Made by a program: the position numbers and the translations under genes. A stretch of DNA of 64,000 nt from Granulicella paludicola (GTDB taxonomy: Bacteria > Acidobacteriota > Terriglobia > Terriglobales > Acidobacteriaceae). The notes below the pieces were generated by a model. The model was not told the origin of the DNA. It was given only the letters and a program-made list of their open reading frames with translations, and ran no database searches. Below are positions 1 to 64,000 of this stretch, in pieces (position 1 is the stretch's first letter; every line of letters begins with the position of its first letter). The stretch spans positions 558,001-622,000 of the forward strand of contig NZ_JAGSYC010000026.1 in NCBI RefSeq assembly GCF_025685545.1. The letters are read 5' to 3'.

Positions 1-378
1 TGGCTGCTTGATCAGGTCAGGATGGGGCAAAGGGGCATTGCTGCCGTTGCAGGCACGATTGACGTCGACTCTTTCGAGGAACATCAGCCACGGGTTCGCG
101 ACCTCTTCCGCACCACGTATCTTATCCACGCAGATGGCACACATCCTCACGTGCATGGAGCCAACCTCGGCATCCGAGCAGACGCTTACAAGGAGGCCGG
201 AGGGTGGGCACGCCTGCAGACAGCCGAAGATCACGATTTGTGGAGCCGTTTGGGCGTCAGTGGATGCAATCGTGTCTCGGACGCACGGCTCCGCGTTTTG
301 ACCAGCGGAAGGCGAGTTGGAAGAGCGCCTTTGGGGTTCGCAGGCGCCTTGGCGGCGCACAATGAGGTGACCGTTTGA
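1..378 (+). CDS. Glycosyltransferase family 2, C-terminal part (truncated by window edge)
   Basis: The open frame runs in from the left edge without a stop, so the start lies outside the window. The visible 125 residues include HVHGANLGIRADAYKEAGG and TAEDHDLWSRL. This matches the end of GT-A family 2 transferases, where an asparagine-rich 'GANLGIRR' segment and an ED(H/W)DLW acidic motif contribute to acceptor binding and catalysis. The enzyme would transfer a sugar from a nucleotide-sugar donor. Its stop overlaps the TTG start of the acyl-CoA-dehydrogenase-like gene by four bases, which implies one transcript and coupled translation. The family call is fairly secure; the substrate is unknown. 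Confidence 0.75.
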   Translation, partial: WLLDQVRMGQRGIAAVAGTIDVDSFEEHQPRVRDLFRTTYLIHADGTHPHVHGANLGIRADAYKEAGGWARLQTAEDHDLWSRLGVSGCNRVSDARLRVLTSGRRVGRAPLGFAGALAAHNEVTV

Positions 379-1319
379 CATCGAGCGAACTGAAAAGCCG
401 CCTCCGAGAGGTGGTCAAAGAGCGCCTTCCATCACTTGGCGGTGGGGAAACACCGAAGAGGCTGACACGCCTACTTGAGATAGGTGAAGAAGATCTTTCT
501 CTCGCTAAGCTTGCCGAAGCGCATTGGGACGCCGTGGCAATTCTTACAGAGTCTGGAATCGAGCCGAAGGCAGACGCAATTTATGGCGTTTGGGCCTCGG
601 AGATACCAGGACGGGCGCTTCGTCTGCGCCCGCACGGAGACGGTTTCCTCTTGACCGGGAGCAAGCCGTTTTGCAGCGGACTCGGAATCGTGGACCGAGC
701 ACTGGTAACAGTGAATGACCCCAAGAGCTTCCTCTTCGACATCGATCTGCACGATCAAACCGACCAACTGCGGGCGGACCTGAGTGCGTGGCAGACGGAT
801 GCGTTTCGAGACACCAATACAGGCACCATCACATTCGAGGCATTCAGAATCTCGCACCTTAGGAGAGTTGGCGGAGAGAACTTCTATCTAAACCGCCCGG
901 GGTTCTGGCAGGGTGCCTGCGGCCCGGCAGCGTGCTGGGTTGGTGGCGCGGCAGGGCTCGTCTCTTACGCCAAGAAGTCGAAGCGATCGGACCCTCACAC
1001 ATTGGCGCACCTCGGGGCCATGGATGCGGCTCTATGGATGATGAAATCAGCGCTCGCCTCTGCAGGTGCAGAGATCGATGCCCTTCCGGATGGGAACGCG
1101 ATGGTCCTTGCCCTGCGTCTGCGACACGTGGTCGAGCAAGCCTGCTCAGACATACTGCATCGCCTGCCTCGTGCCTATGGACCTCATCCGTTGGCGATGG
1201 ATGAACAGATCGCACGACGTTATCACGAACTAGACCTCTATCTACGTCAAGCTCACGGGGAGCGCGATCTCGAAGGTCTGGGAAGGACACTCGCAGGCAA
1301 GGAGGAGACGGCAATATGA
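375..1319 (+). CDS. Acyl-CoA dehydrogenase-like protein
   Basis: A 314-residue protein starting with TTG in a TTGA overlap with the preceding glycosyltransferase stop. Residues about 65-105 (ADAIYGVWASEIPGRALRL, LTGSKPFCSGLGIVDRALV) resemble the middle beta domain of acyl-CoA dehydrogenases, where a 'G.K.fcSGa' segment contacts flavin and substrate. The C-terminal part is helical, as in that fold. It is shorter than classical 380-residue dehydrogenases, and I cannot point to the catalytic glutamate. Its partner in the operon is a glycosyltransferase, so a role in modifying an acyl or sugar metabolite is more likely than fatty-acid oxidation. That role is inference. Confidence 0.7.
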   Translation: MTSSELKSRLREVVKERLPSLGGGETPKRLTRLLEIGEEDLSLAKLAEAHWDAVAILTESGIEPKADAIYGVWASEIPGRALRLRPHGDGFLLTGSKPFCSGLGIVDRALVTVNDPKSFLFDIDLHDQTDQLRADLSAWQTDAFRDTNTGTITFEAFRISHLRRVGGENFYLNRPGFWQGACGPAACWVGGAAGLVSYAKKSKRSDPHTLAHLGAMDAALWMMKSALASAGAEIDALPDGNAMVLALRLRHVVEQACSDILHRLPRAYGPHPLAMDEQIARRYHELDLYLRQAHGERDLEGLGRTLAGKEETAI

Positions 1320-1675
1320 CGTGTGAAGGAGTGCGGGCGTCATTTGCAATTGATAGCACTACGGCGTCTCGCATGACCGGGGTGGCGAGATGCGATCGAA
1401 TCTATTGGCTAACCACGCATCTTCACGAAGCGGCGGCTGCAGAAGTCACAGCGATAAGCGCGAGAAATCATCAAGAGGCGCTCCCACAAACGCCGCTGGG
1501 AGCGCCTGATTTCAGTCGACTTGCAATGCGGACAAGCGATAGAGAGCAGCACGTGAGACCTCCGATACATGCTCAGTATGCCCATCTGGCGGCGTTTCGA
1601 AAGCGGCTAATGGCGACGTTACGCGTCTTAGCCGCTACACGAGATCAGAGTGTGACACGGTCAGCGACTGGCTGA
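1316..1675 (+). other. Doubtful open frame after the acyl-CoA-dehydrogenase-like gene; possible truncated operon member
   Basis: An ATG at 1316 overlaps the previous stop (ATGA) and is preceded by a strong AAGGAGG ribosome-binding site, exactly what a third operon gene would have. The 119-residue translation has no recognisable domain, and an opposite-strand zinc-ribbon gene lies inside it at 1409-1552. The likeliest reading is that a real downstream gene once started here and was truncated by a rearrangement, leaving the start signals. It could also be a short genuine protein. I give it low weight. Confidence 0.25.
1409..1552 (-). CDS. Small zinc-ribbon protein, 47 aa
   Basis: Reading the minus strand from a GTG at 1552 gives MLLSIACPHCKSTEIRRSQ... 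and ends ...YRCDFCSRRFVKMRG. A CPHC pair (residues 7-10) and a CDFC pair (35-38) separated by about 25 residues form a classical rubredoxin-like zinc ribbon with a basic, helical middle (RRSQRRLWERLL). A GGAGG site sits six bases before the GTG. Similar tiny zinc ribbons are common in Acidobacteria and have no assigned function. The gene contains an 11-bp inverted repeat (arms 1476-1486 and 1497-1507) that could fold in the mRNA. It lies 143 bp downstream of the YdcZ-like gene on the same strand and may be its own unit. Confidence 0.65.
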   Translation of the reverse strand: MLLSIACPHCKSTEIRRSQRRLWERLLMISRAYRCDFCSRRFVKMRG

Positions 1676-1695
1676 GCGACATAGATTTCGATCCG

Positions 1696-2148
1696 TCACG
1701 ACCTGGCTACGAGTCCTATGCCGACAATCAGCAACAAGCCCCCGATGATGCGGCTAGCGTTCAACGGGTGCGGCTGCATCCTGAACCAGCCGAAGTGGTC
1801 GATGAGAAGAGACGTGATGAGAGCGGCCGTTACAGTGAAGCCGACAAACGGCCCGGCACCCACCTTATTCACCAGCGTGAGCCCGGCATATACCTGCACG
1901 GCACCTACCAAGCCGCCGACAACGGCCCACCAAGGCAGCTCCGCCAGGTCCTTCTGCGTTGGCAGTGGATGCGGGTGGATCAGCGTAGCCCCGGCGAAAA
2001 AGAATGTGATCAGAGTGAAAGAGATCGCGGAAGCAAGCCATGGGTTCACAACATGCTTATTTAGCTGCCCGTTCATGGCTGCACCGCAACTTTGCAGTGC
2101 ACCTCCAATGATGATGAAGGGGATGATCCAGCCGGCGTTCGCGTTCAT
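1696..2148 (-). CDS. DMT-superfamily transporter, YdcZ/DUF606 type
   Basis: A 150-residue, very hydrophobic protein with about five membrane segments. The GALQSCGAAMNGQL motif near residue 17 and the conserved VVGGLVGAVQVY / VNKVGAGPFVGFTVTAALITSLLIDHFG blocks are typical of the short YdcZ (DUF606) branch of the drug/metabolite transporter superfamily. The last block is the signature 'G...f.q...Sl.iD..G'. The start is an ATG with AAGGAG at good spacing. It is the last gene of a four-gene leftward operon, 14 bp after the ArsB-like permease. Short family members usually work as homo- or heterodimers. The substrate is unknown. Confidence 0.85.
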   Translation of the reverse strand: MNANAGWIIPFIIIGGALQSCGAAMNGQLNKHVVNPWLASAISFTLITFFFAGATLIHPHPLPTQKDLAELPWWAVVGGLVGAVQVYAGLTLVNKVGAGPFVGFTVTAALITSLLIDHFGWFRMQPHPLNASRIIGGLLLIVGIGLVARS

Positions 2149-2162
2149 GAGTGTCTCCTTGT

Positions 2163-3467
2163 TTAGTGTTTTCCAACCAGCATGTTCATCAGAATGGCTC
2201 CGCCCAGCGCTGCGAAGAGCGCCACCGGCATTGCGACGGCGCCCACTTTCAAGAACTTCCAGAAGCTCACATCGAGCTTCTCTCCGCCTGCGCCTTCAGC
2301 CGAGTCTTTGCGAAGGGCGAGCAGCCACAGGATGGTAGCCAGCGAGCCGGTGACTGAGAGATTCGGTCCGAGATCGACACCGATGAGAACGGCATTCGCC
2401 ATGAGTCCTTTTGTGTGGGCAGCCTGAATCGTTCCGCCCGCGATCAGTCCCAGCGGCAGGTTGTTCACGATGTTGTTTGCGATACCGACTACGAAGCCAA
2501 CAACAAGCGCGCCAACGTTCTGGCCGAGATGCGATGCCCAGGCGAGCCACTGTTGCGTCAGGTTCAACGCTCCCTGACTCTCCACTGCATCCACCATGAC
2601 AAAGAGCCCCGCAACAAGGATCAAGGTCGCCCAGCTAATCTCTTTTGCGAGATGAAATGGATTGCTTCTCGCCTTGATGGAAACGACTGCGGTAATCACC
2701 AGGGCCGCAAGGCACGTAGGCAGTCCCAGGTCCTTCCTGAACGCGGACGCCGTCAACAGCACCGCAATCATCAGGGCGAGACCAGCAAGAACAAGCCTGC
2801 CATTGCTGCTCAGCTTTGCATCCTCAACCTCGCAGTCGATGCTCTTGCATAGGTCCTCGCGGAACATAAAGCGCATTACGAAGTAGGTCACGAGGATGGA
2901 GAAGACGGACGGAACACCGAAGTCTGCGAGCCACGTTCCCAGGGGTGGCATGCCGGTGTGGAAGACGACGAGGTTTGCGGGATTCGAGATGGGCAGCACA
3001 AAGCTTGCCGCGTTCGCGATCAACGCGCATACGAACAGGTAGGGCAGTGGCGAAACCTTAGCCTTGCGCACCGCCGTCAGAATAGCGGGCGTCAGAACGA
3101 CGGCCGTGGCGTCGTTCGACATGAAGATGGTGACCAGTGTTCCCACGCCATAAACAAGCAGGAAGAGACGCGAGCAACTGCCGTTGGCGCCGCGCACTGC
3201 GACAGAGGCGACCCAGTCGAAGACACCCTGCTCTCGCGCAAGTTCGCTGAGCAGCATCATGCCGATGAGGAACAGGTAAACGTCGCTGCCCTTGGCTACC
3301 GCCTGCCCTGCCAACTTCAAAGGCACGAGACGAAGAACGATAAGGAGCAACGCTCCGCCGGAGATCCACCAGACTTCGGGGATGCCACGCGGGCGCGTCA
3401 GCATCAGAGCGATGCTGATGGCCACGATCAGCGGCAGAACAATACGTGCAATGTCTATCGGAATCAT
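2163..3467 (-). CDS. ArsB/NhaD-type ion permease
   Basis: A 434-residue integral membrane protein with about 10-12 hydrophobic segments. The motifs MSNDATAVVLTPAIL (about residue 118) and ISNPANLVVF (about 159), and the second-half IANNIVNNLPLGL and GVDLGPNLSVTGSLATILW, are the paired re-entrant signatures of the ArsB/ion-transporter superfamily. Members export arsenite or exchange ions across the inner membrane. The ATG at 3467 overlaps the stop of the upstream phosphoesterase (TGATG), so I prefer it to GTG codons a few bases earlier. No ArsR or ArsC gene is adjacent, so arsenite as substrate is only a possibility. Confidence 0.85.
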   Translation of the reverse strand: MIPIDIARIVLPLIVAISIALMLTRPRGIPEVWWISGGALLLIVLRLVPLKLAGQAVAKGSDVYLFLIGMMLLSELAREQGVFDWVASVAVRGANGSCSRLFLLVYGVGTLVTIFMSNDATAVVLTPAILTAVRKAKVSPLPYLFVCALIANAASFVLPISNPANLVVFHTGMPPLGTWLADFGVPSVFSILVTYFVMRFMFREDLCKSIDCEVEDAKLSSNGRLVLAGLALMIAVLLTASAFRKDLGLPTCLAALVITAVVSIKARSNPFHLAKEISWATLILVAGLFVMVDAVESQGALNLTQQWLAWASHLGQNVGALVVGFVVGIANNIVNNLPLGLIAGGTIQAAHTKGLMANAVLIGVDLGPNLSVTGSLATILWLLALRKDSAEGAGGEKLDVSFWKFLKVGAVAMPVALFAALGGAILMNMLVGKH

Positions 3468-4609
3468 CACCACTTCTTTCCGTTCTTATTGGGGCCTAGC
3501 TGAGTTCCGAGAAGTCCATGTTCCGGCCACGCTTCGAGTGCATTGTCCTGATCGCGCTCCTCGGACTTCCGCTCTGTACGCTGTCCAACCGCGAGACGCA
3601 TCTCATCGTTCGCGCTCGCGCCATCCGCATCTTTGAAGGACACCCTCAAAGTATGGACACCTTCGCCCACCTTGGGGATTTCAGCCTGCCAGACGCGACT
3701 GTTCTGGATGCGCTTCATAGGCAGTGTCTGACCGTCTATATGTGCTGTCGCTTCGACGGCCTCCGCTTCACTCCAAAACTTTGCACGCACTTTGATACTC
3801 TCTTGCAGAACTTCACTTGATCTGGTCAGAAGCCGCTCATCGCTTGGCGAGGTGATCACGACAGTGGGCAGCTTACCCAGCTCGATAAAGCGCCAGCTCA
3901 CAACATCACCATCGAGGCTGGTGACAGAATAGCCAACCGGCCCTTCTTCAATCTGTCCGGTAGAACGAGTGGCAGAGTAGAGCGTGCGGCCATCGTTGGC
4001 GAGTTCGTTGTAGTGCGTGTGACCCATATCGATCAGTCGAACATCGTAGTCACGAACGAGACGACTCACCTCCTCTCCGCCAGCCTTCAGGTCGCTCGGG
4101 TAGCAGTGCAATAAGAGAACTTTTTTCTGACCTCTATGAGTTGCTCCTTGCAGCTCGTCTTCAACCCAACGCAGCTGCTCCTCGTTCACAGTGAAGGAGG
4201 GTGGCTCGGGAACATCGAAGGCGTTCATGGCGACGAAGCGCGTATCTCCTACAGTGAAGGCATAGTGAGTCTGTTCCGACATCGCCTCTTTAAAGTTTGC
4301 GAAGCTCTTCTCATGCACGTCGTGATCGCCGAGGATGGCACACCACGGAACCTCCAGGCGATCGAGCTCGCCTCGCACGACTGCGTAGGCGGCGCGGCTG
4401 CCATCGTCAGCCACGTCTCCCGGCAGGAAGACAAAGCTTACTGAATCAGCAAAGGCTCGATTGACCTCATTCACAATCGCTGCAAGATCGAGATGGTTCT
4501 GCTCACCGGCCCTGGTCATATGGAGGTCGCCAAAATGAACCCAGCTGATCACGCCTGCAGCGTCGGGCGGTTGCGGTTGAAAGGTACGTTTCGGTGCGAG
4601 GTGATTCAT
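3467..4609 (-). CDS. Calcineurin-like metallophosphoesterase
   Basis: A 380-residue protein with the full metal-binding set of calcineurin-like phosphoesterases: GDLHM (residue about 27), GDVADDG (64), GDHDVH (about 95, with D in place of the usual N of GNHD), LLHCYP (about 168) and GHTHYN (about 197). The family hydrolyses phosphomonoesters or phosphodiesters, including cyclic nucleotides, with two metal ions. After the catalytic domain there is a beta-rich tail (residues 250-345) resembling an Ig-like domain, then a charged end. No signal peptide is seen. It overlaps the MFS gene start by four bases and the permease start by one, so the three are translationally coupled. The substrate is unknown. 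Confidence 0.85.
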   Translation of the reverse strand: MNHLAPKRTFQPQPPDAAGVISWVHFGDLHMTRAGEQNHLDLAAIVNEVNRAFADSVSFVFLPGDVADDGSRAAYAVVRGELDRLEVPWCAILGDHDVHEKSFANFKEAMSEQTHYAFTVGDTRFVAMNAFDVPEPPSFTVNEEQLRWVEDELQGATHRGQKKVLLLHCYPSDLKAGGEEVSRLVRDYDVRLIDMGHTHYNELANDGRTLYSATRSTGQIEEGPVGYSVTSLDGDVVSWRFIELGKLPTVVITSPSDERLLTRSSEVLQESIKVRAKFWSEAEAVEATAHIDGQTLPMKRIQNSRVWQAEIPKVGEGVHTLRVSFKDADGASANDEMRLAVGQRTERKSEERDQDNALEAWPEHGLLGTQLGPNKNGKKW

Positions 4610-5886
4610 GCTGAAAGCTCCTGGGCAGTATGTGTTGACGATGTGTGTTCTGATATATCCGGGTTTGTGAGCGTCTCAGGAATTGCAGCCCACAGAACCG
4701 CGAATGCGAGTGCAGCGATCGCACCTAGCGACAGGAAAGAGATGCGGTAGCTGAAGTGCTGAATCAGCTTTCCGCCGAACGTCGTACTGAGAGCCGCACC
4801 GAGCCCGACCGCTGTTGCAAGACTGCCCTGAACGAGATTGAAGCGTCCCGTGGCGCGGGTCCTGTCTGCTATGACGAGGATCGAGACCACACCAAAGATC
4901 GCATTCGCGATGCCATCCAGTAGCTGGATCGCGATGAGGCTCTCCGTGTTGTGGGTCAAGGTATAAAGAAGTGCGCGGACGGGAAGCACTCCGAAGCCAA
5001 CCAGCAGTAGAGGCTTTCGTCCATGCAGATTGGCGAAGCGTCCTATCGCTGGAGCGAAGCACATGATGACGACCTGCGTCACGATGATGCAGGCCGACAT
5101 GAACGGAGCTGCCGAGGCCCGCGAGCCATGCGAAAGCATCTCGCCGAGCTGCGGCAGCATGGCAGCGTTTGCGAAGTGAAAGAGAAAAGCACACGCAAGA
5201 AAGATCAGAAGAGTGCGGTCCCCGAGCAGCGTCTTCATCACAGAAGCTCTCGCAGCGACCTCCTTACCCTCCACCTCGATCGCTCCGCCACGAGCAAGGT
5301 CGTAATCAATGTCCTTGCTCTTGATCGCGCGGATCGCAAGCACCGTGGGGATGGTGAGCACGGCAGCGGTGATGAAGATCGCACGGTTCCCGAAGAAATG
5401 ACTCATACCGGCAATTAACAAAGCGCACGCCACATTGCCGGCTGAATTGAAGGATTGATTTTTTCCGAACTGACGATCGAAGAACGTGACGCCGACCATT
5501 CCCATCGTGACCGCAGCAAGTGTTGGCCCGAGGAATGGCCCGGCTCCTCCGATAAGGACCTGCGATGTATACACAGCCCACGGTGCAGCCGTGATGCTGA
5601 GTAGCACCGCCCCCACCGCGAGTACCGCGGAGGCGGCAACAAGGATGAGTCTCTTCGACCTGACCTGATCGACAATCGCGCCAGCCGGAGTCTGCAGAAT
5701 TACTGTAATGATGCCACCGAGGGTCAACGCCACCCCGACGCGTCCCGGCTCCCAGCCGGCTCCCGCCAGATACGCCGCGAGAAACGGTCCTAGGCCGGTT
5801 TGCACATCGGCGAGAAAGAAGTTCGTCGCCTCGAGAGCGTGGATACTTTCTTGCTTGCCAGGATCGATTTCAGCAGCGTTAGACAT
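4606..5886 (-). CDS. Major facilitator superfamily transporter
   Basis: A 426-residue protein with twelve predicted membrane segments and the MFS loop 2-3 signature, here TPAGAIVDQVRSKR (about residue 68), plus a second-half counterpart IGRFANLHGRKPLL (about 271). The N-terminus ANFFLADVQTGLGPFLAAYL resembles a branch of MFS often linked to arsenic or phosphonate-related operons, but I cannot fix the substrate. It is the first gene of a leftward operon (MFS, phosphoesterase, ArsB-like permease, YdcZ-like). No good ribosome-binding site is seen before the ATG, so the start is probable rather than certain. Confidence 0.88.
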   Translation of the reverse strand: MSNAAEIDPGKQESIHALEATNFFLADVQTGLGPFLAAYLAGAGWEPGRVGVALTLGGIITVILQTPAGAIVDQVRSKRLILVAASAVLAVGAVLLSITAAPWAVYTSQVLIGGAGPFLGPTLAAVTMGMVGVTFFDRQFGKNQSFNSAGNVACALLIAGMSHFFGNRAIFITAAVLTIPTVLAIRAIKSKDIDYDLARGGAIEVEGKEVAARASVMKTLLGDRTLLIFLACAFLFHFANAAMLPQLGEMLSHGSRASAAPFMSACIIVTQVVIMCFAPAIGRFANLHGRKPLLLVGFGVLPVRALLYTLTHNTESLIAIQLLDGIANAIFGVVSILVIADRTRATGRFNLVQGSLATAVGLGAALSTTFGGKLIQHFSYRISFLSLGAIAALAFAVLWAAIPETLTNPDISEHTSSTHTAQELSA

Positions 5887-6044
5887 ACAGAATGACTTTC
5901 GGGATAACCAGACACTTTTGCGTTGCGAGCTTAGCGGCCGCTCTCCAGCTTGAGAGGACCATTGCGTTCGATGCAGTCGAAGTCCAGCCCCATCAAGCAG
6001 GTAGATTTAATTTTTTGAGGCCAGGTTGTTCTGGATGTCCTAAT

Positions 6045-6077
6045 CGGGTGCGCGAGCCTTGAAGGCCCGTGCATCCG
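6045..6077 (-). terminator. Strong hairpin downstream of the proline-rich protein gene
   Basis: Arms 6045-6058 and 6064-6077 pair over 14 positions with one A/C mismatch and two G.U pairs around a five-base loop. It follows the stop of the leftward gene ending at 6114, so a terminator is likely. There is no T-run, so termination would be atypical or protein-assisted. Confidence 0.45.
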
Positions 6078-6113
6078 GTTAGTGACAGCGAGGAGTTCAC
6101 TCGTCAAGCGATC

Positions 6114-6761
6114 TTAATCTTGAGGAGGCGGATCCATTCCGTCCGGTGGTGGCGGTGGTGCTCCGTTCGGAGGGGTAGGCGGAGGCCCAACCTCGAGTCC
6201 CGGTGGAGGCGGAGGTGGAACTACATCAGGACTCGCCGCTGACAGCGGGGCATCAGGAGTCGCACCACAAGGAGGGGGAGCCACGCCCCTGCTTCTGCGT
6301 CGCGGCGCTGGCTGCGGGGATCCCGGGGGCGGCGGTGCTGCACCTTCGGCCAGTGGCCCGGGAGCCGACGCATTTGCAGAGAATGTCTGATCCTTCAGCC
6401 GGACGCTCGCCGCTTCGACTTGTAACTGTCCGTTGATCTCTGACTTCATGCCAGTCACGGTTATCTTTTCGCCCTTGTGAAGTGCGGGGCCCAGCTGACC
6501 ACCGAGCTCGGGTGAAAGATCAACCACGCTGCCATTTTGGAGATACAGGCTGCGTACCTCTCCCCCCGGGCCTGCATTGAAAGCCAGGACGCGAGAAGAC
6601 TGGGTGACTACCGAGAGTTGTGCCTCCGGCGAAGGAGCGGGAGCGGTATTCGGGATACCCGCGGGAGGTGCTGGTGGTGTGGGAGTCGGACTCTGTGCAA
6701 ACGCCACAGAGCTAAGAGCGAATCCGAGAGCTGTGATTTTTAGAGAAGTTGAAATGTACAT
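6114..6761 (-). CDS. Secreted proline-rich protein with a small beta-barrel-like domain
   Basis: The start is ATG 6761, not the longer upstream frame. It is preceded by AGAGG and by a -24/-12 promoter at 6787-6802, while the longer frame would run through the kinase gene. The 215-residue product has a signal peptide (MYISTSLKITALGFALSSVAFA), a short Pro/Thr linker, a domain of about 75 residues (AQLSVVTQSSRVLAFNAGPGGEV ... MKSEINGQLQVEAASVRL) resembling DUF5666-like or OB-fold domains, and a C-terminal tail of about 70 residues dominated by poly-proline. The periplasmic part of the divergent kinase is also proline-rich. I infer this is the regulated output, or an accessory sensor, of that two-component system. 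Confidence 0.7.
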   Translation of the reverse strand: MYISTSLKITALGFALSSVAFAQSPTPTPPAPPAGIPNTAPAPSPEAQLSVVTQSSRVLAFNAGPGGEVRSLYLQNGSVVDLSPELGGQLGPALHKGEKITVTGMKSEINGQLQVEAASVRLKDQTFSANASAPGPLAEGAAPPPPGSPQPAPRRRSRGVAPPPCGATPDAPLSAASPDVVPPPPPPGLEVGPPPTPPNGAPPPPPDGMDPPPQD

Positions 6762-6786
6762 CGGCAATACCTCTAACCGGTAGTAG

Positions 6787-6802
6787 GGCAAGCCGCGTGC
6801 CA
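6787..6802 (-). promoter_or_regulatory. Sigma-54 (-24/-12) promoter for the secreted proline-rich protein
   Basis: The minus strand reads TGGCACGCGGCTTGCC, a full TGGCACG-N4-TTGC match to the RpoN consensus. The GG and GC pairs are separated by exactly ten bases. Transcription would start near 6776, giving a 5' leader of about 15 bases that holds the AGAGG ribosome-binding site before ATG 6761. The adjacent regulator carries the GAFTGA loop needed to activate sigma-54 polymerase. Confidence 0.75.
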
Positions 6803-6825
6803 TTCCTTGAAATCGTCGATGTGCT

Positions 6826-6908
6826 GCAATCGCGGCATTTCCGGGGGTCGAGGACTTCAGGAGTCTCTTTGCCTGACCGCAATCTGCCCACCCGCTGTGC
6901 TGATTGCG
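6826..6908. promoter_or_regulatory. Candidate upstream activating sequence between divergent sigma-54 promoters
   Basis: An inverted repeat CGCAATC (6878-6884) / GATTGCG (6902-6908) is separated by 17 bases. A third half-site GCAATC is at 6826-6831. The centre of the dyad (about 6893) is about 92 bases from the -24 element on either side, a typical position for NtrC-family binding. That the neighbouring regulator binds here is inference. Confidence 0.45.
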
Positions 6909-6985
6909 TACGCATGGTTTGCGATGGCTGAGGTTCTTCGCATCTGAATCTCCATAAAGCCGCCAACACCCGGGAGAAGTCCCGA

Positions 6986-7002
6986 TGGCAGCCAGGTTGC
7001 AT
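6986..7002 (+). promoter_or_regulatory. Sigma-54 (-24/-12) promoter for the histidine kinase / regulator operon
   Basis: The plus strand reads TGGCAGCCAGGTTGCAT. It matches TGGCAC-N5-TTGCA with one change, and the GG and GC pairs are ten bases apart. A start near 7012 would give a leader of about 47 bases before the kinase ATG. Together with the leftward promoter this implies autoregulation of the operon by its own regulator. Confidence 0.65.
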
Positions 7003-7058
7003 ACGAATACAACAGATGCTCGATAGAAGTTCAAAAAGCATGACGAGAGAGGAGCCGA

Positions 7059-8726
7059 ATGCCGAAGATCTTTTGGAGAAGCCTCCGTTCCCGCATCCTT
7101 TTGCTCGTCGTTCTGACGTTGCTCTTTCTCACAGCCGCAGCCATCAGTCTGTTTACGTTTCTTCGCAATCGCCATGCTGAAACACTGTCCCTCACCGAGC
7201 ATCATCTCGTCAGCGTGGCTGTCAGTCTCGCGCGGAACTATGCCGACCATCGGACTGCGAATGATTCTCTGCGGGCGATGGAACCGGGGCCACCAGCGCC
7301 GCCTCCACCGCCCTCGATCCCTCCGGCGCCACCGCGCCCCGGACATGAAAGGCCACCGCATCCCAAACCTGACCTTCTCAAGGGGCTCACGACAGAAACC
7401 TTGCAGCACGAGGACGGCATCGAAGGCGGATTCTACGCAGCCAGAGCGGATGCCCTGATTGGCTATGCCTTCCCGACTCATGAAGGCCCAGGGGCGGAAA
7501 AAGGTATGCCCGAGCGGGAGCGCCCCACCATCGAAAATCTTGCGAGAGAGGCCGTAGCGGCGAATGCGATAAGGACCTATCGCTTTGAGGGGACGCATGA
7601 TGCCATCCTCTTCGTAGCAGCTCCGATCCATGAGCCGTCACAGACAGATCAAACCGCCAAGACTACTGATGAAGTGACTGGAGCTGCGTGGCTGATGGAG
7701 CGTCTGCCCGGAATCGAGGGCGGACAGAACCGCGAGCTCTTATTTGGGAGTGTCGGCTTCGGAATTGCGGCGCTGATGACTGCGCTGCTCGCCGTATTCG
7801 TTACGACGGAAATTCGCAGCGGCGTGAACATCGTTCTCCAACGGCTGGGTTCCATGGAGGGTGGCTTGCCGGCAGCAGATCAGCAGATGCAGGACCGTCC
7901 TCCGCTCGAAGAATTCGACCGCGTCCTGCATGGGATCGACTCGCTCGCGCTCGCCTTACAGGAAAAGATCGAGAACGAGCGGACGCTGGAATCTCAAATG
8001 CGCCATAACGAACGGCTCTCCGCGCTGGGGCAGTTTGCCGCGGGGATCGCGCATGAGCTTCGCAATCCGCTTGGAACGATCCGAATGCGGACGCAGATGT
8101 GGCAGCGATCCACTGACGCGGAGGCGGCCAGGCGGAGCAGCACCGTGATCCTCGAAGAGATTGACCGGCTGGACACCATCATCAGTCGTCTCCTCTATTT
8201 CGCCAGACCAATTCAGCTTCAACTTCAACCCGTCTCACTGGGTGATCTATGTGCGATCACGGCGTCGACGTGGGCGGAAAAAGAAGCGGCTAAAGGCATC
8301 CAGATTATCTGTAAGGCAACGTCGCGCAGCGTCGTCACGGCAGACCGAGGCAGACTCCTCCAGGTGCTCGACAACCTGATGGAGAACGCCGTGCATTCGG
8401 CTTCGCACGCCACAGCGCAAGGTGGAAACGTGACGATCAGGACGGCGCTTGAGGCCGAATTCGCCCGCATCGACATCATGGATAACGGAAAGGGATTTAC
8501 GCCAGCAGCTCTGCGTCATGCCTTGGACCCGTTCTACACCACGAAGGACACCGGAACAGGGCTTGGTCTTTCCATCTCGTTTGAGATTGTGCAGGCTCAC
8601 GGAGGAGAATTACTTCTCGCTAACCGCGAAGGTGGCGGGGCCGTCGCTTCACTTCGATTGCCACTGAATGGCAACGATCGGAATACCCTAAACATGGCGG
8701 GACAAGAGGCAGGACAAGATGTCTGA
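7059..8726 (+). CDS. Membrane sensor histidine kinase (NtrB-like partner)
   Basis: A 555-residue kinase. A first membrane segment spans residues about 12-34. A periplasmic domain contains a proline-rich stretch (about 75-105), and a second membrane segment (GFGIAALMTALLAVFVTT) lies near 230-248. A linker is followed by the HisKA box AAGIAHELRNPLG, with the phospho-accepting His near residue 331, and by an HATPase domain with N, G1 and G2 boxes (LMENAVHSA, DNGKGFTP, GTGLGLSI). GAGGAG precedes the ATG. It overlaps the response regulator by eight bases and is presumably its cognate kinase. The signal is unknown; the poly-proline periplasmic part is unusual. Confidence 0.92.
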   Translation: MPKIFWRSLRSRILLLVVLTLLFLTAAAISLFTFLRNRHAETLSLTEHHLVSVAVSLARNYADHRTANDSLRAMEPGPPAPPPPPSIPPAPPRPGHERPPHPKPDLLKGLTTETLQHEDGIEGGFYAARADALIGYAFPTHEGPGAEKGMPERERPTIENLAREAVAANAIRTYRFEGTHDAILFVAAPIHEPSQTDQTAKTTDEVTGAAWLMERLPGIEGGQNRELLFGSVGFGIAALMTALLAVFVTTEIRSGVNIVLQRLGSMEGGLPAADQQMQDRPPLEEFDRVLHGIDSLALALQEKIENERTLESQMRHNERLSALGQFAAGIAHELRNPLGTIRMRTQMWQRSTDAEAARRSSTVILEEIDRLDTIISRLLYFARPIQLQLQPVSLGDLCAITASTWAEKEAAKGIQIICKATSRSVVTADRGRLLQVLDNLMENAVHSASHATAQGGNVTIRTALEAEFARIDIMDNGKGFTPAALRHALDPFYTTKDTGTGLGLSISFEIVQAHGGELLLANREGGGAVASLRLPLNGNDRNTLNMAGQEAGQDV

Positions 8727-10125
8727 AGTGCTCATCGTGGACGACGATCATAACTTCCGGGAGACGTTGCAGGAACTGCTGTCCGATGCCGGATATCAGA
8801 CTCGAATGGCAACCAACGCTGAAGAAGGGATCGCCATGCTTCAGGCCATGACTCCCGACCTCACGTTGTGCGATTGGAAGATGCCTGGCGGTGGCGGAGA
8901 GCAGTTTCTCAAGAGCCTCCAGTCCGAAGGGTTGCTGACCACCATGCCCGTCATCATCCTCACTGCCCACGGCACGGGGCCCAATGCGATGCAGGCGATG
9001 CAGCTTGGCGCGTACGACTTCATTACCAAGCCGCTCGATATCGACCTGGCTCTCACCACCGTCGCGCGCGCGATCCGCCATATGGAGCTGCAGCGCGAGG
9101 TCGAAGTCTTACGACAGCAGCGGTTCAGAGACAGCTCTCTCCATGACCCTGCTGAATCCGGTGAAGGGCTGAAGCCTCAGCTCATCGGCAACTCCCCGGC
9201 ATGGATTGAAGTGTTCAAGAACATTGGCAGAGTTGCCACGACCGATGTCAGCGTTTTGCTATTAGGAGAATCGGGAACGGGAAAGGAGGTCGTTGCCCGC
9301 GCGATCCATCAAAACAGCGCGAGAAGTCATCGATCCTTCATCATTCTCAACTGTGCCGCCTTACCTCCGGAGCTTCTGGAGTCCGAACTCTTCGGACACG
9401 AACGTGGCGCCTTCACCGGAGCAGTCGCACAGAAGCGTGGCAAGTTTGAAGCCGCAGACGGCGGAACAATCTTTTTAGATGAGATCGGTGAACTGCCGCT
9501 GTCCCTTCAGCCCAAGCTTCTGCGTGTTCTGCAGGAGCACACCTTCGAGCGAGTTGGCGGAACGGCTTCCATCCATGCTGATGTTCGCGTGATTGCGGCG
9601 ACGAATCGACAACTGGAGGAGGATGTCGAGCAGAAGACCTTCCGAGCTGATCTGTTTTATCGCCTGAACGCCTTTACGGTCCGCCTCCCGCCACTGCGAA
9701 AACGCCAGTCCGACATCCTTCCTCTGGCGGAGTATTTCCTTGCGCGCTACGCTCAACGAAATCGACTCCCCTTTACTGGCTTTTCTGCCGATGCCATCGT
9801 GGCTCTGCAAAATTACTCCTATCCAGGCAATGTGCGGGAGTTGGAGCACCTGATCGAGCGAGCTGCCGTCAAAGCCGGGGGGCGAGCTATAACGCCCGAC
9901 CTCATCCAGGAAGAGTTAGCCAGAGAGAAGAGTGCCGCGCCCGGTATCTTCGATGCTCAAGCAGTCGAAGGAATGCCTTTCCATGAGGCGGTCGCTAGCT
10001 GGGAACGCTATCTCATCCAACAAGCGTTGAAGGAGTCCCACGGCAACAAGTCTGACGCTGCACGCAGACTGGGAATTCACCGGCGTTTGCTCTACGAAAA
10101 ATTGGCACAGTTAGGAATTCACTAA
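8719..10125 (+). CDS. Sigma-54-dependent response regulator, NtrC family
   Basis: A 468-residue regulator with three domains. The receiver (residues 1-120) has acidic DDD at 8-10 and phospho-acceptor D52 in LTLCDWKMPG. The AAA+ central domain (about 155-385) has Walker A GESGTGKE (about 184), the sigma-54 contact loop GAFTGA (about 232) and Walker B GGTIFLDEIGEL. The C-terminal Fis-type helix-turn-helix ends KSDAARRLGIHRRLLYEKL. Once phosphorylated it would remodel sigma-54 polymerase at -24/-12 promoters. Two such promoters lie immediately upstream, on both sides of a dyad that could be its binding site, so a self-contained autoregulated module is likely. Confidence 0.95.
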   Translation: MSEVLIVDDDHNFRETLQELLSDAGYQTRMATNAEEGIAMLQAMTPDLTLCDWKMPGGGGEQFLKSLQSEGLLTTMPVIILTAHGTGPNAMQAMQLGAYDFITKPLDIDLALTTVARAIRHMELQREVEVLRQQRFRDSSLHDPAESGEGLKPQLIGNSPAWIEVFKNIGRVATTDVSVLLLGESGTGKEVVARAIHQNSARSHRSFIILNCAALPPELLESELFGHERGAFTGAVAQKRGKFEAADGGTIFLDEIGELPLSLQPKLLRVLQEHTFERVGGTASIHADVRVIAATNRQLEEDVEQKTFRADLFYRLNAFTVRLPPLRKRQSDILPLAEYFLARYAQRNRLPFTGFSADAIVALQNYSYPGNVRELEHLIERAAVKAGGRAITPDLIQEELAREKSAAPGIFDAQAVEGMPFHEAVASWERYLIQQALKESHGNKSDAARRLGIHRRLLYEKLAQLGIH

Positions 10126-10388
10126 CCTCATCCGCCATTCTTCAATCTCCAGGCAGGCGGCGCTCCAGGCAGGACACCATCAAAGTCTCCTCCTACTCAT
10201 TTCTATGGTTGCCTCTAGCTGACGTTGCGATCCCGCCGAGGGTATGAAGTCACATTTGGACCTACCGTGGAGGCCTATACACTCTGCATTCTATCTGCCT
10301 GCGCATCAAAGACTTACAAGATACGTGCACCAGTATCGCTGCAGCTGTAGTTGACACAGTGCACCTGATTAAGGCGAAGATAAGGCGA

Positions 10389-11558
10389 ATGAACTCCGCC
10401 GCCCAAACACGCTTTGCCGTCGAGTCGGCGCTTGCACGCCGTATTCCCGCGGCTCTTAGTCCACGACCTAAGACGGTGCGCGAGCGGTTGGCCTGCGACG
10501 TGGAAGAGCTGGATCGACTGCTGGGCGGCGGTCTGCCTGTAGGGGCTATTACGGAACTGGCGGGCATCGCCGGCTCAGGTCGGACGACTTTGGCGTTTGC
10601 CTATGCTGCGGCGGTAGCTCGGGATGGGCGTGTTCTTGCGTGGGTCGATGCCGGCGACACACTGGACCCCGCAAGCGCCGCGCTCAACGGCGTCGAGCTA
10701 TCGCGGCTGCTATGGGTGCGCTGCAAAGGCGAGAGCGAGTCGCAGACAGAGCTGGCGCAGAGCGTGGGGCCTACCTCCTTTGCAGGCGAGAGCCTACCCA
10801 CATCGGTAAAGGGATGCGGCAGCCCGCACCCTCGCAACGAAGTAAAGGGGATGCCTGAGGCGGTGAACGCCATGCTGCAGTCGCATGGAGGGCTGCTCGA
10901 TCACCATACGAGGCGCGAGCGAAAGTCTATCGGCACGCCAGGGATGCCGAATCGTCCCTTCGGGAAGGTAACGGATCGCGAGGAGCAGCGGCCCAGCGAC
11001 CGACAGCCTTCGCGCAAGGAACGGTCTCTGGCGCACGAGCCACGCTGTGCAGAGCCGCAGCCGCATCGCCGCAAAACGGATGAGGTGAAGGCTCCGCCTC
11101 CGCGTGTGGCACAGGCCACTCCGACGATGACGTATGCGAAGAGGAAGGCGGCTATGCCATGGTCGGCTCTGGATAACGCATTGAGAGCGACGGACCTGCT
11201 GTTGCAGTCCGGTGGCTTCGGGCTGATCGTGCTGGACCTCGGCGATGTTCCGGTGGAGCAATCGTGGCGTATCCCGATGTCGACATGGTTCCGTTACCGT
11301 GCTGCCTGCGAGCGTTCTCGCGCGAGCCTGCTGGTGCTCACGCAGCATCCCTGCGCGCGTTCAAGCGCGGAGCTTGTGATGCGCATGAGCATGGGCGACG
11401 TCGAGGCGGATGGCAATGTGCTTAGCGGTCTTTCTTTTAAAGCGGAGATCGAACGACAACGCTTTTCTGAGCAACCGCTGACTGTCGTTCCCATTCGCAA
11501 GCCGCCGCAAAAAGAACAGGCGGACGCGTGGAAAGGCAGGATGTCATGGGCGGTGTGA
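10389..11558 (+). CDS. imuA: ImuA, RecA-like mutasome protein
   Basis: A 389-residue protein with a RecA-like P-loop (AGIAGSGRTT, residues about 58-67) after the lead-in LDRLLGGGLPVGAITEL, and a Walker B-like strand LLLQSGGFGLIVLDL. It is the first gene of an imuA-imuB-dnaE2 cassette, which performs damage-induced error-prone translesion synthesis. ATG 10389 is preferred over GTG 10359, because the latter sits inside a TTGACA -35-like hexamer region and the ATG has AAGG before it. About 130 residues of low-complexity, Arg/Pro/Ser-rich sequence (about 115-245) separate the P-loop half from the Walker B half, so the protein is much longer than the 230-260 residues usual for ImuA. Confidence 0.85.
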   Translation: MNSAAQTRFAVESALARRIPAALSPRPKTVRERLACDVEELDRLLGGGLPVGAITELAGIAGSGRTTLAFAYAAAVARDGRVLAWVDAGDTLDPASAALNGVELSRLLWVRCKGESESQTELAQSVGPTSFAGESLPTSVKGCGSPHPRNEVKGMPEAVNAMLQSHGGLLDHHTRRERKSIGTPGMPNRPFGKVTDREEQRPSDRQPSRKERSLAHEPRCAEPQPHRRKTDEVKAPPPRVAQATPTMTYAKRKAAMPWSALDNALRATDLLLQSGGFGLIVLDLGDVPVEQSWRIPMSTWFRYRAACERSRASLLVLTQHPCARSSAELVMRMSMGDVEADGNVLSGLSFKAEIERQRFSEQPLTVVPIRKPPQKEQADAWKGRMSWAV

Positions 11559-13054
11559 CGGCTCAGTACGTCTGCGTGCATGTACCCGAGTTTCCTGCAC
11601 AGGCCCGGCTCCGCTTGAGACCGGACCAGTCAAAGGATGCGGTCGTGGTGATCGAAGGTGAGCGTCCGCTACAGACCGCGTGCAGCGCAAATCTGCGGGC
11701 GCAGCATATGGGCGTTGCTGCAGGCATGACGCGCGCTGAACTGGATGCCTTTCCGGAGTTGATTGTGCTGCTGCGCTCTGCTGTGGAAGAGCGCGCGACG
11801 CAGGCAGCCCTGCTGCAGATGGTGGCTGCTTTTACCCCGCGTGTCGAAGTTGTGCCCTCGCAGGAGGCCTTTGTCTGTGTGCTCGATATGGCCGGTGTCC
11901 AATGGATCTTTGGCGATGCAGAGCGCGTCATCGCCGCGATTGCGAAGGCTATCTGCTCGCTTGGATTGGTCGCCAGGCTTGCGAGTAGTTGCAACTTTCA
12001 TACTGCCGTTTGCGCGGCTCCCTTTGCGCGCAGCAAACCTGTAGTCATTCCAGCGGGAGTGGAACGCGAGTGGCTTGGACGCCTGCCCGTCTCGGCGCTG
12101 GGGCTGACCCCTGAACAAACCGAGCGGATGACGTTGTGGGGTGTGCGCACCTTGCGCGAACTTGCTGACTTGCCAGAGGTGGAACTTGTGGTGCGGCTGG
12201 GGCAGCATGGCAAACGGCTGCGACAACTTGCCATGGGCAGGCACCAGCACCTGATGGTGCCGGAGGAGGATGGACTTGCCTTTGAAGATGCCGCCGAGTT
12301 CGACGCCCCCGAGGATCGGCTCGACTCGCTTCTTTTCGTTGTTGGCCCTATGCTCGACCAGATGCTGCTTCGGGCTCAGGCCCATGCATACTCGCTCGCG
12401 TCGCTGACCATGACGCTCGCGCTCGATGGGGGAGCTGAGCATGTACGTACACTAAAGCCCGCGCTGCCATTGGCCGAGCGCGCCGTATGGCTGAAGCTTA
12501 TCCACCTCGATATCCAATCGCATCCACCCCCTGCAGGTGTGGTGGGTCTGCGGGTGTCGGCCAAGCCCGGCAAACGCGGCAAGGTACAGATGGGGCTCTT
12601 CAGCCCGCAGCTTCCTGAACCCACACGGCTCGACGTGACCCTGGCGCAGATTGAGGCGATGGTGGGGGAAGGCCGTGTCGGAAGTCCGCGTCTGCTGGAC
12701 ACGCACCATCCGCAGGACTTCGTCGTAGAACGCTTCGTCGTGAAGGTCGCGCAGAGCAAGTCAGAACATCCGCGCGTGTCCGCTGTTCTGCGTCGCCTGC
12801 GCCCTCCTGCAACGTTGCATATGTGGTTCGACGCAGGCTCTGACAGGCCGAACGCCTTCGCGCTCGAGGGGCGTCGCTATCGCGTGTTGGATGCCTTCGG
12901 CCCATGGCGTCGCAGTGGCGAATGGTGGTCGCAGCGTGTGTGGTCCCGCGATGAGTGGGACGTGCGCGCAATTGCAGGTGAGACCGCAATCACCTGCCTG
13001 ATTGTGCATGATCTTCTCCGTCATCAATGGGCGCTCGAGGCCTTCTATGACTGA
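11546..13054 (+). CDS. imuB: ImuB, Y-family polymerase homologue without catalytic residues
   Basis: About 502 residues from ATG 11546 (a GTG at 11528 is the alternative). The polymerase-like fold is recognisable from the thumb/HhH region (RLPVSALGLTPEQTERMTLWG, LRELADLPEVELVVRLG) and the little-finger part. The catalytic acidic motif of Y-family polymerases is replaced by YVCVHVPEFPAQ, and the SIDE motif is replaced by VCVLDMAG. This fits ImuB, a non-catalytic adapter that links DnaE2 to the sliding clamp. A clamp-binding motif QMGLF is present at about residue 350. It overlaps imuA by 13 bases and dnaE2 by eight, so the cassette is translationally coupled. Confidence 0.9.
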   Translation: MGGVTAQYVCVHVPEFPAQARLRLRPDQSKDAVVVIEGERPLQTACSANLRAQHMGVAAGMTRAELDAFPELIVLLRSAVEERATQAALLQMVAAFTPRVEVVPSQEAFVCVLDMAGVQWIFGDAERVIAAIAKAICSLGLVARLASSCNFHTAVCAAPFARSKPVVIPAGVEREWLGRLPVSALGLTPEQTERMTLWGVRTLRELADLPEVELVVRLGQHGKRLRQLAMGRHQHLMVPEEDGLAFEDAAEFDAPEDRLDSLLFVVGPMLDQMLLRAQAHAYSLASLTMTLALDGGAEHVRTLKPALPLAERAVWLKLIHLDIQSHPPPAGVVGLRVSAKPGKRGKVQMGLFSPQLPEPTRLDVTLAQIEAMVGEGRVGSPRLLDTHHPQDFVVERFVVKVAQSKSEHPRVSAVLRRLRPPATLHMWFDAGSDRPNAFALEGRRYRVLDAFGPWRRSGEWWSQRVWSRDEWDVRAIAGETAITCLIVHDLLRHQWALEAFYD

Positions 13055-16000
13055 CTCGCCCGAATACGTCGAACTGCATGCCGCCAGTGCTTTCAGCTTT
13101 CTCGAAGGGGCATCGCAGCCAGAGGACATTATGCAGGCGGCCTCCGATAAGGGGCTGCCATGCATCGCGCTGCTCGATCGCAATGGCTTCTATGGCTCCG
13201 CGCGCTTCCACTCAGCTGCAAAGAAGATCGGTATGAGGGCGCATGTCGGCGCAGAGATTGCCGTAGCCGATCTCGGCTTCCGCCTTATGCCATCTTTCGC
13301 ACTCCCTCATCAGCATCGCCGGCAGCCAGTGCGTCTGTCGTTGCTGTGTACCTCGCGTGTGGGATATCAGAACCTTTGCCAGCTCATCACTCGCTTCAAG
13401 ATGCGCGAGGCTACCAAAGTCGAGGGAGCAGCCACCTTAGACGATCTACGCGGGTTCAGCGAAGGTCTGATCTGCCTCACCGGCGGGGATGAGGGACCAC
13501 TAGCCTCCACACTGGTGAATGGAGGCATGGATGCCGGTCGGCAGTGCATTGAGAAGCTGACCCGCATCTTCGGCCGCCAGAACGTCTACGTAGAGTTGCA
13601 ACGCCATGGTCTGCGTGCAGAAGAAGCCCGCAATCAGGCGGCGCTGGATATCGCCGGATCCCTGCAACTGCCACTGCTCGCAACCAATGGCGTGCGATAT
13701 GCCACGCAGTACGACCGCGAGGTGATGGATGTTTTTACGGCAATCCAGCATCACCTGCCGCTCGATGAAGCAGGACGTCTGCTGCAGGTGAACTCGCAGA
13801 GGCATGTGCGTAGCGCAGCGAGTATGCGGAAGCTTTTTCACGATCTACCGGACGCTATTGAAAACACGCTGCTGGTGTCGCAGCGGCTGGAGTTTGAGCT
13901 GGACGATCTTGGCTATGAGTTTCCTGCGTATGAGACAGAGACCGGCGAGCCCATGGCGACATACCTGCGCAAACGTGTGGCTGAAGGAATTGAACATCGC
14001 TACGGTCCGAAGCGCGATGCAGCCCTGCACGAGCGCGCAAAGAAGCAGGCGGAGCATGAACTGGTGTTGATTGAGAAGCTCGGCTTTGCAGGTTACTTTC
14101 TCATCGTGTGGGACATCGTTCGTTATTGCAAGACGAACGACATCCTTGTGCAGGGTCGAGGAAGCGCGGCGAACTCTGTGGTCTGCTATGCGCTGGAGAT
14201 AACGGCGATCGACCCCATCGGCATGGACCTTCTGTTTGAGCGATTTCTCAATGAAAATCGCAAAGAGTGGCCCGACATCGATCTCGATCTGCCCTCGGGT
14301 GACAAGCGCGAACAGGCGATTCAATATGTGTATCGCCGCTATGGACAACTCGGTGCAGCGATGACGGCAAACGTCATCAGCTACCGAGGCAAGTCTGCCG
14401 CACGCGAGGTGGGCAAGGCTCTCGGCTTCGACGAGGAGACACTTGGACGCCTGTCCGGTCTCATCGGGCATTGGGAGTGGCGTAAAAAAGACGAGACGCT
14501 GACAGATAATTTTCGCCATGCCGGCTTCGATCCAAAGCATTGGCGTATCGCGAAGTATGTAGATTTGTGCGAGCGCCTGCAGGACCTGCCGCGTCATCTT
14601 GGTCAGCACTCCGGTGGCATGGTGGTGTGCCAGGGGATGCTCAACAAGGTGGTGCCGCTGGAGCGAGCATCGATGGCTGGGCGCAGCGTCGTACAGTGGG
14701 ACAAGGAAGATTGCGCCGATCTCGGATTGGTGAAGATCGATCTGCTCGGACTTGGCATGATGGCGGTGATGAAGGACTGCCTCACGCTCATCCCGCAGCA
14801 TTACAACATGCCCATCGACCTCGCGCAACTCCCGCAGGACGATCTCGAGGTCTACGACGTACTCTGCAAGGCCGACACGGTGGGTATGTTCCAGGTGGAG
14901 AGCCGCGCACAGATGGCCTCGATCCCCCGCAATGCCCCGCGCAAGTTCTATGACCTCGTCGTGCAGGTGGCCATCATTCGCCCTGGACCCATCGTCGGCA
15001 AGATGATGCATCCCTACATGCGGCGCAGGCAGAAGAAGGAAGAGATTACCTATCCACTACCGGAGTTGGAGCCGGTCCTGAAAAGAACTCTTGGAGTTCC
15101 GCTGTTTCAGGAGCAGCTTCTGCGCATCGCGATGGTCGTCGGCAACTTCACCGGCGCTGAGGCCGAGGAGCTACGCAAGGCCGTCGGTATGAGGCGTTCG
15201 TGGAAGCGCATGGAAGAACTGATGGTGAAGCTGCGCAACGGCATGGTAGAAAACAAGATCGCCCTTGAGACACAGGACGTCATCGTGCAGAGTATTCAGT
15301 CCTTCGCACTCTATGGCTTCCCTGAATCTCACGCTGCGAGCTTTGCTTTGATCGCGTATGCCTCGGCCTACTTCAAGGTGAAGTACCTTGCTGCGTTCAC
15401 CTGCGCCATGCTCAACAATCAGCCGATGGGGTTTTACTCCGCCGCTGTATTGGTCAAAGATGCGCAACGACATCTCCTGCGCGTGCATTATGTCGATGTG
15501 CAACAGTCTGACGCCGTCTGCACCGTTGAGCACGAGCCAAATGGCAAAGCGTCACTGCGGCTGGGATTGAATTACGTGCGCGGCCTCAAGGCAACGACAG
15601 CATTACAACTGGTGGCTGCGCGCAATCGCGATGGCCTGTTTGCCAGCGTCGACGATCTTTCACGCCGAGTATCCATGCTGACGCGCAGCGATCTTGCGCA
15701 GCTCGCGCGCATCGGCGCTTTGAACTCGCTCGATGGCGTAGGTCATCGTCGCGATGCCATCTGGCAGATCGAACAATCTGCTCGCAGCGTTGGGCCCTTG
15801 CTGCGCAGCAACGAAGCCCATGAGCTGCCCACATCTTCCCCTCTCAAGCGCATGGATACAAGTGAACGTCTGGTCAGCGACTACTCGGGTACAGGTCTTA
15901 CGACCGGGCCTCATCCCATGGCGTATCGCCGCGAAGAGCTTCGCCGTGCGAACGTCCTTTCAGCGAAGGAACTGCTGCAGCATCGGGATGGGCAACTCGT

Positions 16001-16268
16001 CATCGCAGCCGGGGCCGTGATTGCACGTCAACGCCCAGGCACGGCCCTCGGTTTTATCTTTCTCTCCATGGAGGATGAAACAGGTATTGCCAACGTCGTC
16101 ATACATCCTGATCTCTACGAGAGGCAACGCACGCTGGTGACTCGCGGCAAGTTCCTCAAAGTGTTCGGTCGGTTGCAGAACCAGGATGGCATCGTGCATG
16201 TAAAAGCAGAGCGCCTGGAACTGCTCGTCTCGGCACCAATTTCAATGTCTTCGCATGACTTCCACTAG
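13047..16268 (+). CDS. dnaE2: Error-prone DNA polymerase III alpha subunit DnaE2
   Basis: A 1073-residue C-family polymerase. The start is ATG 13047, giving MTDSPEYVELHAASAFSFLEG, rather than an upstream in-frame ATG inside imuB. The N-terminal PHP domain (1-270) has altered first motif residues (LHAASAFSFLEG). The polymerase domain carries YFLIVWDIVRYCK, QGRGSAANS and the catalytic PDIDLDLPSGDKRE. The C-terminal OB domain ends LEFILVS-type sequence (IVHVKAERLELLV). DnaE2 is the actual polymerase of the ImuA/ImuB/DnaE2 mutasome. Its stop overlaps the stop of the convergent glycosyltransferase by four bases, with no room for a terminator between them. Confidence 0.95.
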   Translation: MTDSPEYVELHAASAFSFLEGASQPEDIMQAASDKGLPCIALLDRNGFYGSARFHSAAKKIGMRAHVGAEIAVADLGFRLMPSFALPHQHRRQPVRLSLLCTSRVGYQNLCQLITRFKMREATKVEGAATLDDLRGFSEGLICLTGGDEGPLASTLVNGGMDAGRQCIEKLTRIFGRQNVYVELQRHGLRAEEARNQAALDIAGSLQLPLLATNGVRYATQYDREVMDVFTAIQHHLPLDEAGRLLQVNSQRHVRSAASMRKLFHDLPDAIENTLLVSQRLEFELDDLGYEFPAYETETGEPMATYLRKRVAEGIEHRYGPKRDAALHERAKKQAEHELVLIEKLGFAGYFLIVWDIVRYCKTNDILVQGRGSAANSVVCYALEITAIDPIGMDLLFERFLNENRKEWPDIDLDLPSGDKREQAIQYVYRRYGQLGAAMTANVISYRGKSAAREVGKALGFDEETLGRLSGLIGHWEWRKKDETLTDNFRHAGFDPKHWRIAKYVDLCERLQDLPRHLGQHSGGMVVCQGMLNKVVPLERASMAGRSVVQWDKEDCADLGLVKIDLLGLGMMAVMKDCLTLIPQHYNMPIDLAQLPQDDLEVYDVLCKADTVGMFQVESRAQMASIPRNAPRKFYDLVVQVAIIRPGPIVGKMMHPYMRRRQKKEEITYPLPELEPVLKRTLGVPLFQEQLLRIAMVVGNFTGAEAEELRKAVGMRRSWKRMEELMVKLRNGMVENKIALETQDVIVQSIQSFALYGFPESHAASFALIAYASAYFKVKYLAAFTCAMLNNQPMGFYSAAVLVKDAQRHLLRVHYVDVQQSDAVCTVEHEPNGKASLRLGLNYVRGLKATTALQLVAARNRDGLFASVDDLSRRVSMLTRSDLAQLARIGALNSLDGVGHRRDAIWQIEQSARSVGPLLRSNEAHELPTSSPLKRMDTSERLVSDYSGTGLTTGPHPMAYRREELRRANVLSAKELLQHRDGQLVIAAGAVIARQRPGTALGFIFLSMEDETGIANVVIHPDLYERQRTLVTRGKFLKVFGRLQNQDGIVHVKAERLELLVSAPISMSSHDFH

Positions 16269-18304
16269 AGCCTTCCAGCAAACCCAAGCGTTCTGAGCTT
16301 CTCCTGCAAAGTAACGATCGCTCCTTGCTGTAAGTCCGGCCTCACGCGCTGTGCCCAAGCCAGCGCCAGCCGGTACTTTGCCGTGGCCTCATCCTTTCTG
16401 CCTACCGCCGACAACACGTCGCCAAGCTGCGTCTCCACCGGTACAGACTCAGGCGCGAACCGCGCTGCTTCTTCCGCAAAGGCCAATGCTTCGTTCTTAC
16501 GCCCCGCCTGCAGCAACTTGTCCGCGTAATGCGCTGTGTCGATCGCCGAAGCCAACGGCACAGCGAAGCTGCCCGTATACACATCGATGCCGTAGTCGAT
16601 CACCGCATCCGGCTTGCGCTCGCGAAAGCCTTCATACGGATTCAACGGGCCATCGCCGAACTCGATCCCTTCGAGATCGCTATCGCTGATGAAGACTGTT
16701 CCGCGAATGATCGGCGGCACGGCCTCTGGCAGGTCGAGCCACCATACCGTGCTGGTCGTCGGCAACCGCTTGCACGGCACACCGTAGTCCTGCGGCTGTA
16801 TAGCTCCATCGGGAAAATACGCAAACCAGCACTCCGTTACATGATGCTCGTCGATATATTTCTTCACATCGAGCAGCTGCTGTCCCCAATCCACATTCGC
16901 ATCGCTCAGATATTTGTGAACCGCGCTCGGGCCACCCCACGCCTCATTGCCATATGCCATATACGCAGGGACCACGCGCACTGAAGTGAGAATTTGCCAG
17001 CAAAGGAGTGCCACCATCAAGACCTGCCAGCGCGGATCCCGCCGCGCGAGCGAGAACGCAACGCCACCTGCCATCACATAAAGCAGCGCATATACCGGCA
17101 GCAGATGGCGCACACCGATGTCGAAGTCTGAGCGCATCGCCACAGCCAGATAGATGGCTGCGGGAATCAGCAGGTACGCCCACTCCAACTCTCCCCGCAT
17201 GCCCCATGGATACGCGAACACCCCGAGTGCTATCAGCAGCAGGAACGGCAGCGTCGATTTCACCAGCAGCGCCATTGGAAAGTACCACCAGTTGCCATGC
17301 CGATAGACCTTGCCCCACAGATAGCTCGTGTCTTCGAACTCGGTCTGTTTCGTGTTCTCCAGACCCCAGAGGTACGCCTCTGGAAATACATGATGCTTCG
17401 CCAGAGCAGCCAGCCGAGGTGCATCCGCCTTGTCGTACATTCGTTCGAGATACACGCTCAACGTCGGATTCATCGCAGCACCGGCTGGCGCGGCCTTATA
17501 ACGAAATCCATAGAACGCCCACAACACCACCCATGCGCTAAGACAAACCACAACGAGCGCGAGAAGACGCGCCCGCAATAGCTCCCTGCTACGTTTGAAC
17601 GCACACTCTACGAATATCAGCGCCAGCAGCATCGGCAACACAAACACGCCTGTGAACTTTGCAGCAAGCAGACACCCTGCTGCCACCGTCGTCAGCAAAA
17701 GTCTTAACAGCGCTGGTTCTTTGGCGTAGCGATAGAACGCATACATCGTCGCAAGAAACAGAGAAGCGCTTGCCACATCGGTCGTCACGAGCGCACCATG
17801 CGCCAGCAGGTTTGGATCGAACGCCAGCAGCGCCAGCGCAAACAGCCCCGCACCGTAACCAAACATCTCCGCTGCCGCAAGATAAACCAGCCACCCGAGG
17901 CCCAGCGAGAAGACGATGCACGCCAGCCGTGCGGGCAGCAGCGTGCGACTGACACCATTGCCGAAAACAAAGCTGCGGCCATCGAGAAACGCCTCCGTCG
18001 GCGACGACCGTCCCTGATTCTCAGGCACCTGCAGCGAACGCCCCAATAGCGGAAGCGCCGCGACCATCTTCACCAGCGGAGGCACCTCCGCATTCAACCG
18101 ATAGTCATGCTTGGTCCAAACGGTGTAGCCATCGAAGAGATGATGGGCCTCGTCCCACGTCGCCGAGGTCGCACGCGCCACATGCATCAGTTGCAAGGCC
18201 ATCACCAGCAGCAGCCCCGTAACTACCAATATGCGATTCCGCTTGACCGCGACGATTCGTTTCGCCAGCATCCTGCCATCCGACAATCGATTGTCTAGGA
18301 CCAT
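16265..18304 (-). CDS. Membrane glycosyltransferase (GT39/ArnT-like) with C-terminal TPR
   Basis: A 679-residue protein with a first membrane segment (ILVVTGLLLVMALQLMHV) followed by ATWDEAHHLFDGY. This is the acidic loop (xxDExxH) typical of GT-C mannosyl/arabinosyl transferases that use polyprenyl-phosphate sugars on the periplasmic side. About ten membrane segments follow, then a soluble domain containing DANVDWGQQLLDVKKYI. The last 100 residues form two tetratricopeptide-like helices (AGRKNEALAFAEEAARFAPES, VGRKDEATAKYRLALAWA). The acceptor is unknown. An alternative start is at 18271. It is divergent from the TonB-dependent receptor gene. Confidence 0.85.
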   Translation of the reverse strand: MVLDNRLSDGRMLAKRIVAVKRNRILVVTGLLLVMALQLMHVARATSATWDEAHHLFDGYTVWTKHDYRLNAEVPPLVKMVAALPLLGRSLQVPENQGRSSPTEAFLDGRSFVFGNGVSRTLLPARLACIVFSLGLGWLVYLAAAEMFGYGAGLFALALLAFDPNLLAHGALVTTDVASASLFLATMYAFYRYAKEPALLRLLLTTVAAGCLLAAKFTGVFVLPMLLALIFVECAFKRSRELLRARLLALVVVCLSAWVVLWAFYGFRYKAAPAGAAMNPTLSVYLERMYDKADAPRLAALAKHHVFPEAYLWGLENTKQTEFEDTSYLWGKVYRHGNWWYFPMALLVKSTLPFLLLIALGVFAYPWGMRGELEWAYLLIPAAIYLAVAMRSDFDIGVRHLLPVYALLYVMAGGVAFSLARRDPRWQVLMVALLCWQILTSVRVVPAYMAYGNEAWGGPSAVHKYLSDANVDWGQQLLDVKKYIDEHHVTECWFAYFPDGAIQPQDYGVPCKRLPTTSTVWWLDLPEAVPPIIRGTVFISDSDLEGIEFGDGPLNPYEGFRERKPDAVIDYGIDVYTGSFAVPLASAIDTAHYADKLLQAGRKNEALAFAEEAARFAPESVPVETQLGDVLSAVGRKDEATAKYRLALAWAQRVRPDLQQGAIVTLQEKLRTLGFAGRL

Positions 18305-18497
18305 TTACCTACTCCAGAGACTCCGCAACCACTCTAAGACATTTCTTCTGCACCTGTTTCGGTGCATCCTTCCGCAGATCGCAAGGGAGGTTCCCGAAAC
18401 GTACACAGTGGCACCGCAAAAACACCCCATCCACGGTCCGCTCCAGGAGTACGCTAAATGCAGTCGCAGTCGCACCCTCCCCAAAGGTTCCCTCCCC

Positions 18498-21194
18498 ATG
18501 AACTTCCCCTCCAGGACGCATCGCGCCTTCGGCACAGCTCTATCTGTGCTCGCCGCCACTCTCTTCACAGCGCCTATGCTTGCCGCTCACCCCGGCCCCA
18601 TCACCGTGCAGTCGCCTTCACAGGTCTCCGTTCGCAGCAACGTCACGGGCACCGTGCAGGACGCCACAACGGCCATCATCTCCGGGGCCGCCGTGCAGAT
18701 CACCCGCGCCGACGGCAGCGTCGTCGCCACTGCCACCACCGACGACAGCGGCCACTTCCAGCTGCCCAGCCCCGGCGCAGGCGACTTCAACCTCATCGTC
18801 TCCCTCTCCGGCTTCTCCACCGTCACACGGCCGCTGCATATCGTGCGGGGCGCGCCCGCGCCGCTTACGCTCACCATGGACATCGCCTCGGTCGCCACCG
18901 ACGTCACCGTCAATGCCAATCAGGACACAGCACTCTCCGACCCAGCGAGCAACGGCGATTCCGCCTCTCTCACCGCCGAAGACATGAAGGACCTGCCCGT
19001 GCTCGATGGCGACATCCTTTCGACGCTCGCCGCCTTCCTCGATACCGGCGCCGCCGGCGAGGGTGGCCCCACGCTCGTCATCGACGGTGTCGAGTCGAAG
19101 ACCCTCGGCGTCTCAACCTCCGCCATCGAACGCATCAGCATCAATCAGGACCCCTACTCCGCGCAGTATCGCCAGCCCGGTCGCGGACAGGTCGAGATCG
19201 TCACCAAGGCCGCCGACGACGTCTTCCACGGCGAGTTCAGTTTCAACTTCCGCGACGCCGTCTTCGAAGGCACCAACTATTTCTCGCGTGTGAAGCCGCC
19301 CTCGCAGCGTCGCATCTACGAGGGTTTCCTCACTGGCCCCACCGGCCTGAAGGACACGCCGTTCCTCTTCTCTTTCACGCGCAATGAGCGCGACTACTTC
19401 GACCAGGTCAACGCCACCACGTTGCCCACCGTGCAGCCTGCGATAAACGTGCCCGCGCCCAGCCGCATCACCCAGCTCACCATGAAGGTCAACCACCAGT
19501 ACAGCGATCACCACTCCGGCTTCCTGCTCTACCGCTTCAACAACCAGAGCAATACCAACTCGAATGTCGGCGGTCTGGTTCAGCAGTCCGCAGGATCGAC
19601 CTCCTACGAGTTCGACATGGACCTTACCTACCATGACGACCTCACGATGGGCGCGAACAAGCTCAACCAGTTCAACATCCTCTTCGAGCGCAACCTTGAT
19701 CGCATCGTCAGCAACACGCAGGCCGCGCAGGTCATCGTGGAAGGCGTTGCTACCTTTGGTGGCGCGCAGGCCGATGTCTACAATACCGAGCACAACCCCA
19801 ACATCTCCGATATCTTCAGCTGGACGCTAGCCACGCGTCATCCGCAGCAGTTGAAGTTCGGCATCCAGCTGCCCAACCTCGGCCGCCGCATCCTCGACGA
19901 CGAGACGAACCGCCAGGGCACGTACACCTACTCCAGCGCCAGCGATTACGCCAATGGCACGCTCGCTTCCTTCAGCGCGCAGACAGGCCAGTCGCGCTTT
20001 GAAACCCTCTATGCACAGCCCGGCGCGTTCATCCTCGACATCATTCAACTCACGCCGCGCCTCACCGTCACGCCGGGTCTGCGTTACGAGTTCCAGAACA
20101 CCATCTCCGCCACGAAAGACGGCTTCCAGCCGCGGCTTTCCGCTGCCTACGTTGTCGACCAGAAGCATGCGCTCGTCATCCGCACCGGCAGTGGCATCTA
20201 CTTCCGCCATGTCGGTGTGAACATTGGGCAGCAGGTGGCTCGCTATCAGAATGCAGCCGAGCGCAGTCTGCTCGTCACCACGAATCTCGCCAACCTCTGC
20301 TACCCGCCAACGACCACACCCACCAACATCGTCAACACACCCAACTGCACCTCGCTCAACACCGAGCCGCCGAGCCTGTTCCATCTCGCGCCCGGCATGC
20401 AGTCGCCCGTGCAGGCGTACTTCGGCCTCAGCGCAGAGCGCCAGATCACCAAGGGCTCCACGCTCACTATCGGCTACAACGGCTATCGCGGCTGGCACGC
20501 GCTACGTTCCATCGACATCAACGCGCCACTGCCGCCGTTCACCAGCGCAACGCGACCCAACACCTCAATCTCGCAGGACACCGAGCTCAGCTCCGGCGGT
20601 TTCCAGGCCTCCGACGATCTGAACGTCAGCTATCGTGGCCGCATCGGCCAAGTTTTCAGTGGGTTCGTGCAGTATGACTACTCCCACGCCGACGCCGACA
20701 CGCAGTGGTCCACCTTCTATCCGCAGAACCAGTACGCGCCTAACGACGAGTGGTCCCGCACCGACTACGACCAGCGCCAGCGTCTCTCGCTCTTCGGCAC
20801 CATCTACCCCGACAAACCCGTAACGCTCGGCGTCGGCTTTTACGACAACACGCCGATGCCCTACACCATCACCACCGGCACCGACGATTACCACACCGGC
20901 CTCTTCAACGCGCGCCCTGCAGGTGTAGCTAGAAACAGCGTCAACGGCGGCGACTATCAGGACGTGCAACTGCGGCTCGGCTACACGCACAAGTTCGCTC
21001 CACTGCAAAAGGCGAAGGCCAGCGCCACCCCCGACACCCCGCAGACAGTCGCCTTCTCGGTATCGAGCTTCAACACGCTCAACCGCGTGAACTTCACCAG
21101 CTACGACGGCGTTGAAGGGTCCGCCGACTTCCTTCAGCCCACCACAGCCAATCAGCCCCGGCGACTGCAGTTCACCGCGGCGTACAACTTCTAA
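18498..21194 (+). CDS. TonB-dependent receptor, Oar-like, with carboxypeptidase-regulatory domain
   Basis: An 898-residue outer-membrane protein. ATG 18498 opens a clear signal peptide (MNFPSRTHRAFGTALSVLAA ... AHP); the longer frame overlaps the divergent gene and is rejected. Residues about 45-125 form a CarboxypepD_reg-like beta sandwich (NVTGTVQDATTAIISGAAVQ, GHFQLPSPGAGDFNLIVSLSGF). A plug-like region (DMKDLPVLDGDILSTLAAF, DGVESKTLGVSTSAIERISI) is followed by a long beta barrel ending in a C-terminal aromatic (LQFTAAYNF). Such Oar-like receptors are expanded in Acidobacteria and are thought to import or bind glycans and other large substrates using TonB. The specific ligand is unknown. 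Confidence 0.9.
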   Translation: MNFPSRTHRAFGTALSVLAATLFTAPMLAAHPGPITVQSPSQVSVRSNVTGTVQDATTAIISGAAVQITRADGSVVATATTDDSGHFQLPSPGAGDFNLIVSLSGFSTVTRPLHIVRGAPAPLTLTMDIASVATDVTVNANQDTALSDPASNGDSASLTAEDMKDLPVLDGDILSTLAAFLDTGAAGEGGPTLVIDGVESKTLGVSTSAIERISINQDPYSAQYRQPGRGQVEIVTKAADDVFHGEFSFNFRDAVFEGTNYFSRVKPPSQRRIYEGFLTGPTGLKDTPFLFSFTRNERDYFDQVNATTLPTVQPAINVPAPSRITQLTMKVNHQYSDHHSGFLLYRFNNQSNTNSNVGGLVQQSAGSTSYEFDMDLTYHDDLTMGANKLNQFNILFERNLDRIVSNTQAAQVIVEGVATFGGAQADVYNTEHNPNISDIFSWTLATRHPQQLKFGIQLPNLGRRILDDETNRQGTYTYSSASDYANGTLASFSAQTGQSRFETLYAQPGAFILDIIQLTPRLTVTPGLRYEFQNTISATKDGFQPRLSAAYVVDQKHALVIRTGSGIYFRHVGVNIGQQVARYQNAAERSLLVTTNLANLCYPPTTTPTNIVNTPNCTSLNTEPPSLFHLAPGMQSPVQAYFGLSAERQITKGSTLTIGYNGYRGWHALRSIDINAPLPPFTSATRPNTSISQDTELSSGGFQASDDLNVSYRGRIGQVFSGFVQYDYSHADADTQWSTFYPQNQYAPNDEWSRTDYDQRQRLSLFGTIYPDKPVTLGVGFYDNTPMPYTITTGTDDYHTGLFNARPAGVARNSVNGGDYQDVQLRLGYTHKFAPLQKAKASATPDTPQTVAFSVSSFNTLNRVNFTSYDGVEGSADFLQPTTANQPRRLQFTAAYNF

Positions 21195-21309
21195 CCCGAA
21201 CTGCGATGGTGAAAGCCCAAGGCAGCTTTTCATGCTCTTCATACCTCTCCTCTGCTAACCTTACGAACACCCGCTCCGAGCGGGCAAAACTCACCACAAG
21301 GAGCACATC

Positions 21310-21480
21310 ATGGGATTTCTTGAAGAAGCAGCAGGAGCCTTTGCAGCCGTAGAAGCAGAAAAGAAGCTCAACCCCGAAGGCGGCGTCCTTGCTGAAGGCG
21401 CAGCAGCCGTGGCCGGCTTTGGTGGCGTCGAAGCCATCGAGAACCTCCTCGAGAAGAAGGAAGAGACCCCGGGCCAGTAA
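21310..21480 (+). CDS. Small acidic Ala/Glu-rich protein, 56 aa, unknown function
   Basis: ATG 21310 has an AAGGAG site seven bases upstream, and the frame reads MGFLEEAAGAFAAVEAEKKL ... ENLLEKKEETPGQ. The N-terminal half is an amphipathic helix rich in Ala/Glu. The middle is Gly-rich (AEGAAAVAGFGGV) and the end is charged. No signal peptide and no cysteines. It has its own rho-independent terminator at 21503-21535, so it is probably a separate short transcript. I do not recognise a family. The combination of an excellent ribosome-binding site, clean frame and terminator argues that it is real and well expressed. Confidence 0.65.
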   Translation: MGFLEEAAGAFAAVEAEKKLNPEGGVLAEGAAAVAGFGGVEAIENLLEKKEETPGQ

Positions 21481-21502
21481 GGTCGACTCTTTTTGAAGAT
21501 AC

Positions 21503-21545
21503 GAAGGGTGCCGCGACAGGTTCGCGGCACCCTTCAAACTTTTCG
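21503..21545 (+). terminator. Rho-independent terminator after the 56-aa gene
   Basis: A perfect 14-bp stem (21503-21516 with 21522-21535) encloses a five-base loop and is followed by AAACTTTT. It closes the short transcript of the small acidic protein. Confidence 0.75.
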
Positions 21546-21580
21546 CGTCTTACCTACCTCCTCTTCCCTATTCCCTGCCT

Positions 21581-21709
21581 ATGAACGCCTCCCGCAAACG
21601 CTGGCTGCCTCTCGCGCTGATCCTTCTGGTCGGCATCCTCGCCATCGTGCATACGATGCGGCATCATGTCGTCACCCAGCTACCGCCAGCAGCTCAGGCA
21701 CCTCAATAG
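21581..21709 (+). CDS. Possible single-membrane-span miniprotein, 42 aa
   Basis: The frame MNASRKRWLPLALILLVGILA continues to ...VTQLPPAAQAPQ. It has a basic N-terminus, one hydrophobic helix of about 16 residues and a short His/Pro-rich outer tail. That topology is typical of small inner-membrane proteins. No ribosome-binding site is visible and the gene directly follows a terminator, so it would need its own promoter. Plausible but unproven. Confidence 0.35.
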   Translation: MNASRKRWLPLALILLVGILAIVHTMRHHVVTQLPPAAQAPQ

Positions 21710-21877
21710 ATAGTCCCCGGTAGGAACAGTTGGACTGTCTGGACGTTTCGGCTTTCCTTCGCGACCGCTGCCTTCGTTCCTACTGCTGTCTTTTTCTTCT
21801 CTGCTGAATGCATCGGTGGTATCGTCCCTGTTGTATCTACATCCCATCTTCGCCGTGTACTCAAGAAGGAGCCCTCC

Positions 21878-24139
21878 GTGTCCATCTCTGTCACCGTCGG
21901 CAATACCGGGTCCCTGTCTCCAAAACTCCTCACCGATCTCAAGAGCGAAGCTGCCTCCCTCCTGAGTCTCGGCCATGACTTCGACGCCTTCCTCGATCAG
22001 CCCATCTCAGCGCTGCCTGCTTCGCTGCGCTCCACCAGCGTGCAGTACACCAGCGGCAATCAGTGCTGGACGCCCGGCTCGCTCAAGTTCACGCTCAGCG
22101 GCGGCGTATGCGGCAAAATCTCCATCGTCTCCTCCGGCGACCTGCTCTCCTATACCGATGGCTTCGCCACCACCGTCACGCTCGGTGCGCCGCCTGCGGA
22201 GAACAAAAAGTGCTCCACTAAGGTGAACATCTCCGCGCCTGACGCCTATGTCAGCCTTGAACTCGACTTCACACTCAGCGGTGGCATTTCCGTCACCGAC
22301 ACCTCAGGGATCTACGGTGTCTCAGCCGACGGCTCCGCCTCCAGCAGCATTACCGTCACCTTCCATAAACACTGCCTCGTCAGCGATACGCTGAAGGCCG
22401 CCTTCACTGCCGCATTTGAAGGCCTGGTGCTTCCGCTGCATCCGGATACGCTCACCCACTTGGCCCTCAACGACTATCTGCACTACACGTTCAACGCCAA
22501 GCTGGAGCTTGGCCTTGGCGCGACGGTCGGCATCGATAAGGTTCTCTACTGCGGCCAGTACAAGTCCGACGTTCCAAAGATCGGCTCCGCGCTCAACATC
22601 GCGGCTACACTCAAACCCGAGGTGCAGGCCGGGGCGAAGCTTTCGTTTGCCTACGACTACACCGGCACCTTCGAGGCGACTCTCTGGCTCTCGGCTCCGA
22701 AGACCGCGCATCTGCATCTGTATCGCTCCAGTAAGCAGACCGAGAGTCTCGGTCTGGATCTCGGTGTGTCGGCCTCAACCAACGCCTCGCTCACGACAGG
22801 TATTGTCCCTGCCGATATCGAGGCAGCTCTCGCAAGCCGCATACCAAAGCTCGGCGATCCTGCCTTCAAGTCGAGCGTCCTTGACCCTGCGAATAGCGAA
22901 CTTGGTAAGTACGTCACCGAGATGAATGCCAAGATGAGTGGCTGGATGGTCAAAAGTAACAACCAGAAAGCCACCCTCGACCTCGCGATCGAGAAGACGC
23001 AGGACCGCTTCCTCCTCACCCACTACACCATCGACCTCACACAGCCCTGGCAGCCCGCCTGGAAGCTGATGCTCGACGGCAAGTTTCTCGAAGCCTTCAG
23101 CCTGCCCAACACAGGAGTTACGCTCGACATCGGCAGTGGCCTGGAAAGCGTATTCGCTACGACCACATCACTCAAGCTCAGCCTCTTCGGCAAGCTCAAC
23201 GCCACATGGTCCACCAGCGACATCAACAACTCCAAACTTATCTACGCTGGTAACAAGCACTTCCAGCTGATCTGCAACGAAGGTAAGTCGCTGCTTACGC
23301 AGATCGGCAACAGCAAGCGCGAGATCGATATCTACTTTGCGGCCGAAGCCGATCTCTCCAGCGACAACGCTCCGGCCTCGCCCACCATCAATCTGCACGT
23401 TACGCTGCAGGCCACCAGCGACCAGAAGTTCGCCCGCTCCATCGCCAACATGGTCGGTCTTCTCACGCAGGGGCAGGACGGCCACCTTCTCACACAGACC
23501 GTCACCGCCATCGCCGCGAAGCTTGGTGCGACGGCGCTGCTGCACCTCGTCTTCTCGCCCAACACGTACACGACCAGGCTGCAGGCATCCACACTCGATG
23601 CCCATGGCAAACCGGACAACGAGTTCCCCGATCAACATAACTACGCCACCTTTGCCGCCGCCAGTGCGCAACTTTTTGGTGCCAACTCGCCGCAGAACTT
23701 CAACTACAACGCTCAGGCTCTCGACTATGCTCTCTGGAGCCACGCGAATATCGTCGCGAACGACTCCAACGCGCCCGCAGGCACGAAGCCGGGTCGTCGC
23801 GATATCGGCAATCCGAGCGCCGCGACGCCATACCTTGACCAGCAGGGATTCGGTAATGCTGTGCCGCTCATCTGGGCCACGCTCCAGGTTGGAGCCAGCT
23901 TTATGAACCTGTGCGACGACCTGAGGTCGCTCGTGGCCAGCAGTTCGACGACGCTTGATTCCTGGCAGCAGCTCATCACGCACCTGCAGACGATCATCAA
24001 GAACGATGTCGACGTGGACTTCATCCCGCCTACGGCTCTAGCGCTCGCAAACCTCTGCGGAGGAGCGCCCGCAGCAACGACCGGCCCGGCGCCAGGACTC
24101 GCCACAGGAAGCTCCATCGCCGTCACTATGACGTATTGA
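21878..24139 (+). CDS. Large protein of unknown function, 753 aa
   Basis: Starts at GTG 21878 with AAGGAG eight bases upstream. No signal peptide or clear membrane segment is seen. The sequence is rich in beta-strand patterns with repeated Ser/Thr/Gly (FTLSGGVCGKISIVSSGD, LDFTLSGGISVTDTSG, AKLELGLGATVGIDKV), suggesting two or more stacked beta domains in the first 350 residues. A more helical C-terminus (LIWATLQVGASFMNLCDDLRS, TLDSWQQLITHLQTII) follows. I do not recognise a family. It sits between a TonB-dependent receptor region and a secreted metalloprotease, but the gaps suggest separate transcription. Confidence 0.7.
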   Translation: MSISVTVGNTGSLSPKLLTDLKSEAASLLSLGHDFDAFLDQPISALPASLRSTSVQYTSGNQCWTPGSLKFTLSGGVCGKISIVSSGDLLSYTDGFATTVTLGAPPAENKKCSTKVNISAPDAYVSLELDFTLSGGISVTDTSGIYGVSADGSASSSITVTFHKHCLVSDTLKAAFTAAFEGLVLPLHPDTLTHLALNDYLHYTFNAKLELGLGATVGIDKVLYCGQYKSDVPKIGSALNIAATLKPEVQAGAKLSFAYDYTGTFEATLWLSAPKTAHLHLYRSSKQTESLGLDLGVSASTNASLTTGIVPADIEAALASRIPKLGDPAFKSSVLDPANSELGKYVTEMNAKMSGWMVKSNNQKATLDLAIEKTQDRFLLTHYTIDLTQPWQPAWKLMLDGKFLEAFSLPNTGVTLDIGSGLESVFATTTSLKLSLFGKLNATWSTSDINNSKLIYAGNKHFQLICNEGKSLLTQIGNSKREIDIYFAAEADLSSDNAPASPTINLHVTLQATSDQKFARSIANMVGLLTQGQDGHLLTQTVTAIAAKLGATALLHLVFSPNTYTTRLQASTLDAHGKPDNEFPDQHNYATFAAASAQLFGANSPQNFNYNAQALDYALWSHANIVANDSNAPAGTKPGRRDIGNPSAATPYLDQQGFGNAVPLIWATLQVGASFMNLCDDLRSLVASSSTTLDSWQQLITHLQTIIKNDVDVDFIPPTALALANLCGGAPAATTGPAPGLATGSSIAVTMTY

Positions 24140-24222
24140 GATACGTGTCGCAAGAAAAGAAAACGCAATGCGACCGTACCAGCCAGCTGGGTGCTACGCC
24201 GCCCGCATGATAAAAGTGAGCC

Positions 24223-26799
24223 ATGCGCCTCAACCTTCTCGCCTCCCTGCTGCTCGCCTCCACCGCGACTCTGGCCTCCTGTCCGCTATACGCTCAAGGC
24301 CCAGCAGCCGCCGCTGAAACGCCGACCCTCGCCAAGAAGACCGCCAGCATGAAGAATCTGCCCGGCTTCCTGCCCCTGCACTGGGACGCGAAGTCCGGAC
24401 ACCTCTTTCTCGAGCTGCACCTGAACGCTAACGGCCACTCGCCCGAGCTGCTTTATACCAACACCCTCGTTTACGGCACCGGCTCCAACGACCTCGGCCT
24501 GGATCGCGGCAAGACCGGCCGTGGCAGCGTCATTCACTTCGAGCGCATCGGCCCCAAGGTGCTCATGGTAGAGCAGAACGAAGCGTTTCGCTCCGGCTCC
24601 AAAGATCCACACGAAACCCTCGCCGTCACGCAGTCCTTTCCCAGCTCCATCCTGCAGGGCTTTACCGTCGCCGCTGAAGAGGGCAACGACGTGCTCATCG
24701 ACGCCACCGACCTCGTGCTGCGTGACACCTACGGCATCTCCGAGCTGCTCACGCGCTTGAAGCAAGGCAGCTACAAGGTCGACGCCGCTCGCTCCGCCAT
24801 CGACCTCGCCGATACCAAGGCCTTCCCTGAGAACACCGAAATTGAAGCCGTCCTCACCTACGGCACCGATGCCTCTCCTATGGGTCACTGGGTTCGCGAT
24901 ACCACACCCGACCCGCACTCCGTCACCGTCCACGTCCGCACCAGCTTCGTGCAGCTGCCGCCGCTCGCAGGCACACCGGAGACTGGCACCTTCGTCCCGC
25001 GCCGCTATAACCCGCGTGCTGGCTACTTCGATTTCTCCTATCGCGATTACCTCGTCCCTCTCGGCGACGACATGACGCAGCGCTTCATCGAGCGCCATCG
25101 CCTCATCAAGAAAGACCCCACCTGTACGAAGTCTTGTGTGCCGCTCAAGCCCATTCAGTACTACGTCGATAACTCCGCCGCCGAGCCCATGCGGTCAGCG
25201 CTGCTCGAAGGCGCGCGCTGGTGGGACCAGGCCTTCCAAGCTGCTGGCTGGGCCCCCGGCAGCTTCAAGGTCGACATCCTGCCTGCCGACGCCGACCCCA
25301 TGGACGTCCGCTACAACATCATCCAGTGGGTTCACCGCTACACCCGCGGCTGGAGCTACGGCGCCACCATCTCCGACCCACGCACCGGCGAGATCCTCAA
25401 AGGCAACGTCACCCTTGGAAGCCTGCGCGGTCGCCAGGACTACCTGATTGCCGAGGCCCTTACCGCACCGTACGCCAGCGGCAAGACGCCTTCACCCGAC
25501 CCGATGCTCGAGCTCGTGTTGCAGCGCATCCGCCAGCTCTCCGCGCATGAGACCGGCCACACCCTCGGCCTCGCCCACAACTTCGCCGCTAGCACCTACG
25601 CGCAGAACGACCATGAACACACTCTCAGCGTGATGGAGTACCCGCATCCGTGGATCACCCTCGACAAGTCCGGCAAGGTGGACATCGCCCACGCCTACCC
25701 CGCAGGCATCGGCATCTGGGACAAGACCTCCATCAACTACGGCTACCGCGAGTTCGATAGCAATAAGCATCCCGTAGAAGACGCAGCGGCTTTGAATAAG
25801 ATCCTCCTCGACTCCGACAAGACCGGCATGGTCTTCCTCACCGACCAGGATGCTCGCCCCTTCAGCTCAGCTTCCCCCATCGACCATCTCTGGGACAACG
25901 GCTCCGATCTCCCCGCCGAGCTCGACCGCATCCTCGCCGTCCGCGCGGCCGCCCTCAAGCAGTTCGGTGAGAACAACCTCAAGCCCGGCGTCCCCATGGC
26001 ACAGCTCGCCGACACCCTCGTCCCGCTCTACCTCTTCCATCGCTACGAGACCGAAGCCGTCACCAAGATGATTGGCGGCCTCGACTACCGCTATAACCTG
26101 CGCGGCGACGGGCAGCCTGGCCCCGAGATCGTTGACCCCGCCAAGCAGCAGGCCGCGCTCACCGCCGTCCTCAAGACGCTCTCGCCCGAAACCCTCACCC
26201 TGCCCGAGTCCATCCTGAAGCTCATCCCGCCTATGCCTCCAGGCTACGAGAAAACGCAGGAGAGCTTCCCCTCGCACACCGCGATGACCTTCGACCCCAT
26301 CGCCACAGCCGAGGCCGCCTCCGACCTCACCCTGCAGGTGCTGCTCGATCCGGCACGCGCCTCCCGACTGATCGAATACCACATGCGCGTACCCGCCAGT
26401 CCCTCGCTGCGCTCCGTCCTTGAGGCCCTCTCAAAAACCACTGCCGAACGCCCCGAAGGCGGCCACTCGCTCTCCTCCGAGGTCGAACGCGCCGTCGAGT
26501 TCCGCGGCCTTGAGTGGATGCTCTCCCTCAGCGTGAATCAGGAGGCCAGCAGCCAGGCCCGCGCTATCGCGCTGTCCCACCTCCAGGATCTGCTGAGCCA
26601 ATGGAAGTCTGACGGCTCCGTGACCGATACCGCCGAAGTCATCCATCGCAAAGCCATGATCGCCCGCCTTGAGGAGTACAACCGCGATCCGGCGAGGTTC
26701 ACCCAATCCAAGGTCATCGAAGCGCCGCCGGGTATGCCCATCGGCGATGACGGAGACGACTTCGAACTTCCTCACGTGCCCGCAGCACCCCCACTCTAA
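24223..26799 (+). CDS. Secreted zinc metalloprotease, DUF5117/DUF4953 type
   Basis: An 858-residue protein with a signal peptide (MRLNLLASLLLASTATLASCPLYA region). The N-terminal part matches the DUF5117 pattern of a mixed beta domain (LPGFLPLHWDAKSGHLFLEL ... GSNDLGLDRG). The catalytic part contains SAHETGHTLGLAHNFAAS near residue 441, an HExxHxxGxxH zinc site of the metzincin kind, followed by SVMEYPHPW as a Met-turn-like segment. This architecture is widespread in Acidobacteria and Bacteroidetes and acts outside the cytoplasm. The Cys in TLASCPL could be a lipobox, giving a lipoprotein, but that is uncertain. The substrate is unknown. Confidence 0.88.
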   Translation: MRLNLLASLLLASTATLASCPLYAQGPAAAAETPTLAKKTASMKNLPGFLPLHWDAKSGHLFLELHLNANGHSPELLYTNTLVYGTGSNDLGLDRGKTGRGSVIHFERIGPKVLMVEQNEAFRSGSKDPHETLAVTQSFPSSILQGFTVAAEEGNDVLIDATDLVLRDTYGISELLTRLKQGSYKVDAARSAIDLADTKAFPENTEIEAVLTYGTDASPMGHWVRDTTPDPHSVTVHVRTSFVQLPPLAGTPETGTFVPRRYNPRAGYFDFSYRDYLVPLGDDMTQRFIERHRLIKKDPTCTKSCVPLKPIQYYVDNSAAEPMRSALLEGARWWDQAFQAAGWAPGSFKVDILPADADPMDVRYNIIQWVHRYTRGWSYGATISDPRTGEILKGNVTLGSLRGRQDYLIAEALTAPYASGKTPSPDPMLELVLQRIRQLSAHETGHTLGLAHNFAASTYAQNDHEHTLSVMEYPHPWITLDKSGKVDIAHAYPAGIGIWDKTSINYGYREFDSNKHPVEDAAALNKILLDSDKTGMVFLTDQDARPFSSASPIDHLWDNGSDLPAELDRILAVRAAALKQFGENNLKPGVPMAQLADTLVPLYLFHRYETEAVTKMIGGLDYRYNLRGDGQPGPEIVDPAKQQAALTAVLKTLSPETLTLPESILKLIPPMPPGYEKTQESFPSHTAMTFDPIATAEAASDLTLQVLLDPARASRLIEYHMRVPASPSLRSVLEALSKTTAERPEGGHSLSSEVERAVEFRGLEWMLSLSVNQEASSQARAIALSHLQDLLSQWKSDGSVTDTAEVIHRKAMIARLEEYNRDPARFTQSKVIEAPPGMPIGDDGDDFELPHVPAAPPL

Positions 26800-26802
26800 C
26801 CC

Positions 26803-26830
26803 TCGTCATCCTGAGGCGTAGCAGAAATGA
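26803..26830 (-). repeat. Dispersed intergenic repeat A, copy 1 (inverted)
   Basis: GTCATCCTGAGGCGTAGCAG is the reverse complement of the repeat end found seven more times in the window (core CTCAGGATGAC). It lies just after the metalloprotease stop. Confidence 0.55.
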
Positions 26831-26840
26831 CTATTTCCTC

Positions 26841-26885
26841 GCCCCAGTTCACCTTCGGTCCTCTCGACCGAAGGTGGGCTGGGGC
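26841..26885. terminator. Long 20-bp inverted repeat after the metalloprotease gene
   Basis: Arms 26841-26860 and 26866-26885 pair over 20 positions, with two adjacent G.U pairs, around a five-base loop. There is no T-run. It probably acts as a transcription or processing barrier for the metalloprotease mRNA. Confidence 0.5.
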
Positions 26886-27249
26886 GATGTCGTGAAGAGA
26901 ACTTTTGATCCGGCCTTTCAGCCTTGGTAACCAAGTTTCCTTTACGCAGCCAGGGGATGACTTATCGACCTTTTACTCCGTAAAAGGATTACTTTTGTAC
27001 CGTCTAATTTTTACGATTCGCCCGGAATCTTTCACCTGATCGAATCCTTGCAAATCAGTTCGCAAATCCTCCAGAAAACCTCCAATTTCGGCCATCTTTT
27101 CCCGAAAACGCGCGTCATAGATACAGAGCAAGTACGAAAGGCGTAGACAGAGCAGCTACCTTTGCGGGGCTTTTTGAGCCTTTGCCGACCAAAGCTGCCA
27201 ATCCTTTCGCATGTCATGTTCCGATTTAAAGACCCCAGGAGTCCCACTC
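26886..27249. other. Non-coding gap upstream of the XRE regulator
   Basis: No gene is seen. It holds an 8-bp hairpin (26969-26976 with 26980-26987) and a direct repeat of GCAAATC near 27050-27070 that could be an operator for the following regulator. This stretch is less GC-rich than its surroundings. Confidence 0.4.
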
Positions 27250-27591
27250 ATGCACACCTATGCCTTCTCTCCGGCACGCCTCTCTTCTTTCCACTCGTCT
27301 CTCAGCAACAAGTTCAATAGCTCTGCCCTCAACACTCCCGCGCCCGCAGTTCAGCCCGAAGACACCTCCGATCTTCTCCCTCGCGATATCAGCTCCCGCT
27401 TCGGTCTGCGTCTGCGCGAGATGCGCCGCGCGCAGAATATGACACAGTTGCGCATGGCCATCGACTTTGGCATTGACCGCAGCTTTATCTCCGACGTAGA
27501 GCGCGGCCGCAAATCCATCTCCCTGCACATGCTGGAAGTGATCGCCCTGGGCATGAAGGTCAGTCTCTCCGACCTCTTCCGGGGACTTTAG
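27250..27591 (+). CDS. XRE-family helix-turn-helix transcriptional regulator
   Basis: A 113-residue protein. ATG 27250 has CAGGAG eight bases upstream and is preferred over ATG 27211. The first 50 residues are a Ser/Pro-rich, probably disordered tail. Residues about 50-112 are a complete Cro/CI-type HTH domain: FGLRLREMRRAQNMTQLRMAIDFGIDRSFISDVERGRKSISLHMLEVIALGMKVSLSDLF split over the five helices, with the recognition helix near RSFISDVERG. It would be a dimeric DNA-binding regulator. No obvious partner gene adjoins it; the next gene is a Gly/His-rich secreted protein 335 bp away. Confidence 0.85.
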   Translation: MHTYAFSPARLSSFHSSLSNKFNSSALNTPAPAVQPEDTSDLLPRDISSRFGLRLREMRRAQNMTQLRMAIDFGIDRSFISDVERGRKSISLHMLEVIALGMKVSLSDLFRGL

Positions 27592-27926
27592 CTCCTACGG
27601 CGGGGGGTACGCAGACCACCTGTACCTCCCTTACGACCGCTCCAATTCCATAGCCACGGCACCTTGAACGAGGTGGCGCGGCTTCGTTGCGAGATCGCGA
27701 TGGAGCGGTTTGCCTGAGCTAAATTGAACGGAACTACAGGATTTGTTGGACGACGAGCGAAGCACAATCGTACCGCTCGGCCTTTCGCAGACAAACAATT
27801 GCCTCCAAACGTCATCGAACTTGTTAGCCGTTCAGTGAAGTCTGCTGGCGCGGATACTTGCGGCGGACTTACGGCGATCATGCCATCTGTCCGTAAAGAG
27901 CAACGCTACGCAAGGAAAGGTACGCC
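27592..27926. other. Intergenic region with no convincing gene
   Basis: Short frames on both strands lack ribosome-binding sites or recognisable domains. An imperfect hairpin (GGGGGTAC / GTACCTCCC) just after the XRE stop may end that transcript. AAGGAAAG before 27927 is the ribosome-binding site of the next gene. Confidence 0.4.
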
Positions 27927-28430
27927 ATGAAACTCAGACATCTCCTCGGCTACACGGTCGCGGCTCTAGGTCTTCTCTTCGTTAGCGCCACACCCCGGCA
28001 GGCAGAGGCACAGTTCGCCGTCGGCATTGGCGTCCCCCCAAGTTGCCCTTATGGGTACTATGATTACGCTCCATACTCTTGCGCTCCTGCAGGTTTCTAT
28101 GGACCTGGCTACTTTTATAACGGCATCTTTCTCGGAGTAGGCCCCTGGTATCGCTGGGGCTACTACCACGGCTGGGGCGGCCATCGCTTCGGTGGCCCCG
28201 GTGGCGGACGCTACTTTGGCCGCTACGGCGGCGGATACCGCGGCGGTGGTGGTTATCGCGGTGGCGGCGGATACCATGGCGGAGGTGGCTACCACGGCGG
28301 AGGCGGTGGATTCCACGGCGGCGGTGGCGGCTTTCACGGCGGCGGAGGCCACGGTGGTGGCGGAGGCGGGTTCCACGGAGGCGGTGGTGGTCATGGCGGC
28401 GGCCATGGCGGTGGCGGAGGCCATCACTAA
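27927..28430 (+). CDS. Secreted Gly/His/Tyr-rich low-complexity protein
   Basis: A 167-residue protein with a signal peptide (MKLRHLLGYTVAALGLLFVS ... AEA), a Tyr/Pro/Cys-containing middle (PPSCPYGYYDYAPYSCAPAG), and a tail of about 80 residues built of GGGGYHGG / GGGGFHGG repeats ending GGGHH. YXQ-like Tyr/Gly-rich exported proteins of this kind are frequent in Acidobacteria. The histidines could bind metals and the glycine loops could make the protein adhesive. Both ideas are inference. A strong terminator follows. Confidence 0.75.
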   Translation: MKLRHLLGYTVAALGLLFVSATPRQAEAQFAVGIGVPPSCPYGYYDYAPYSCAPAGFYGPGYFYNGIFLGVGPWYRWGYYHGWGGHRFGGPGGGRYFGRYGGGYRGGGGYRGGGGYHGGGGYHGGGGGFHGGGGGFHGGGGHGGGGGGFHGGGGGHGGGHGGGGGHH

Positions 28431-28448
28431 AGCTCCGATCAACTCTTC

Positions 28449-28490
28449 AAACGGCGAAGACAGATTTTCTGTCTTCGCCGTTTATCTTTT
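28449..28490 (+). terminator. Rho-independent terminator after the Gly/His-rich gene
   Basis: A perfect 15-bp stem (28449-28463 with 28469-28483) with loop ATTTT is followed by ATCTTTTCT. Confidence 0.85.
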
Positions 28491-28719
28491 CTCACGCTAA
28501 CTTTGCACCGTATTTGCGTCACTGGACAGCGATCTCCTGGACGAACGCCTCACAGGAAGCGAAGCAGACAAGTGCCCGCGTAGGTCAGAATCACAGGCGA
28601 TGAGGCGGAGAAGAGCTCAACTGCGCCTCCAACCATCACATTACAAACACCTTGCATCGAAGCAGGGCCAGTGGCATCTACAATAACCACGGGTAGTTCA
28701 CCCTTTTGAAGGAAGTCGC

Positions 28720-29505
28720 ATGAAGCCGCGCATCGGTATTCCAGTACCCACCAGTCTCGACCTCACCTATAACCAGCGCTCATGGCCACTGTATGAGAGC
28801 GCAGTCCGCCATGCCGGCGGCGATCCGGTGGTGATACCACTGACGCTGACAGCAGCCGAGCGCCGCGAACTGATGGTGACCCTCGACGGCGTCGTTCTGC
28901 CTGGCTCTCCTGCGGACATCAACCCTACCCGGTACACACCGCAGGTCGATCCCGCCACAAGCCCGGCAGATCCGGCCCGGGAGCTAACCGACTTCGACTT
29001 GCTCGACGACGCCCTCCGCCATGGCAAGCCGGTGCTCGGGATTTGTTTTGGGGTGCAGTCGATGAACACCTGGCGCGGTGGCTCGCTGGTGCAGGACCTG
29101 ATGCCGCTGCCAGTAAACCATTCGGCGGGAGCCAGCGTCGCTGTAGCGCACACGGCCCTCATTGCGAAGGAGTCTCTGCTTGGCAGTCTGGTCGATCCGG
29201 ATGAAGCAACCGAGGCCGACAACTTTCTGCGCCTGCCCATCAATACCAGTCACCATCAGGCCGTCTCTGCCCCTGGAGATGGCTTACGGATTGTGGCGCG
29301 GTGTCCAGACGATGGTGTAATCGAAGCCGTGGAACTCGACCCCACAATGTTCCACGTGGAACATTCGGTGGAATCTGCAACAGGACACGCTCCGTCGCAA
29401 TTCCTGCTCGGCGTGCAGTGGCACCCCGAACGCAGCTATGACATCAGCGCTACCAGCCGCAATCTCTTTGCGAAGCTTGTAACTGAGGCAGCCGACCGGC
29501 AATAG
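28720..29505 (+). CDS. Class I glutamine amidotransferase-like gamma-glutamyl hydrolase (peptidase C26)
   Basis: A 261-residue protein with the C26 layout. VVLPGSPADINPTRY (about residue 65) is the substrate loop. The nucleophile is in KPVLGICFGVQSMN (Cys at about 111), and the catalytic His/Glu is in GVQWHPERS near the C-terminus. Relatives such as PuuD hydrolyse gamma-glutamyl-GABA in putrescine breakdown, but no other puu genes are nearby, so the natural substrate is open. GAAGGAA precedes the ATG. A perfect parS site lies inside the coding sequence at 29348-29363, encoding FHVEH. Confidence 0.88.
   Translation: MKPRIGIPVPTSLDLTYNQRSWPLYESAVRHAGGDPVVIPLTLTAAERRELMVTLDGVVLPGSPADINPTRYTPQVDPATSPADPARELTDFDLLDDALRHGKPVLGICFGVQSMNTWRGGSLVQDLMPLPVNHSAGASVAVAHTALIAKESLLGSLVDPDEATEADNFLRLPINTSHHQAVSAPGDGLRIVARCPDDGVIEAVELDPTMFHVEHSVESATGHAPSQFLLGVQWHPERSYDISATSRNLFAKLVTEAADRQ
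29348..29363. promoter_or_regulatory. parS: parS centromere site 1
   Basis: TGTTCCACGTGGAACA, a perfect 16-bp palindrome matching the conserved bacterial parS sequence (Bacillus subtilis TGTTCCACGTGAAACA type). It lies inside the amidotransferase gene, about 1.1 kb upstream of parA. ParB would bind and spread from here. Confidence 0.92.
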
Positions 29506-29555
29506 CCACGAACGAAGGCAGAGTACGTGTCCTTTGCGATCTGCAGGGACCTACA

Positions 29556-30176
29556 ATGAGGGAACGCATGTCGACTCTCTTAGAACCCCGCCTTAAGTCC
29601 TTGCTTTCTCCCTACCTCGGCGACGCCGCTATTCCGGCGAACCTCTACATACAGCTGTCGAGCTATCTGGATCTGCTCGTGAAGTGGAACGCCCGGACAA
29701 ATCTCACTGCAATCCGTGACCCCGAGCAGATGGTCGTTCGCCATTTTGGCGAGAGTTTGTTCTGCGGCCTCCAGCTCGCCAGGCGTGTAGCTTCCGACGC
29801 GACTGTGTTGGACTTTGGGTCGGGTGCTGGGTTTCCGGGTATTCCCATCCAGCTGCTGCTGCCGGAGTTAAAGGTGACTTTGGGCGAGTCACAGAACAAG
29901 AAAGCAACTTTTCTTCGCGAGGCTACCCGCAGCCTTGTGCTGCCGCACACCGAGATATGGGCGAAACGCGTCGAAGACCTTCCGGCCAGCACTACGTTTC
30001 AGGCAGTGACGCTGCGCGCCGTGGACAATATGCAGGCCGCTCTGGCGGCTGCCCGCCCGCGTGTTGCTTCCGGTGGCTACCTGATAACGCTGTCAGACGC
30101 GACCTTTACTGGAGAGTCGACGCAGGAACAGGTAAAGGGTCCCGGGAGCCTGAGCGTGACCTTCGAGCAGCTTTAG
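29556..30176 (+). CDS. rsmG: 16S rRNA (guanine-527 N7) methyltransferase RsmG
   Basis: A 206-residue protein with the RsmG/GidB signature VLDFGSGAGFPGIP (residues 84-97), the SAM-binding loop, and the conserved lead-in LVKWNARTNLTAIRD (42-56) and EATRSLVL helix. It methylates G527 of 16S rRNA; loss gives low-level streptomycin resistance in other bacteria. A second in-frame ATG at 29568 is an equally possible start. The order rsmG-parA-parB is the conserved near-origin arrangement of many bacteria. Confidence 0.93.
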   Translation: MRERMSTLLEPRLKSLLSPYLGDAAIPANLYIQLSSYLDLLVKWNARTNLTAIRDPEQMVVRHFGESLFCGLQLARRVASDATVLDFGSGAGFPGIPIQLLLPELKVTLGESQNKKATFLREATRSLVLPHTEIWAKRVEDLPASTTFQAVTLRAVDNMQAALAAARPRVASGGYLITLSDATFTGESTQEQVKGPGSLSVTFEQL

Positions 30177-30191
30177 CTCGTGGACTGGGAA

Positions 30192-30207
30192 TGTTCCACG
30201 TGGAACA
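30192..30207. promoter_or_regulatory. parS: parS centromere site 2
   Basis: TGTTCCACGTGGAACA, perfect palindrome, 15 bases after the rsmG stop. It is the first of three sites in the 298-bp rsmG-parA gap. Confidence 0.93.
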
Positions 30208-30298
30208 TCTGTTTCAGAACAGATATCCCAGGGAAGATGGGGCGCACTTCTCCAAGGAGGCAGTGCGGGAAGGTCAAGCCTAAGCGTCTCGGATGGAG

Positions 30299-30314
30299 TG
30301 TTCCACGTGGAACA
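30299..30314. promoter_or_regulatory. parS: parS centromere site 3
   Basis: TGTTCCACGTGGAACA, perfect palindrome in the rsmG-parA gap, 107 bp from site 2. Confidence 0.93.
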
Positions 30315-30417
30315 CTCCCTTTGTCTACCGGAGTCTCGGCTTCCTGTCCTCGAATCTCTGGCAGCTCTTGGCGCATTCCCGTTCCCCACAGCTGCTCCAC
30401 ACCTTCTCCACCACTAA

Positions 30418-30433
30418 TGTTCCACGTGGAACA
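30418..30433. promoter_or_regulatory. parS: parS centromere site 4
   Basis: TGTTCCACGTGGAACA, perfect palindrome ending 41 bases before the parA start and 119 bp from site 3. At this position ParB binding could also repress the parAB promoter. Confidence 0.93.
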
Positions 30434-30474
30434 CTCTCTCCCTTCCTTACCTGCTACGCTTGGATTCCGTCACC

Positions 30475-31374
30475 ATGTCCGACACCAAAGAAACCACTCC
30501 CGTGCCCAAGTCAAAAGTCATCGCCGTCGTCAACCAGAAGGGTGGCGTTGGGAAGACCACGACGGCCATCAACCTTTCGGCTGCGCTCGCGCTCGAAGGC
30601 ATTCAGACTCTGCTGATCGATATCGACCCCCAGGCGAACTCCACCGGCGGACTTGGTTTTCGCCGCGATCCCGAGCTGGAAGCCTCACGGCCGACGGTGT
30701 ATGACCTGATGCTCGGGGAAAAGTCTGCAGTCGAAGCCATTATCCAGACCGAGGTCGCTTACCTTTCGCTGATTCCGGGTACGCGCAACATGATCGGCGC
30801 TAACATCGAGCTGGTCGGTGTCGAAGGGCGGGAGACCCGCCTGCGCGAAGCTCTCGCACCCATCCGTGCTGACTACCCGTTCATTTTGCTCGACTGCCCG
30901 CCTGCTCTGGATCTGCTGACGCTCAATGCGCTGGTCGCTGCCGATACCCTGCTGGTACCGATGCAGGCGGAGTATTTTGCGCTGGAAGGGATTTCGGAGT
31001 TGATCTCGACGCTGGAGCGCGTCGCAGGCAGCTTCAACCCGGGACTGTCGGTCGAAGGTGTGCTGCTGACTATGTTCGACGACCGCACGAACCTCTCGCA
31101 GGCCGTCCGCGACAACCTGAAGGGGTATTTTGAGGACAAGCTCTTCAAGACGACGATCCCCCGAAACATTCGCCTCGCAGAGGCTCCCAGCCACGGCAAA
31201 CCGGTGCTGCTGTACGATCCGAAGTCGCGCGGCGCTGAGGCCTATCGCGATCTTGCCCTCGAGCTGATGGCGCGAAACGGCTATAAGCCTAAACCAATCA
31301 AGCAAGCGCCTCCTTCCAGCTTTGCCACGCTCGAGGCGGCAGGGCAGAAGAAGCGCTGGTTCGGGAAGAGCTAG
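30475..31374 (+). CDS. parA: Chromosome-partition ATPase ParA (Soj)
   Basis: A 299-residue deviant Walker ATPase: [14 protein letters not shown] (residues 21-34), Walker A' lysine included, [17 protein letters not shown], and [18 protein letters not shown] as Walker B. ParA dimerises on ATP, coats DNA non-specifically and is stimulated by ParB to move origins apart. ATG 30475 is chosen over an in-frame TTG at 30460. The C-terminus is followed by a short Lys/Ser tail ending KKRWFGKS. It is separated from parB by 154 bp that hold two dispersed repeat fragments. Confidence 0.96.
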
Positions 31375-31377
31375 AAA

Positions 31378-31426
31378 TACGCTCGTGCTTTGCACGTCGC
31401 TACACAAATACAGGGGTTTCTCCACT
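31378..31426 (+). repeat. Dispersed repeat B, copy 1
   Basis: TACGCTCGTGCTTTGCAC followed by an AAATACAGG segment and CTCCACT. It aligns over about 49 bp with the copy at 38195-38244 with only a few changes. It starts three bases after the parA stop. A degenerate A-type segment follows to about 31470. Confidence 0.65.
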
Positions 31427-31528
31427 TCGCAGGACGATAAGCTGTCCTGCTCCGGTCGCAATGACAGACAGGTGGTGGGGCAGCATTTCGTACTTTCGTA
31501 TCTCGTATCTGTTTAGAAGGAATCAACT

Positions 31529-32461
31529 ATGTCTACATCCGTAAAACGCTCTGCTCTTGGCAAAGGCCTCGAGTCTCTTCTGCCTTCCCGCCCTGCTGTC
31601 GTTCCTACCGTCCAGGCTGTCGCGGTTGAGGTGCCTTCTACCGGCAAGCCACTGGAGATCCCCGTTGAGCTTATCGACCGCAACCCATTCCAGACGCGCA
31701 CCCACTTCGATGAAGTGAAGATAGAAGAGCTGGCAAAGTCCATTGCGGCTTCGGGCGTGGTGCAGCCGATTGTCGTCCGCAAAGGTGGAACGGGTACCAC
31801 ACCAGAGGCGGCGAGCCGTTTTACGCTCATTACCGGCGAGCGTCGCCTGATTGCGAGCAAGAAGGCTGGCAAGACGACGATCCCGTCGATCGTGCGCGAG
31901 GTTTCGAATGTACAGGCGATGGAGATGACCATCGTCGAAAACCTGCAACGCGCCGACCTGAACCCGATCGAGCAAGCTCATGCCTACCATCGGCTCAGCA
32001 AGGACTTCCACATGACGCAGGAGCAGATGGCCGAGCGGACCGGTAAGGACCGCGCATCGGTGGCGAACTTTCTGCGGTTGCTGAAGCTGCCGGAGGCGGT
32101 GCAAAAGATGGTGGAGGTCGGCGACCTGAGCTTTGGGCACGCACGCGCGCTGCTGGCGCTGGATACGCCTGAGTCGATCACGGCAGCGGCGCAGAAGGTG
32201 CTGGCGCTGAACATGTCGGTGCGTGGGACTGAGACCTACATCCAGGGGCTGATCAATCCGGAGTCGAAGCTGAAGCCGGAGGCAAAGCAGGTTCCGGTGA
32301 TGGATGCCAATGTGCGCGAGGCCCAGGACAACCTGCGGCGGTCGCTGGGGCTGAAGGTAACGATCGATGACAAGAACGGCAAAGGAAAGGTCGTCATCGA
32401 GTACAGCGGGATCGAGGACTTCGATGCCATCTTGACGGCGCTTGGACAGTCGGCACACTGA
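31529..32461 (+). CDS. parB: Chromosome-partition protein ParB (Spo0J)
   Basis: A 310-residue protein. The N-terminal KRSALGKGLESLLP is the ParA-activating peptide. The CTP-binding ParB/Srx domain contains NPFQTRTHFDEVKIEELAKSI and the ITGERRLIASKKAG (GERR) motif. The HTH contains MTQEQMAERTGKDRASVANFLRLLKLP, and a C-terminal dimer domain follows. AGAAGGA gives a good start at ATG 31529. ParB loads at the parS sites nearby and slides as a CTP-dependent clamp. Confidence 0.96.
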   Translation: MSTSVKRSALGKGLESLLPSRPAVVPTVQAVAVEVPSTGKPLEIPVELIDRNPFQTRTHFDEVKIEELAKSIAASGVVQPIVVRKGGTGTTPEAASRFTLITGERRLIASKKAGKTTIPSIVREVSNVQAMEMTIVENLQRADLNPIEQAHAYHRLSKDFHMTQEQMAERTGKDRASVANFLRLLKLPEAVQKMVEVGDLSFGHARALLALDTPESITAAAQKVLALNMSVRGTETYIQGLINPESKLKPEAKQVPVMDANVREAQDNLRRSLGLKVTIDDKNGKGKVVIEYSGIEDFDAILTALGQSAH

Positions 32462-32478
32462 TAGCAAAAACTGTTCGC

Positions 32479-32501
32479 TGATATCAGCATAAGTGATATC
32501 A
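32479..32501. promoter_or_regulatory. Double operator upstream of the toxin-antitoxin pair
   Basis: Two copies of the self-complementary octamer TGATATCA (32479-32486 and 32494-32501), 15 bp centre to centre, sit 20 bases before the antitoxin start. Tandem palindromes of this kind are the usual binding site of FitA/VapB ribbon-helix-helix antitoxins, which repress their own operon. Confidence 0.65.
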
Positions 32502-32520
32502 TATGCATCGAGGTGATGTC

Positions 32521-32760
32521 ATGCCAGCAGTGACGGTTCGCAATATTCCTGAAGAGACGCATCGCGCGATCAAGCAGCGGGCGAAGATGCACGGCGTCAG
32601 CGCCGAGGCGGAGATTCGCCAGATTCTGGAAGAGGCTGTAAGGCCTGCGGAGCGCGTGAAGCTGGGGACGTGGCTCTATGAACGCAGCCGTGCCTTCGGC
32701 GGGGTGGAACTAGATATACGGCGTGATCCAACGCCGACGGACGCTCCGGACTTCGAATGA
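32521..32760 (+). CDS. FitA/VapB-type ribbon-helix-helix antitoxin
   Basis: A 79-residue protein from ATG 32521, with a GAGGTG site; an upstream ATG at 32503 is less likely. PAVTVRNIPEETHRAIKQRA, then GVSAEAEIRQILEEAV, is the ribbon and two helices of an Arc/MetJ-type antitoxin of the FitA group. The C-terminal tail (GTWLYERSRAFGGVELD) would wrap the toxin active site. The stop overlaps the toxin start (ATGA), as is standard for these pairs. Confidence 0.88.
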   Translation: MPAVTVRNIPEETHRAIKQRAKMHGVSAEAEIRQILEEAVRPAERVKLGTWLYERSRAFGGVELDIRRDPTPTDAPDFE

Positions 32761-33176
32761 TCCTGCTCGATACGAACGTGATCTCGGAGCCGGCGAAGCC
32801 ACTTCCCGATGCACGGGTGATGCGCTGGATCGATGCGCAGACGGTGGAATCGCTCTATGTTTCGAGTACGGTTTTAGCCGAGTGGCTGACGGGCGTGGAG
32901 AAGCTGCCGCAAGGTCGGCGTCGACGCGAGATGGAGGAGCTAATTCACCAGATGCTACAGGAGTTGATTGGCCCGCGGGTGCTCAGTTTTGACCGGGTCG
33001 CTGCTGAGATTCATGCGAAGCTGATGGCCGAAGCTGGCGCGAAGGGTGTGACGGTGTCCTTTGCGGATTGCCAGATTGCGGCGGTGGCGAAGCTGCATGA
33101 TCTGACGGTGGCGACGCGCGATACGGGGCCGTTTCTGGCGATGGGCGTACGGGTGATCGATCCCTGGGAGGCGTAA
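32757..33176 (+). CDS. PIN-domain toxin ribonuclease, FitB/VapC type
   Basis: A 139-residue PIN domain. MILLDTNVISE supplies the first acidic residues (D5, E11). SSTVLAEWLTGVEKLP carries the second acidic residue, and GVTVSFADCQIAAVAKLHDLTVATRDTGPF the third and fourth. The metal-dependent nuclease cleaves RNA when released from its antitoxin. It is coupled to the antitoxin by a four-base overlap. The pair lies 60 bp after parB, in the near-origin partition region. Confidence 0.9.
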   Translation: MILLDTNVISEPAKPLPDARVMRWIDAQTVESLYVSSTVLAEWLTGVEKLPQGRRRREMEELIHQMLQELIGPRVLSFDRVAAEIHAKLMAEAGAKGVTVSFADCQIAAVAKLHDLTVATRDTGPFLAMGVRVIDPWEA

Positions 33177-33210
33177 AGAACCTCTCATCGAATCCATTTG
33201 GGATTAGACA

Positions 33211-33295
33211 CCCACTCCCTTCGGGGCTAAAGCCTCGGATTCCACTGAGTTTTCTATGCACGGGCTGAAGCCCGTACCGCTTCAAAGCGGGACCT
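33211..33295. repeat. Intergenic palindromic element (type C)
   Basis: Contains GGGGCTAAAGCCTCGG and, at 33260-33275, the near-perfect palindrome ACGGGCTGAAGCCCGT, then CGCTTCAAAGCG. Tandem small palindromes with this 'GGGCTAAAGCCC' character are common intergenic elements in Acidobacteria. Only one copy is seen in this window. Confidence 0.45.
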
Positions 33296-33375
33296 AATCA
33301 GAGGCTCCCTCGTGTGGTGTCTCAGAAGTTCTTTACGGATGCTCCAAACCAAAAGTGTTGCCAACTCGAACAAAT

Positions 33376-33410
33376 AGCAGATCCTTCGCTACGCGAAGGA
33401 TGACAATGTT
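33376..33410 (+). repeat. Dispersed repeat A, copy 2 (overlaps end of tag)
   Basis: AGCAGATCCTTCGCTACGC, then GAAGGATGACAATG. The inner part is a perfect palindrome (ATCCTTCG / CGAAGGAT). It overlaps the last codons and stop of the leftward tag gene. Confidence 0.7.
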
Positions 33411-34024
33411 TTTCCATGAACTTTAGAGACAGGACATTGGAGCCTTGTCACTGCCTTACGGCGGAAGCAGTCGGGGGCGTGGTCGTTGACGATGCCTACG
33501 GCCTGTAGCCAGGCGTAGACGATGGTTGGGCCGCAGAACTTGAAGCCTCGTTTCTTCAGCTCTTTTGAGACGCGGACAGAAAGGTCGGTCTGCACGGGAA
33601 TGGGGCCGGAGTTCTGGATGGGTTTGTTGTCGACGACGGCCCATAGCCAGGTGGCGAGGTCTTCGCCGTTCTTTTGCAGGTCGAGATAGATCTTCGCGCC
33701 GAGGATGGTGGCTTCGATCTTTGCTCTGGCACGGACGATGCCTTCGTTTTGCATCAGGTCTTCGACATCGAGTGCAGTGAACTTGGCGACCTTCTTCGGG
33801 TCGAAGTTCTTGAAGGCCCTGCGGAAGCCTTCGCGCTTGCGCAGGATGATGGCCCAGGAGAGGCCTGCCTGGAAGCCTTCGAGCATGAGCATCTCCCAGA
33901 GCATACGGCTGTCGTGCTGCGGCACGCCCCATTCTTCGTCGTGATACTTCGACATGAGGTCTTCGTACTGCGCCCAGGCGCAACGTTGTTTGCTGTCTGC
34001 CAACTTCTCGCGCTTCGTTGTCAT
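33389..34024 (-). CDS. tag: DNA-3-methyladenine glycosylase I
   Basis: A 211-residue protein from ATG 34024, with GGAGAG before it; ATG 34033 is possible. It has the Tag signature: RCAWAQYEDLMSKYHDEEWG near the N-terminus, FQAGLSWAIILRKREGFRRAF with the catalytic-pocket helix, and GFKFCGPTIVYAWLQAVGIVNDH in the C-terminal half, including the zinc-snap Cys/His residues. It excises 3-methyladenine from alkylated DNA. The final residues (KTLSSFA) and the stop are written by the repeat A copy, so the natural C-terminus has been replaced or extended by the element. Confidence 0.92.
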   Translation of the reverse strand: MTTKREKLADSKQRCAWAQYEDLMSKYHDEEWGVPQHDSRMLWEMLMLEGFQAGLSWAIILRKREGFRRAFKNFDPKKVAKFTALDVEDLMQNEGIVRARAKIEATILGAKIYLDLQKNGEDLATWLWAVVDNKPIQNSGPIPVQTDLSVRVSKELKKRGFKFCGPTIVYAWLQAVGIVNDHAPDCFRRKAVTRLQCPVSKVHGKTLSSFA

Positions 34025-34086
34025 ACTCTCCATTCAACCGCAGTTCCACTCTTCGCGCAGCCGCAAACACCACGTAAGCTAGAGCT

Positions 34087-35478
34087 ATGAAGAACATTCA
34101 GCGGCACCTCCTCGCGTTTGCGACTATCGGGTCCTTCACTGCTCTTTCCACTGCTCTCATGGCGGATGCTCAGCAGGCTTACAGGCCGGCGGCGGCGCGT
34201 ACGCTGATCCGCGCCGGGCATGTGCTCGACGTCCACACCGGCAAGGAAGCTGCTGCAGAGACGATCATCATCACTGGCGACAAGATCACTGCGCTTGCTC
34301 CTACGGCGTCCACGCCTGCGCAGGCGGGCGATCGTGAGATCGACCTCAGCGGCTACACGGTGATGCCCGGGTTGATCGACGTGCATACGCACCTGACGAT
34401 GGCGACGAACTTCGATCCCTACTTCGAGCTTTCGATGACGCCTGCGAAGGAGGCGATCCTTGGCGTGGAGAACGCGAAGACTACGCTCGAGGCCGGGTTC
34501 ACGACTGTGCGTAATGTTGGCGCCAACGGGTTCACGGATGTTGCGCTGCGCGATGAGATCGATGAAGGCCACATTCCAGGGCCGCACATGCAGGTGTCGG
34601 GGCCCGCGCTCGGCATCACCGGCGGACACATGGATGAGAACCTGCTGCCGGAGCAGTATCACGTTGTCGGTGAAGGTGTGGCCGATGGCATCCCTGCAGT
34701 GCAGCATATGGTGCGGCAGAACATCAAGTACGGCGCTGACCTGATCAAGATTGGCGCCTCCGGCGGTGTGCTCTCCAAGGGAGATGATCCGCAGGCTTCG
34801 CAGTACACGCTGGAAGAGATGCAGGCCATCGTGGCGGACGCGCATCGGCTGGGGCGCAAGGTGGCGGCGCACGCGCATGGAGCGCAGGCGATCCTGTGGG
34901 CGTCGGAGGCGGGTGTCGATTCGATCGAGCACGGCAGCTATCTCGACGATGCCGGCATCGCGATGATGAAGAAGCACGGCACATACCTTGTGCCGACGGC
35001 TTACCTGATCGACTGGGTGCAGCAGTATGGCAAGCTGCCGCCGTTCTATCAGCAGAAGATGAAGGACGTGAGTGCGGTCGAAAAGCAGAATGCAATCAAA
35101 GCCATCAAGGCTGGCGTGAAGGTCGCGCTCGGCACGGATGCGGCGGTGTATCCGCATGGTCTCAATGCGCATGAGCTGGATGTGTATGTGAATCAGTTCG
35201 GCATGACTCCGCTGGCTGCGATTCAGACAGGAACCGTCAATGCGGCAGACCTGATGGGTTGGTCGGACAAGGTGGGTTCGCTCGAGGCTGGCAAGTGGGC
35301 CGACATCATTGCGATCCAGGGCGATCCGCTGAGTGATGTGAAGCTGCTGCAACACGTTCCATTTGTGATGCGATCCGGCATCGTCTTCAAGGACGAAGCG
35401 CATCCCACTGCCGTCGACAAGCTGGTCGCAGCGGCGCCATCCACACCTAACACCATTGGCACGGAGAACAGTTTCTAA
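34087..35478 (+). CDS. Secreted amidohydrolase family protein
   Basis: A 463-residue protein with a signal-peptide-like start (MKNIQRHLLAFATIGSFTAL ... ADA). Amidohydrolase metal ligands are visible: VMPGLIDVHTHLTM (HxH, about residue 99), a probable carboxylated Lys in DLIKIGASGGV, AAHAHGAQAI (His), SIEHGSYLDD (His) and ALGTDAAVYPHG (catalytic Asp). It resembles imidazolonepropionase-like or prolidase-like members that hydrolyse cyclic amides or dipeptides in the periplasm. It shares one base of its stop with the next gene's start. Confidence 0.9.
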   Translation: MKNIQRHLLAFATIGSFTALSTALMADAQQAYRPAAARTLIRAGHVLDVHTGKEAAAETIIITGDKITALAPTASTPAQAGDREIDLSGYTVMPGLIDVHTHLTMATNFDPYFELSMTPAKEAILGVENAKTTLEAGFTTVRNVGANGFTDVALRDEIDEGHIPGPHMQVSGPALGITGGHMDENLLPEQYHVVGEGVADGIPAVQHMVRQNIKYGADLIKIGASGGVLSKGDDPQASQYTLEEMQAIVADAHRLGRKVAAHAHGAQAILWASEAGVDSIEHGSYLDDAGIAMMKKHGTYLVPTAYLIDWVQQYGKLPPFYQQKMKDVSAVEKQNAIKAIKAGVKVALGTDAAVYPHGLNAHELDVYVNQFGMTPLAAIQTGTVNAADLMGWSDKVGSLEAGKWADIIAIQGDPLSDVKLLQHVPFVMRSGIVFKDEAHPTAVDKLVAAAPSTPNTIGTENSF

Positions 35479-36242
35479 TGCAGGCCACACGCTTTGAGTA
35501 CCGCTTCCGCTTCGCTATCCACGTTCTGATCTATGTGCTCGGCTTCGGGCTGGTGCCACTGCTTGACCGCTTCACCCCCGGCATCGTGCAGGCCCTGTCT
35601 ATCGCGACGCGTTCGACGTGGCTGATTGCAGCGTCGATCCTCGCGCGACAACATCTGCTGACGTTCTCGACCGCTACCGTGGTGCTGCTTATCGTAGCTC
35701 TGGTATTCACTGGTTTGGGAGCGTGGTTCCGACTGTGGGGTGCGGCGTATGTGGGTGCGCGAGTGGTGAAGTCGAGCGAGATGCATGGCGAACGGATGCT
35801 GGCCGATGGGCCGTATCGGCGTACGCGCAATCCGCTCTATCTTGGAACGCTGCTGCATACGATCGGGCTGGCGATCCTAATGCCGCCGGTGGGAGCAGCG
35901 CTGGCGATTGCATTGGTGTGGATCTTCCAGATACGGCTTGCGCTCGCAGAGGAGCCGTTCCTTACAGCGAAGTTTGGGCAGGCGTATGTCGAGTACAAGA
36001 ATGCCGTGCCGCGGTTTCTGCCTGCACCTACGCCGCAGGTTGCGGCGAGTGGAGCACAAGCGCATTGGGGGCAGGCGGTGCTGGGTGAGCTTTACTTCAT
36101 CGGAGTGTTCGTGACGATGGCGGTGTTCGGCTGGAACTTCAACGCCGATCCGATGTTTCGCGGGATCCTGATTTCGCTGGGTGCGGGGATTGTGGCGCGA
36201 GCTTTTCTACCGCAGGCTGCGCAGGAATCGCAGGTCCACTAA
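35478..36242 (+). CDS. Isoprenylcysteine carboxyl methyltransferase-like membrane protein
   Basis: A 254-residue membrane protein with five or more hydrophobic segments. The motif MLADGPYRRTRNPLYLGTLL with EEPFLTAKFGQAYVEYKNAVPRFLP is the C-terminal signature of ICMT/PEMT-like methyltransferases. These bind SAM at the membrane face and methylate small or lipid-linked acceptors. The start ATG overlaps the amidohydrolase stop (TAATG), so both are co-translated. The acceptor is unknown. Confidence 0.85.
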   Translation: MQATRFEYRFRFAIHVLIYVLGFGLVPLLDRFTPGIVQALSIATRSTWLIAASILARQHLLTFSTATVVLLIVALVFTGLGAWFRLWGAAYVGARVVKSSEMHGERMLADGPYRRTRNPLYLGTLLHTIGLAILMPPVGAALAIALVWIFQIRLALAEEPFLTAKFGQAYVEYKNAVPRFLPAPTPQVAASGAQAHWGQAVLGELYFIGVFVTMAVFGWNFNADPMFRGILISLGAGIVARAFLPQAAQESQVH

Positions 36243-36574
36243 CGCAGTACCTGTAAACCGCACTGCTGAATCTCCACAGGAGTGGCATCGGGCGCAATGT
36301 CCAAGCCGTTCGCCCATTCCACAAAGCCCTCACCGCAACCTAGATCGCTGAATACATCAGGGTCTCGCAACGAGGCAAAGACGCCGGCGTGGTCACTGAA
36401 AATAAGTTCTCGCATCTGCACTTCACCCGCGAGACCGTCGATGAACTTCACGAAGAGACGATAGTCAGGCCTTGCCTCTACAGAAGTCACGATCCATGGA
36501 ACATTCGAGCGCACAACCTCACCGCTAGCTAAGGTAGAGGTGTAATTTTCGCTGGATGCTTGTGTGTTGAGCAT
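36239..36574 (-). CDS. DUF2442 protein
   Basis: A 111-residue frame from ATG 36574, or 91 residues from GTG 36514. The core VPWIVTSVEARPDYRLFVKFIDGLAGEVQM ... FASLRDPDVFSDL ... EWANGLDIAPDATPVE (split) is the DUF2442 pattern, ending in W.NG.DI.PD. DUF2442 genes typically follow a DUF4160 gene; the pair resembles a small toxin-antitoxin-like or regulatory module. Here the partner is broken, while this frame looks intact. Its 3' end overlaps the stop of the convergent methyltransferase by four bases. Confidence 0.8.
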   Translation of the reverse strand: MLNTQASSENYTSTLASGEVVRSNVPWIVTSVEARPDYRLFVKFIDGLAGEVQMRELIFSDHAGVFASLRDPDVFSDLGCGEGFVEWANGLDIAPDATPVEIQQCGLQVLR

Positions 36575-36788
36575 AGCTCCCATGCCTCCATGATCTCCGT
36601 CTGATGCATACCTGCCATTGTAAAACGAGCTCCATGTGCCTGGGCGACAGACCACCTTCCAAGGTCTCAAGGGTCCGGATCGCGATCACCACCCAAATGC
36701 CCTCTGCTGTTGCATGAAAGTGCGGCGGAGCGTGATCGCCCCAATACATTTAAATCTTGATCCCATAGAAGAAGCTCAACGTGGGCAT
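36529..36788 (-). pseudogene. DUF4160 gene, inactivated by a nonsense codon and a frameshift
   Basis: Reading from ATG 36788 (GAGTGAGG upstream) gives MPTLSFFYGIKI, then a TAA stop, then MYWGDHAPPHFHATAEG in the same frame. DUF4160 proteins read through this point with an ordinary residue before MY(F/W)GDHAPPHFHA. After VLQWQ the frame shifts by one missing base, and the family's ending continues in another frame as MHQTEIMEAWEL to ITPLP with a stop at 36529. Two independent lesions mark a pseudogene. The adjacent DUF2442 partner frame is intact. Confidence 0.85.
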
Positions 36789-36817
36789 CGCGACGTCCTC
36801 ACTCAGGTTCACATGCA

Positions 36818-36850
36818 GAACGGGCCGAAGCATGAAGCTTCGGCCCGTTT
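36818..36850 (-). terminator. Terminator after the HU gene
   Basis: A 14-bp stem (36818-36831 with 36837-36850) with a five-base loop lies between the HU stop and the DUF4160 remnant. It is near-symmetrical. The T-rich side serves either strand. Confidence 0.8.
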
Positions 36851-36867
36851 CGTGCGCAAGGAGTGAA

Positions 36868-37164
36868 CTACTTCTTGGGGGGAGCGATGGTGTCCTTCGC
36901 GACCTTAGCCACGCGGAACTTCACAACGGTCTTCGCCTTGATCTTGATAGCTTCGCCGGTCTGGGGGTTGCGGCCGATGCGCGCCTTGCGCTCTGCCTTG
37001 ACCAGCTTGCCGATGCCGGGGATCGTGAACTCGCCGTTCTTCTTCGTTTCCTTAACAGCGGTTTCAGCGAGCAGTTCCAGGAACGTGGAGGTCTGCTTGT
37101 TGGTGAGCTCGAGCTTCTCTGCGAGGTGGCGAACCAGAGCTGTCTTTGTCATTCCCTTTGCCAT
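36868..37164 (-). CDS. HU-family DNA-binding protein
   Basis: A 98-residue HU/IHF protein: MTKTALVRHLAEKLELTNKQ, then VKETKKNGEFTIPGIGKL and the DNA-binding arm RKARIGRNPQTGEAIKIKAK. It bends and compacts DNA as a dimer. AAGGAG lies eight bases before the ATG. A TTGACA hexamer on the minus strand at 37357-37362 may be the -35 of its promoter, giving a long leader. The C-terminal tail DTIAPPKK is slightly longer than in Escherichia coli HU. Confidence 0.95.
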   Translation of the reverse strand: MAKGMTKTALVRHLAEKLELTNKQTSTFLELLAETAVKETKKNGEFTIPGIGKLVKAERKARIGRNPQTGEAIKIKAKTVVKFRVAKVAKDTIAPPKK

Positions 37165-37455
37165 TGTGTGTACTCCTTCGTATTCGATTTAGTTGAGCAT
37201 GGGTTTCGAACCCATCGCCCGCACCTTGAGCTGATTGCCTCTCCGCTGTCCTGTTGGTTCTACGTGCGATCCAACCCGGCGATAAGAAGAAACACCAGTA
37301 TTCATGCGGGTGCGGAGAACCGCGCCGTGTTTCACCTTCAACCTTCCTGAACGCTTTGTCAACGGCAATTCTTCGGTTTTTTCAGATATTTATAGGGTTT
37401 TTGTGGATTTTCTTCTTTTTAGGCCGATTTCGGGCTGTTTTTCTGCATGTCGGGG

Positions 37456-38172
37456 CTAAAAGATAGGTCTGCGTAGGCGCTCATCGCGTTGGTCTGTGCC
37501 TGCCAGGATGGCACCATTCAAGGCATCGACGAGAGGCGTTGCGAGCTTGATGCGCTTCACCAGTTCAGTTGCGAGTGTGGGTTGCAGAGCGAGATCTGCG
37601 GGCAGTGAGACGTGGACGCCCCAGTTCTTCGCTCGCAACAATTCGTCGGCCGGGTCATCTGCGGCGAAGCCTTTGGGCATGCGGGTGAGCGCCTCGGCTT
37701 CGATGCCGGTGAAGCCTGCGGTGCCGCTCATCGCCTTCTTCAGCAGCTTGCGGTACTCGATGTGGTTCTCTGACATCCAGGTGCGGATCTTGAGCAGCTG
37801 TTCGCGCTCGGGCATGTACACGCCAGCTGCTATCAGGACCTCGTTGGGGTTGACGTGCATGTAAAAGCCGCCGCCGGAGGTCTTCTCCATACCGCGACGC
37901 GCCCACCATGCGCCTGCCTGCGTCTTGTAAGGATTCTTGTTCTTGCTGAAGCGGATGTCGCGGTAGATGCGCATGGCGACCTTGTTCGCGGGACGAACGT
38001 GGTCGGGAGCGAAGTCTTCGAGCTTCGCGTTGATCTCTTCGATGAGCGCGAGCATGGGAGCTTTGACGCTGCGCTCGAAGATGTCGCGACGAGCTTCGAA
38101 CCACTCGCGGTCGTTGTTTTTCTTGAGGCCGCGGAGGAACTTCATGGTCTCGGGGGTAAAGTGCGTGGACAT
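37456..38172 (-). CDS. DUF2461 family protein
   Basis: A 238-residue protein from ATG 38172 (MSTHFTPETMKFLRGLKKNN). The longer frame to 38301 is repeat-derived and rejected. It matches DUF2461 / TIGR02453: FL..L..NND.EWFEARR, ANKVAMRIYRDIRFSKNKNPYKTQ (split) and GGGFYMHVNPNEVLIAAGVYMP. The function is not established for the family. The last residues RLRRPIF end close to the T-rich stretch downstream. Confidence 0.88.
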   Translation of the reverse strand: MSTHFTPETMKFLRGLKKNNDREWFEARRDIFERSVKAPMLALIEEINAKLEDFAPDHVRPANKVAMRIYRDIRFSKNKNPYKTQAGAWWARRGMEKTSGGGFYMHVNPNEVLIAAGVYMPEREQLLKIRTWMSENHIEYRKLLKKAMSGTAGFTGIEAEALTRMPKGFAADDPADELLRAKNWGVHVSLPADLALQPTLATELVKRIKLATPLVDALNGAILAGTDQRDERLRRPIF

Positions 38173-38194
38173 GTGTCTATCGTAAGCTGCGGGG

Positions 38195-38280
38195 TACGCT
38201 CGTGCTTTGCACATCGCTGCTGCAAATACAGGGATCTCTCCACTCCGGCGCAAAAGCGCGCCTTTGGTCGAGATGATAAG
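38195..38280 (+). repeat. Dispersed repeat B, copy 2 (full)
   Basis: Starts TACGCTCGTGCTTTGCAC as in copy 1, and continues through CTCTCCACTCCGGCGCAA to GGTCGAGATGATAAG. The second half is shared with the fragment at 41239-41288. It lies directly upstream of the DUF2461 gene and is followed by repeat A at 38301. Confidence 0.65.
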
Positions 38281-38300
38281 GGTTTGCAGGTGGTTCAGCA

Positions 38301-38337
38301 CAGCAGGTCCTTCGGCTTCGCCTCAGGATGACAATGT
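38301..38337 (+). repeat. Dispersed repeat A, copy 3
   Basis: CAGCAGGTCCTTCGGCTTCG, then CCTCAGGATGACAATG. It lies between two leftward genes, just after repeat B copy 2. Confidence 0.75.
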
Positions 38338-38357
38338 CTGAAGGTTTCAGGCGAGGA

Positions 38358-39125
38358 TCAGCTTGCGCGGGGCTGCATGGCGTAGGCGGCGTTGCGGGCG
38401 GCGTCTTCCTGTTTGCTGCAGGTGGGCTGCTGCTGGTCTACCTGCATGGTGACGACGCCGGTGGGCATGTGGGTCTTGTCGAGCTTCATCATCACGGCGC
38501 AGGTCTTGGCTTTGCCGATGCCGTTCTCTGCCCATAGCTGGTAGTCGATGCCTTCGAAGGCGAGGAGCTTTACGTGGCCGGACTTGTCGGCGTAGGTAGC
38601 ACCGCTGTCGCTGCCTGCAATGCCGGGCTGGTTGATCTGCGTGAGGTAGGCGTCGCCGCTGGGCAGTGGCTTGCCGTCCGGGCCGGTGACGAGGACTTCG
38701 ATGTACTTCGGAGTAAGAACGCGGCTGACTTTGATGTCGATGTTCTTTACCTTGGCGTTGTTCTTGACCTCAACGGCCTTTGCGCCGGTCTCAGCTTCGC
38801 TGCCAGGTCCGCTGCCAGCGTAGTAGGTGGAGAGTACGGGAGCGCTTTCGGTGGCGGGCCAGTCGTAGTTGGCGACGATGAAGTACTTGCCGGGAGGGAC
38901 GTCGAGTGAAAACTCGCCGTCGTCGTTGGTGAGCTGCTCTGGATTGGTAGCGTCGATCTCGCCTTCGGAGGCGATGGCGGTGACCCAGGCGCTGGCGATG
39001 GGCTTGCCGTCGGCACCGGTGAGCTTGCCCGTGACGGTGCCGTGCGGGCCATCCTGTGCGGCATGTACGGACTTTGTGGAGACGAGCAGCAGTAGGGCAG
39101 AACAGCAGATGAGCCAACGACGCAT
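38358..39125 (-). CDS. Secreted carboxypeptidase-regulatory-like domain protein
   Basis: A 255-residue protein from ATG 39125. It has a signal peptide (MRRWLICCSALLLLVSTKSV), then a beta-sandwich (HGTVTGKLTGADGKPIASAW ... GEFSLDVPPGKYFIVANYDW) of the CarboxypepD_reg type, and a second, similar domain (ITVLVTGPDGKPLPSGDAYL-like, residues about 160-230). There are no catalytic residues; such proteins are binding or structural. A single Cys pair near the end (KTCAVMM, QPTCSKQ) could form a disulfide. Function unknown. Confidence 0.78.
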   Translation of the reverse strand: MRRWLICCSALLLLVSTKSVHAAQDGPHGTVTGKLTGADGKPIASAWVTAIASEGEIDATNPEQLTNDDGEFSLDVPPGKYFIVANYDWPATESAPVLSTYYAGSGPGSEAETGAKAVEVKNNAKVKNIDIKVSRVLTPKYIEVLVTGPDGKPLPSGDAYLTQINQPGIAGSDSGATYADKSGHVKLLAFEGIDYQLWAENGIGKAKTCAVMMKLDKTHMPTGVVTMQVDQQQPTCSKQEDAARNAAYAMQPRAS

Positions 39126-39232
39126 GGATAGGTCCTCAGCGTTCAGGATAATGCACACGGTGGAGGCGGAGGTGTTGGCAGTGGGTGATCTTATGTACTG
39201 TGGTGTGGTTAAGGTCGTGGTGGTTCGAATGA

Positions 39233-39280
39233 AGCAGGTCCTTCCCCTTCGACTTCGCTCAGGGTCAGGATGACAATGTT
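39233..39280 (+). repeat. Dispersed repeat A, copy 4
   Basis: AGCAGGTCCTTCCCCTTCG, then ACTTCGCTCAGGGTCAGGA and TGACAATG. This is the longer A variant with an inserted GCTCAGGG-type segment, as in the copy at 61741. It lies between two leftward genes. Confidence 0.7.
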
Positions 39281-39308
39281 GGAGAGTAGGGTCCGATCAG
39301 GAATTGCG

Positions 39309-39336
39309 AAGGGCACGAGCTCTTGCTCGTGCCCTT
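39309..39336 (-). terminator. Terminator after the M28 peptidase gene
   Basis: A perfect 12-bp stem (39309-39320 with 39325-39336) with a four-base loop lies 23 bases after the stop of the leftward peptidase gene. Confidence 0.8.
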
Positions 39337-39358
39337 TGTGTTGATGCTGAAACGTGGG

Positions 39359-41134
39359 TTACTTGCTATCAGTGGCACCGGGGTAGAGGCCAGGGATCGC
39401 AGTGTCGCGCTGCTTGTCGTTTTCGGGGTGCGGGAACGGCTTGCGGGGCATCATGGTTTCGCGCTCGCTGGTGTTCCAGAGGAAGATGGCTTCTACGATG
39501 GCAGACTGCTCGAGGTCAGCAGCATGCAGGCGATCGAAGGTGTCCATGTCGGTGTGGTGGGTGCGGGTGTCGTAGTCCATCGGGTCCTGGATGTATTGGA
39601 AGCCAGGAAGGCCTACAGCGTCGAAGGACTGGTGATCGGTGCCGCCGGTGTTGCGCATGGTGATGGTGGTGACGCCGAGGTCCTTCAACGGAGCGATCCA
39701 TTGCGCGAAGATGGGAGCGATAGCGTAGTTGCCTTCGACGTAGACGCCGCGTACCTTGCCGGTGCCGTTGTCGAGGTTGTAGTAGGCGTCGAGGGTCTCC
39801 CACTCCTTGGTGGTGGTGAGCGGGCCGCGGGTGCGACTCATGAAGCTGGGCATGCCATCGCTGTTGGGTGCCGGAGCGAAGGCACCGAAGTGCGTCTTCA
39901 CGTAGCCTGCGGAGCCGAACTCTCCTTCCTCTTCGCCAGTCCAGAGAGCGACGCGGATGGTGCGCTTGGGGTGAACGTCGAGCGCCTTGAGGATGCGAAC
40001 GGCTTCTATCGCGGCGACTGCGCCTGCGCCGTTGTCAGTGGCTCCGGTGCCGGAGATCCAGCTATCGTAGTGGCCGCCGACCATGACGACCTGGTCCTTG
40101 AGTTTGGGATCGGTGCCGGGGATCTCGGCGACGACGTTATAACCGTGCTCGTGGTCGCCAGTGATCTTCGTCTCGATGTTGACCTCTAGCTGCACGGGGA
40201 CGTGGTGCATGGAGAGGCGAGCGAGGCGGTTGTAGTGCTCGATCATCATGACAGCGGTGGGAATCTTATTCGCGCCGTCGGCCTTCTGGGCGTCGCGGAC
40301 GAGGTAGGAGCCATTGTCGTCGGCGATGATGCCGGTTCCACCGCTGTCGCCCATGTCGCGTGTGGGAAGGATGATGGCTGCCGGGCCTTCGGCAGTAATG
40401 GCCTTCGCAAGCGCCTGCTGCGCTGCGCGTGCCTTGAGGCGGTCGGCGATGGAGATAGTGGGACCACGGCCTACGCGGGGGGCTTCGGGGCCTTCCATCT
40501 CCTTCAGCTCGGCGTCGGTGTAGCGATGGAAGAGAGGCTCGGTGATGTCGCCGGTGGGACGCATCGCGCCGAAGAGGATGATCTTTCCAGCGAGCTTACC
40601 CTTGATGGAGTCGGCGGTGGTGCTGGTGGGATCGATGTAGACGATGTCGCCCTTGACGGGTCCGGGGGTGGAGAAGGAAAAGGGAGCGGCCTGCATCCAG
40701 AGCGGCTCGGGCTCAGGCGTGATCATGCGTGCCCAGGTGTTGATCTGCTGCCAGCCCATGCCGAACTCGCCCCAGTCTTCCTTGTGGGCGTTGGAAAGAC
40801 CGATCTTGGTGAGGGTGTCGATGGCCCAGTCGTAGGCGCGGCTGAGGTTCGGCGAGCCGGTGAGGCGCGGGCCGATGTCGTCGGTGAGAGCGCCGGCGAG
40901 GTCCATGACCTTGCTGTGCTGAGTTCCCTCTTCGCGGATGCGCTGATACATGGCGGTATCGATGGCTTCAGTTGCGGGCTGCGGGCCGTAGTACGAAGGG
41001 ACAGGCTTCTCTGCCGGTTCGGACTTCTTCTTCTGCGCGAAGGCGCCGGTGGAGACTACTGCCGCCATGACGGCAACAATTGCAACGCAACGAATTGTGC
41101 GTGCTGCAACAGGCATGTATACAAGCTTAGCCAT
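39359..41134 (-). CDS. Secreted M28-family zinc aminopeptidase-like protein
   Basis: A 591-residue protein with a signal peptide (VAIVAVMAAVVSTGAFA). A PA-like inserted domain (about 140-290, PVKGDIVYIDPTSTTADSIKGKLAGKIILFG region) precedes the M28 catalytic domain. The metal ligands are recognisable in VVMVGGHYDSWISGTGATDNGAG (His, Asp), WTGEEEGEFGSAGY (Glu-Glu) and HHTDMDTFDRL (His). It would release N-terminal residues or dipeptides in the periplasm or outside. AGGAG precedes the ATG, and a terminator follows. Confidence 0.92.
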   Translation of the reverse strand: MAKLVYMPVAARTIRCVAIVAVMAAVVSTGAFAQKKKSEPAEKPVPSYYGPQPATEAIDTAMYQRIREEGTQHSKVMDLAGALTDDIGPRLTGSPNLSRAYDWAIDTLTKIGLSNAHKEDWGEFGMGWQQINTWARMITPEPEPLWMQAAPFSFSTPGPVKGDIVYIDPTSTTADSIKGKLAGKIILFGAMRPTGDITEPLFHRYTDAELKEMEGPEAPRVGRGPTISIADRLKARAAQQALAKAITAEGPAAIILPTRDMGDSGGTGIIADDNGSYLVRDAQKADGANKIPTAVMMIEHYNRLARLSMHHVPVQLEVNIETKITGDHEHGYNVVAEIPGTDPKLKDQVVMVGGHYDSWISGTGATDNGAGAVAAIEAVRILKALDVHPKRTIRVALWTGEEEGEFGSAGYVKTHFGAFAPAPNSDGMPSFMSRTRGPLTTTKEWETLDAYYNLDNGTGKVRGVYVEGNYAIAPIFAQWIAPLKDLGVTTITMRNTGGTDHQSFDAVGLPGFQYIQDPMDYDTRTHHTDMDTFDRLHAADLEQSAIVEAIFLWNTSERETMMPRKPFPHPENDKQRDTAIPGLYPGATDSK

Positions 41135-41238
41135 TGAAAGGAACTCCTAAAGACGCGCGGGCGCCTTGATTAAGTCTGGATAGCTAAAGATACGCCGGGA
41201 GGCCGGGAATAGTCTCACGATCCGGGCAGGAGTAGATG

Positions 41239-41288
41239 CAGGTCTCTCAATTGCGGCGCAAGAGTGAGCCTTCGGTTGAGAGGACAAG
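41239..41288 (+). repeat. Dispersed repeat B, partial copy 3
   Basis: CAGGTCTCTCAATTGCGGCG, then CAAGAGTGAGCCTTCGGTTG and AGAGGACAAG. It aligns with the second half of repeat B copy 2. Confidence 0.5.
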
Positions 41289-41308
41289 TTATTTGGAGGG
41301 TGGAGGAG

Positions 41309-41620
41309 CTAAGCTGCGCGGCCCTTGCGAGCGAGGCGCTTGGCGTATTGCACGCCCAGGAAGCCGAGAGCGAAGACGCCAACGAGGATGCCCACAGGCA
41401 GACCTACGATGCGATAGGTCAGCGCGAAGTCGGGGGTTTTACCCGTCACCATCAGGTAGGCCATGAAGCCAACGATCGCCAAGAAGGTAGCGAGGAAGAA
41501 GGCCGCGAAGGCGGCGGCAAGACCCATCAGGAGGGATTGAAACCAACCGAGATCGCCGAGCGGGATACCGAACAGTACGCCATCACGCCTCGCCTGTGCC
41601 ACGTTGTTCTGCGTCGTCAT
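41309..41620 (-). CDS. Small membrane protein, 103 aa, unknown function
   Basis: Two hydrophobic segments (SLLMGLAAAFAAFFLATFLAIVGFMAYLMV as the first pair of turns, IVGLPVGILVGVFALGFLGVQY as the second) are flanked by a polar N-terminus (MTTQNNVAQARRDG) and a basic C-terminus (KRLARKGRAA). Hence two membrane spans with both ends inside. GGAG precedes the ATG. No known family is recognised. It is divergent from the next gene by 56 bp. Confidence 0.7.
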   Translation of the reverse strand: MTTQNNVAQARRDGVLFGIPLGDLGWFQSLLMGLAAAFAAFFLATFLAIVGFMAYLMVTGKTPDFALTYRIVGLPVGILVGVFALGFLGVQYAKRLARKGRAA

Positions 41621-41676
41621 AGTCTCCAGTTTACGCCCGCGGCGGCGATCCAGCTAAACGCGCGTAAACTAAGGAG

Positions 41677-42591
41677 ATGGCAGAGAGTGTACAGAACGGG
41701 CCTCAACAGACGTCGATTCAACAAACGCTGATTGGGGCGAAACAGGTCGCCCACGATGTGGAGGAGCGGCGGTCTTCGAATGGCGTGCGGTTTGCCACGT
41801 ATGGTGAGACAGGCATCGCGAACGTGGAGCTGGACCGGATTCTGGAAGCGGTGCCTGCGGGGATCGTTGCAGCGCTACAGGGGAATACGTATTACTTTGT
41901 GCCGCTGGCGCTGCGCGCAACTCGCGATGAAACGGCGCCGGCTGCAGAAGAGATGGCACGAGTGGCTGAGCCGGCGATGGTGGCGAGTGTGTGGTCGGAT
42001 GAGCTATCGGATGCGGCAATCTGCCATCGCAATGTGGAGCTGGCGAGCGGGCACCAGGGTGTATTCATCTCGACGCGGCTGCTGGCGGACAGGTTTGCGC
42101 TGAGCTTCGAGTTCTTTATCAACGTGGCCCATGCGTTTGTCGATAAGGCAGGGGTGCCGCAGAGCTTCAGCGAGATGGTGTGGAAGCAGGCGGTGGAGAA
42201 CGTGAAAGGCGAGACGTCGCTCGATGCCTGGGAGGCGCGGAACCTGGCGTTTGGGCGCGCTGCGAATGCTATGCCGGCAGAGCCACTGGCGCCTGCTCGG
42301 CGGACACGGGCCTTTGCGCCGGTGCTGCGTTCGCTCTCGGCCTCGGCTGGCGGGGAGCAGGCGGCGATCGACGAGAAAGAGCGTGGCCATTATGTGACGG
42401 CGGCGTTCACGGATGCTGTAGCGATCTATCTGCTTTCGCTGGCGCTGGACTTCAACTACAGCGATCTGCGCGAGAGGGATTATCCGCTGATTGCTCCGGT
42501 GGCCCTGGCAGAACGGCTGCGGGCAGTGGCTGAGCTGTTTCCAGCGAACCCGGGGTATGAGTTTGCGGTGAAGTATCGGAAGCGGGCGTAA
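41677..42591 (+). CDS. Conserved-looking protein of unknown function, 304 aa
   Basis: A soluble protein without a signal peptide. Two mostly helical halves are joined by a Pro/Ala/Arg linker (MPAEPLAPARRTRAFAPV). No catalytic motif is recognisable. The AAGGAG site abuts the ATG directly, which is too close for normal spacing, so either the start is weak or initiation is unusual. Codon use matches the neighbours. Function unknown. Confidence 0.65.
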   Translation: MAESVQNGPQQTSIQQTLIGAKQVAHDVEERRSSNGVRFATYGETGIANVELDRILEAVPAGIVAALQGNTYYFVPLALRATRDETAPAAEEMARVAEPAMVASVWSDELSDAAICHRNVELASGHQGVFISTRLLADRFALSFEFFINVAHAFVDKAGVPQSFSEMVWKQAVENVKGETSLDAWEARNLAFGRAANAMPAEPLAPARRTRAFAPVLRSLSASAGGEQAAIDEKERGHYVTAAFTDAVAIYLLSLALDFNYSDLRERDYPLIAPVALAERLRAVAELFPANPGYEFAVKYRKRA

Positions 42592-42627
42592 GCGGATGCG
42601 CTGAGAGTTTTGGGTGGTACGAGCAAG

Positions 42628-42660
42628 AAGCAGGTCCCTCGCTGCGCTCAGGATGACAAA
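42628..42660 (+). repeat. Dispersed repeat A, copy 5
   Basis: AAGCAGGTCCCTCGCTGCGC, then TCAGGATGACAAA. It lies in the gap between the convergent 304-aa gene and ruvA. Confidence 0.75.
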
Positions 42661-42703
42661 ATTTGAGAGCCGGGGTTGCAATTCGATATTTCAGCAAGTG
42701 AAT

Positions 42704-43300
42704 CTAGCGCACAGCGTTCATGGCGGCGCGGAAGAGTCGCTCGAAATCGCCTGCAACGGTCGCATCCTTCTGCGCGCTCTCGACGGCCTTCTGCGCTATG
42801 GGGCGGGGGTAGCCGAGGTTGACCAGAGCGCTCAGCACATCTTCGGCGACTGCGCCGAGTGAGGGCTTCGCATCTGTCGCTGGGGTGTAGCCAGCCATGT
42901 CGTCCAGCTTGTCCTTCAATTCGAGCACGACACGCTCGGCGGTCTTTTTGCCAATGCCCGGGATCTTCGTCAGGGTGGCGTGATCGCCCCCACGGATAGC
43001 TCCTACGAGGCGTTCGGCGCTGATACCACTGAGCACGGTGATGGCCAGCTTGGGCCCGATGCCGCTGATGGTGAGAAGCTTTTCGAAGAGGCGTTTTTCA
43101 GTAGCCTCGTGGAAGCCGAAGAGCTGAAGGGCGTCTTCGCGGACGTGCGTGTGGACGTGCAGACGCGCTTCGGCGCCTTCGGTGCCCAGTTCGGTGTAGG
43201 TGGCGACCGAGATGGCAAGTTCGTAACCGACTCCGTTGCAGTCGAGGACTACAGCGTTCGGGGTCTTTGTAAGGATTTGTCCACGTAGGTGCGCGATCAC
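42704..43300 (-). CDS. ruvA: Holliday junction helicase subunit RuvA
   Basis: A 198-residue RuvA: MIAHLRGQILTKTPNAVVLDCNGVGYEL (OB domain), then two HhH motifs (LLTISGIGPKLAITVLSG, LTKIPGIGKKTAERVVLELKDKL split) and a C-terminal domain III (VLSALVNLGYPRPIAQKAVE) that contacts RuvB. It binds four-way junctions as a tetramer. It is the third gene of a leftward group with the coiled-coil gene and plsC; ruvB and ruvC are not in the window. Confidence 0.96.
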   Translation of the reverse strand: MIAHLRGQILTKTPNAVVLDCNGVGYELAISVATYTELGTEGAEARLHVHTHVREDALQLFGFHEATEKRLFEKLLTISGIGPKLAITVLSGISAERLVGAIRGGDHATLTKIPGIGKKTAERVVLELKDKLDDMAGYTPATDAKPSLGAVAEDVLSALVNLGYPRPIAQKAVESAQKDATVAGDFERLFRAAMNAVR

Positions 43301-43328
43301 AGAATGATTCTAACGGTTCACGGAACGT

Positions 43329-44141
43329 CTACTTGTGGTGGGCCATATAGGTTTCACTGATGACCTGCATCAGGCGATCGGTGAGGGCTTCAGCATCTTT
43401 GCCGGTAAGGCCCTCGGTGGAGATCGGCTCGCCGACGATGAGCTTCAGCGGGCGTGGCTGCAGAGCGTAGACGTGGATGGGCAGTAGCTCATAGGTGCCG
43501 ATCAGAGTGAGCGGAACGAGTGGCACCTGGGCCTTGATGGCGATGTAGGCGGCTCCAGCGAGCATAGGCTGTAGCTGACCGTTGAAGGCTCGACCACCTT
43601 CGGGGAAGATGAGCATGGGTAAGCCGGACTGAATGGTCTTTACACCGCGGGCGAGGCTGGCGACGCCGGCACGGGTGGAGCTCTGGTCGATGGGGACCTG
43701 GCCGCTGCGCTGCAGATACCAGCCGATGAAGGGGATCTTCCAGAGCGGTGCCTTGGCGAGGATGCGGAACTGGAAGGGTAGCTTGGCGAAGAGCGCAGGG
43801 GTGTCGTAGTAGCTGAGGTGGTTGCAGGCGTAGACCGGGTTCGACAGGCCGTCGAGCCTTCCGCCGTGTTCCAGCTTCACCGGGGAGAACGCAATTACGA
43901 GCAGAACACGGGCCCAGAGCCTGGCAATGAAGTGCTGCTGGCTGCCGTTCTGGTCCCACAGGCCGCAGATGAGCGAAAGGGTGCCGAAGAATACCGTTGC
44001 CGCGGCCAGCAACGGGTAGACGAAGAGGTAGGTGAAGGCTCGCCAGAGGAAAGGGACAGGCGGTCGCGGCGCAGGAGGGATGTGCGCGGCGGTCGGATTC
44101 GGGGCGGCCGCGGGGTTCAGACTCGGATCGGCAACAGGCAT
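43329..44141 (-). CDS. plsC: 1-acyl-sn-glycerol-3-phosphate acyltransferase
   Basis: A 270-residue protein from ATG 44141, with AGGGTGG before it; the longer frame overlaps the next gene. After a Pro/Ala-rich start and a membrane helix (LFVYPLLAAATVFFGTLSLI), the PlsC motifs appear in order: CNHLSYYDTPAL (an N-H-x4-D form of HX4D), FIGWYLQRSGQVPIDQ, LPMLIFPEGGRAFNG (FPEG) and VPLVPLTLIGTYEL. It makes phosphatidic acid at the inner membrane. Confidence 0.93.
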   Translation of the reverse strand: MPVADPSLNPAAAPNPTAAHIPPAPRPPVPFLWRAFTYLFVYPLLAAATVFFGTLSLICGLWDQNGSQQHFIARLWARVLLVIAFSPVKLEHGGRLDGLSNPVYACNHLSYYDTPALFAKLPFQFRILAKAPLWKIPFIGWYLQRSGQVPIDQSSTRAGVASLARGVKTIQSGLPMLIFPEGGRAFNGQLQPMLAGAAYIAIKAQVPLVPLTLIGTYELLPIHVYALQPRPLKLIVGEPISTEGLTGKDAEALTDRLMQVISETYMAHHK

Positions 44142-44169
44142 CCACCCTATGCTATCGCGCCCGGCGCGC

Positions 44170-44364
44170 TTATTTGCGCCCGAGCTCCTGTTGCAGGTTC
44201 TCGAGAGCCTCTTTGGCCCGGAGCAGGGTTTCATCCAGCCAACGAACGATGACCTCGCGGTCCGCCTGACTCATTCCCTGCAAACGCTCCATCATCAGGG
44301 GACGGTGCTCTTCCAGCCGGCGAATCTTTCTGCGAAAGGCTGCGATTTGAACAGAAGGTGTCAT
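44170..44364 (-). CDS. Small coiled-coil protein, 64 aa
   Basis: From ATG 44364: MTPSVQIAAFRRKIRRLEEH ... REVIVRWLDETLLRAKEALENLQQELGRK. Almost entirely helical and charged, with heptad-like Leu/Ile spacing. No signal or membrane segment. It stands 28 bp upstream of plsC on the same strand, so it is probably co-transcribed with plsC and ruvA. No ribosome-binding site is clear. Function unknown. Confidence 0.6.
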   Translation of the reverse strand: MTPSVQIAAFRRKIRRLEEHRPLMMERLQGMSQADREVIVRWLDETLLRAKEALENLQQELGRK

Positions 44365-44668
44365 AGATAAACGTTTATTGAATTGCCAGCCAGACATCTG
44401 GAAGGAGGTGCAGGAACCGCAGCGAAACATTCGAGACAAGCCGTCACTCCTGCCAGCGGTACAAGGCAGGGTGGGTGTGCCATCCACCAGTAAATAAAGG
44501 CACAGGGAGCGTGCTGTCGCCTAATGTACGCTATCGGACAGTGTTATGGAGGGGTTCTTTGCGTCTGAAACGGGTCTTTGTGCTCGGACTAAATTGTAGG
44601 GGCTGACGCGCTGATCCGTCCTGAGGCGACAAATATTGAGGCACGGCGGCCGGGGGTAGCTGCGGGGA
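44365..44668. other. Intergenic region with no convincing gene
   Basis: No frame of useful length. A GGAGGGG site before TTG at about 44560 opens only a 15-codon frame. A tandem repeat follows immediately. Confidence 0.35.
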
Positions 44669-44738
44669 TCAGCGTAGCGGACTCATCGCTGCGGACTCAG
44701 CGTAGCGGACTCAGCGTAGCGGACTCAGCGTAGCAAGG
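44669..44738 (-). repeat. 14-bp tandem repeat, five units, running into the folC stop codon
   Basis: Units TCAGCGTAGCGGAC at 44669-44682, 44697-44710 and 44711-44724 are identical. The unit at 44683-44696 differs at three positions (TCATCGCTGCGGAC). The fifth (44725-44738, TCAGCGTAGCAAGG) is the last four codons and stop of folC. The array appears to have grown outward from the gene end. Confidence 0.85.
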
Positions 44739-46125
44739 GGAGGAGTTCGGCGACGAGAAAGACGGAGCCGGTGGCGACGATGATACCGTCCTGCGGAGTC
44801 AGCTCGGCTGCCAGCTGCAGGGCTTCGGCGAGCGTGGCGGCGGGGCGGGCGGGTACGTCGAGCTTTGTCGCTGAGGCCAGCAGAGCTTCGAGCGGCATGG
44901 CCCGGGCATTATTCATGGGGGCGAGGATGACGTGGTCGCGGGCGCGATCTGGATCTCCGGAGCTGGCGTCGAAGAGCGGCAGCAGTACCTGAGCGAGCTC
45001 AGTAAGCTGCTTGTCGCGGAGGCAGCTGAAGATAAGGGTGCGGGGCATGGACTCGGGTAGCTGGGCGAGCGCGGCACGCAGCGTCCAGGCACCGGCAGGG
45101 TTGTGAGCTACATCGAGCAGCAGCGGGGCGTTCTTGTCGCCGCGGCGGAACAACTCCAGGCGACCGGGCCAGCGAGTGTCGCGGATACCTTTTTCGATGG
45201 CGTCATTCGGGATACTGAAGCCGTGGTTGGAGCGTAATTCGATGGCGGCGGCGATGGCCAGTGCGAGGTTGCGCTGTTGATGCTGGCCGAAAAGCGGTGA
45301 ATCGACGTGGAGGACTTGACCTTCAAGCGAGAGCGGATACGTGTTGCGCTCCAGCAAGGTGCTTTCTGAATGCCTGTTCCCTGCTTCCTGCCTCGGCGGA
45401 AGACAGCGGGCGGCGTCGACACCGCGCACGTTGAGTGACATAGCGAGATCGCCTATGGCAGCGTTGGCCTCAGGGTGCTGGCTGAGCGTGACGAGGACGC
45501 CATCCTGCCGAAGGATGCCGGCTTTTTCGGTGGCAATCTCGCGCAGTGTGTTGCCGAGGTACTCCATGTGATCCATACCGATATCAGTGATGACGCTGAC
45601 GAGCGGCTCGACCGAGTTGGTGGCGTCGAGACGGCCACCAAGCCCTACTTCGAGCACGGCAAGCTGCACGCCGGCCTGAGCGAAGAAGCAGAAGGCTACG
45701 GCAGTGACGACCTCGAAGTAGCTGGGTGGATGTGGAAGGATGCCCTGCTGGACGAGGGATGTGGCGGCGGCATCGACGCGAGCAAAGCAGGCGCCAAAGG
45801 CTGCGTCGGGAATGTCCGAAAGCGTTCCCTGTTCCGAGGTCTTGATGCGCTCGTTGAGGCGTTCGAGGTGAGGCGAGGTGTAAAGGCCAGTCCTGATGCC
45901 TGCAGCGTTGATGATGGAGGCAAGCGTGGCGGCGGTCGAGCCCTTGCCGTTGGTGCCTGCGATCAGCACGGAGCCGAACTGCTTCTGCGGGTCGCCGAGC
46001 TCGTGCAGCAGCGCCTTGATATGGTCCAACGAAAACTTGCGTGCCACTGTTGCGCCGTTCACCTGCACGGTGCGCATCTCGGGGCCCAGGGCCGCGAGTC
46101 GATCCATCGCCTGCTCGTACGTCAT
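44725..46125 (-). CDS. folC: Bifunctional folylpolyglutamate synthase / dihydrofolate synthase
   Basis: A 466-residue Mur-ligase-family enzyme: VLIAGTNGKGSTAATLASI (P-loop, residues about 50-68), TSPHLERLNERI (omega-loop region), VLEVGLGGRLDATNSVEP and TDIGMDHMEYLGNTLREIATEKAGI, with the conserved carbamylated-Lys segment. The C-terminal domain carries LLDVAHNPAGAWTLR. It adds glutamate to dihydropteroate or folates. The order accD - methyltransferase - folC on the minus strand recalls the accD-folC pairing of many bacteria. The gene ends inside the first unit of a tandem repeat. Confidence 0.95.
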   Translation of the reverse strand: MTYEQAMDRLAALGPEMRTVQVNGATVARKFSLDHIKALLHELGDPQKQFGSVLIAGTNGKGSTAATLASIINAAGIRTGLYTSPHLERLNERIKTSEQGTLSDIPDAAFGACFARVDAAATSLVQQGILPHPPSYFEVVTAVAFCFFAQAGVQLAVLEVGLGGRLDATNSVEPLVSVITDIGMDHMEYLGNTLREIATEKAGILRQDGVLVTLSQHPEANAAIGDLAMSLNVRGVDAARCLPPRQEAGNRHSESTLLERNTYPLSLEGQVLHVDSPLFGQHQQRNLALAIAAAIELRSNHGFSIPNDAIEKGIRDTRWPGRLELFRRGDKNAPLLLDVAHNPAGAWTLRAALAQLPESMPRTLIFSCLRDKQLTELAQVLLPLFDASSGDPDRARDHVILAPMNNARAMPLEALLASATKLDVPARPAATLAEALQLAAELTPQDGIIVATGSVFLVAELLPLLR

Positions 46126-46172
46126 CTCTATCTCGTGTCTTGTGTTTGGGAATCCAACTGCTGTGTCTTTGA

Positions 46173-47033
46173 TTAGTCTCGCACTTCGGCGACGCAGATT
46201 CTTCCGCCGCGACCGCGGAGGCCGAGGCCATCGGTGCGGTTGGCGAAGTATTGGGCTGTGAGGGCGGTGCTGTCCCAGTCGTTGACGACGCGCATGGCGA
46301 ACCAGTCGAGCTCTTCGGCGAGCTGCTCGGGGGTGAAGAAGAGCTGGAAGGGCTCGCCGGCCTGAGCGACGCGGGCGCTGAGGGAGTCCAGCATGAGCTG
46401 TTCGGTGGGCGGGAGGACGTGGCGGGGCTGAGCGTAATCGAAGACGACCTCGCTGCCTGCGCCGAAGCGGGCGAGCACGCGCATCGTGGCCTGAAAGGCT
46501 TCGTTGGTGAGATAGGGGACGACGCCAAGCCAGGCGGTGACGGTCGGCTGGCCGAAGATCACGCCTGCCTCCTGCAGCTTTGCGCGAAGGGAGTCGGTTT
46601 CGAAGTCAACGGGGACAAAGGCCGCACCGGGAGATGGCTCGATACCTGCTTTCTGCAGCATCTCCAACTTCCAGGCCTGCGTAGCAGGGAAATCGACTTC
46701 AAAGACGCGGAGGCCAGGATAGGGGTTGCGGCAGGCGAAGGTATCGAGGCCTGCGCCCAGGACGACGTACTGCCTGGCTCCACGCTCGGCGAAAGCGGCG
46801 GCGAGAGTGTCTTCAGCAAGGCGCGCGCGGGCGACCATGAACGAGCGCAGCGCGGCGGAGAAGGGGCGTTTGATGCTGTCGGGGGTTCGGGCGATCTCTT
46901 CGGCGTGGTCGGGGCCGAGGATACGGACGGCTAGAGGATCGTCGAAGACCAGAGGGTAGGCGTCGTGCACCTGATGCGCGGCGCGGCGGAGAGCTACGCG
47001 CAGAGCGGTTCGCGATGGAGTCGCCTCAATCAC
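46173..47033 (-). CDS. Class I SAM-dependent methyltransferase (LCMT / TIGR00027-like)
   Basis: A 286-residue protein: YPLVFDDPLAVRILG near the start, then RQYVVLGAGLDTFACRNPYPGLRVFEVDFPATQAWK (split), the family's GAGLDT SAM loop and acidic E-V-D end of beta 2, followed by VPVDFETDSL and TAWLGVVPYLTNEAF. This is the leucine carboxyl-methyltransferase-like group abundant in Actinobacteria and Acidobacteria, where it methylates small molecules. It stands between accD and folC. The acceptor is unknown. Confidence 0.88.
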   Translation of the reverse strand: MIEATPSRTALRVALRRAAHQVHDAYPLVFDDPLAVRILGPDHAEEIARTPDSIKRPFSAALRSFMVARARLAEDTLAAAFAERGARQYVVLGAGLDTFACRNPYPGLRVFEVDFPATQAWKLEMLQKAGIEPSPGAAFVPVDFETDSLRAKLQEAGVIFGQPTVTAWLGVVPYLTNEAFQATMRVLARFGAGSEVVFDYAQPRHVLPPTEQLMLDSLSARVAQAGEPFQLFFTPEQLAEELDWFAMRVVNDWDSTALTAQYFANRTDGLGLRGRGGRICVAEVRD

Positions 47034-47092
47034 GCTGCTGACCTCCTGTCTTTCAGTTTTTCGTGCGGGTTAGCGTACAAAAGCCTTGCTGA

Positions 47093-47938
47093 CTAGGCCT
47101 TCTCGGTCATCCACTTCAACGACTGTGCGAGGTAGGACTTCAGGTCCTTGCGCTCGACGATGGCATCGAGGAAGCCGTGCTCTAAGAGGAATTCGCTGCG
47201 CTGGAAGCCCTCGGGGAGCTTCTGGCGGATGGTCTGCTCGATCACGCGGGGACCGGCGAAGCCAATGAGCGCGCCGGGCTCGGCTATGTTCAGGTCGCCA
47301 AGCATTGCAAAGCTTGCGGTGACGCCGCCGTAGGTCGGGTCCGTAATCAGCGAAATGTAAGGAATCTTCGCGTCGTCCAGCTTCGCGAGCACCGACGAAA
47401 CCTTCGCCAACTGCATCAGGCTGGCAATACCTTCCTGCATCCGCGCGCCGCCGCTTGCGGAGACGACAATCAGCGGTCGCCGTGACTCCAGCGCACGGTC
47501 CGCGGCGCGGGTGATCGTCTCACCGACGACCGCTCCCATGCTGCCACCGATGAAGCCATACTCCATGACGGAGAGGATGACGTCGAGATCACCCATCCTG
47601 CCTACAGCGTTGATGATGGCGTCGTTAAGGCCGGTCTTCTTCTGCGTCTGCGCGAGGCGCGACTTGTAGGGCTTGAGGTCGGTGAACTCGAGCGGGTCGG
47701 TCGAGACGAGGTCGAGGTCCACGAGTTCAAAGCCGGGTTCGAGGAGGTTTTCGATGCGTTCGCGGGCGCTGAACTTGAAGTGGTGGCCGCAGTTGGGGCA
47801 GACCTGCAGGTTCGCGTCGATGTCGGCCTTCCAGATGGTCTTGCGGCAGCCGGGACATTTCACCCAGAGGCCCTCGGTTTTCACCTCATGGTCGTCGTTG
47901 GGCTGAATCTCGTTATCGTCGCGTTTGAACCAGGTCAT
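47093..47938 (-). CDS. accD: Acetyl-CoA carboxylase carboxyltransferase subunit beta
   Basis: A 281-residue AccD with an N-terminal zinc ribbon (VKCPGCRKTIWKADIDANLQVCPNCGHHF split; Cys pairs at residues about 29/32 and 48/51). The carboxyltransferase core includes SGGARMQEGIASLMQLAKVS, ITDPTYGGVTASFAMLGD and EPGALIGFAGPRVIEQTI. With AccA it transfers carboxyl from biotin to acetyl-CoA, the committed step of fatty-acid synthesis. First gene of the leftward accD - methyltransferase - folC group. Confidence 0.96.
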   Translation of the reverse strand: MTWFKRDDNEIQPNDDHEVKTEGLWVKCPGCRKTIWKADIDANLQVCPNCGHHFKFSARERIENLLEPGFELVDLDLVSTDPLEFTDLKPYKSRLAQTQKKTGLNDAIINAVGRMGDLDVILSVMEYGFIGGSMGAVVGETITRAADRALESRRPLIVVSASGGARMQEGIASLMQLAKVSSVLAKLDDAKIPYISLITDPTYGGVTASFAMLGDLNIAEPGALIGFAGPRVIEQTIRQKLPEGFQRSEFLLEHGFLDAIVERKDLKSYLAQSLKWMTEKA

Positions 47939-48019
47939 TGCCGAAAGCTCTCCTGTCCCGCAGCGCCGAAGTTCGGTCTGCGAGGACCTCCGTCATTGTA
48001 TCGAATACCGGCGGGGCAT

Positions 48020-48445
48020 TCAGGCGGGATGGATAGGGCCGCCCCCGGTGGTGCGTGGCTCTTGGTAGGTGAGATCGGCGTGGTGAGGGCTGGGATGGTT
48101 GACTTTGGAGGCGCGGCCTTCGGTCCTCATGCGGCGGTCGGCCTCGCTCCAGCTAGGCAACGCCTCTTCTTCCTGCGTCCAGTGGGCGACGGAGGCCTCG
48201 TCGCACCAGTGCATCAGGTGCGACATGGCCTGCTTGTGCGAGCCAGTCGTCATGTAGCTGCGCATGGCCTCCTGCGAGTCCCAGCCGGTGAGCGTCCAGA
48301 AGGTGAGGCTGCGGTCCGGCAGTAATGCGCCGATGCGGAAGCCTGGAGCTCGCTTCACCTGGCTGATGGAGCGCAGGGTATGAATGCCGAAGAGAGGCAT
48401 GAAGCGGAGGGAACGGATTCTCAAGCGCGTAAGACTGACGAACAT
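48020..48445 (-). CDS. DUF3291/monooxygenase-like ferredoxin-fold protein
   Basis: A 141-residue protein. MFVSLTRLRIRSLRFMPLF, then VKRAPGFRIGALLPDRSLTFWTLTGWDSQEAMRSYMTTGSHKQAM (split), fits a dimeric alpha/beta-barrel fold related to DUF3291 and antibiotic-biosynthesis-monooxygenase-like proteins. The C-terminal 45 residues are polar. GAGG precedes the ATG. A substrate cannot be named. Confidence 0.6.
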   Translation of the reverse strand: MFVSLTRLRIRSLRFMPLFGIHTLRSISQVKRAPGFRIGALLPDRSLTFWTLTGWDSQEAMRSYMTTGSHKQAMSHLMHWCDEASVAHWTQEEEALPSWSEADRRMRTEGRASKVNHPSPHHADLTYQEPRTTGGGPIHPA

Positions 48446-48514
48446 AGAAGCCTCGATGGAGAGATTCTAGTGCGAGTTTCATACGCCTTGAAGAGTTTTG
48501 CTGGTATCGGCAAA

Positions 48515-48550
48515 CAGCAGGTCCTTCGCTGCGCTCAGGATGACAATTTC
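48515..48550 (+). repeat. Dispersed repeat A, copy 6 (best consensus copy)
   Basis: CAGCAGGTCCTTCGCTGCGC, then TCAGGATGACAATTT. It lies in the divergent gap upstream of the lysozyme-like gene. Confidence 0.8.
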
Positions 48551-48653
48551 GGCGATTAGTTATTCATGAAACTCGCTCCAGGGTGCGGCTTGATTCATCA
48601 GGTTGGTCAGACTGCCCCTCTGTATGAGCCAATACTTTCTGCGACTGGCTTTG

Positions 48654-48681
48654 TTGACACCCGCAAACCACGCTGTACTCT
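48654..48681 (+). promoter_or_regulatory. Sigma-70-type promoter upstream of the lysozyme-like gene
   Basis: TTGACA (48654-48659), 16 bp, TACTCT (48676-48681). A start near 48688 gives a leader of about 60 bases with GGAGAG before ATG 48748. Confidence 0.5.
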
Positions 48682-48747
48682 TGTTTTGCAAAGAACAATA
48701 CAGAAGTGAATCGGGCCCCTTCAGAAATTAGCCTTTGGAGAGCAGCC

Positions 48748-49596
48748 ATGCAGATTCTTGTCCCTTCGCCGACCGTCGCGTGGACCCCCGACGCCACGGT
48801 GCCTTCCATCCCTCTTTCGACCGATGCCAGCGGGCCGCACACCTGGACGTGGAAGCTGACGTGGGCCACCTTTTCGGCAAACGGGACAGCGCAGACCGAT
48901 GACAACAACTGGGACGCAGCGGAGGCAGCCTGCCAGGGCGGCGGTACGCTGGCCGTGACTGCGGCCGCCGGAGGGGACAGCGCTTCCGCCAGCCTCAGCA
49001 TTACGGGAACGAATCCGCAGCCGGCGCAGTTGCAGGCTTATCTGATGACGTTGCCGAATGTGACGCCAGCGATTGCCGGTGTGCTGGCGAAGATCTTCGC
49101 TGCGGAGTCAGGGGCAGCCAACTTTCATAGCAACGGCCAGCCGATTGTCTCGTTCGACAAGGGCTATGGGCTCTGCCAACTTACGACGCCGGTGCCGAAC
49201 TTTCTGCAGGTGTGGAACTGGCAGCAGAATGTTCTGGGCGGGCTGGCGCTGTTCCAGGCCAAGCTCAATGCTGCAGCGGTGTACCTTGGACAGGGCGGAC
49301 GCAGCTATACGCCTGACCAGCAGTTGCGCGATGCGGTGTGTCAGTGGAACGGCGGGCATTACTATGTGCTGGTGAACGATGCCTGGGTGCGCGATCCGAA
49401 GGTGGTTTGTGATCCGCAGGCAGGTAATATCGGTTGGGATATGACAGACCCGCGTAATACGGGGCAGACCGTCGCTGCGCTGCACGCTCGGGACGCGGCG
49501 TCGTATCGGAACCCGCCGTCACCCACGATCAAGCCGCGCCCTGTGCCGTGGAGGTATTTTGGTATCTGCTATGCGGACCATCTGCTGGGTGAATAG
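48748..49596 (+). CDS. Lysozyme/transglycosylase-like protein without a signal peptide
   Basis: A 282-residue protein from ATG 48748 (GGAGAG upstream). Residues about 1-90 are beta-rich, Ig-like (TWTWKLTWATFSANGTAQ, SASASLSITG). Residues about 95-210 contain IAGVLAKIFAAESGAANF and DKGYGLCQLTTPVP. This resembles the catalytic Glu in 'xxESG' followed by 'G.GL.Q(I/L)' of lytic transglycosylases. The absence of an export signal suggests release by another route, or a cytoplasmic or phage-like role. The function is inferred from motif spacing only. It overlaps the next gene by 23 bp. Confidence 0.6.
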   Translation: MQILVPSPTVAWTPDATVPSIPLSTDASGPHTWTWKLTWATFSANGTAQTDDNNWDAAEAACQGGGTLAVTAAAGGDSASASLSITGTNPQPAQLQAYLMTLPNVTPAIAGVLAKIFAAESGAANFHSNGQPIVSFDKGYGLCQLTTPVPNFLQVWNWQQNVLGGLALFQAKLNAAAVYLGQGGRSYTPDQQLRDAVCQWNGGHYYVLVNDAWVRDPKVVCDPQAGNIGWDMTDPRNTGQTVAALHARDAASYRNPPSPTIKPRPVPWRYFGICYADHLLGE

Positions 49597-50107
49597 ATTT
49601 GTTGCTGTCGTGCTGGGAGTGGCTACCCTTACTGTGCCAACGGCACTGAGAGCTCAGCAGCGCCTCGCTATCGCCCCAGGTCGCAGCCTTCGCTGTCCGT
49701 CCCGCTCGGAGCACTGTGTTCTGCGCGATAAGGGGCGGCTGCGGGTGGTGACGCTGGCTCGCGATGCAGCGGTGCTGCCGCACGATACAGCCACGTTGAA
49801 GCTGGTGGTGGCTCTGCCTGCGGCGGCGATTTTGATTGACTCGTACTCGTCCGCGCCGGGGGGTGCGATGGAGTGCCAGGCGGGGACGGAGAGCTTTTTA
49901 CGGGTGCTGTCGTTCGCGCGGACAGGGCCGGTGGTTACGTATTCTGTGAAGCTGGAGAGCTGCGTACAGAATGTCGAACTCGCGCTGGATGGGGTGAAGT
50001 GGGATGCGAGTGTGCATCAACTTGGGATTCACTGGCTGGCTACGCCTGCAGGGCAGAAATCGCCGGATGTAACGCTTACGCTGGATGATGCCGGACACGT
50101 GCGGTAG
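49574..50107 (+). CDS. Secreted protein of unknown function, 177 aa
   Basis: ATG 49574 lies inside the end of the lysozyme-like gene and opens a signal peptide (VNRFVAVVLGVATLTVPTAL ... AQQ). The mature part is beta-rich with four Cys (RCPSRSEHC; MECQAG; ESCVQN), which could form two disulfides. The 23-bp overlap implies it is co-expressed with the lysozyme-like protein; an immunity or inhibitor role can be imagined but nothing supports it directly. Confidence 0.65.
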   Translation, partial: RTICWVNRFVAVVLGVATLTVPTALRAQQRLAIAPGRSLRCPSRSEHCVLRDKGRLRVVTLARDAAVLPHDTATLKLVVALPAAAILIDSYSSAPGGAMECQAGTESFLRVLSFARTGPVVTYSVKLESCVQNVELALDGVKWDASVHQLGIHWLATPAGQKSPDVTLTLDDAGHVR

Positions 50108-50124
50108 CGGAATGCACTATCCTT

Positions 50125-52164
50125 ATGGACGTGAGTACACAGATTAAAGTCCAGCTCCCTGACGGCTCCGAGCGCGAAGTTCCACGTGGAACAACGCCGC
50201 TCGATATCGCCAATGCTATTTCGCCACGTCTTGCTGCCGCCGTTGTCGTCGCGCGCATCAAGCCGCTGATGCCTGTCGCTGCCAGCGCAGGCGAAGCAGC
50301 GCTGGAGGCTTCCGAAGAAGCGATGTATGCGGCGACGCCGTCGAGTGAGGCGCGCATCGTCGACCTGACCCAGCCACTGACCGAGGATGTGTCGCTTGAG
50401 CTGCTGAAGGAGAATGATCCGGCGGCGCTGCGCGTGGTGCGCCACTCGGCTGCGCATGTGATGGCTACGGCGATCCTGGAGCTGTTCCCTGAGACGAAGC
50501 TCGGCCACGGCCCGGCTACGGACAACGGCTTCTTCTATGACGTGTATCGCGAGGTGCCGTTCACCGAGGCTGACCTCGCTGCGATTGAAGCGCGCATGGC
50601 GGAGGTGGTTGCGCGCGATGAGAAGTTCGTGCGCGTGGAAGAGTCTCGCGAGAAGGGCCTTACGGATTACTCAGCTCAGGGCGAGTTCATGAAGGTCCAC
50701 TTCATCGAGCGGTTCACGAAGCTTGGCGATGAGATTTCGCTGTATAAGAACGGCGGGTTCACAGACTTCTGCCGCGGGCCGCATGTGCCATCGACGGCGC
50801 GGGTGAAGGCGTTCAAGATCATGTCGATCGCGGGTGCATACTGGCTCGGCGATGAGAAGAACCAGCAGCTGCAGCGCATCTATGGCACGGCGTTCTTCAA
50901 CCCCAAGGACCTTGAAGCGCACTTCAAACATCTGGAAGAGATCAAGGCGCGCGACCATCGCGTGCTGGGCAAGCAGCTCGATCTGTTCAGCATTCAGGAG
51001 GTTGCGGGTGCGGGGTTGATCTTCTGGCATCCGAAGGGCGGCCTGATCCGCAAGACGATGGAAGACTGGATGCGCGACGAGTGCATTCGCCGCGGGTATC
51101 ACCTGGTCTATACACCGCACATCATGCGTCGCGAGCTTTGGAAGATCTCGGGACATGAGGGCTACTACTCGGAGAACATGTACCCGGCGATGACGCTGGA
51201 CGATGCCGAGTACCGGCTGAAGCCGATGAACTGCCCCGGCCATATTCTGATCTACAAGTCGTCGCCGCGCAGCTATCGCGACCTGCCGCAGCGTTATGCG
51301 GAGCTGGGCAATGTGTATCGCTATGAGCGCAGCGGCACGATGCATGGACTGCTGCGCGTGCGTGGCTTTACGCAGGACGATGCGCACATCTTCTGCACTC
51401 CCTCGCAGATCGAAGACGAGGTCGTGGCGTGCATCGAGTTTGCAGAGAGCGTGCTGCACACCTTTGGCTTCCAGTCGTTCAAGGTGGAGCTGTCGACGTG
51501 GGACCCGTCGAAGCCGGCGGATTACACGGGCTCGCCAGAGAACTGGGTGACGGCGGTGAACTCGCTGAAGACCGCGCTGAACCGCAAGAATATTCCTTTC
51601 ACCGAAATCCCCGGCGAGGCTGCGTTCTACGGGCCGAAGATCGATGTAAAGCTGGTCGATGTGCTGGGGCGTTTGTGGCAGTTGAGCACGGTGCAGTTCG
51701 ACTTCAACCTGCCTGCTCGATTTGAGTTGGAGTACATTGGCGAGGACGGTGCCCCGCACCAGCCGGTGATGGTACATCGCGCACTGTTCGGTTCGGTGGA
51801 GCGGTTCTTCGGCGTGCTGATCGAGCACTATGCGGGCGCGTTCCCGCTGTGGCTGGCGCCGGTGCAGGTGGGCTTGGTGCCCATCAGTGAAAAGCATCTG
51901 GAGTATGCAACGGGTGTGAAGGCGAGGCTGGAGGCGGCAGGGCTGCGCGTGGAGCTCGACCAGAGCAACCAGAAGATGAATGCAAAGATCCGCGACTTCG
52001 GGTTGCAGAAGCTGCCGTTTATCTTGATTCTCGGCGACAAGGAAGCGGCGACGGACAGTGTGAGCGTCCGGGTGCGCGCGAAGGGCGATGAAGGCTCGGT
52101 GACGGTGGAGACGTTTATCGAGCGCGCGAAGAAGCTCAGCGCGGAACATGCGATGGAGCTGTAG
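50125..52164 (+). CDS. thrS: Threonyl-tRNA synthetase
   Basis: A 679-residue class II synthetase. An N-terminal TGS domain (IKVQLPDGSEREVPRGTTPLDIA) is followed by the editing domain with HSAAHVMATAILELFP and GPATDNGFFYDV. The catalytic core follows, with LKPMNCPGHILIYKS (zinc Cys), RYERSGTMHGLLRVRGFTQDD (motif 2 split) and HRALFGSVERFFGVLIEHYAG (motif 3), and then an anticodon domain. The codons for EVPRGTT at the start also form a 15/16 parS-like site. The stop shares bases with the next gene's GTG start. Confidence 0.97.
   Translation: MDVSTQIKVQLPDGSEREVPRGTTPLDIANAISPRLAAAVVVARIKPLMPVAASAGEAALEASEEAMYAATPSSEARIVDLTQPLTEDVSLELLKENDPAALRVVRHSAAHVMATAILELFPETKLGHGPATDNGFFYDVYREVPFTEADLAAIEARMAEVVARDEKFVRVEESREKGLTDYSAQGEFMKVHFIERFTKLGDEISLYKNGGFTDFCRGPHVPSTARVKAFKIMSIAGAYWLGDEKNQQLQRIYGTAFFNPKDLEAHFKHLEEIKARDHRVLGKQLDLFSIQEVAGAGLIFWHPKGGLIRKTMEDWMRDECIRRGYHLVYTPHIMRRELWKISGHEGYYSENMYPAMTLDDAEYRLKPMNCPGHILIYKSSPRSYRDLPQRYAELGNVYRYERSGTMHGLLRVRGFTQDDAHIFCTPSQIEDEVVACIEFAESVLHTFGFQSFKVELSTWDPSKPADYTGSPENWVTAVNSLKTALNRKNIPFTEIPGEAAFYGPKIDVKLVDVLGRLWQLSTVQFDFNLPARFELEYIGEDGAPHQPVMVHRALFGSVERFFGVLIEHYAGAFPLWLAPVQVGLVPISEKHLEYATGVKARLEAAGLRVELDQSNQKMNAKIRDFGLQKLPFILILGDKEAATDSVSVRVRAKGDEGSVTVETFIERAKKLSAEHAMEL
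50178..50193. promoter_or_regulatory. parS: parS-like site 5 inside thrS
   Basis: AGTTCCACGTGGAACA differs from the four perfect sites only at the first base. It is about 20 kb from the parAB cluster and about 6.5 kb from dnaA. The 14-bp core GTTCCACGTGGAAC is intact, so ParB binding is likely. Confidence 0.7.
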
Positions 52165-52676
52165 TGCAGACCATACAACTTGAGACAAAGATCGCAGCGC
52201 CTCCAGAGCGCTGCTTTCTTTTGTCCCTCAATATTGATCTCCATAAAGAGAGCACATCGCAGACAAGTGAGCGGGCGATCGCCGGTGTCACGAGCGGCCT
52301 TATTGGAGCCAACGAAACGGTGACATGGTGCGGTCGACACCTCGGTCTTATGCTTACGCACGAAACGTTGATCTCGGTGTATGAACGACCGCATCATTTT
52401 CAAGACATTATGCTGCGCGGGATGTTCAAGTGCTTCGCGCATGACCACTACTTCGAGGCGACAGACGGCGGCACTTTGATGCGCGATGTACTGCGCTTTG
52501 CCGCGCCACTTGGCCCTTTAGGCTGGCTAGCGGAAACGCTTGTACTGAGGCGCTATCTCACTGGATTTCTTATGGAGCGCAACACTCTCATCAAGCAGGT
52601 CGCCGAAGACTCATCTCACCTCTGGGTACGGTACACCGAACCTTCCTACTCCGCGCATCCAAGCATGGATGAGTAA
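52164..52676 (+). CDS. SRPBCC-fold protein (first of two paralogues)
   Basis: A 170-residue protein starting at a GTG that overlaps the thrS stop (TAGTG). IQLETKIAAPPERCFLLSLNIDLHK is the first strand and helix of a START/SRPBCC fold. HFQDIMLRGMFKCFAHDHYFEATDGGTLMRDVLRFAAPLGPLG (split) is the family's 'F.....F.HDH.Fe....gT.m.D...f..PlG.lG' pattern. The fold binds hydrophobic ligands in a deep cavity. It is similar to the protein at 54423-54968. Confidence 0.75.
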   Translation: MQTIQLETKIAAPPERCFLLSLNIDLHKESTSQTSERAIAGVTSGLIGANETVTWCGRHLGLMLTHETLISVYERPHHFQDIMLRGMFKCFAHDHYFEATDGGTLMRDVLRFAAPLGPLGWLAETLVLRRYLTGFLMERNTLIKQVAEDSSHLWVRYTEPSYSAHPSMDE

Positions 52677-53193
52677 ACTCGCTGTTCCCGTCACCGAAAA
52701 AGACCACATCGCAGGCTCTGCTACCGCACTCGTCACCCTTGTCGAGTATGGCGATTATCAATGTCCCTCGTGTGGGGATGTCTTCCCTCTCGTGCAGAAG
52801 CTGCAGAAGCACTTTGGCGACAAGCTGCGGTTTGTGTTCCGCAACTTCCCTCTACCGATGCATCCGTATGCGGAGCATGCTGCTGAGGCTGCTGAATTTG
52901 CTGCAGCGCATGACAAGTTCTGGCCGATGCACGACCTTCTTTACAGGCACCAGGCGAACCTGTCGGATGAACATCTGCTCAAGCTCGTCGCGCAGCTTGG
53001 GCTGCCCAGCTATGAGCTGACAAAGTCGCTTGCTGCGGGCACGTACAAACCCCGTGTGCAGGCTGATCTTGAGAGCGGCGAGAGATCAGGGGTGACCGGC
53101 ACGCCGATGTTTTACATCAACGGCAAGCTGTATGAAGAGGACTACGACTTCAATACGCTGGTTGAGGCGATCACGGCGGCGGGCAACGACTAA
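52669..53193 (+). CDS. DsbA-like thioredoxin-fold protein (cytoplasmic)
   Basis: A 174-residue protein overlapping the SRPBCC gene by eight bases. LVEYGDYQCPSCGDVFPLVQKL carries the CPSC active site, KLRFVFRNFPLPMHPYAEHAAEAA is the typical DsbA insert, and SGVTGTPMFYINGKLY has the cis-Pro. There is no signal peptide, so it probably acts in the cytoplasm as a thiol oxidoreductase or disulfide reductase, as in related DSBA-like thioredoxin-domain proteins. Confidence 0.88.
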   Translation: MSKLAVPVTEKDHIAGSATALVTLVEYGDYQCPSCGDVFPLVQKLQKHFGDKLRFVFRNFPLPMHPYAEHAAEAAEFAAAHDKFWPMHDLLYRHQANLSDEHLLKLVAQLGLPSYELTKSLAAGTYKPRVQADLESGERSGVTGTPMFYINGKLYEEDYDFNTLVEAITAAGND

Positions 53194-53205
53194 GACTTAC
53201 GGATA

Positions 53206-53234
53206 GCGGGAGCAGGGTATGAGCCCGCTCCCGC
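53206..53234. terminator. Bidirectional terminator between convergent genes
   Basis: An 8-bp stem (53206-53213 with 53227-53234) is extended inside by three further G-C pairs past one bulged A. It sits between the DsbA-like gene and the oxidoreductase ending at 53240. Confidence 0.65.
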
Positions 53235-53239
53235 CGTTG

Positions 53240-54352
53240 TTACTTGCCCAATGGCGTGACCGTTACCGTACGTCCGGTCTGAGCACTGCGTTTGGCGGCG
53301 TCGAGGATCTGCATCACGACCATGTTGGTGTCGAGGGCGGTGAGGTCGCCTTCGGGTTTCACCTGGCCGCGCATGACGCCAACAAGGTAGCCCAGGGCAG
53401 TGGCTTCGTCCGCGGGTAGTTCGGGCGCGGTGGTGGAGCTTTCCTTGCCGTCGACGGTGAGCCAGTTAATGCCTGTGGACTTAACTGTAATGGCCTGCTC
53501 CTTGGTGCCATAGACCTCGAGGTTTTTCACGCCAGTCGTCCAGTTCCAGGAAGGCAGAAGGATGGCCTGTGCCCCCTTGTATTTCAGGATGATGGTGGCA
53601 TCGTCGTCGACGCGAGGATACTTGTCGGGTTGATCGGTCTGCGCAATGGCCGTAACGCTTTCAGGGACCTGGCCGTGCATCATGACGGTCATCAGGTCGG
53701 CGCCGTAGCAGCCGAAGTCGAACATGGCGCCGGCACCGTTGCCTTCAGGAGTGATAAGCCACTTCATGAACTCGGGCGTGACGCCTATGTCCTTGGGACC
53801 CTGGTGACCGTCGCGGACGATGACCTTGCGGACGGTGCCGAGCTTGCCTGCGGCGACATCCTGCAGCACCTCCGAGTTGCTGGCGTACCAGGTGGTTTCG
53901 TAGTTCACCAACAGTTGCGTGTGGTTCTTATGAGCGGCGGCGCGCATGGCGATGGCGTCGGCGAGCGTGGTGGCGAGAGGCTTTTCGACCATGGCGCTGA
54001 CGCCGTGAGCAGCGGCCTGCTCCACGACGGCGCGGTGGCGCGCAATGGAGGTGTAGACCAGGACGGCGTCGGGCTTGCCCTTGGCAAACATCTCGTCCAT
54101 GGTGTCGACGAAGAGCGCGGGATCGAGGTGATAGCGTTTGGCGTACCTGCCGCGCAGTTCCTTATCGGCCTCGACGACGGCGATCAGCTTTACATCGGGA
54201 TGAGTGGCGATGGCGTCGAAGACGCCATAGGCATGACCATGCTCCAGGCCTACCACTGCTACCGTTACGGGCTTTTGTGCCCACGCCAGGGCAGTGCCCA
54301 ACACCATACACAGGCCCGCAAGCCGCATCACGCTTAAGATCATCCGTCGCAT
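53240..54352 (-). CDS. Exported Gfo/Idh/MocA-family oxidoreductase
   Basis: A 370-residue protein from ATG 54352, with AAGGAG six bases upstream; a further ATG at 54373 is ignored. It has a signal peptide (MILSVMRLAGLCMVLGTALAWA). The Rossmann part is VTVAVVGLEHGHAYGVFDAI, then DAVLVYTSIARHRAVVEQAAAHGVSAMVEKPLATT (split), with the conserved EKPLA lysine motif. The C-terminal sugar-binding sandwich contains GAGAMFDFGCYGADLM. An exported NAD(P)-dependent sugar oxidoreductase is unusual but common in Acidobacteria and Bacteroidetes. The substrate is unknown. Confidence 0.88.
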   Translation of the reverse strand: MRRMILSVMRLAGLCMVLGTALAWAQKPVTVAVVGLEHGHAYGVFDAIATHPDVKLIAVVEADKELRGRYAKRYHLDPALFVDTMDEMFAKGKPDAVLVYTSIARHRAVVEQAAAHGVSAMVEKPLATTLADAIAMRAAAHKNHTQLLVNYETTWYASNSEVLQDVAAGKLGTVRKVIVRDGHQGPKDIGVTPEFMKWLITPEGNGAGAMFDFGCYGADLMTVMMHGQVPESVTAIAQTDQPDKYPRVDDDATIILKYKGAQAILLPSWNWTTGVKNLEVYGTKEQAITVKSTGINWLTVDGKESSTTAPELPADEATALGYLVGVMRGQVKPEGDLTALDTNMVVMQILDAAKRSAQTGRTVTVTPLGK

Positions 54353-54422
54353 CAAAGTCTCCTTCATCTTCATTCACTACGCCAATCAACAACCGTCGCT
54401 GACGTGTCATCGTATACAGAGA

Positions 54423-54968
54423 ATGAGCACGCCGTACACCGTTCGCGAGTCCGCCACCGTCAACGCTCCACTAGAGCGCGTCTTCTATCTTTCCACGCGA
54501 GTCGATCTGGTTCGCGAGACTTTGGGGATGGATCTTGTTGCCGATCCCGCCCCCGGGTATATCTCCTCCGGTCACATCGTTGCGAACAGCCGTGTGCACT
54601 GGCATGGCTGGAAGTTCGGCTTGCCAACGCATCATCACACCTTGATCACGGGCTACCAGGCACCCTTTAAAGATATGGACGGCTCGACGAGCGCCTGGTT
54701 TCAGGACTCGCAGGCGAAGGGCCGCTTCGCGACCTTCCGCCATGATCATCACTTCAAGCAATCGGCCGATCCGCTTACGCAACGTCCCATCACTCACCTT
54801 TTCGATGAAGTGAACTTCACGTTGCCTTTTGGTCCCCTGGGGCAGCTTGCCACCAGACTTCTGCTTGCGCCACACGTCCGAAAGCTCTGCCGTCAGCGGT
54901 TTGCTCGTCTGAAGCAACTTGCCGAATCGGACGGTTGGCGCGAGTTTGTTGACCCGGCGTTACTCTAA
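54423..54968 (+). CDS. SRPBCC-fold protein (second paralogue)
   Basis: A 181-residue protein from ATG 54423. TVRESATVNAPLERVFYLSTRVDLVRETLG is the N-terminal strand and helix. AKGRFATFRHDHHFKQ and HLFDEVNFTLPFGPLGQLATRLL repeat the pattern of the protein at 52164-52676. The longer frame overlaps the divergent oxidoreductase and is rejected. Ligand unknown. Its stop overlaps the stop of the convergent Lys/Ala-rich gene by four bases. Confidence 0.78.
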   Translation: MSTPYTVRESATVNAPLERVFYLSTRVDLVRETLGMDLVADPAPGYISSGHIVANSRVHWHGWKFGLPTHHHTLITGYQAPFKDMDGSTSAWFQDSQAKGRFATFRHDHHFKQSADPLTQRPITHLFDEVNFTLPFGPLGQLATRLLLAPHVRKLCRQRFARLKQLAESDGWREFVDPALL

Positions 54969-55543
54969 CCCTTGAGCTTCTTCTTACTCTTCTTGCCGTC
55001 TTCGAGTTGTGGAGCACTGGATTCGGTAACGTGCGAGATTGCCTCGGCTGCGCGGACCAGCTCTAACGCTTTACGATAGGCACCCTTCGTGTAGGCCGAC
55101 TCGGCGGCAGCCAGGGTTTTTTCGTAGATCGCGGTAAGTTCCTTGCCGGGCTTCTCGTCATGCTCGTCCCAATGATCGGCAGCTTTTTCAAGCAGACGCT
55201 CGTATTGAGCGACGATGGCATCCTGTAGAGCGTCGCCTACGGTTTCAGCCGTGTTGGCCGCGAGAGCGCCAAAGGCGAGATGCTCACAACCACGCAGCAG
55301 ATCGGCAGAACTCTTCGTATCGCCGGAGAGAAGGCTTACGCGGGCCATCTCCGAAAGTGTATGCACCTCCGCCAGCACCTGCTTCGGCAGGCCGGGTTCG
55401 AGCGCGTCGAGGCGACCAAGGTGCTCGTAGGCACGACGGAGGTCCTTCTCCACGTCATGATGATCGTGCTTGTGACCCGCCTTTTTCGCTGCTTTCTTCG
55501 CTGCCTTCTTTGCCGCGTGCTTAATGCCCTTTTTCGGTGCCAT
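54965..55543 (-). CDS. Lys/Ala-rich helical protein, 192 aa, unknown function
   Basis: From ATG 55543 (AGAGGAG upstream). The first 25 residues, MAPKKGIKHAAKKAAKKAAK then KAGHKHDHHD, are a histone-H1-like basic tail followed by a His-rich metal-binding-like stretch. Residues about 30-180 are helical with TPR-like or four-helix features (LRRAYEHLGRLDALEPGLPKQVLAEVHTL; ESAYTKGAYRKALELVRAAEAI). The C-terminus is again basic (KKSKKKLKG). The tails suggest binding to nucleic acid or another polyanion. No family is recognised. Confidence 0.65.
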   Translation of the reverse strand: MAPKKGIKHAAKKAAKKAAKKAGHKHDHHDVEKDLRRAYEHLGRLDALEPGLPKQVLAEVHTLSEMARVSLLSGDTKSSADLLRGCEHLAFGALAANTAETVGDALQDAIVAQYERLLEKAADHWDEHDEKPGKELTAIYEKTLAAAESAYTKGAYRKALELVRAAEAISHVTESSAPQLEDGKKSKKKLKG

Positions 55544-55632
55544 GCGCTCTCCTCTTTCGTAGAACTTCAACCCAGTCTGATGCCAAAATGCTACTCCTCG
55601 CCCGCCTGCATCTCACTACACCGAGGTGAATC

Positions 55633-56556
55633 ATGAAGGCAGTCGTTCTGCATGAGTACGGAAGCACTGGAAAGCTGAAGTACGAAGACTTTCCTGACCC
55701 GAAACCGGGGCCAGGGGAGGTGCTTGTCGAAGTGATGGCGATCAGCATCAACCCGATTGATTGGAAGATGCGATCTGGCGAGGCTAAGGAACGTTTCCCG
55801 CTGACGCTGCCTGCGATCCTGGGACGTGACCTGGCTGGATCCATCAAGGAACTGGGCGAAGGTGTGAAGGATTTCAAGGTTGGCGAGGCGGTGTTTGCAC
55901 TGGCCTGGGCCACCTATGCCCAACTTTGTATCGTGAAGGCTTCCGACCTAGCGCGAATCCCGGCTCCGAAGGGAGACCACGTGCTTGGAATGACGACAGC
56001 GGCGACGCTCCCGCTGGTTGCGGTTACAGGCGATCAGCTGATTCATATTGGGGCGCGCGCGGAAAAGGGACAAACGATTCTGCTGACGGGCGCGCTGGGC
56101 AGCGTCGGACGTGTGGCACTGTACTGCGCGCTTGAGATGGGTGTGAAGGTCATCGCGGGCGTGCGCAAGAAGCAGATCGACGAGGCGCTAAAGCTGGGAG
56201 CGACCGCAGCGATCGATCTTGGGGATGAAGATGTGCTGGCGAGCCTGGGCTTTGTCGATGCGGTGGGCGACACCATCGGTGGAGCACTGGGCAATACGCT
56301 GCTTGCGAAGGTAAAGCCGGGTGGAAACTTTGGCTCGGTCGTTGGGCCGCCGAAAGATGCAGCGCTGCACCCCCTGGTGCAGGTGAATGCATTTATGGCG
56401 CATCCCGATGCAGCCACGATTACGCACTATGGCGAGGCTGTTCGTGATGGCAAGCTGGTGATTCCGGTGGACAGGATCATTCCTTTGAGGGATGCCGGTG
56501 AAGGACAGGCAGCGGCTGAAAAGGGCGGTATCGGCAAGGTCGTGCTGACGACGTAG
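55633..56556 (+). CDS. Zinc-less medium-chain NADP-dependent oxidoreductase (quinone-reductase type)
   Basis: A 307-residue MDR protein: MKAVVLHEYGSTGKLKYEDF, then AISINPIDWKMRSG and LPAILGRDLAGSIKELGEGV typical of zinc-independent quinone oxidoreductases. The cofactor loop is in ILLTGALGSVGRVALYCALEMG. Missing zinc-ligand cysteines support the zinc-less class. It would reduce quinones or enals with NADPH. GAGG precedes the ATG. A bidirectional terminator separates it from dnaA. Confidence 0.9.
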   Translation: MKAVVLHEYGSTGKLKYEDFPDPKPGPGEVLVEVMAISINPIDWKMRSGEAKERFPLTLPAILGRDLAGSIKELGEGVKDFKVGEAVFALAWATYAQLCIVKASDLARIPAPKGDHVLGMTTAATLPLVAVTGDQLIHIGARAEKGQTILLTGALGSVGRVALYCALEMGVKVIAGVRKKQIDEALKLGATAAIDLGDEDVLASLGFVDAVGDTIGGALGNTLLAKVKPGGNFGSVVGPPKDAALHPLVQVNAFMAHPDAATITHYGEAVRDGKLVIPVDRIIPLRDAGEGQAAAEKGGIGKVVLTT

Positions 56557-56599
56557 ATCAGGGCTGGCAGTCGACGGAAGCCAGTACACGTTAGAAACC

Positions 56600-56629
56600 A
56601 CGAAGGCCGCCATTGCTGGCGGCCTTCGT
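56600..56629. terminator. Bidirectional terminator between the quinone-reductase gene and dnaA
   Basis: A perfect 13-bp stem (56600-56612 with 56617-56629) with loop TTGC sits between two convergent stops. Confidence 0.85.
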
Positions 56630-56648
56630 TGGTTCTAATGCCCTGATG

Positions 56649-58052
56649 TTAGCCGAGCGTCTCCATGAGTTTGTTGACGGTGCGGTTCAGGTCCTTGTCG
56701 TTGCGGCGCTGTTCATCGATCTTGCTGATCGAGTGCATCACCGTGGTGTGGTGCTTACCGCCGAACTGGCGGCCGATCTCAGGCAGGCTCGCTTCCGTGA
56801 GCTGCTTGGCCAGGTACATGGCGATCTGGCGCGGCACCACGATCTGGCGGGAGTTGTTCTTTTGCTTCAGCTCGGCCACGCGCATACCGAACTGCTCGGC
56901 TACGGCACGCTGGATGGCTTCGATGGTGATCTTGCGGACCTGCGTGTCGATGAACTGCTTCAGGCACTGCTGCGCCGTGGGCAGCGTGATTTCCACGCCG
57001 TGCAGCGAGCACCAGGCGATGAGGCGGACGAGAGCGCCTTCGAGCTCTCGGACGTTCGTACGCACGTTGCCGGCGATGAAGAGGGCGACGTCGGTGGGCA
57101 GGGTGGTCTGCTCCATCTCTGCCTTCTTCTGCAGGATGGCTACCTTGGTTTCAAGATCGGGCGGCTGTACGTCGACGACCAGGCCCCACTCAAAGCGGGA
57201 GCGGAGGCGGTCTTCGAAGTCGGCTAGCTCTTTGGGCGGGCGATCGCTGGCTACGACGATCTGCTTGTTGGTCTCGTGCAGCGCGTTGAAGGTATGGAAG
57301 AACTCCTCCTGCGTGCGTTCTTTGCCTGCGAGGAACTGGATATCGTCGATCAGCAGGACATCGACCGTGCGATAGCGATCGCGGAAGCCGGTCATCTTGT
57401 CGTAACGAACGGAGTTGATCATCTCGTTCGTGAACTTCTCGCCGGAGACGTAGCTGACCGCAGCGAGCGGGTTGCGCGCCTTCACCATGTGACCGATGGC
57501 CTGCATGAGATGGGTCTTGCCTAGGCCTACGCCGCCGTAGAGAAAGAGCGGGTTGTAGGCCTTGGAGGGGCGCTCGGCGACGGCCTGCGCGGCGGCTGAG
57601 GCGAACTGATTTCCAGCTCCGACGACGAAGCTATCGAACTGATAACGCGGGTTTAGCTGCGCTGCGGAGTTCCAGTCGAAGCGCGACTGCTCCGGGCCGC
57701 CGGGAGTGTAGTTGCGGCGGGGGGCATTCTGGCTATGGCTGGACTGAGGGGCAAAGCCGCCGTCTTCGCGGAGGCGGGGCATCGCCTCTGGCGGCGGTAC
57801 GTCGAAGGTGACCTGTTCGAGCTCGAGACCAAGATTATCCATGGCCTCCGCGATGTGATCACCGTACATCTCTCCGATGTGGGAGAACTCTTCGGTCGGA
57901 ATGCGCACGTGCAGTGTCTTGCCATCCACATGGCTGAATCGGGTAGGCTTCAACCAAGTCTCATAGCTCTGGCGATTGATCTTCTTTTCGAGCGCGCCCA
58001 GAATCCGGACCCACGGGTTCAAAACAGTAGCTGGCACGGGGACAAATGACAT
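56649..58052 (-). CDS. dnaA: Chromosomal replication initiator DnaA
   Basis: A 467-residue DnaA. Domain I starts with PWVRILGALEKKINRQSYETWLKPT. A Pro/Ser/Asn-rich linker (about 88-135) precedes the AAA+ domain with P-loop LYGGVGLGKT (171-180), VLLIDDIQFLAGKERTQEEFFH and the box VII arginine region. Domain IV carries the DNA-binding signature AMYLAKQLTEASLPEIGRQFGGKHHTTVMHS (split). It melts the origin as an ATP filament and controls initiation. It is divergent from rpmH across a 627-bp gap, while dnaN lies 4.4 kb away on the other side of yidC. Confidence 0.97.
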   Translation of the reverse strand: MSFVPVPATVLNPWVRILGALEKKINRQSYETWLKPTRFSHVDGKTLHVRIPTEEFSHIGEMYGDHIAEAMDNLGLELEQVTFDVPPPEAMPRLREDGGFAPQSSHSQNAPRRNYTPGGPEQSRFDWNSAAQLNPRYQFDSFVVGAGNQFASAAAQAVAERPSKAYNPLFLYGGVGLGKTHLMQAIGHMVKARNPLAAVSYVSGEKFTNEMINSVRYDKMTGFRDRYRTVDVLLIDDIQFLAGKERTQEEFFHTFNALHETNKQIVVASDRPPKELADFEDRLRSRFEWGLVVDVQPPDLETKVAILQKKAEMEQTTLPTDVALFIAGNVRTNVRELEGALVRLIAWCSLHGVEITLPTAQQCLKQFIDTQVRKITIEAIQRAVAEQFGMRVAELKQKNNSRQIVVPRQIAMYLAKQLTEASLPEIGRQFGGKHHTTVMHSISKIDEQRRNDKDLNRTVNKLMETLG

Positions 58053-58479
58053 GCTTCGATCTTCCTTCTTCTTGTTTTCTTGAGTTTCTTAGGCAGCAAA
58101 ACGTACAAACCCTTGGCAGGGAGGGAAATTTTACGCACAGGTCTCCTGTCCTCGCAGCTATGCGCTGCGGAGCAGTTATAGAGCCCTGGTTTGCTTCTGA
58201 AGTTCACCCACCGTCTTCTAGTTTAGATGTCTAAGACCGGCAGGGGACTGAGTCGAACAAAAAATCTTGATTTCCATGCTTCAAAAACTCTGAACGTAGA
58301 TAGGAAGCATCATCACGGAACGGAGTCGATACTAACACCCGAAACCCCTCCCTTCGCCACCTCAAATTGCGTTAACCCTGAAAGAATTTCAGGGTTGCAC
58401 CAAACGTTGTGAAGAATCGGCGAGACGGCAGTAACCTGAGTAGCAGGCAGGGTGAATCTCACGTCACGGCACGATATTG
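58053..58479. other. dnaA-rpmH intergenic region (classical oriC position)
   Basis: This is the usual place for oriC in many bacteria, but I find no consensus TTATCCACA. The nearest matches are 7/9: TTACGCACA (58131-58139), and the reverse-strand TGTGAAGAA near 58411. A perfect 10-bp inverted repeat with a three-base loop (58374-58396) stands about 300 bp upstream of rpmH. AT content is raised but not extreme. Origin function is possible, not shown. Confidence 0.35.
58374..58396. repeat. Perfect 10-bp inverted repeat in the dnaA-rpmH gap
   Basis: AACCCTGAAA (58374-58383) and TTTCAGGGTT (58387-58396) flank GAA. There is no gene end nearby that would need a terminator, so it may be a protein-binding or origin element. 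Confidence 0.6.
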
Positions 58480-58480
58480 A

Positions 58481-58509
58481 TTGCGGGTTTTCCTCAGCGC
58501 TGCTATACT
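58481..58509 (+). promoter_or_regulatory. Promoter of the rpmH-rnpA-yidD-yidC operon
   Basis: TTGCGG (58481-58486), 17 bp, TATACT (58504-58509), with an extended -10 TGC just before it. Transcription would start near 58516, leaving a leader of about 165 bases before rpmH. Confidence 0.7.
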
Positions 58510-58679
58510 CAAATCTTGCTGCCGTACGGGTGTTTCAGCCCTCGTACAGGAGACTCCGGCCAAGCCTGATTTGCATCACCTCAGTGTTCTGCCGGTTCCA
58601 GTGTTCTCGCCTCGCTTCATTGATGCGGACACGTCTGGCAATCTCATCAAGCAGACACTTTTTCGAACAGGAACCTATC

Positions 58680-58835
58680 ATGCCGAAGCGTACTTTCCAG
58701 CCCAACCGTCGCCGCCGCGCCAAAGTGCACGGCTTTCTCGTTCGCATGGCCTCCAAGGCCGGTGCAGCTGTCCTCAGCCGCCGCCGCGCCAAGGGCCGCC
58801 ACAAGATCGCTGTATCTGCCGGCTTCCGCGACTAG
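58680..58835 (+). CDS. rpmH: 50S ribosomal protein L34
   Basis: A 51-residue protein: [20 protein letters not shown] ... [14 protein letters not shown]. It has the invariant L34 core (KRTFQPN, GFL.RM, RR.KGR). A small basic protein of the large ribosomal subunit. The ATG has CAGGA seven bases upstream. It is divergent from dnaA, and a terminator-like hairpin separates it from rnpA. Confidence 0.96.
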
Positions 58836-58866
58836 TTTTTAGAGACTTCGCAGAAACGTTTCAAAG

Positions 58867-58905
58867 AACGCGCTCACGGGACATCCTCCCGCGAGCGCGT
58901 TTTTT
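58867..58905 (+). terminator. Attenuating terminator between rpmH and rnpA
   Basis: The stem 58867-58880 with 58888-58901 (nine plus four pairs, one A/C mismatch) has a seven-base loop and is followed by a TTTTTT run. It would stop most transcripts after rpmH, so L34 is made in excess of RnpA. Confidence 0.8.
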
Positions 58906-58946
58906 ACGACTTCCTCTCTTCCCTTGCCCCCCAGGTATTGCTCTTC

Positions 58947-59342
58947 ATGGCCTCTCTCACTCCGCATCGCCTGCGCAAACACGCTGACTACCAGTTCACG
59001 TACAAGGCTGGCCGCAAGCAGTTTGCAAAGCAGATCGCGTACTTCCATACGCTGCGACCTGCGGAGCGCAGAAGCGATACCCCTGGGCCACGCATCGGGC
59101 TTACCGTGCCCAAGGCGCTGGGCAAGGCTGTTGATCGCAACCGCATCAAGCGGCGCATGCGCGAGGCCGTGCGAGCGAACCTGGCTCTGCTTACGTCGCC
59201 GGTGGATGTGATCCTGCATCCACGGCGGTCGGTGATCGAAATGGACTTCCAGCAGCTGAAGCGCGAGGTTGCGCAGATATTCCGCAGCGTTCAGGCGGCT
59301 TGTGACCGGGCTACGCAAAAGGCTGCGGCACCGCTGGCGTAG
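58947..59342 (+). CDS. rnpA: Ribonuclease P protein component
   Basis: A 131-residue protein from ATG 58947; TTG 58938 is the alternative. HRLRKHADYQFTYKAGRKQF, then PRIGLTVPKALGKAVDRNRIKRRMREAVR (split), is the conserved RnpA core with the RNR motif contacting RNase P RNA. It assists tRNA 5' maturation. The N-terminus is typical; the C-terminal tail ATQKAAAPLA is loose. Confidence 0.95.
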   Translation: MASLTPHRLRKHADYQFTYKAGRKQFAKQIAYFHTLRPAERRSDTPGPRIGLTVPKALGKAVDRNRIKRRMREAVRANLALLTSPVDVILHPRRSVIEMDFQQLKREVAQIFRSVQAACDRATQKAAAPLA

Positions 59343-59353
59343 AGGAGTCGCGA

Positions 59354-59626
59354 TTGGCCGATCCGAAGAACGCTGAAGACCGACCCGATCCCGCACAAGA
59401 GCGCCGCCAGCGGTGGGTCCTTCGCCTGCACGGCGTCTACAAACGGGTGCTTTCCCCGCTTTTTCACGTCTTTGTAACGTCACAGTGCAAGTACCTGCCG
59501 ACATGCAGCGACTATGCGTATACGGCGGTTGTCCGGCATGGCTGGATCAAAGGTGGCTGGCTGGCGATGCGAAGGGTGGGGCGGTGCCATCCGTTTGCCA
59601 AAGGTGGGTTCGATCCGGTTCCCTAA
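59354..59626 (+). CDS. yidD: Membrane-insertion efficiency factor YidD
   Basis: A 90-residue protein from TTG 59354, with GAGGAG upstream. VYKRVLSPLFHVFVTSQCKYLPTCSDYAYTAVVRHGWIKGGWLAMRRVGRCHPFAKGGFDPVP (split) has the family's C.(Y/F).PTCS.Y and RCHPF..GG.DPVP motifs. It supports YidC-dependent membrane insertion. It lies in the conserved place between rnpA and yidC. Confidence 0.95.
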   Translation: MADPKNAEDRPDPAQERRQRWVLRLHGVYKRVLSPLFHVFVTSQCKYLPTCSDYAYTAVVRHGWIKGGWLAMRRVGRCHPFAKGGFDPVP

Positions 59627-59792
59627 CGAGGGCCCAGACCCTAACAATATCTCCGCCTCTCCGCCGTCATCCCCTTGTGGAGCAACGGTAATTTGTCGCG
59701 GACGCCACAAAACGAGGCTGCGCCACCATTTATCATCGAAGGTGCGCAGGCTGCGCTCGTACGCGGCCTCATGAAAGTGTAGGAACCACCCT

Positions 59793-61649
59793 TTGCCAGA
59801 GTTTCGTAATCCCAATCAGGCCGGCGGATCCGGCTCGGACAATCGCTCGCTCCTCATCATGATGGTTGTCATGATCGGCGTCCTCTTCGGCGTGCAGTAT
59901 TGGCGCTCGCAGCATGCGACTGAGCCAGCTCCCGCAGCTGCCACACAGCAGCAGAGCTCCAGTCCGACCCAGAGCGCCCCGGTTGCAGCACAGGCAGCTT
60001 CCACGCCGACTGCAGCCAGCGCTGTTCCGGCCGTCGCTGCTGCAGCTGAGTCCATCACCACCGTCGAGAACGAGTTGTACAAGATCACTTTTTCGAATAA
60101 AGGTGGACAGGTCACTTCATGGATTCTGAAGCGCTATACGGGCAGCGACAATAAGTCGCCTCTCGATCTGGTGCAGGAGCACTCTGCAAAGCAGTTCGGG
60201 TACCCGCTCTCGCTTTACACGTATGACGCTGGGCTGACCGCGCAACTGGCGAATGCGCTGTACGTACCTTCTGCCACCGGCACGCTGCAGTCGCCAGCCA
60301 CGCTGACCTTCAAATACGCGCAGGGCGATCTCGATGTGACGAAGACCTTCACCTTCGGCGCCGATTACGTCGTTCATGCCGACACGGTCGTTCTCCGCAA
60401 CGGCGCGCCTGTACGCGCGCTGCTGAGCTGGCCCGCCTCGTTTGGCGATATGGATACCCTCACCGCCTATGCGAGCGTGAACGTCGACTCCAGCACCAAC
60501 GGCCACGACGACCACGTCGCTTTCAAGAAGGTCATTGGCGGTGCCACGGTCGGCGGCCCCTTCGACTTCGCTGGCCTCAGCGACCAGTACTTTGCGGCGA
60601 TCTTCCTGCCTGATGCTCCGACGGACTCGACGATGGTCACGCTGCACCACGAGATTCCTGCAGCATCGATCCCCGCGGGGCCTGGCCGTCCAAGCCTATT
60701 CGGCAGCAGCAAGGCGGACCTGCCGATCCTCGGCACCACGGTAGGCGACCTGAACGGCCACAACCAGGTGCGCCTTTTTGTTGGACCGAAGGCGATCGAC
60801 GTTCTGAAGTCGGTGAAGACTTCCTCCGGCGGAAACCTGGAGCCGGTACTGGACTTCGGCTTCTTCGGGCCTATTGGCAAGTACCTGTTCATCGGCCTGC
60901 ACGCGGTTCACGCGCTGCTGCCGAGCGATCCCAGCAACCTGAAGAACTTCTCATGGGGCTGGGCGATCGTGCTGTTTACCATCCTCATCAATCTGGTGCT
61001 GCTGCCGCTGCGTATCAAGGGCATGAAGTCGATGCTGAAGATGCAGCGCATTCAGCCGGGCATCGACAAGATCAAGGCAAAGTACGGCAACCCCAAGCCG
61101 ACCGACCCCAAGGCCGCGGAGATGAACTCCGAGGTGATGGCGTACCAGAAGGAGCAGGGCGTCAGCATGTTCGGTGGCTGCGTTCCGTCGTTGATCCAGC
61201 TACCACTGCTGTTCGCCTTCTTTACGATGATGACGCGTGTGGTCGAGTTGCGGCACGCACACTTCTTCTGGCTGCCGGATCTCTCGTCGGCGGACCCGTA
61301 CCATATCCTGCCTATCCTGATGGTAGTCACGTCGTTCCTGGTTCAGTTCTACACGCCGTCGCCGGGTGTGGATCCTCAGCAGCAGAAGATGATGGCGTTC
61401 ATGATGCCGGCATTCTCGGGCTATATGACGTGGAACTACGCTTCGGGACTGGCGCTGTACTGGAACGTCGGCAACCTGATCATGATCATCCAGCAGACGG
61501 TGATGAACAATACGTCGCTGGGCAAGGAGATCAAGGAGATCGCAGCCAGGCGTGCTGCTGCCGCTACCAAGCGCACGCTGCCTCCGCAGCAGCGGCAGGG
61601 CGGTGGGACGGGGCCTATCCCACCCAAGACGATCCAAGGACGCCGCTAA
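59793..61649 (+). CDS. yidC: Membrane protein insertase YidC
   Basis: A 618-residue long-form (Gram-negative type) YidC. It starts at TTG 59793 with a first membrane helix (SLLIMMVVMIGVLFGVQYW, about 19-37), a Pro/Ala/Ser-rich linker, and a periplasmic beta-sandwich domain (about 85-350). The conserved insertase core follows from FSWGWAIVLFTILINLVLLPLRIK to LYWNVGNLIMIIQQTVMNN, including the basic hydrophilic-groove helix and MLKMQRIQPGIDKIKAKYG. The C-terminal tail is basic (KTIQGRR). It inserts inner-membrane proteins with or without Sec. Confidence 0.96.
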   Translation: MPEFRNPNQAGGSGSDNRSLLIMMVVMIGVLFGVQYWRSQHATEPAPAAATQQQSSSPTQSAPVAAQAASTPTAASAVPAVAAAAESITTVENELYKITFSNKGGQVTSWILKRYTGSDNKSPLDLVQEHSAKQFGYPLSLYTYDAGLTAQLANALYVPSATGTLQSPATLTFKYAQGDLDVTKTFTFGADYVVHADTVVLRNGAPVRALLSWPASFGDMDTLTAYASVNVDSSTNGHDDHVAFKKVIGGATVGGPFDFAGLSDQYFAAIFLPDAPTDSTMVTLHHEIPAASIPAGPGRPSLFGSSKADLPILGTTVGDLNGHNQVRLFVGPKAIDVLKSVKTSSGGNLEPVLDFGFFGPIGKYLFIGLHAVHALLPSDPSNLKNFSWGWAIVLFTILINLVLLPLRIKGMKSMLKMQRIQPGIDKIKAKYGNPKPTDPKAAEMNSEVMAYQKEQGVSMFGGCVPSLIQLPLLFAFFTMMTRVVELRHAHFFWLPDLSSADPYHILPILMVVTSFLVQFYTPSPGVDPQQQKMMAFMMPAFSGYMTWNYASGLALYWNVGNLIMIIQQTVMNNTSLGKEIKEIAARRAAAATKRTLPPQQRQGGGTGPIPPKTIQGRR

Positions 61650-61670
61650 AGCATCCTGTGGTGCATCAGG

Positions 61671-61699
61671 CAAAGCCCGCTCCTTGTGAGCGGGCTTTG
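61671..61699 (+). terminator. Rho-independent-like terminator after yidC
   Basis: A perfect 12-bp stem (61671-61682 with 61688-61699) with a five-base loop lies 21 bases after the yidC stop. Confidence 0.8.
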
Positions 61700-61740
61700 C
61701 TGCGTCTACGTTCCCAGCAGCTGTGATCTCGACCGGTAGA

Positions 61741-61787
61741 GCACATCCTGCCCCTTCGGCTACGCTGAGGGTCAGGATGACAATGTC
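61741..61787 (+). repeat. Dispersed repeat A, copy 7 (long variant)
   Basis: GCACATCCTGCCCCTTCGGC, then TACGCTGAGGGTCAGGATGA and CAATG. Same long form as the copy at 39233-39280. Confidence 0.7.
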
Positions 61788-61799
61788 CGAGGAGTAAGC

Positions 61800-62495
61800 G
61801 AGCGGGAGAGGAAATGTGCCCTTGTGTGTGTAAACCTAGTACGCGTGAAGAGGCCCAAACCCTCGTGAATAGCGGTCGGAATGCACCTGTATCGGGCAGA
61901 ATGACTTAAATTTCTCACCCTCCAGTTAAAACACCTGCCCCAAACTTAAGCATTTAAGCGGCTTATGGACACTGACGGCTTTTAAAGGTTTAAGCCTCGT
62001 TTTCCGAGGAGGTCCACAAAGTGTTGTTAATTAAGGCACCCCCTCGAATTCAATTAACACGGGGATTAACCGCTTTAACCAACACAACTTAGCTTTAACT
62101 CACTTAACCTTTCCACGAGGGTTGTGGGGTTAATGCAAAAGCCGCCACGCAACCGAGAGGTGCACACCGACTTTCCGACTTCCTCGTTTAAACCCACCGA
62201 GTTATGGAAAGCTCGTACGCGCATCCTCCCCGCTGCCCATGCGGTTTTAAGCCTTAAATCCACCTTTCCACCCACAACGACTAGTACTTCTAGAACTATC
62301 TCTCCTCTCAGGGTGTTTTCTTAGAAGCATTCTCCCCACCCCAAACTCATCGCAAAGTCAGACCTGAGACCTGTGGCACCGGATGTCCAGACATCCACGT
62401 ATCCAACATTCAGGCGTGATATTCACAGCCTCCCGGAACTGGCAGAAACCCGCGCCACGCCCTAGAATCAAACCATTCAGGGAGAGCCTATTACC
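61800..62495. other. TTAA-rich non-coding region upstream of dnaN, candidate origin or control region
   Basis: The 846-bp yidC-dnaN gap has no gene. From 61906 to 62257 I count about seventeen TTAA tetramers, several in ATTAACC / CTTTAACC / CTTAACC form spaced 9, 20 and 9 bp (62066, 62075, 62095, 62104). Base composition is clearly less GC-rich than the surroundings. A TTATGGACA (61963-61971) is 7/9 to a DnaA box. It may be an AT-rich unwinding region or a dnaN regulatory region. GGGAGAG before GTG 62496 is the dnaN ribosome-binding site. Confidence 0.45.
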
Positions 62496-63665
62496 GTGTC
62501 CACCACAGCCGTTACAACCGACACCGCAGCCCCCACCGGCAACCTCGAGATCACCGTCTCCCGCGCCGAGCTTCTGCGCGAGCTCACAGCGGCTCAGTCC
62601 GTCGTTGAGCGCAAGACCACGATCCCGATCCTTTCGAACTTTCTGTTCGAGGCAGCCGACGACCGGCTGACGATCACGGCGACCGATCTCGACCTCTCGC
62701 TGCGGACGTCCTGCATCGCGAAGGTGAAGACATCCGGTGCGTGCACGATCCCGGCGCGCAAGCTGTACGACTACATCAAGCTGCTTCCTGAAGGCGACAT
62801 CTCGCTGAAGCTGATGGACAACCACTGGGTGCAGATCCGCGCTGGCCGCTCGAACACGAAGATGGTGGGCATGGCGCGCGCGAACTTCCCGCAGGTGCCT
62901 GAGTTCCCTGCAATCGGTGCTTTCAAGATTGCGGCGCCTGCGCTGCGCAACATGATCTCGAAGACGATCTTTGCGATCTCGAACGAGGAGTCACGCTACA
63001 CGCTGAACGGCGCGCTGCTGGTGCTGAAGTCGGAGTCGATGGCGATGGTGGCAACCGATGGTCACCGCCTGGCGCACATCGAAAAGCTTGGCGAGATACT
63101 GGAGGGCATCTCCGGTGAAAAGAAGACGCTGATCCCGCGCAAGGCCCTTGCAGAAATTTCGAGCCTGCTGGGCGGCTCCGATGCGGAGCACATCGAGTTC
63201 TCCGATGACGAGCAGACGCTGTTCTTCAAGATCGGCAACCGCGTGTTGACCAGCCGCAAGCTCACCGGTCAGTTCCCCAACTACGAGGCTGTGCTGCCAC
63301 GCGACAATACGAAGTTTGTGATTGTGCGCTCGGAAGATTTGATGAAGAGCATCCAGCGCGTTGCGCAGTTTGCGGACGAGCGTTCGGGTGCGATCAAGCT
63401 GCGCCTGGAGCAGAATGAGCTGAAGATCTCCGCGCAGTCGACCGATGCGGGTGAGTCGGAGGACATCATCGAGACGCCCTATAACTACGATCCGATCGTG
63501 GTGGGTTTTAACTCAAGCTACCTGATCGACTACCTGCGAGCAACGGGCGAGACCGGCGAGGTCCGTCTGGAGTTCAAGGATGCGCAGTCTGCGGGCCAGA
63601 TGCGCCCGGAAGACGGCTCGGACGATGTGAAGTATCGCTACATCCTGATGCCTATGCGGATCTGA
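62496..63665 (+). CDS. dnaN: DNA polymerase III sliding clamp (beta subunit)
   Basis: A 389-residue clamp starting at GTG 62496. After a 17-residue non-conserved start, LEITVSRAELLRELTAAQSVVERKTTIPILSNFL is the first of three clamp domains. ATDLDLSLRTSC and MVATDGHRLAHIEK are family landmarks, and the end YRYILMPMRI is the invariant C-terminus around the peptide-binding pocket. It tethers polymerases, including the ImuB/DnaE2 mutasome encoded at 10-16 kb, to DNA. Confidence 0.97.
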   Translation: MSTTAVTTDTAAPTGNLEITVSRAELLRELTAAQSVVERKTTIPILSNFLFEAADDRLTITATDLDLSLRTSCIAKVKTSGACTIPARKLYDYIKLLPEGDISLKLMDNHWVQIRAGRSNTKMVGMARANFPQVPEFPAIGAFKIAAPALRNMISKTIFAISNEESRYTLNGALLVLKSESMAMVATDGHRLAHIEKLGEILEGISGEKKTLIPRKALAEISSLLGGSDAEHIEFSDDEQTLFFKIGNRVLTSRKLTGQFPNYEAVLPRDNTKFVIVRSEDLMKSIQRVAQFADERSGAIKLRLEQNELKISAQSTDAGESEDIIETPYNYDPIVVGFNSSYLIDYLRATGETGEVRLEFKDAQSAGQMRPEDGSDDVKYRYILMPMRI

Positions 63666-63712
63666 GTCCTGCGCGGACGGCGGGATGCGCTCTGCGCAAG
63701 GGTTCGTAGGTT

Positions 63713-63728
63713 TTATCCACTATCTACA
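63713..63728. promoter_or_regulatory. DnaA-box-like pair downstream of dnaN
   Basis: TTATCCACT (63713-63721) matches the DnaA box TTATCCACA at 8/9. It overlaps CTATCTACA (63720-63728, 7/9) and is followed by AGCAAAAAAAATC. This is the best DnaA-box match noticed in the window. Confidence 0.45.
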
Positions 63729-63747
63729 CAAGCAAAAAAAATCGCGG

Positions 63748-63766
63748 GGCCGCTCTCTGAGCGGCC
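63748..63766. terminator. Terminator after dnaN
   Basis: An 8-bp G/C stem (63748-63755 with 63759-63766) with loop TCT is followed by TCTT. It serves dnaN and possibly the convergent monooxygenase gene. Confidence 0.65.
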
Positions 63767-63822
63767 TCTTCTGATTGAGCGATTACATAACTACGAACGA
63801 GAGCTCGCGTGTGCGGGATGAC

Positions 63823-64000
63823 CTATGCGTTCACCCTCGGTCGAACCTCAGAGCCTAGAAGCTCGATGGAGCGTAGCTGTTTTTCGTGAGGGATGGTTCC
63901 GCCGCTGATCATGAGCGTGATCCGGGAAACGCCTCCCAAGGCGTCGCTGGTGGCCCAGATTTTTTCGGCGACGGTTGTAGGTGCGCCTACGAAGAAGCTG
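63823..64000 (-). CDS. LLM-class flavin-dependent oxidoreductase, C-terminal part (truncated by window edge)
   Basis: The minus strand from the right edge reads SFFVGAPTTVAEKIWATSDA, then LGGVSRITLMISGGTIPHEK and QLRSIELLGSEVRPRVNA with a stop at 63823-63825. 'G.P..VAEKI....' followed by 'R..L....G..PHE...RSIELLG.EV.P.V' is the typical C-terminal end of bacterial luciferase-like monooxygenases, which use reduced flavin. The start lies outside the window and only 58 residues are visible. The substrate is unknown. Confidence 0.8.
   Translation of the reverse strand, partial: SFFVGAPTTVAEKIWATSDALGGVSRITLMISGGTIPHEKQLRSIELLGSEVRPRVNA

What the first reader, a model, noticed from the sequence alone, without database searches (positions are those of the whole stretch)
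6787..7002. Back-to-back sigma-54 promoters with a central dyad form an autoregulated two-component module
The gap between a secreted proline-rich protein gene (leftward) and a kinase/NtrC-type operon (rightward) holds a -24/-12 promoter for each: TGGCACGCGGCTTGCC on the minus strand and TGGCAGCCAGGTTGCAT on the plus. Both have exact ten-base GG-GC spacing. An inverted repeat CGCAATC-N17-GATTGCG lies midway, about 92 bases from each. The regulator has the GAFTGA loop. The kinase's periplasmic region and the target protein are both poly-proline-rich, hinting that the target feeds back on the sensor. I know of no described system with this layout.
Basis: partly seen in the sequence, partly recalled or inferred. 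Interest (0 to 1): 0.75.

Follow-up and report, generated by a model that had tools for sequence, protein, structure and literature searches.

The report
Two-way sigma-54 switch, conserved in Acidobacteria
Two back-to-back gene switches with a shared control site between them probably turn on a membrane sensor pair and a neighbouring set of transport and secreted-protein genes together; the design is conserved in related soil bacteria and resembles the known ZraPSR stress system of E. coli.

Summary
Both -24/-12 elements (minus 6802-6787, plus 6986-7001) and the dyad (6878-6908) are present. Motif matching alone is not significant, but conservation is. Of 17 loci (17 genomes) with a relative of the kinase, 15 carry a divergent -24/-12 pair 183-187 bp apart, the only pairs of that score and gap in 282 kb. 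Promoters and dyad are conserved islands (87, 82 and about 80% identity; 54% elsewhere in the spacer). The novelty claim fails: E. coli zraP-zraSR has the same anatomy (published). The leftward unit is probably an operon: secreted OB-fold protein, MFS, phosphoesterase, CitMHS/ArsB-like permease, YdcZ. The poly-proline feedback idea is weakened: one relative has a Pro-rich kinase and no target gene, two have a Pro-rich target and a kinase without the Pro insert. Best reading: a ZraPSR-like, self-amplifying sigma-54 switch with an unrelated accessory protein and its own transport regulon, perhaps spread horizontally. New variant of a known kind. Transcription, binding and signal are untested.

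The parts
6787..6802 (-). sigma-54 (-24/-12) promoter of the leftward operon; start of transcription predicted near 6776
   Evidence: 11 of 12 consensus letters; 87% mean pairwise identity over 8 loci, window included
6878..6908 (.). Central dyad CGCAATC-N17-GATTGCG, core of a longer imperfect palindrome; probable binding site of the NtrC-type regulator
   Evidence: Single exact copy in the genome; the 31-mer starting at 6878 ranks 2nd of 152 for conservation between the promoters
6986..7001 (+). sigma-54 (-24/-12) promoter of the kinase-regulator operon; start predicted near 7012
   Evidence: 10 of 12 consensus letters; 82% mean pairwise identity over 8 loci, window included
6114..6761 (-). 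Secreted protein, 215 aa: signal-peptide-like start (by eye), OB-fold core (about residues 50-128), Pro-rich tails
   Evidence: No Pfam or NCBIfam match; core modelled at block pLDDT 89-96; best PDB matches are OB-fold domains
7059..8726 (+). Membrane sensor histidine kinase, 555 aa, with a probably periplasmic domain and a Pro-rich insert
   Evidence: HisKA, HATPase_c; alignment A1
8719..10125 (+). NtrC-type response regulator with GAFTGA, 468 aa; overlaps the kinase gene by 8 bases
   Evidence: Response_reg, Sigma54_activat, HTH_8
4606..5886 (-). MFS transporter, probable member of the leftward operon
   Evidence: MFS_1; neighbour kept in relatives
3467..4609 (-). Calcineurin-like phosphoesterase, overlaps the MFS gene by 4 bases
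   Evidence: Metallophos
2163..3473 (-). CitMHS/ArsB-like permease, overlaps the phosphoesterase gene by 7 bases
   Evidence: PF03600 and PF02040 over cut-off; below the NCBIfam ArsB cut-offs
1696..2148 (-). DMT_YdcZ membrane protein, last gene of the probable operon
   Evidence: PF04657
5887..6113 (-). Gap where 11 of 16 relatives carry a gene of about 190 aa (KKAAKKA...HHD) in this row; a C-terminal remnant (NGPLKLESGR) is left
   Evidence: Translation of the gap against relatives

Best explanation
This is a bidirectional, autoregulated sigma-54 control region of the ZraPSR kind. Inferred mechanism: an envelope signal is sensed by the outer domain of the kinase; the kinase phosphorylates the NtrC-type regulator; the regulator assembles on the one central dyad; by looping DNA it acts, through its GAFTGA loop, on RpoN-polymerase waiting at both -24/-12 promoters about 92 bp away on either side. 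One direction amplifies the kinase and regulator; the other makes a secreted OB-fold/Pro-rich protein together with an MFS transporter, a phosphoesterase, a CitMHS/ArsB-like permease and a YdcZ protein. The secreted protein may modulate the sensor as ZraP does, or may be an effector. Shown here: the sequence elements, their conservation and fixed geometry, the gene order, one rpoN, one exact copy of the dyad in the genome. Inferred: transcription starts, regulator binding, activation of both promoters, co-transcription of the leftward genes, the signal.
For: 15 of 17 loci have the divergent pair at a 183-187 bp gap, one per locus, and no other place in 282,405 bases has a pair of that score and gap; no other 5-nt bin between 100 and 300 holds more than 5 of the 63 pairs found (the score limit of 17 was set after seeing the scores). 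0 of 2000 shuffles with the pair and gap for each of six loci. In L069 the MFS gene lies on the kinase side, yet promoters and dyad keep 185 bp and 92/93 bp, and no shuffle of 2000 reaches its palindrome. In L057 the secreted-protein gene is absent, yet promoters and dyad remain in front of the MFS gene. Conserved islands in the spacer. E. coli zraP-zraSR shows two facing -24/-12 elements and a strong central palindrome. No sigma-70-like promoter and no terminator-like site in 5850-7100.
Against: No expression, binding or mutant data. The dyad is less constant than the promoters: one of the two best palindrome centres lies 91-94 bp from both promoters in 12 of 15 loci, but not in L061, L066 (103.5/79.5) or L068 (82/91); in L070 central ones rank third and fourth; taken alone, palindromes as good as those of the window or L065 turn up somewhere in 375 and 325 of 2000 shuffles. 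L068 has no pair at 183-187 and L071 has another layout. In L069 the plus promoter is the weakest (8 of 12) and lies so close to the MFS gene that almost no leader is left. The 227-bp gap between the secreted-protein and MFS genes leaves room for another promoter. The loci are not independent (L058/L059 and L062/L063 are near copies).
Confidence: 0.82

Rival explanations
1. Two separate regulators: the NtrC-type protein drives one promoter only, and the other -24/-12 site answers to another sigma-54 activator.
For: The genome holds at least one other NtrC-type regulator, 41% identical, at C19; the plus promoter is the more variable of the two.
Against: One conserved dyad nearly equidistant from both promoters in 12 of 15 loci, kept in L069 where the MFS gene has changed sides.
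Confidence: 0.08
2. The dyad mainly binds a repressor or architectural protein rather than the module's own regulator.
For: Binding is not tested; the dyad sequence drifts between clades; IHF sites matter between the divergent sigma-54 orp promoters of D. vulgaris (abstract of PMC3897727).
Against: Its place about 117-119 bp upstream of both predicted starts is usual for sigma-54 enhancers (general knowledge); in L071, where the kinase operon faces one way, a -24/-12-like site at -1155 has a palindrome about 83 bp upstream (read from the sequence printed).
Confidence: 0.1
3. The -24/-12 matches are chance and the spacer is kept for other reasons.
For: Matches at two mismatches are not enriched in the window.
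Confidence: 0.02
4. The secreted Pro-rich protein is a feedback partner of the kinase through the Pro-rich parts. (This can hold together with the best explanation.)
For: A relative of the secreted protein and the kinase are neighbours even in another family (L071/G762); ZraP, a periplasmic protein in the same place, represses ZraSR (title of a cited paper seen; passage).
Against: G259 (Granulicella rosea) keeps the Pro-rich kinase but has no match to the secreted protein in its genome (0 at E 0.001); G295 and G162 have the Pro-rich protein but a kinase without the Pro insert.
Confidence: 0.3

Closest known systems
ZraPSR (HydHG) of Escherichia coli
   Same: Periplasmic protein gene facing a kinase/NtrC-type operon, a -24/-12 element for each, one strong central palindrome; published binding of ZraR there and autoregulation (passages of PMC8249747, and PMC7657598)
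   Different: Promoters 140 bp apart rather than 184; regulator 41% identical and kinase alike only in the catalytic part; accessory protein without significant BLASTP similarity to ZraP and predicted OB-fold; transport and phosphoesterase genes on the accessory side, where E. coli has none
orp1/orp2 operons of Desulfovibrio vulgaris (activator DVU2106)
   Same: Divergent sigma-54 promoters switched on together by one enhancer-binding protein (PMC3897727 abstract and introduction)
   Different: IHF sites needed there; other gene content (cell division); no two-component pair named in the parts read
QseG-QseEF and CpxP-CpxAR accessory-protein systems
   Same: A lipoprotein or periplasmic partner tunes a sensor kinase (passages of PMC6075780)
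   Different: [quoted passage not shown] no facing sigma-54 pair in what I read

Membership tests
ZraPSR system | Periplasmic-protein gene facing a kinase-regulator operon with -24/-12 promoters both ways and a central palindrome | tested here: met
   against E. coli
ZraPSR system | Regulator is ZraR (NCBIfam equivalog PRK10365, cut-off 760 bits) | tested here: not met
   353 bits; 41% identity to E. coli ZraR
ZraPSR system | Kinase is ZraS (NCBIfam equivalog PRK10364, cut-off 479 bits) | tested here: not met
   172.4 bits, catalytic part only
ZraPSR system | Accessory protein is ZraP | tested here: not met
   BLASTP E 0.68; no Pfam match; OB-fold model
ZraPSR system | Response to zinc or envelope stress | not testable with these tools
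   Needs an experiment
NtrC-type sigma-54 activators | Receiver, AAA+ with GAFTGA, Fis-type HTH | tested here: met
NtrC proper (NCBIfam TIGR01818, cut-off 558.6 bits) | Score over the equivalog cut-off | tested here: not met
   443.2 bits
ArsB arsenite pump (permease at 2163-3473) | Score over the NCBIfam ArsB cut-offs | tested here: not met
   157.9 of 457, 135.9 of 415 and 126.7 of 760 bits; Pfam ArsB PF02040 is over its cut-off, 111.9 of 22.2

The most novel reading that the evidence does not exclude
A horizontally spreading, self-contained sigma-54 regulon in which one symmetric enhancer drives two operons, and in which the distance itself (183-187 bp between promoters, dyad in the middle) is under selection while the genes on either side are lost or moved across it; its accessory protein belongs to a secreted OB-fold family that I have not seen linked to a sensor kinase, and its regulon handles an unknown, perhaps anionic, compound.
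Probability: 0.35. Interest if true: 0.55.

Novelty: new variant of a known kind. Interest (0 to 1): 0.4.

Why it matters
It gives a natural series (17 genomes, with gene losses and moves) to ask how one sigma-54 enhancer can serve two promoters and how strictly distance is kept. It extends the ZraPSR plan to Acidobacteria with unrelated accessory and effector genes, and it gives a first regulatory handle on a secreted OB-fold family without a Pfam or NCBIfam name and on a transporter set in soil bacteria.

Tried and rejected
Motif counting alone: two-mismatch -24/-12 matches in the window are not above shuffles, and matches with at most one mismatch in the genome exceed the reversed control little (71 against 60), so I relied on comparison. 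Palindrome strength alone: not remarkable in the window. A second dyad in the genome: one-mismatch places are at control level, so a single-target regulator is likely, but weaker sites were not sought. Sensor fold: the AlphaFold model is moderate (pLDDT 77.1) and no PDB match reaches E 0.001 (best 0.0074, a CHASE4 domain); Cache/PAS-like is a guess from topology. Profile searches of solved structures gave no convincing hit for sensor or target. PADLOC: none for two proteins; one weak match of the phosphoesterase to an 'Effector, Endonuclease' model, E 4e-4, taken as a shared fold. A His motif in the kinase insert is not constant. Transfer: only identities were compared, no tree was made.

Papers: for Granulicella/Edaphobacter with sigma54 and histidine kinase 0 papers held 3 of the 4 terms. 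For Acidobacteria with sigma-54, enhancer-binding protein and two-component 1 paper was listed, on ECF sigma factors. A looser search matched 290 papers, of which I saw the 15 listed; one search listed 11. None of the titles seen is about such a module in Acidobacteria; this is no proof of absence.

In one search, 8 of the 10 close loci were used (L059 and L063 dropped as near copies). The dyad was entered one base off there (6879-6909); the 31-mer at 6878 is in its ranking. In one search the L067 row of the palindrome test is mis-framed by 21 bases (my error) and is not used; one search gives L067.

Full report
Check of the observation. The spacer between the leftward gene (6114-6761, minus; start codon at 6761) and the kinase gene (7059, plus) holds TGGCACGCGGCTTGCC on minus at 6802-6787 and TGGCAGCCAGGTTGCA on plus at 6986-7001, each with ten bases between GG and GC. 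The dyad CGCAATC-N17-GATTGCG is at 6878-6908, its centre 91 and 93 bases from the outer T of each promoter. The regulator carries receiver, AAA+ and Fis-type HTH domains and GAFTGA; the genome has one rpoN match. By motif alone this would be weak: the window holds 10 two-mismatch -24/-12 matches where shuffles give 13.8, and the palindrome's strength is reached somewhere in 375 of 2000 letter shuffles of the spacer (14 of 2000 near its middle). The divergent pair is stronger: 0 of 2000 shuffles of the spacer reach its summed score at any gap from 60 to 260.

Comparison. Searches with the kinase found relatives in 15 of 300 genomes of the family (own included); a profile of its sensor part added G414 (among 14 of 397 genomes of the order) and G762 (among 9 of 396 of the phylum): 17 genomes in all, which belong with Granulicella, Edaphobacter and Terriglobus where names are known. 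I fetched up to 15 kb around each relative (L070 is cut by its contig end). In 15 of the 17 loci a divergent pair of -24/-12 sites lies with 183-187 bp between outer ends; in 282,405 bases these 15 are the only pairs of score 17 or more at that gap, and no other 5-base bin from 100 to 300 holds more than 5 of the 63 pairs (the limit was set after seeing the scores). The misses are L068, whose best pair is 173 bp apart and weak, and L071. Shuffles of six spacers gave 0 of 2000 each with score and gap. In eight close loci, window included, mean pairwise identity is 0.87 and 0.82 for the promoters and 0.80-0.81 for the dyad, against 0.54 for 128 other spacer positions. The arms CGCAAT and ATTGCG are each exact in 6 of those 8 (alignment printed).

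Dyad. Read in full the site is an imperfect palindrome with 13-base arms around 5 bases, CGCAATCTGCCCA-CCCGC-TGTGCTGATTGCG. In L069, far from the window (kinase 39% identical), the same place holds GTGTACGCTGGCCGCTCACCATGTGAGCGGAAAGCGAACAC, 16 of 22 symmetric positions, 92/93 bp from the promoters; 0 of 2000 shuffles reach that. Of the 15 loci scored, 12 have one of their two best palindrome centres 91-94 bp from both promoters; L061, L066 and L068 do not, and in L070 the central ones rank third and fourth. The sequence drifts while the place mostly stays, as expected for a regulator and site that change together (inference).

Genes. These four stand in this order and strand in 11 of 17 loci (window, L056-L064, L066; in L063 the last is cut by the fetched stretch); L065 and L068 keep phosphoesterase, permease and YdcZ there, L069 only the permease, L067 only the MFS gene; L070 is cut; L071 has none. 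Eleven of 16 relatives also have, in the row, a Lys-rich, His-containing gene of about 190 aa; the window keeps only a C-terminal remnant in 5887-6113. No sigma-70-like promoter and no terminator-like site was found in 5850-7100. In L068 and L069 an MFS gene (31-33% identical) sits on the kinase side; in L069 the promoter pair and dyad lie between it and the secreted-protein gene, though the plus element is weak and very close to the MFS start. In L071, from another family, a gene matching the secreted-protein profile (E 5e-6), the kinase and the regulator run one way; upstream is a -24/-12-like site (GGGCACATCCATTGCA, -1155) and about 83 bp further a long palindrome (read).

Proteins. The secreted protein has no Pfam or NCBIfam match. 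Its core is modelled with high confidence as six strands with one helix; the best PDB matches are OB-fold domains of lysyl-tRNA synthetases and single-strand-binding proteins (best E 1.7e-4, about 83 aligned columns, TM-score only 0.25-0.30 by the whole query, half of which is Pro-rich and modelled with low confidence). It shows no significant similarity to ZraP. The sensor domain is unassigned.

Spread. In the window's genus 0 of 27 other genomes has the regulator (three hold matches at E 1e-100 or better, all at 41-45% identity, as does a paralogue in the own genome). Kinases are more alike across genera (88, 89 and 77% for G215, G259, G304) than RpoN is (68, 70, 66%; 71-73% in three genomes of the same genus; three further genomes gave RpoN in pieces and are not counted). 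This suggests horizontal transfer, but different proteins change at different rates and no tree was made.

What is known. In E. coli K-12 the zraP-zraS spacer shows TGGCACGGAAGATGCA on minus and TGGCATGATTTCTGCT on plus, 140 bp apart, with a palindrome of 16 of 20 positions 65.5 and 74.5 bp from them. ZraR binding in this spacer and autoregulation are reported, with ZraR tentatively classed as a single-target regulator, although other targets (mgtA; a longer ChIP list) are also reported (PMC8249747 and PMC7657598, passages). The spacer is in a table of RpoN sites (PMC8743547, passages). ZraP is described as a repressor of ZraSR (title of a cited paper; passage of PMC10848872). The D. vulgaris orp operons are another divergent sigma-54 pair under one activator (PMC3897727, abstract and introduction). 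So the layout is known; the tests for being ZraR, ZraS or ZraP all fail. It works like ZraPSR (inferred) but is not ZraPSR.

Verdict. A real, conserved, ZraPSR-like bidirectional sigma-54 switch of Acidobacteria, with a wider transport regulon. Steps shown are sequence, conservation and geometry; steps inferred are transcription, binding, shared activation, co-transcription and signal.

Noticed in passing
window 5887-6113: Remnant of a lost gene of the row (C-terminal NGPLKLESGR); 11 of 16 relatives carry a gene of about 190 aa there with a KKAAKKA-rich start and HHD motif, no Pfam family over cut-off.
   Followed up: partly
window 10359-16268 (+): RecA/ImuA-like gene (RecA PF00154 40.8 bits; NCBIfam ImuA 30.7 of 150 bits) followed by what look by eye like ImuB- and DnaE-type genes (not scanned), perhaps a translesion cassette.
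   Followed up: no
L071 (G762), about -1260 to -189 from the kinase start: In another Acidobacteriota family a relative of the secreted protein, the kinase and the regulator lie in one direction behind a -24/-12-like site and a long palindrome.
   Followed up: partly
G000:C19:842995-844341: A second NtrC-type regulator of the own genome, 41% identical, with like matches in G010 and G025.
   Followed up: no
L065 (G243), about 4 kb after the kinase start: Two stretches that match the secreted-protein profile lie downstream of the regulator instead of at the divergent position.
   Followed up: partly
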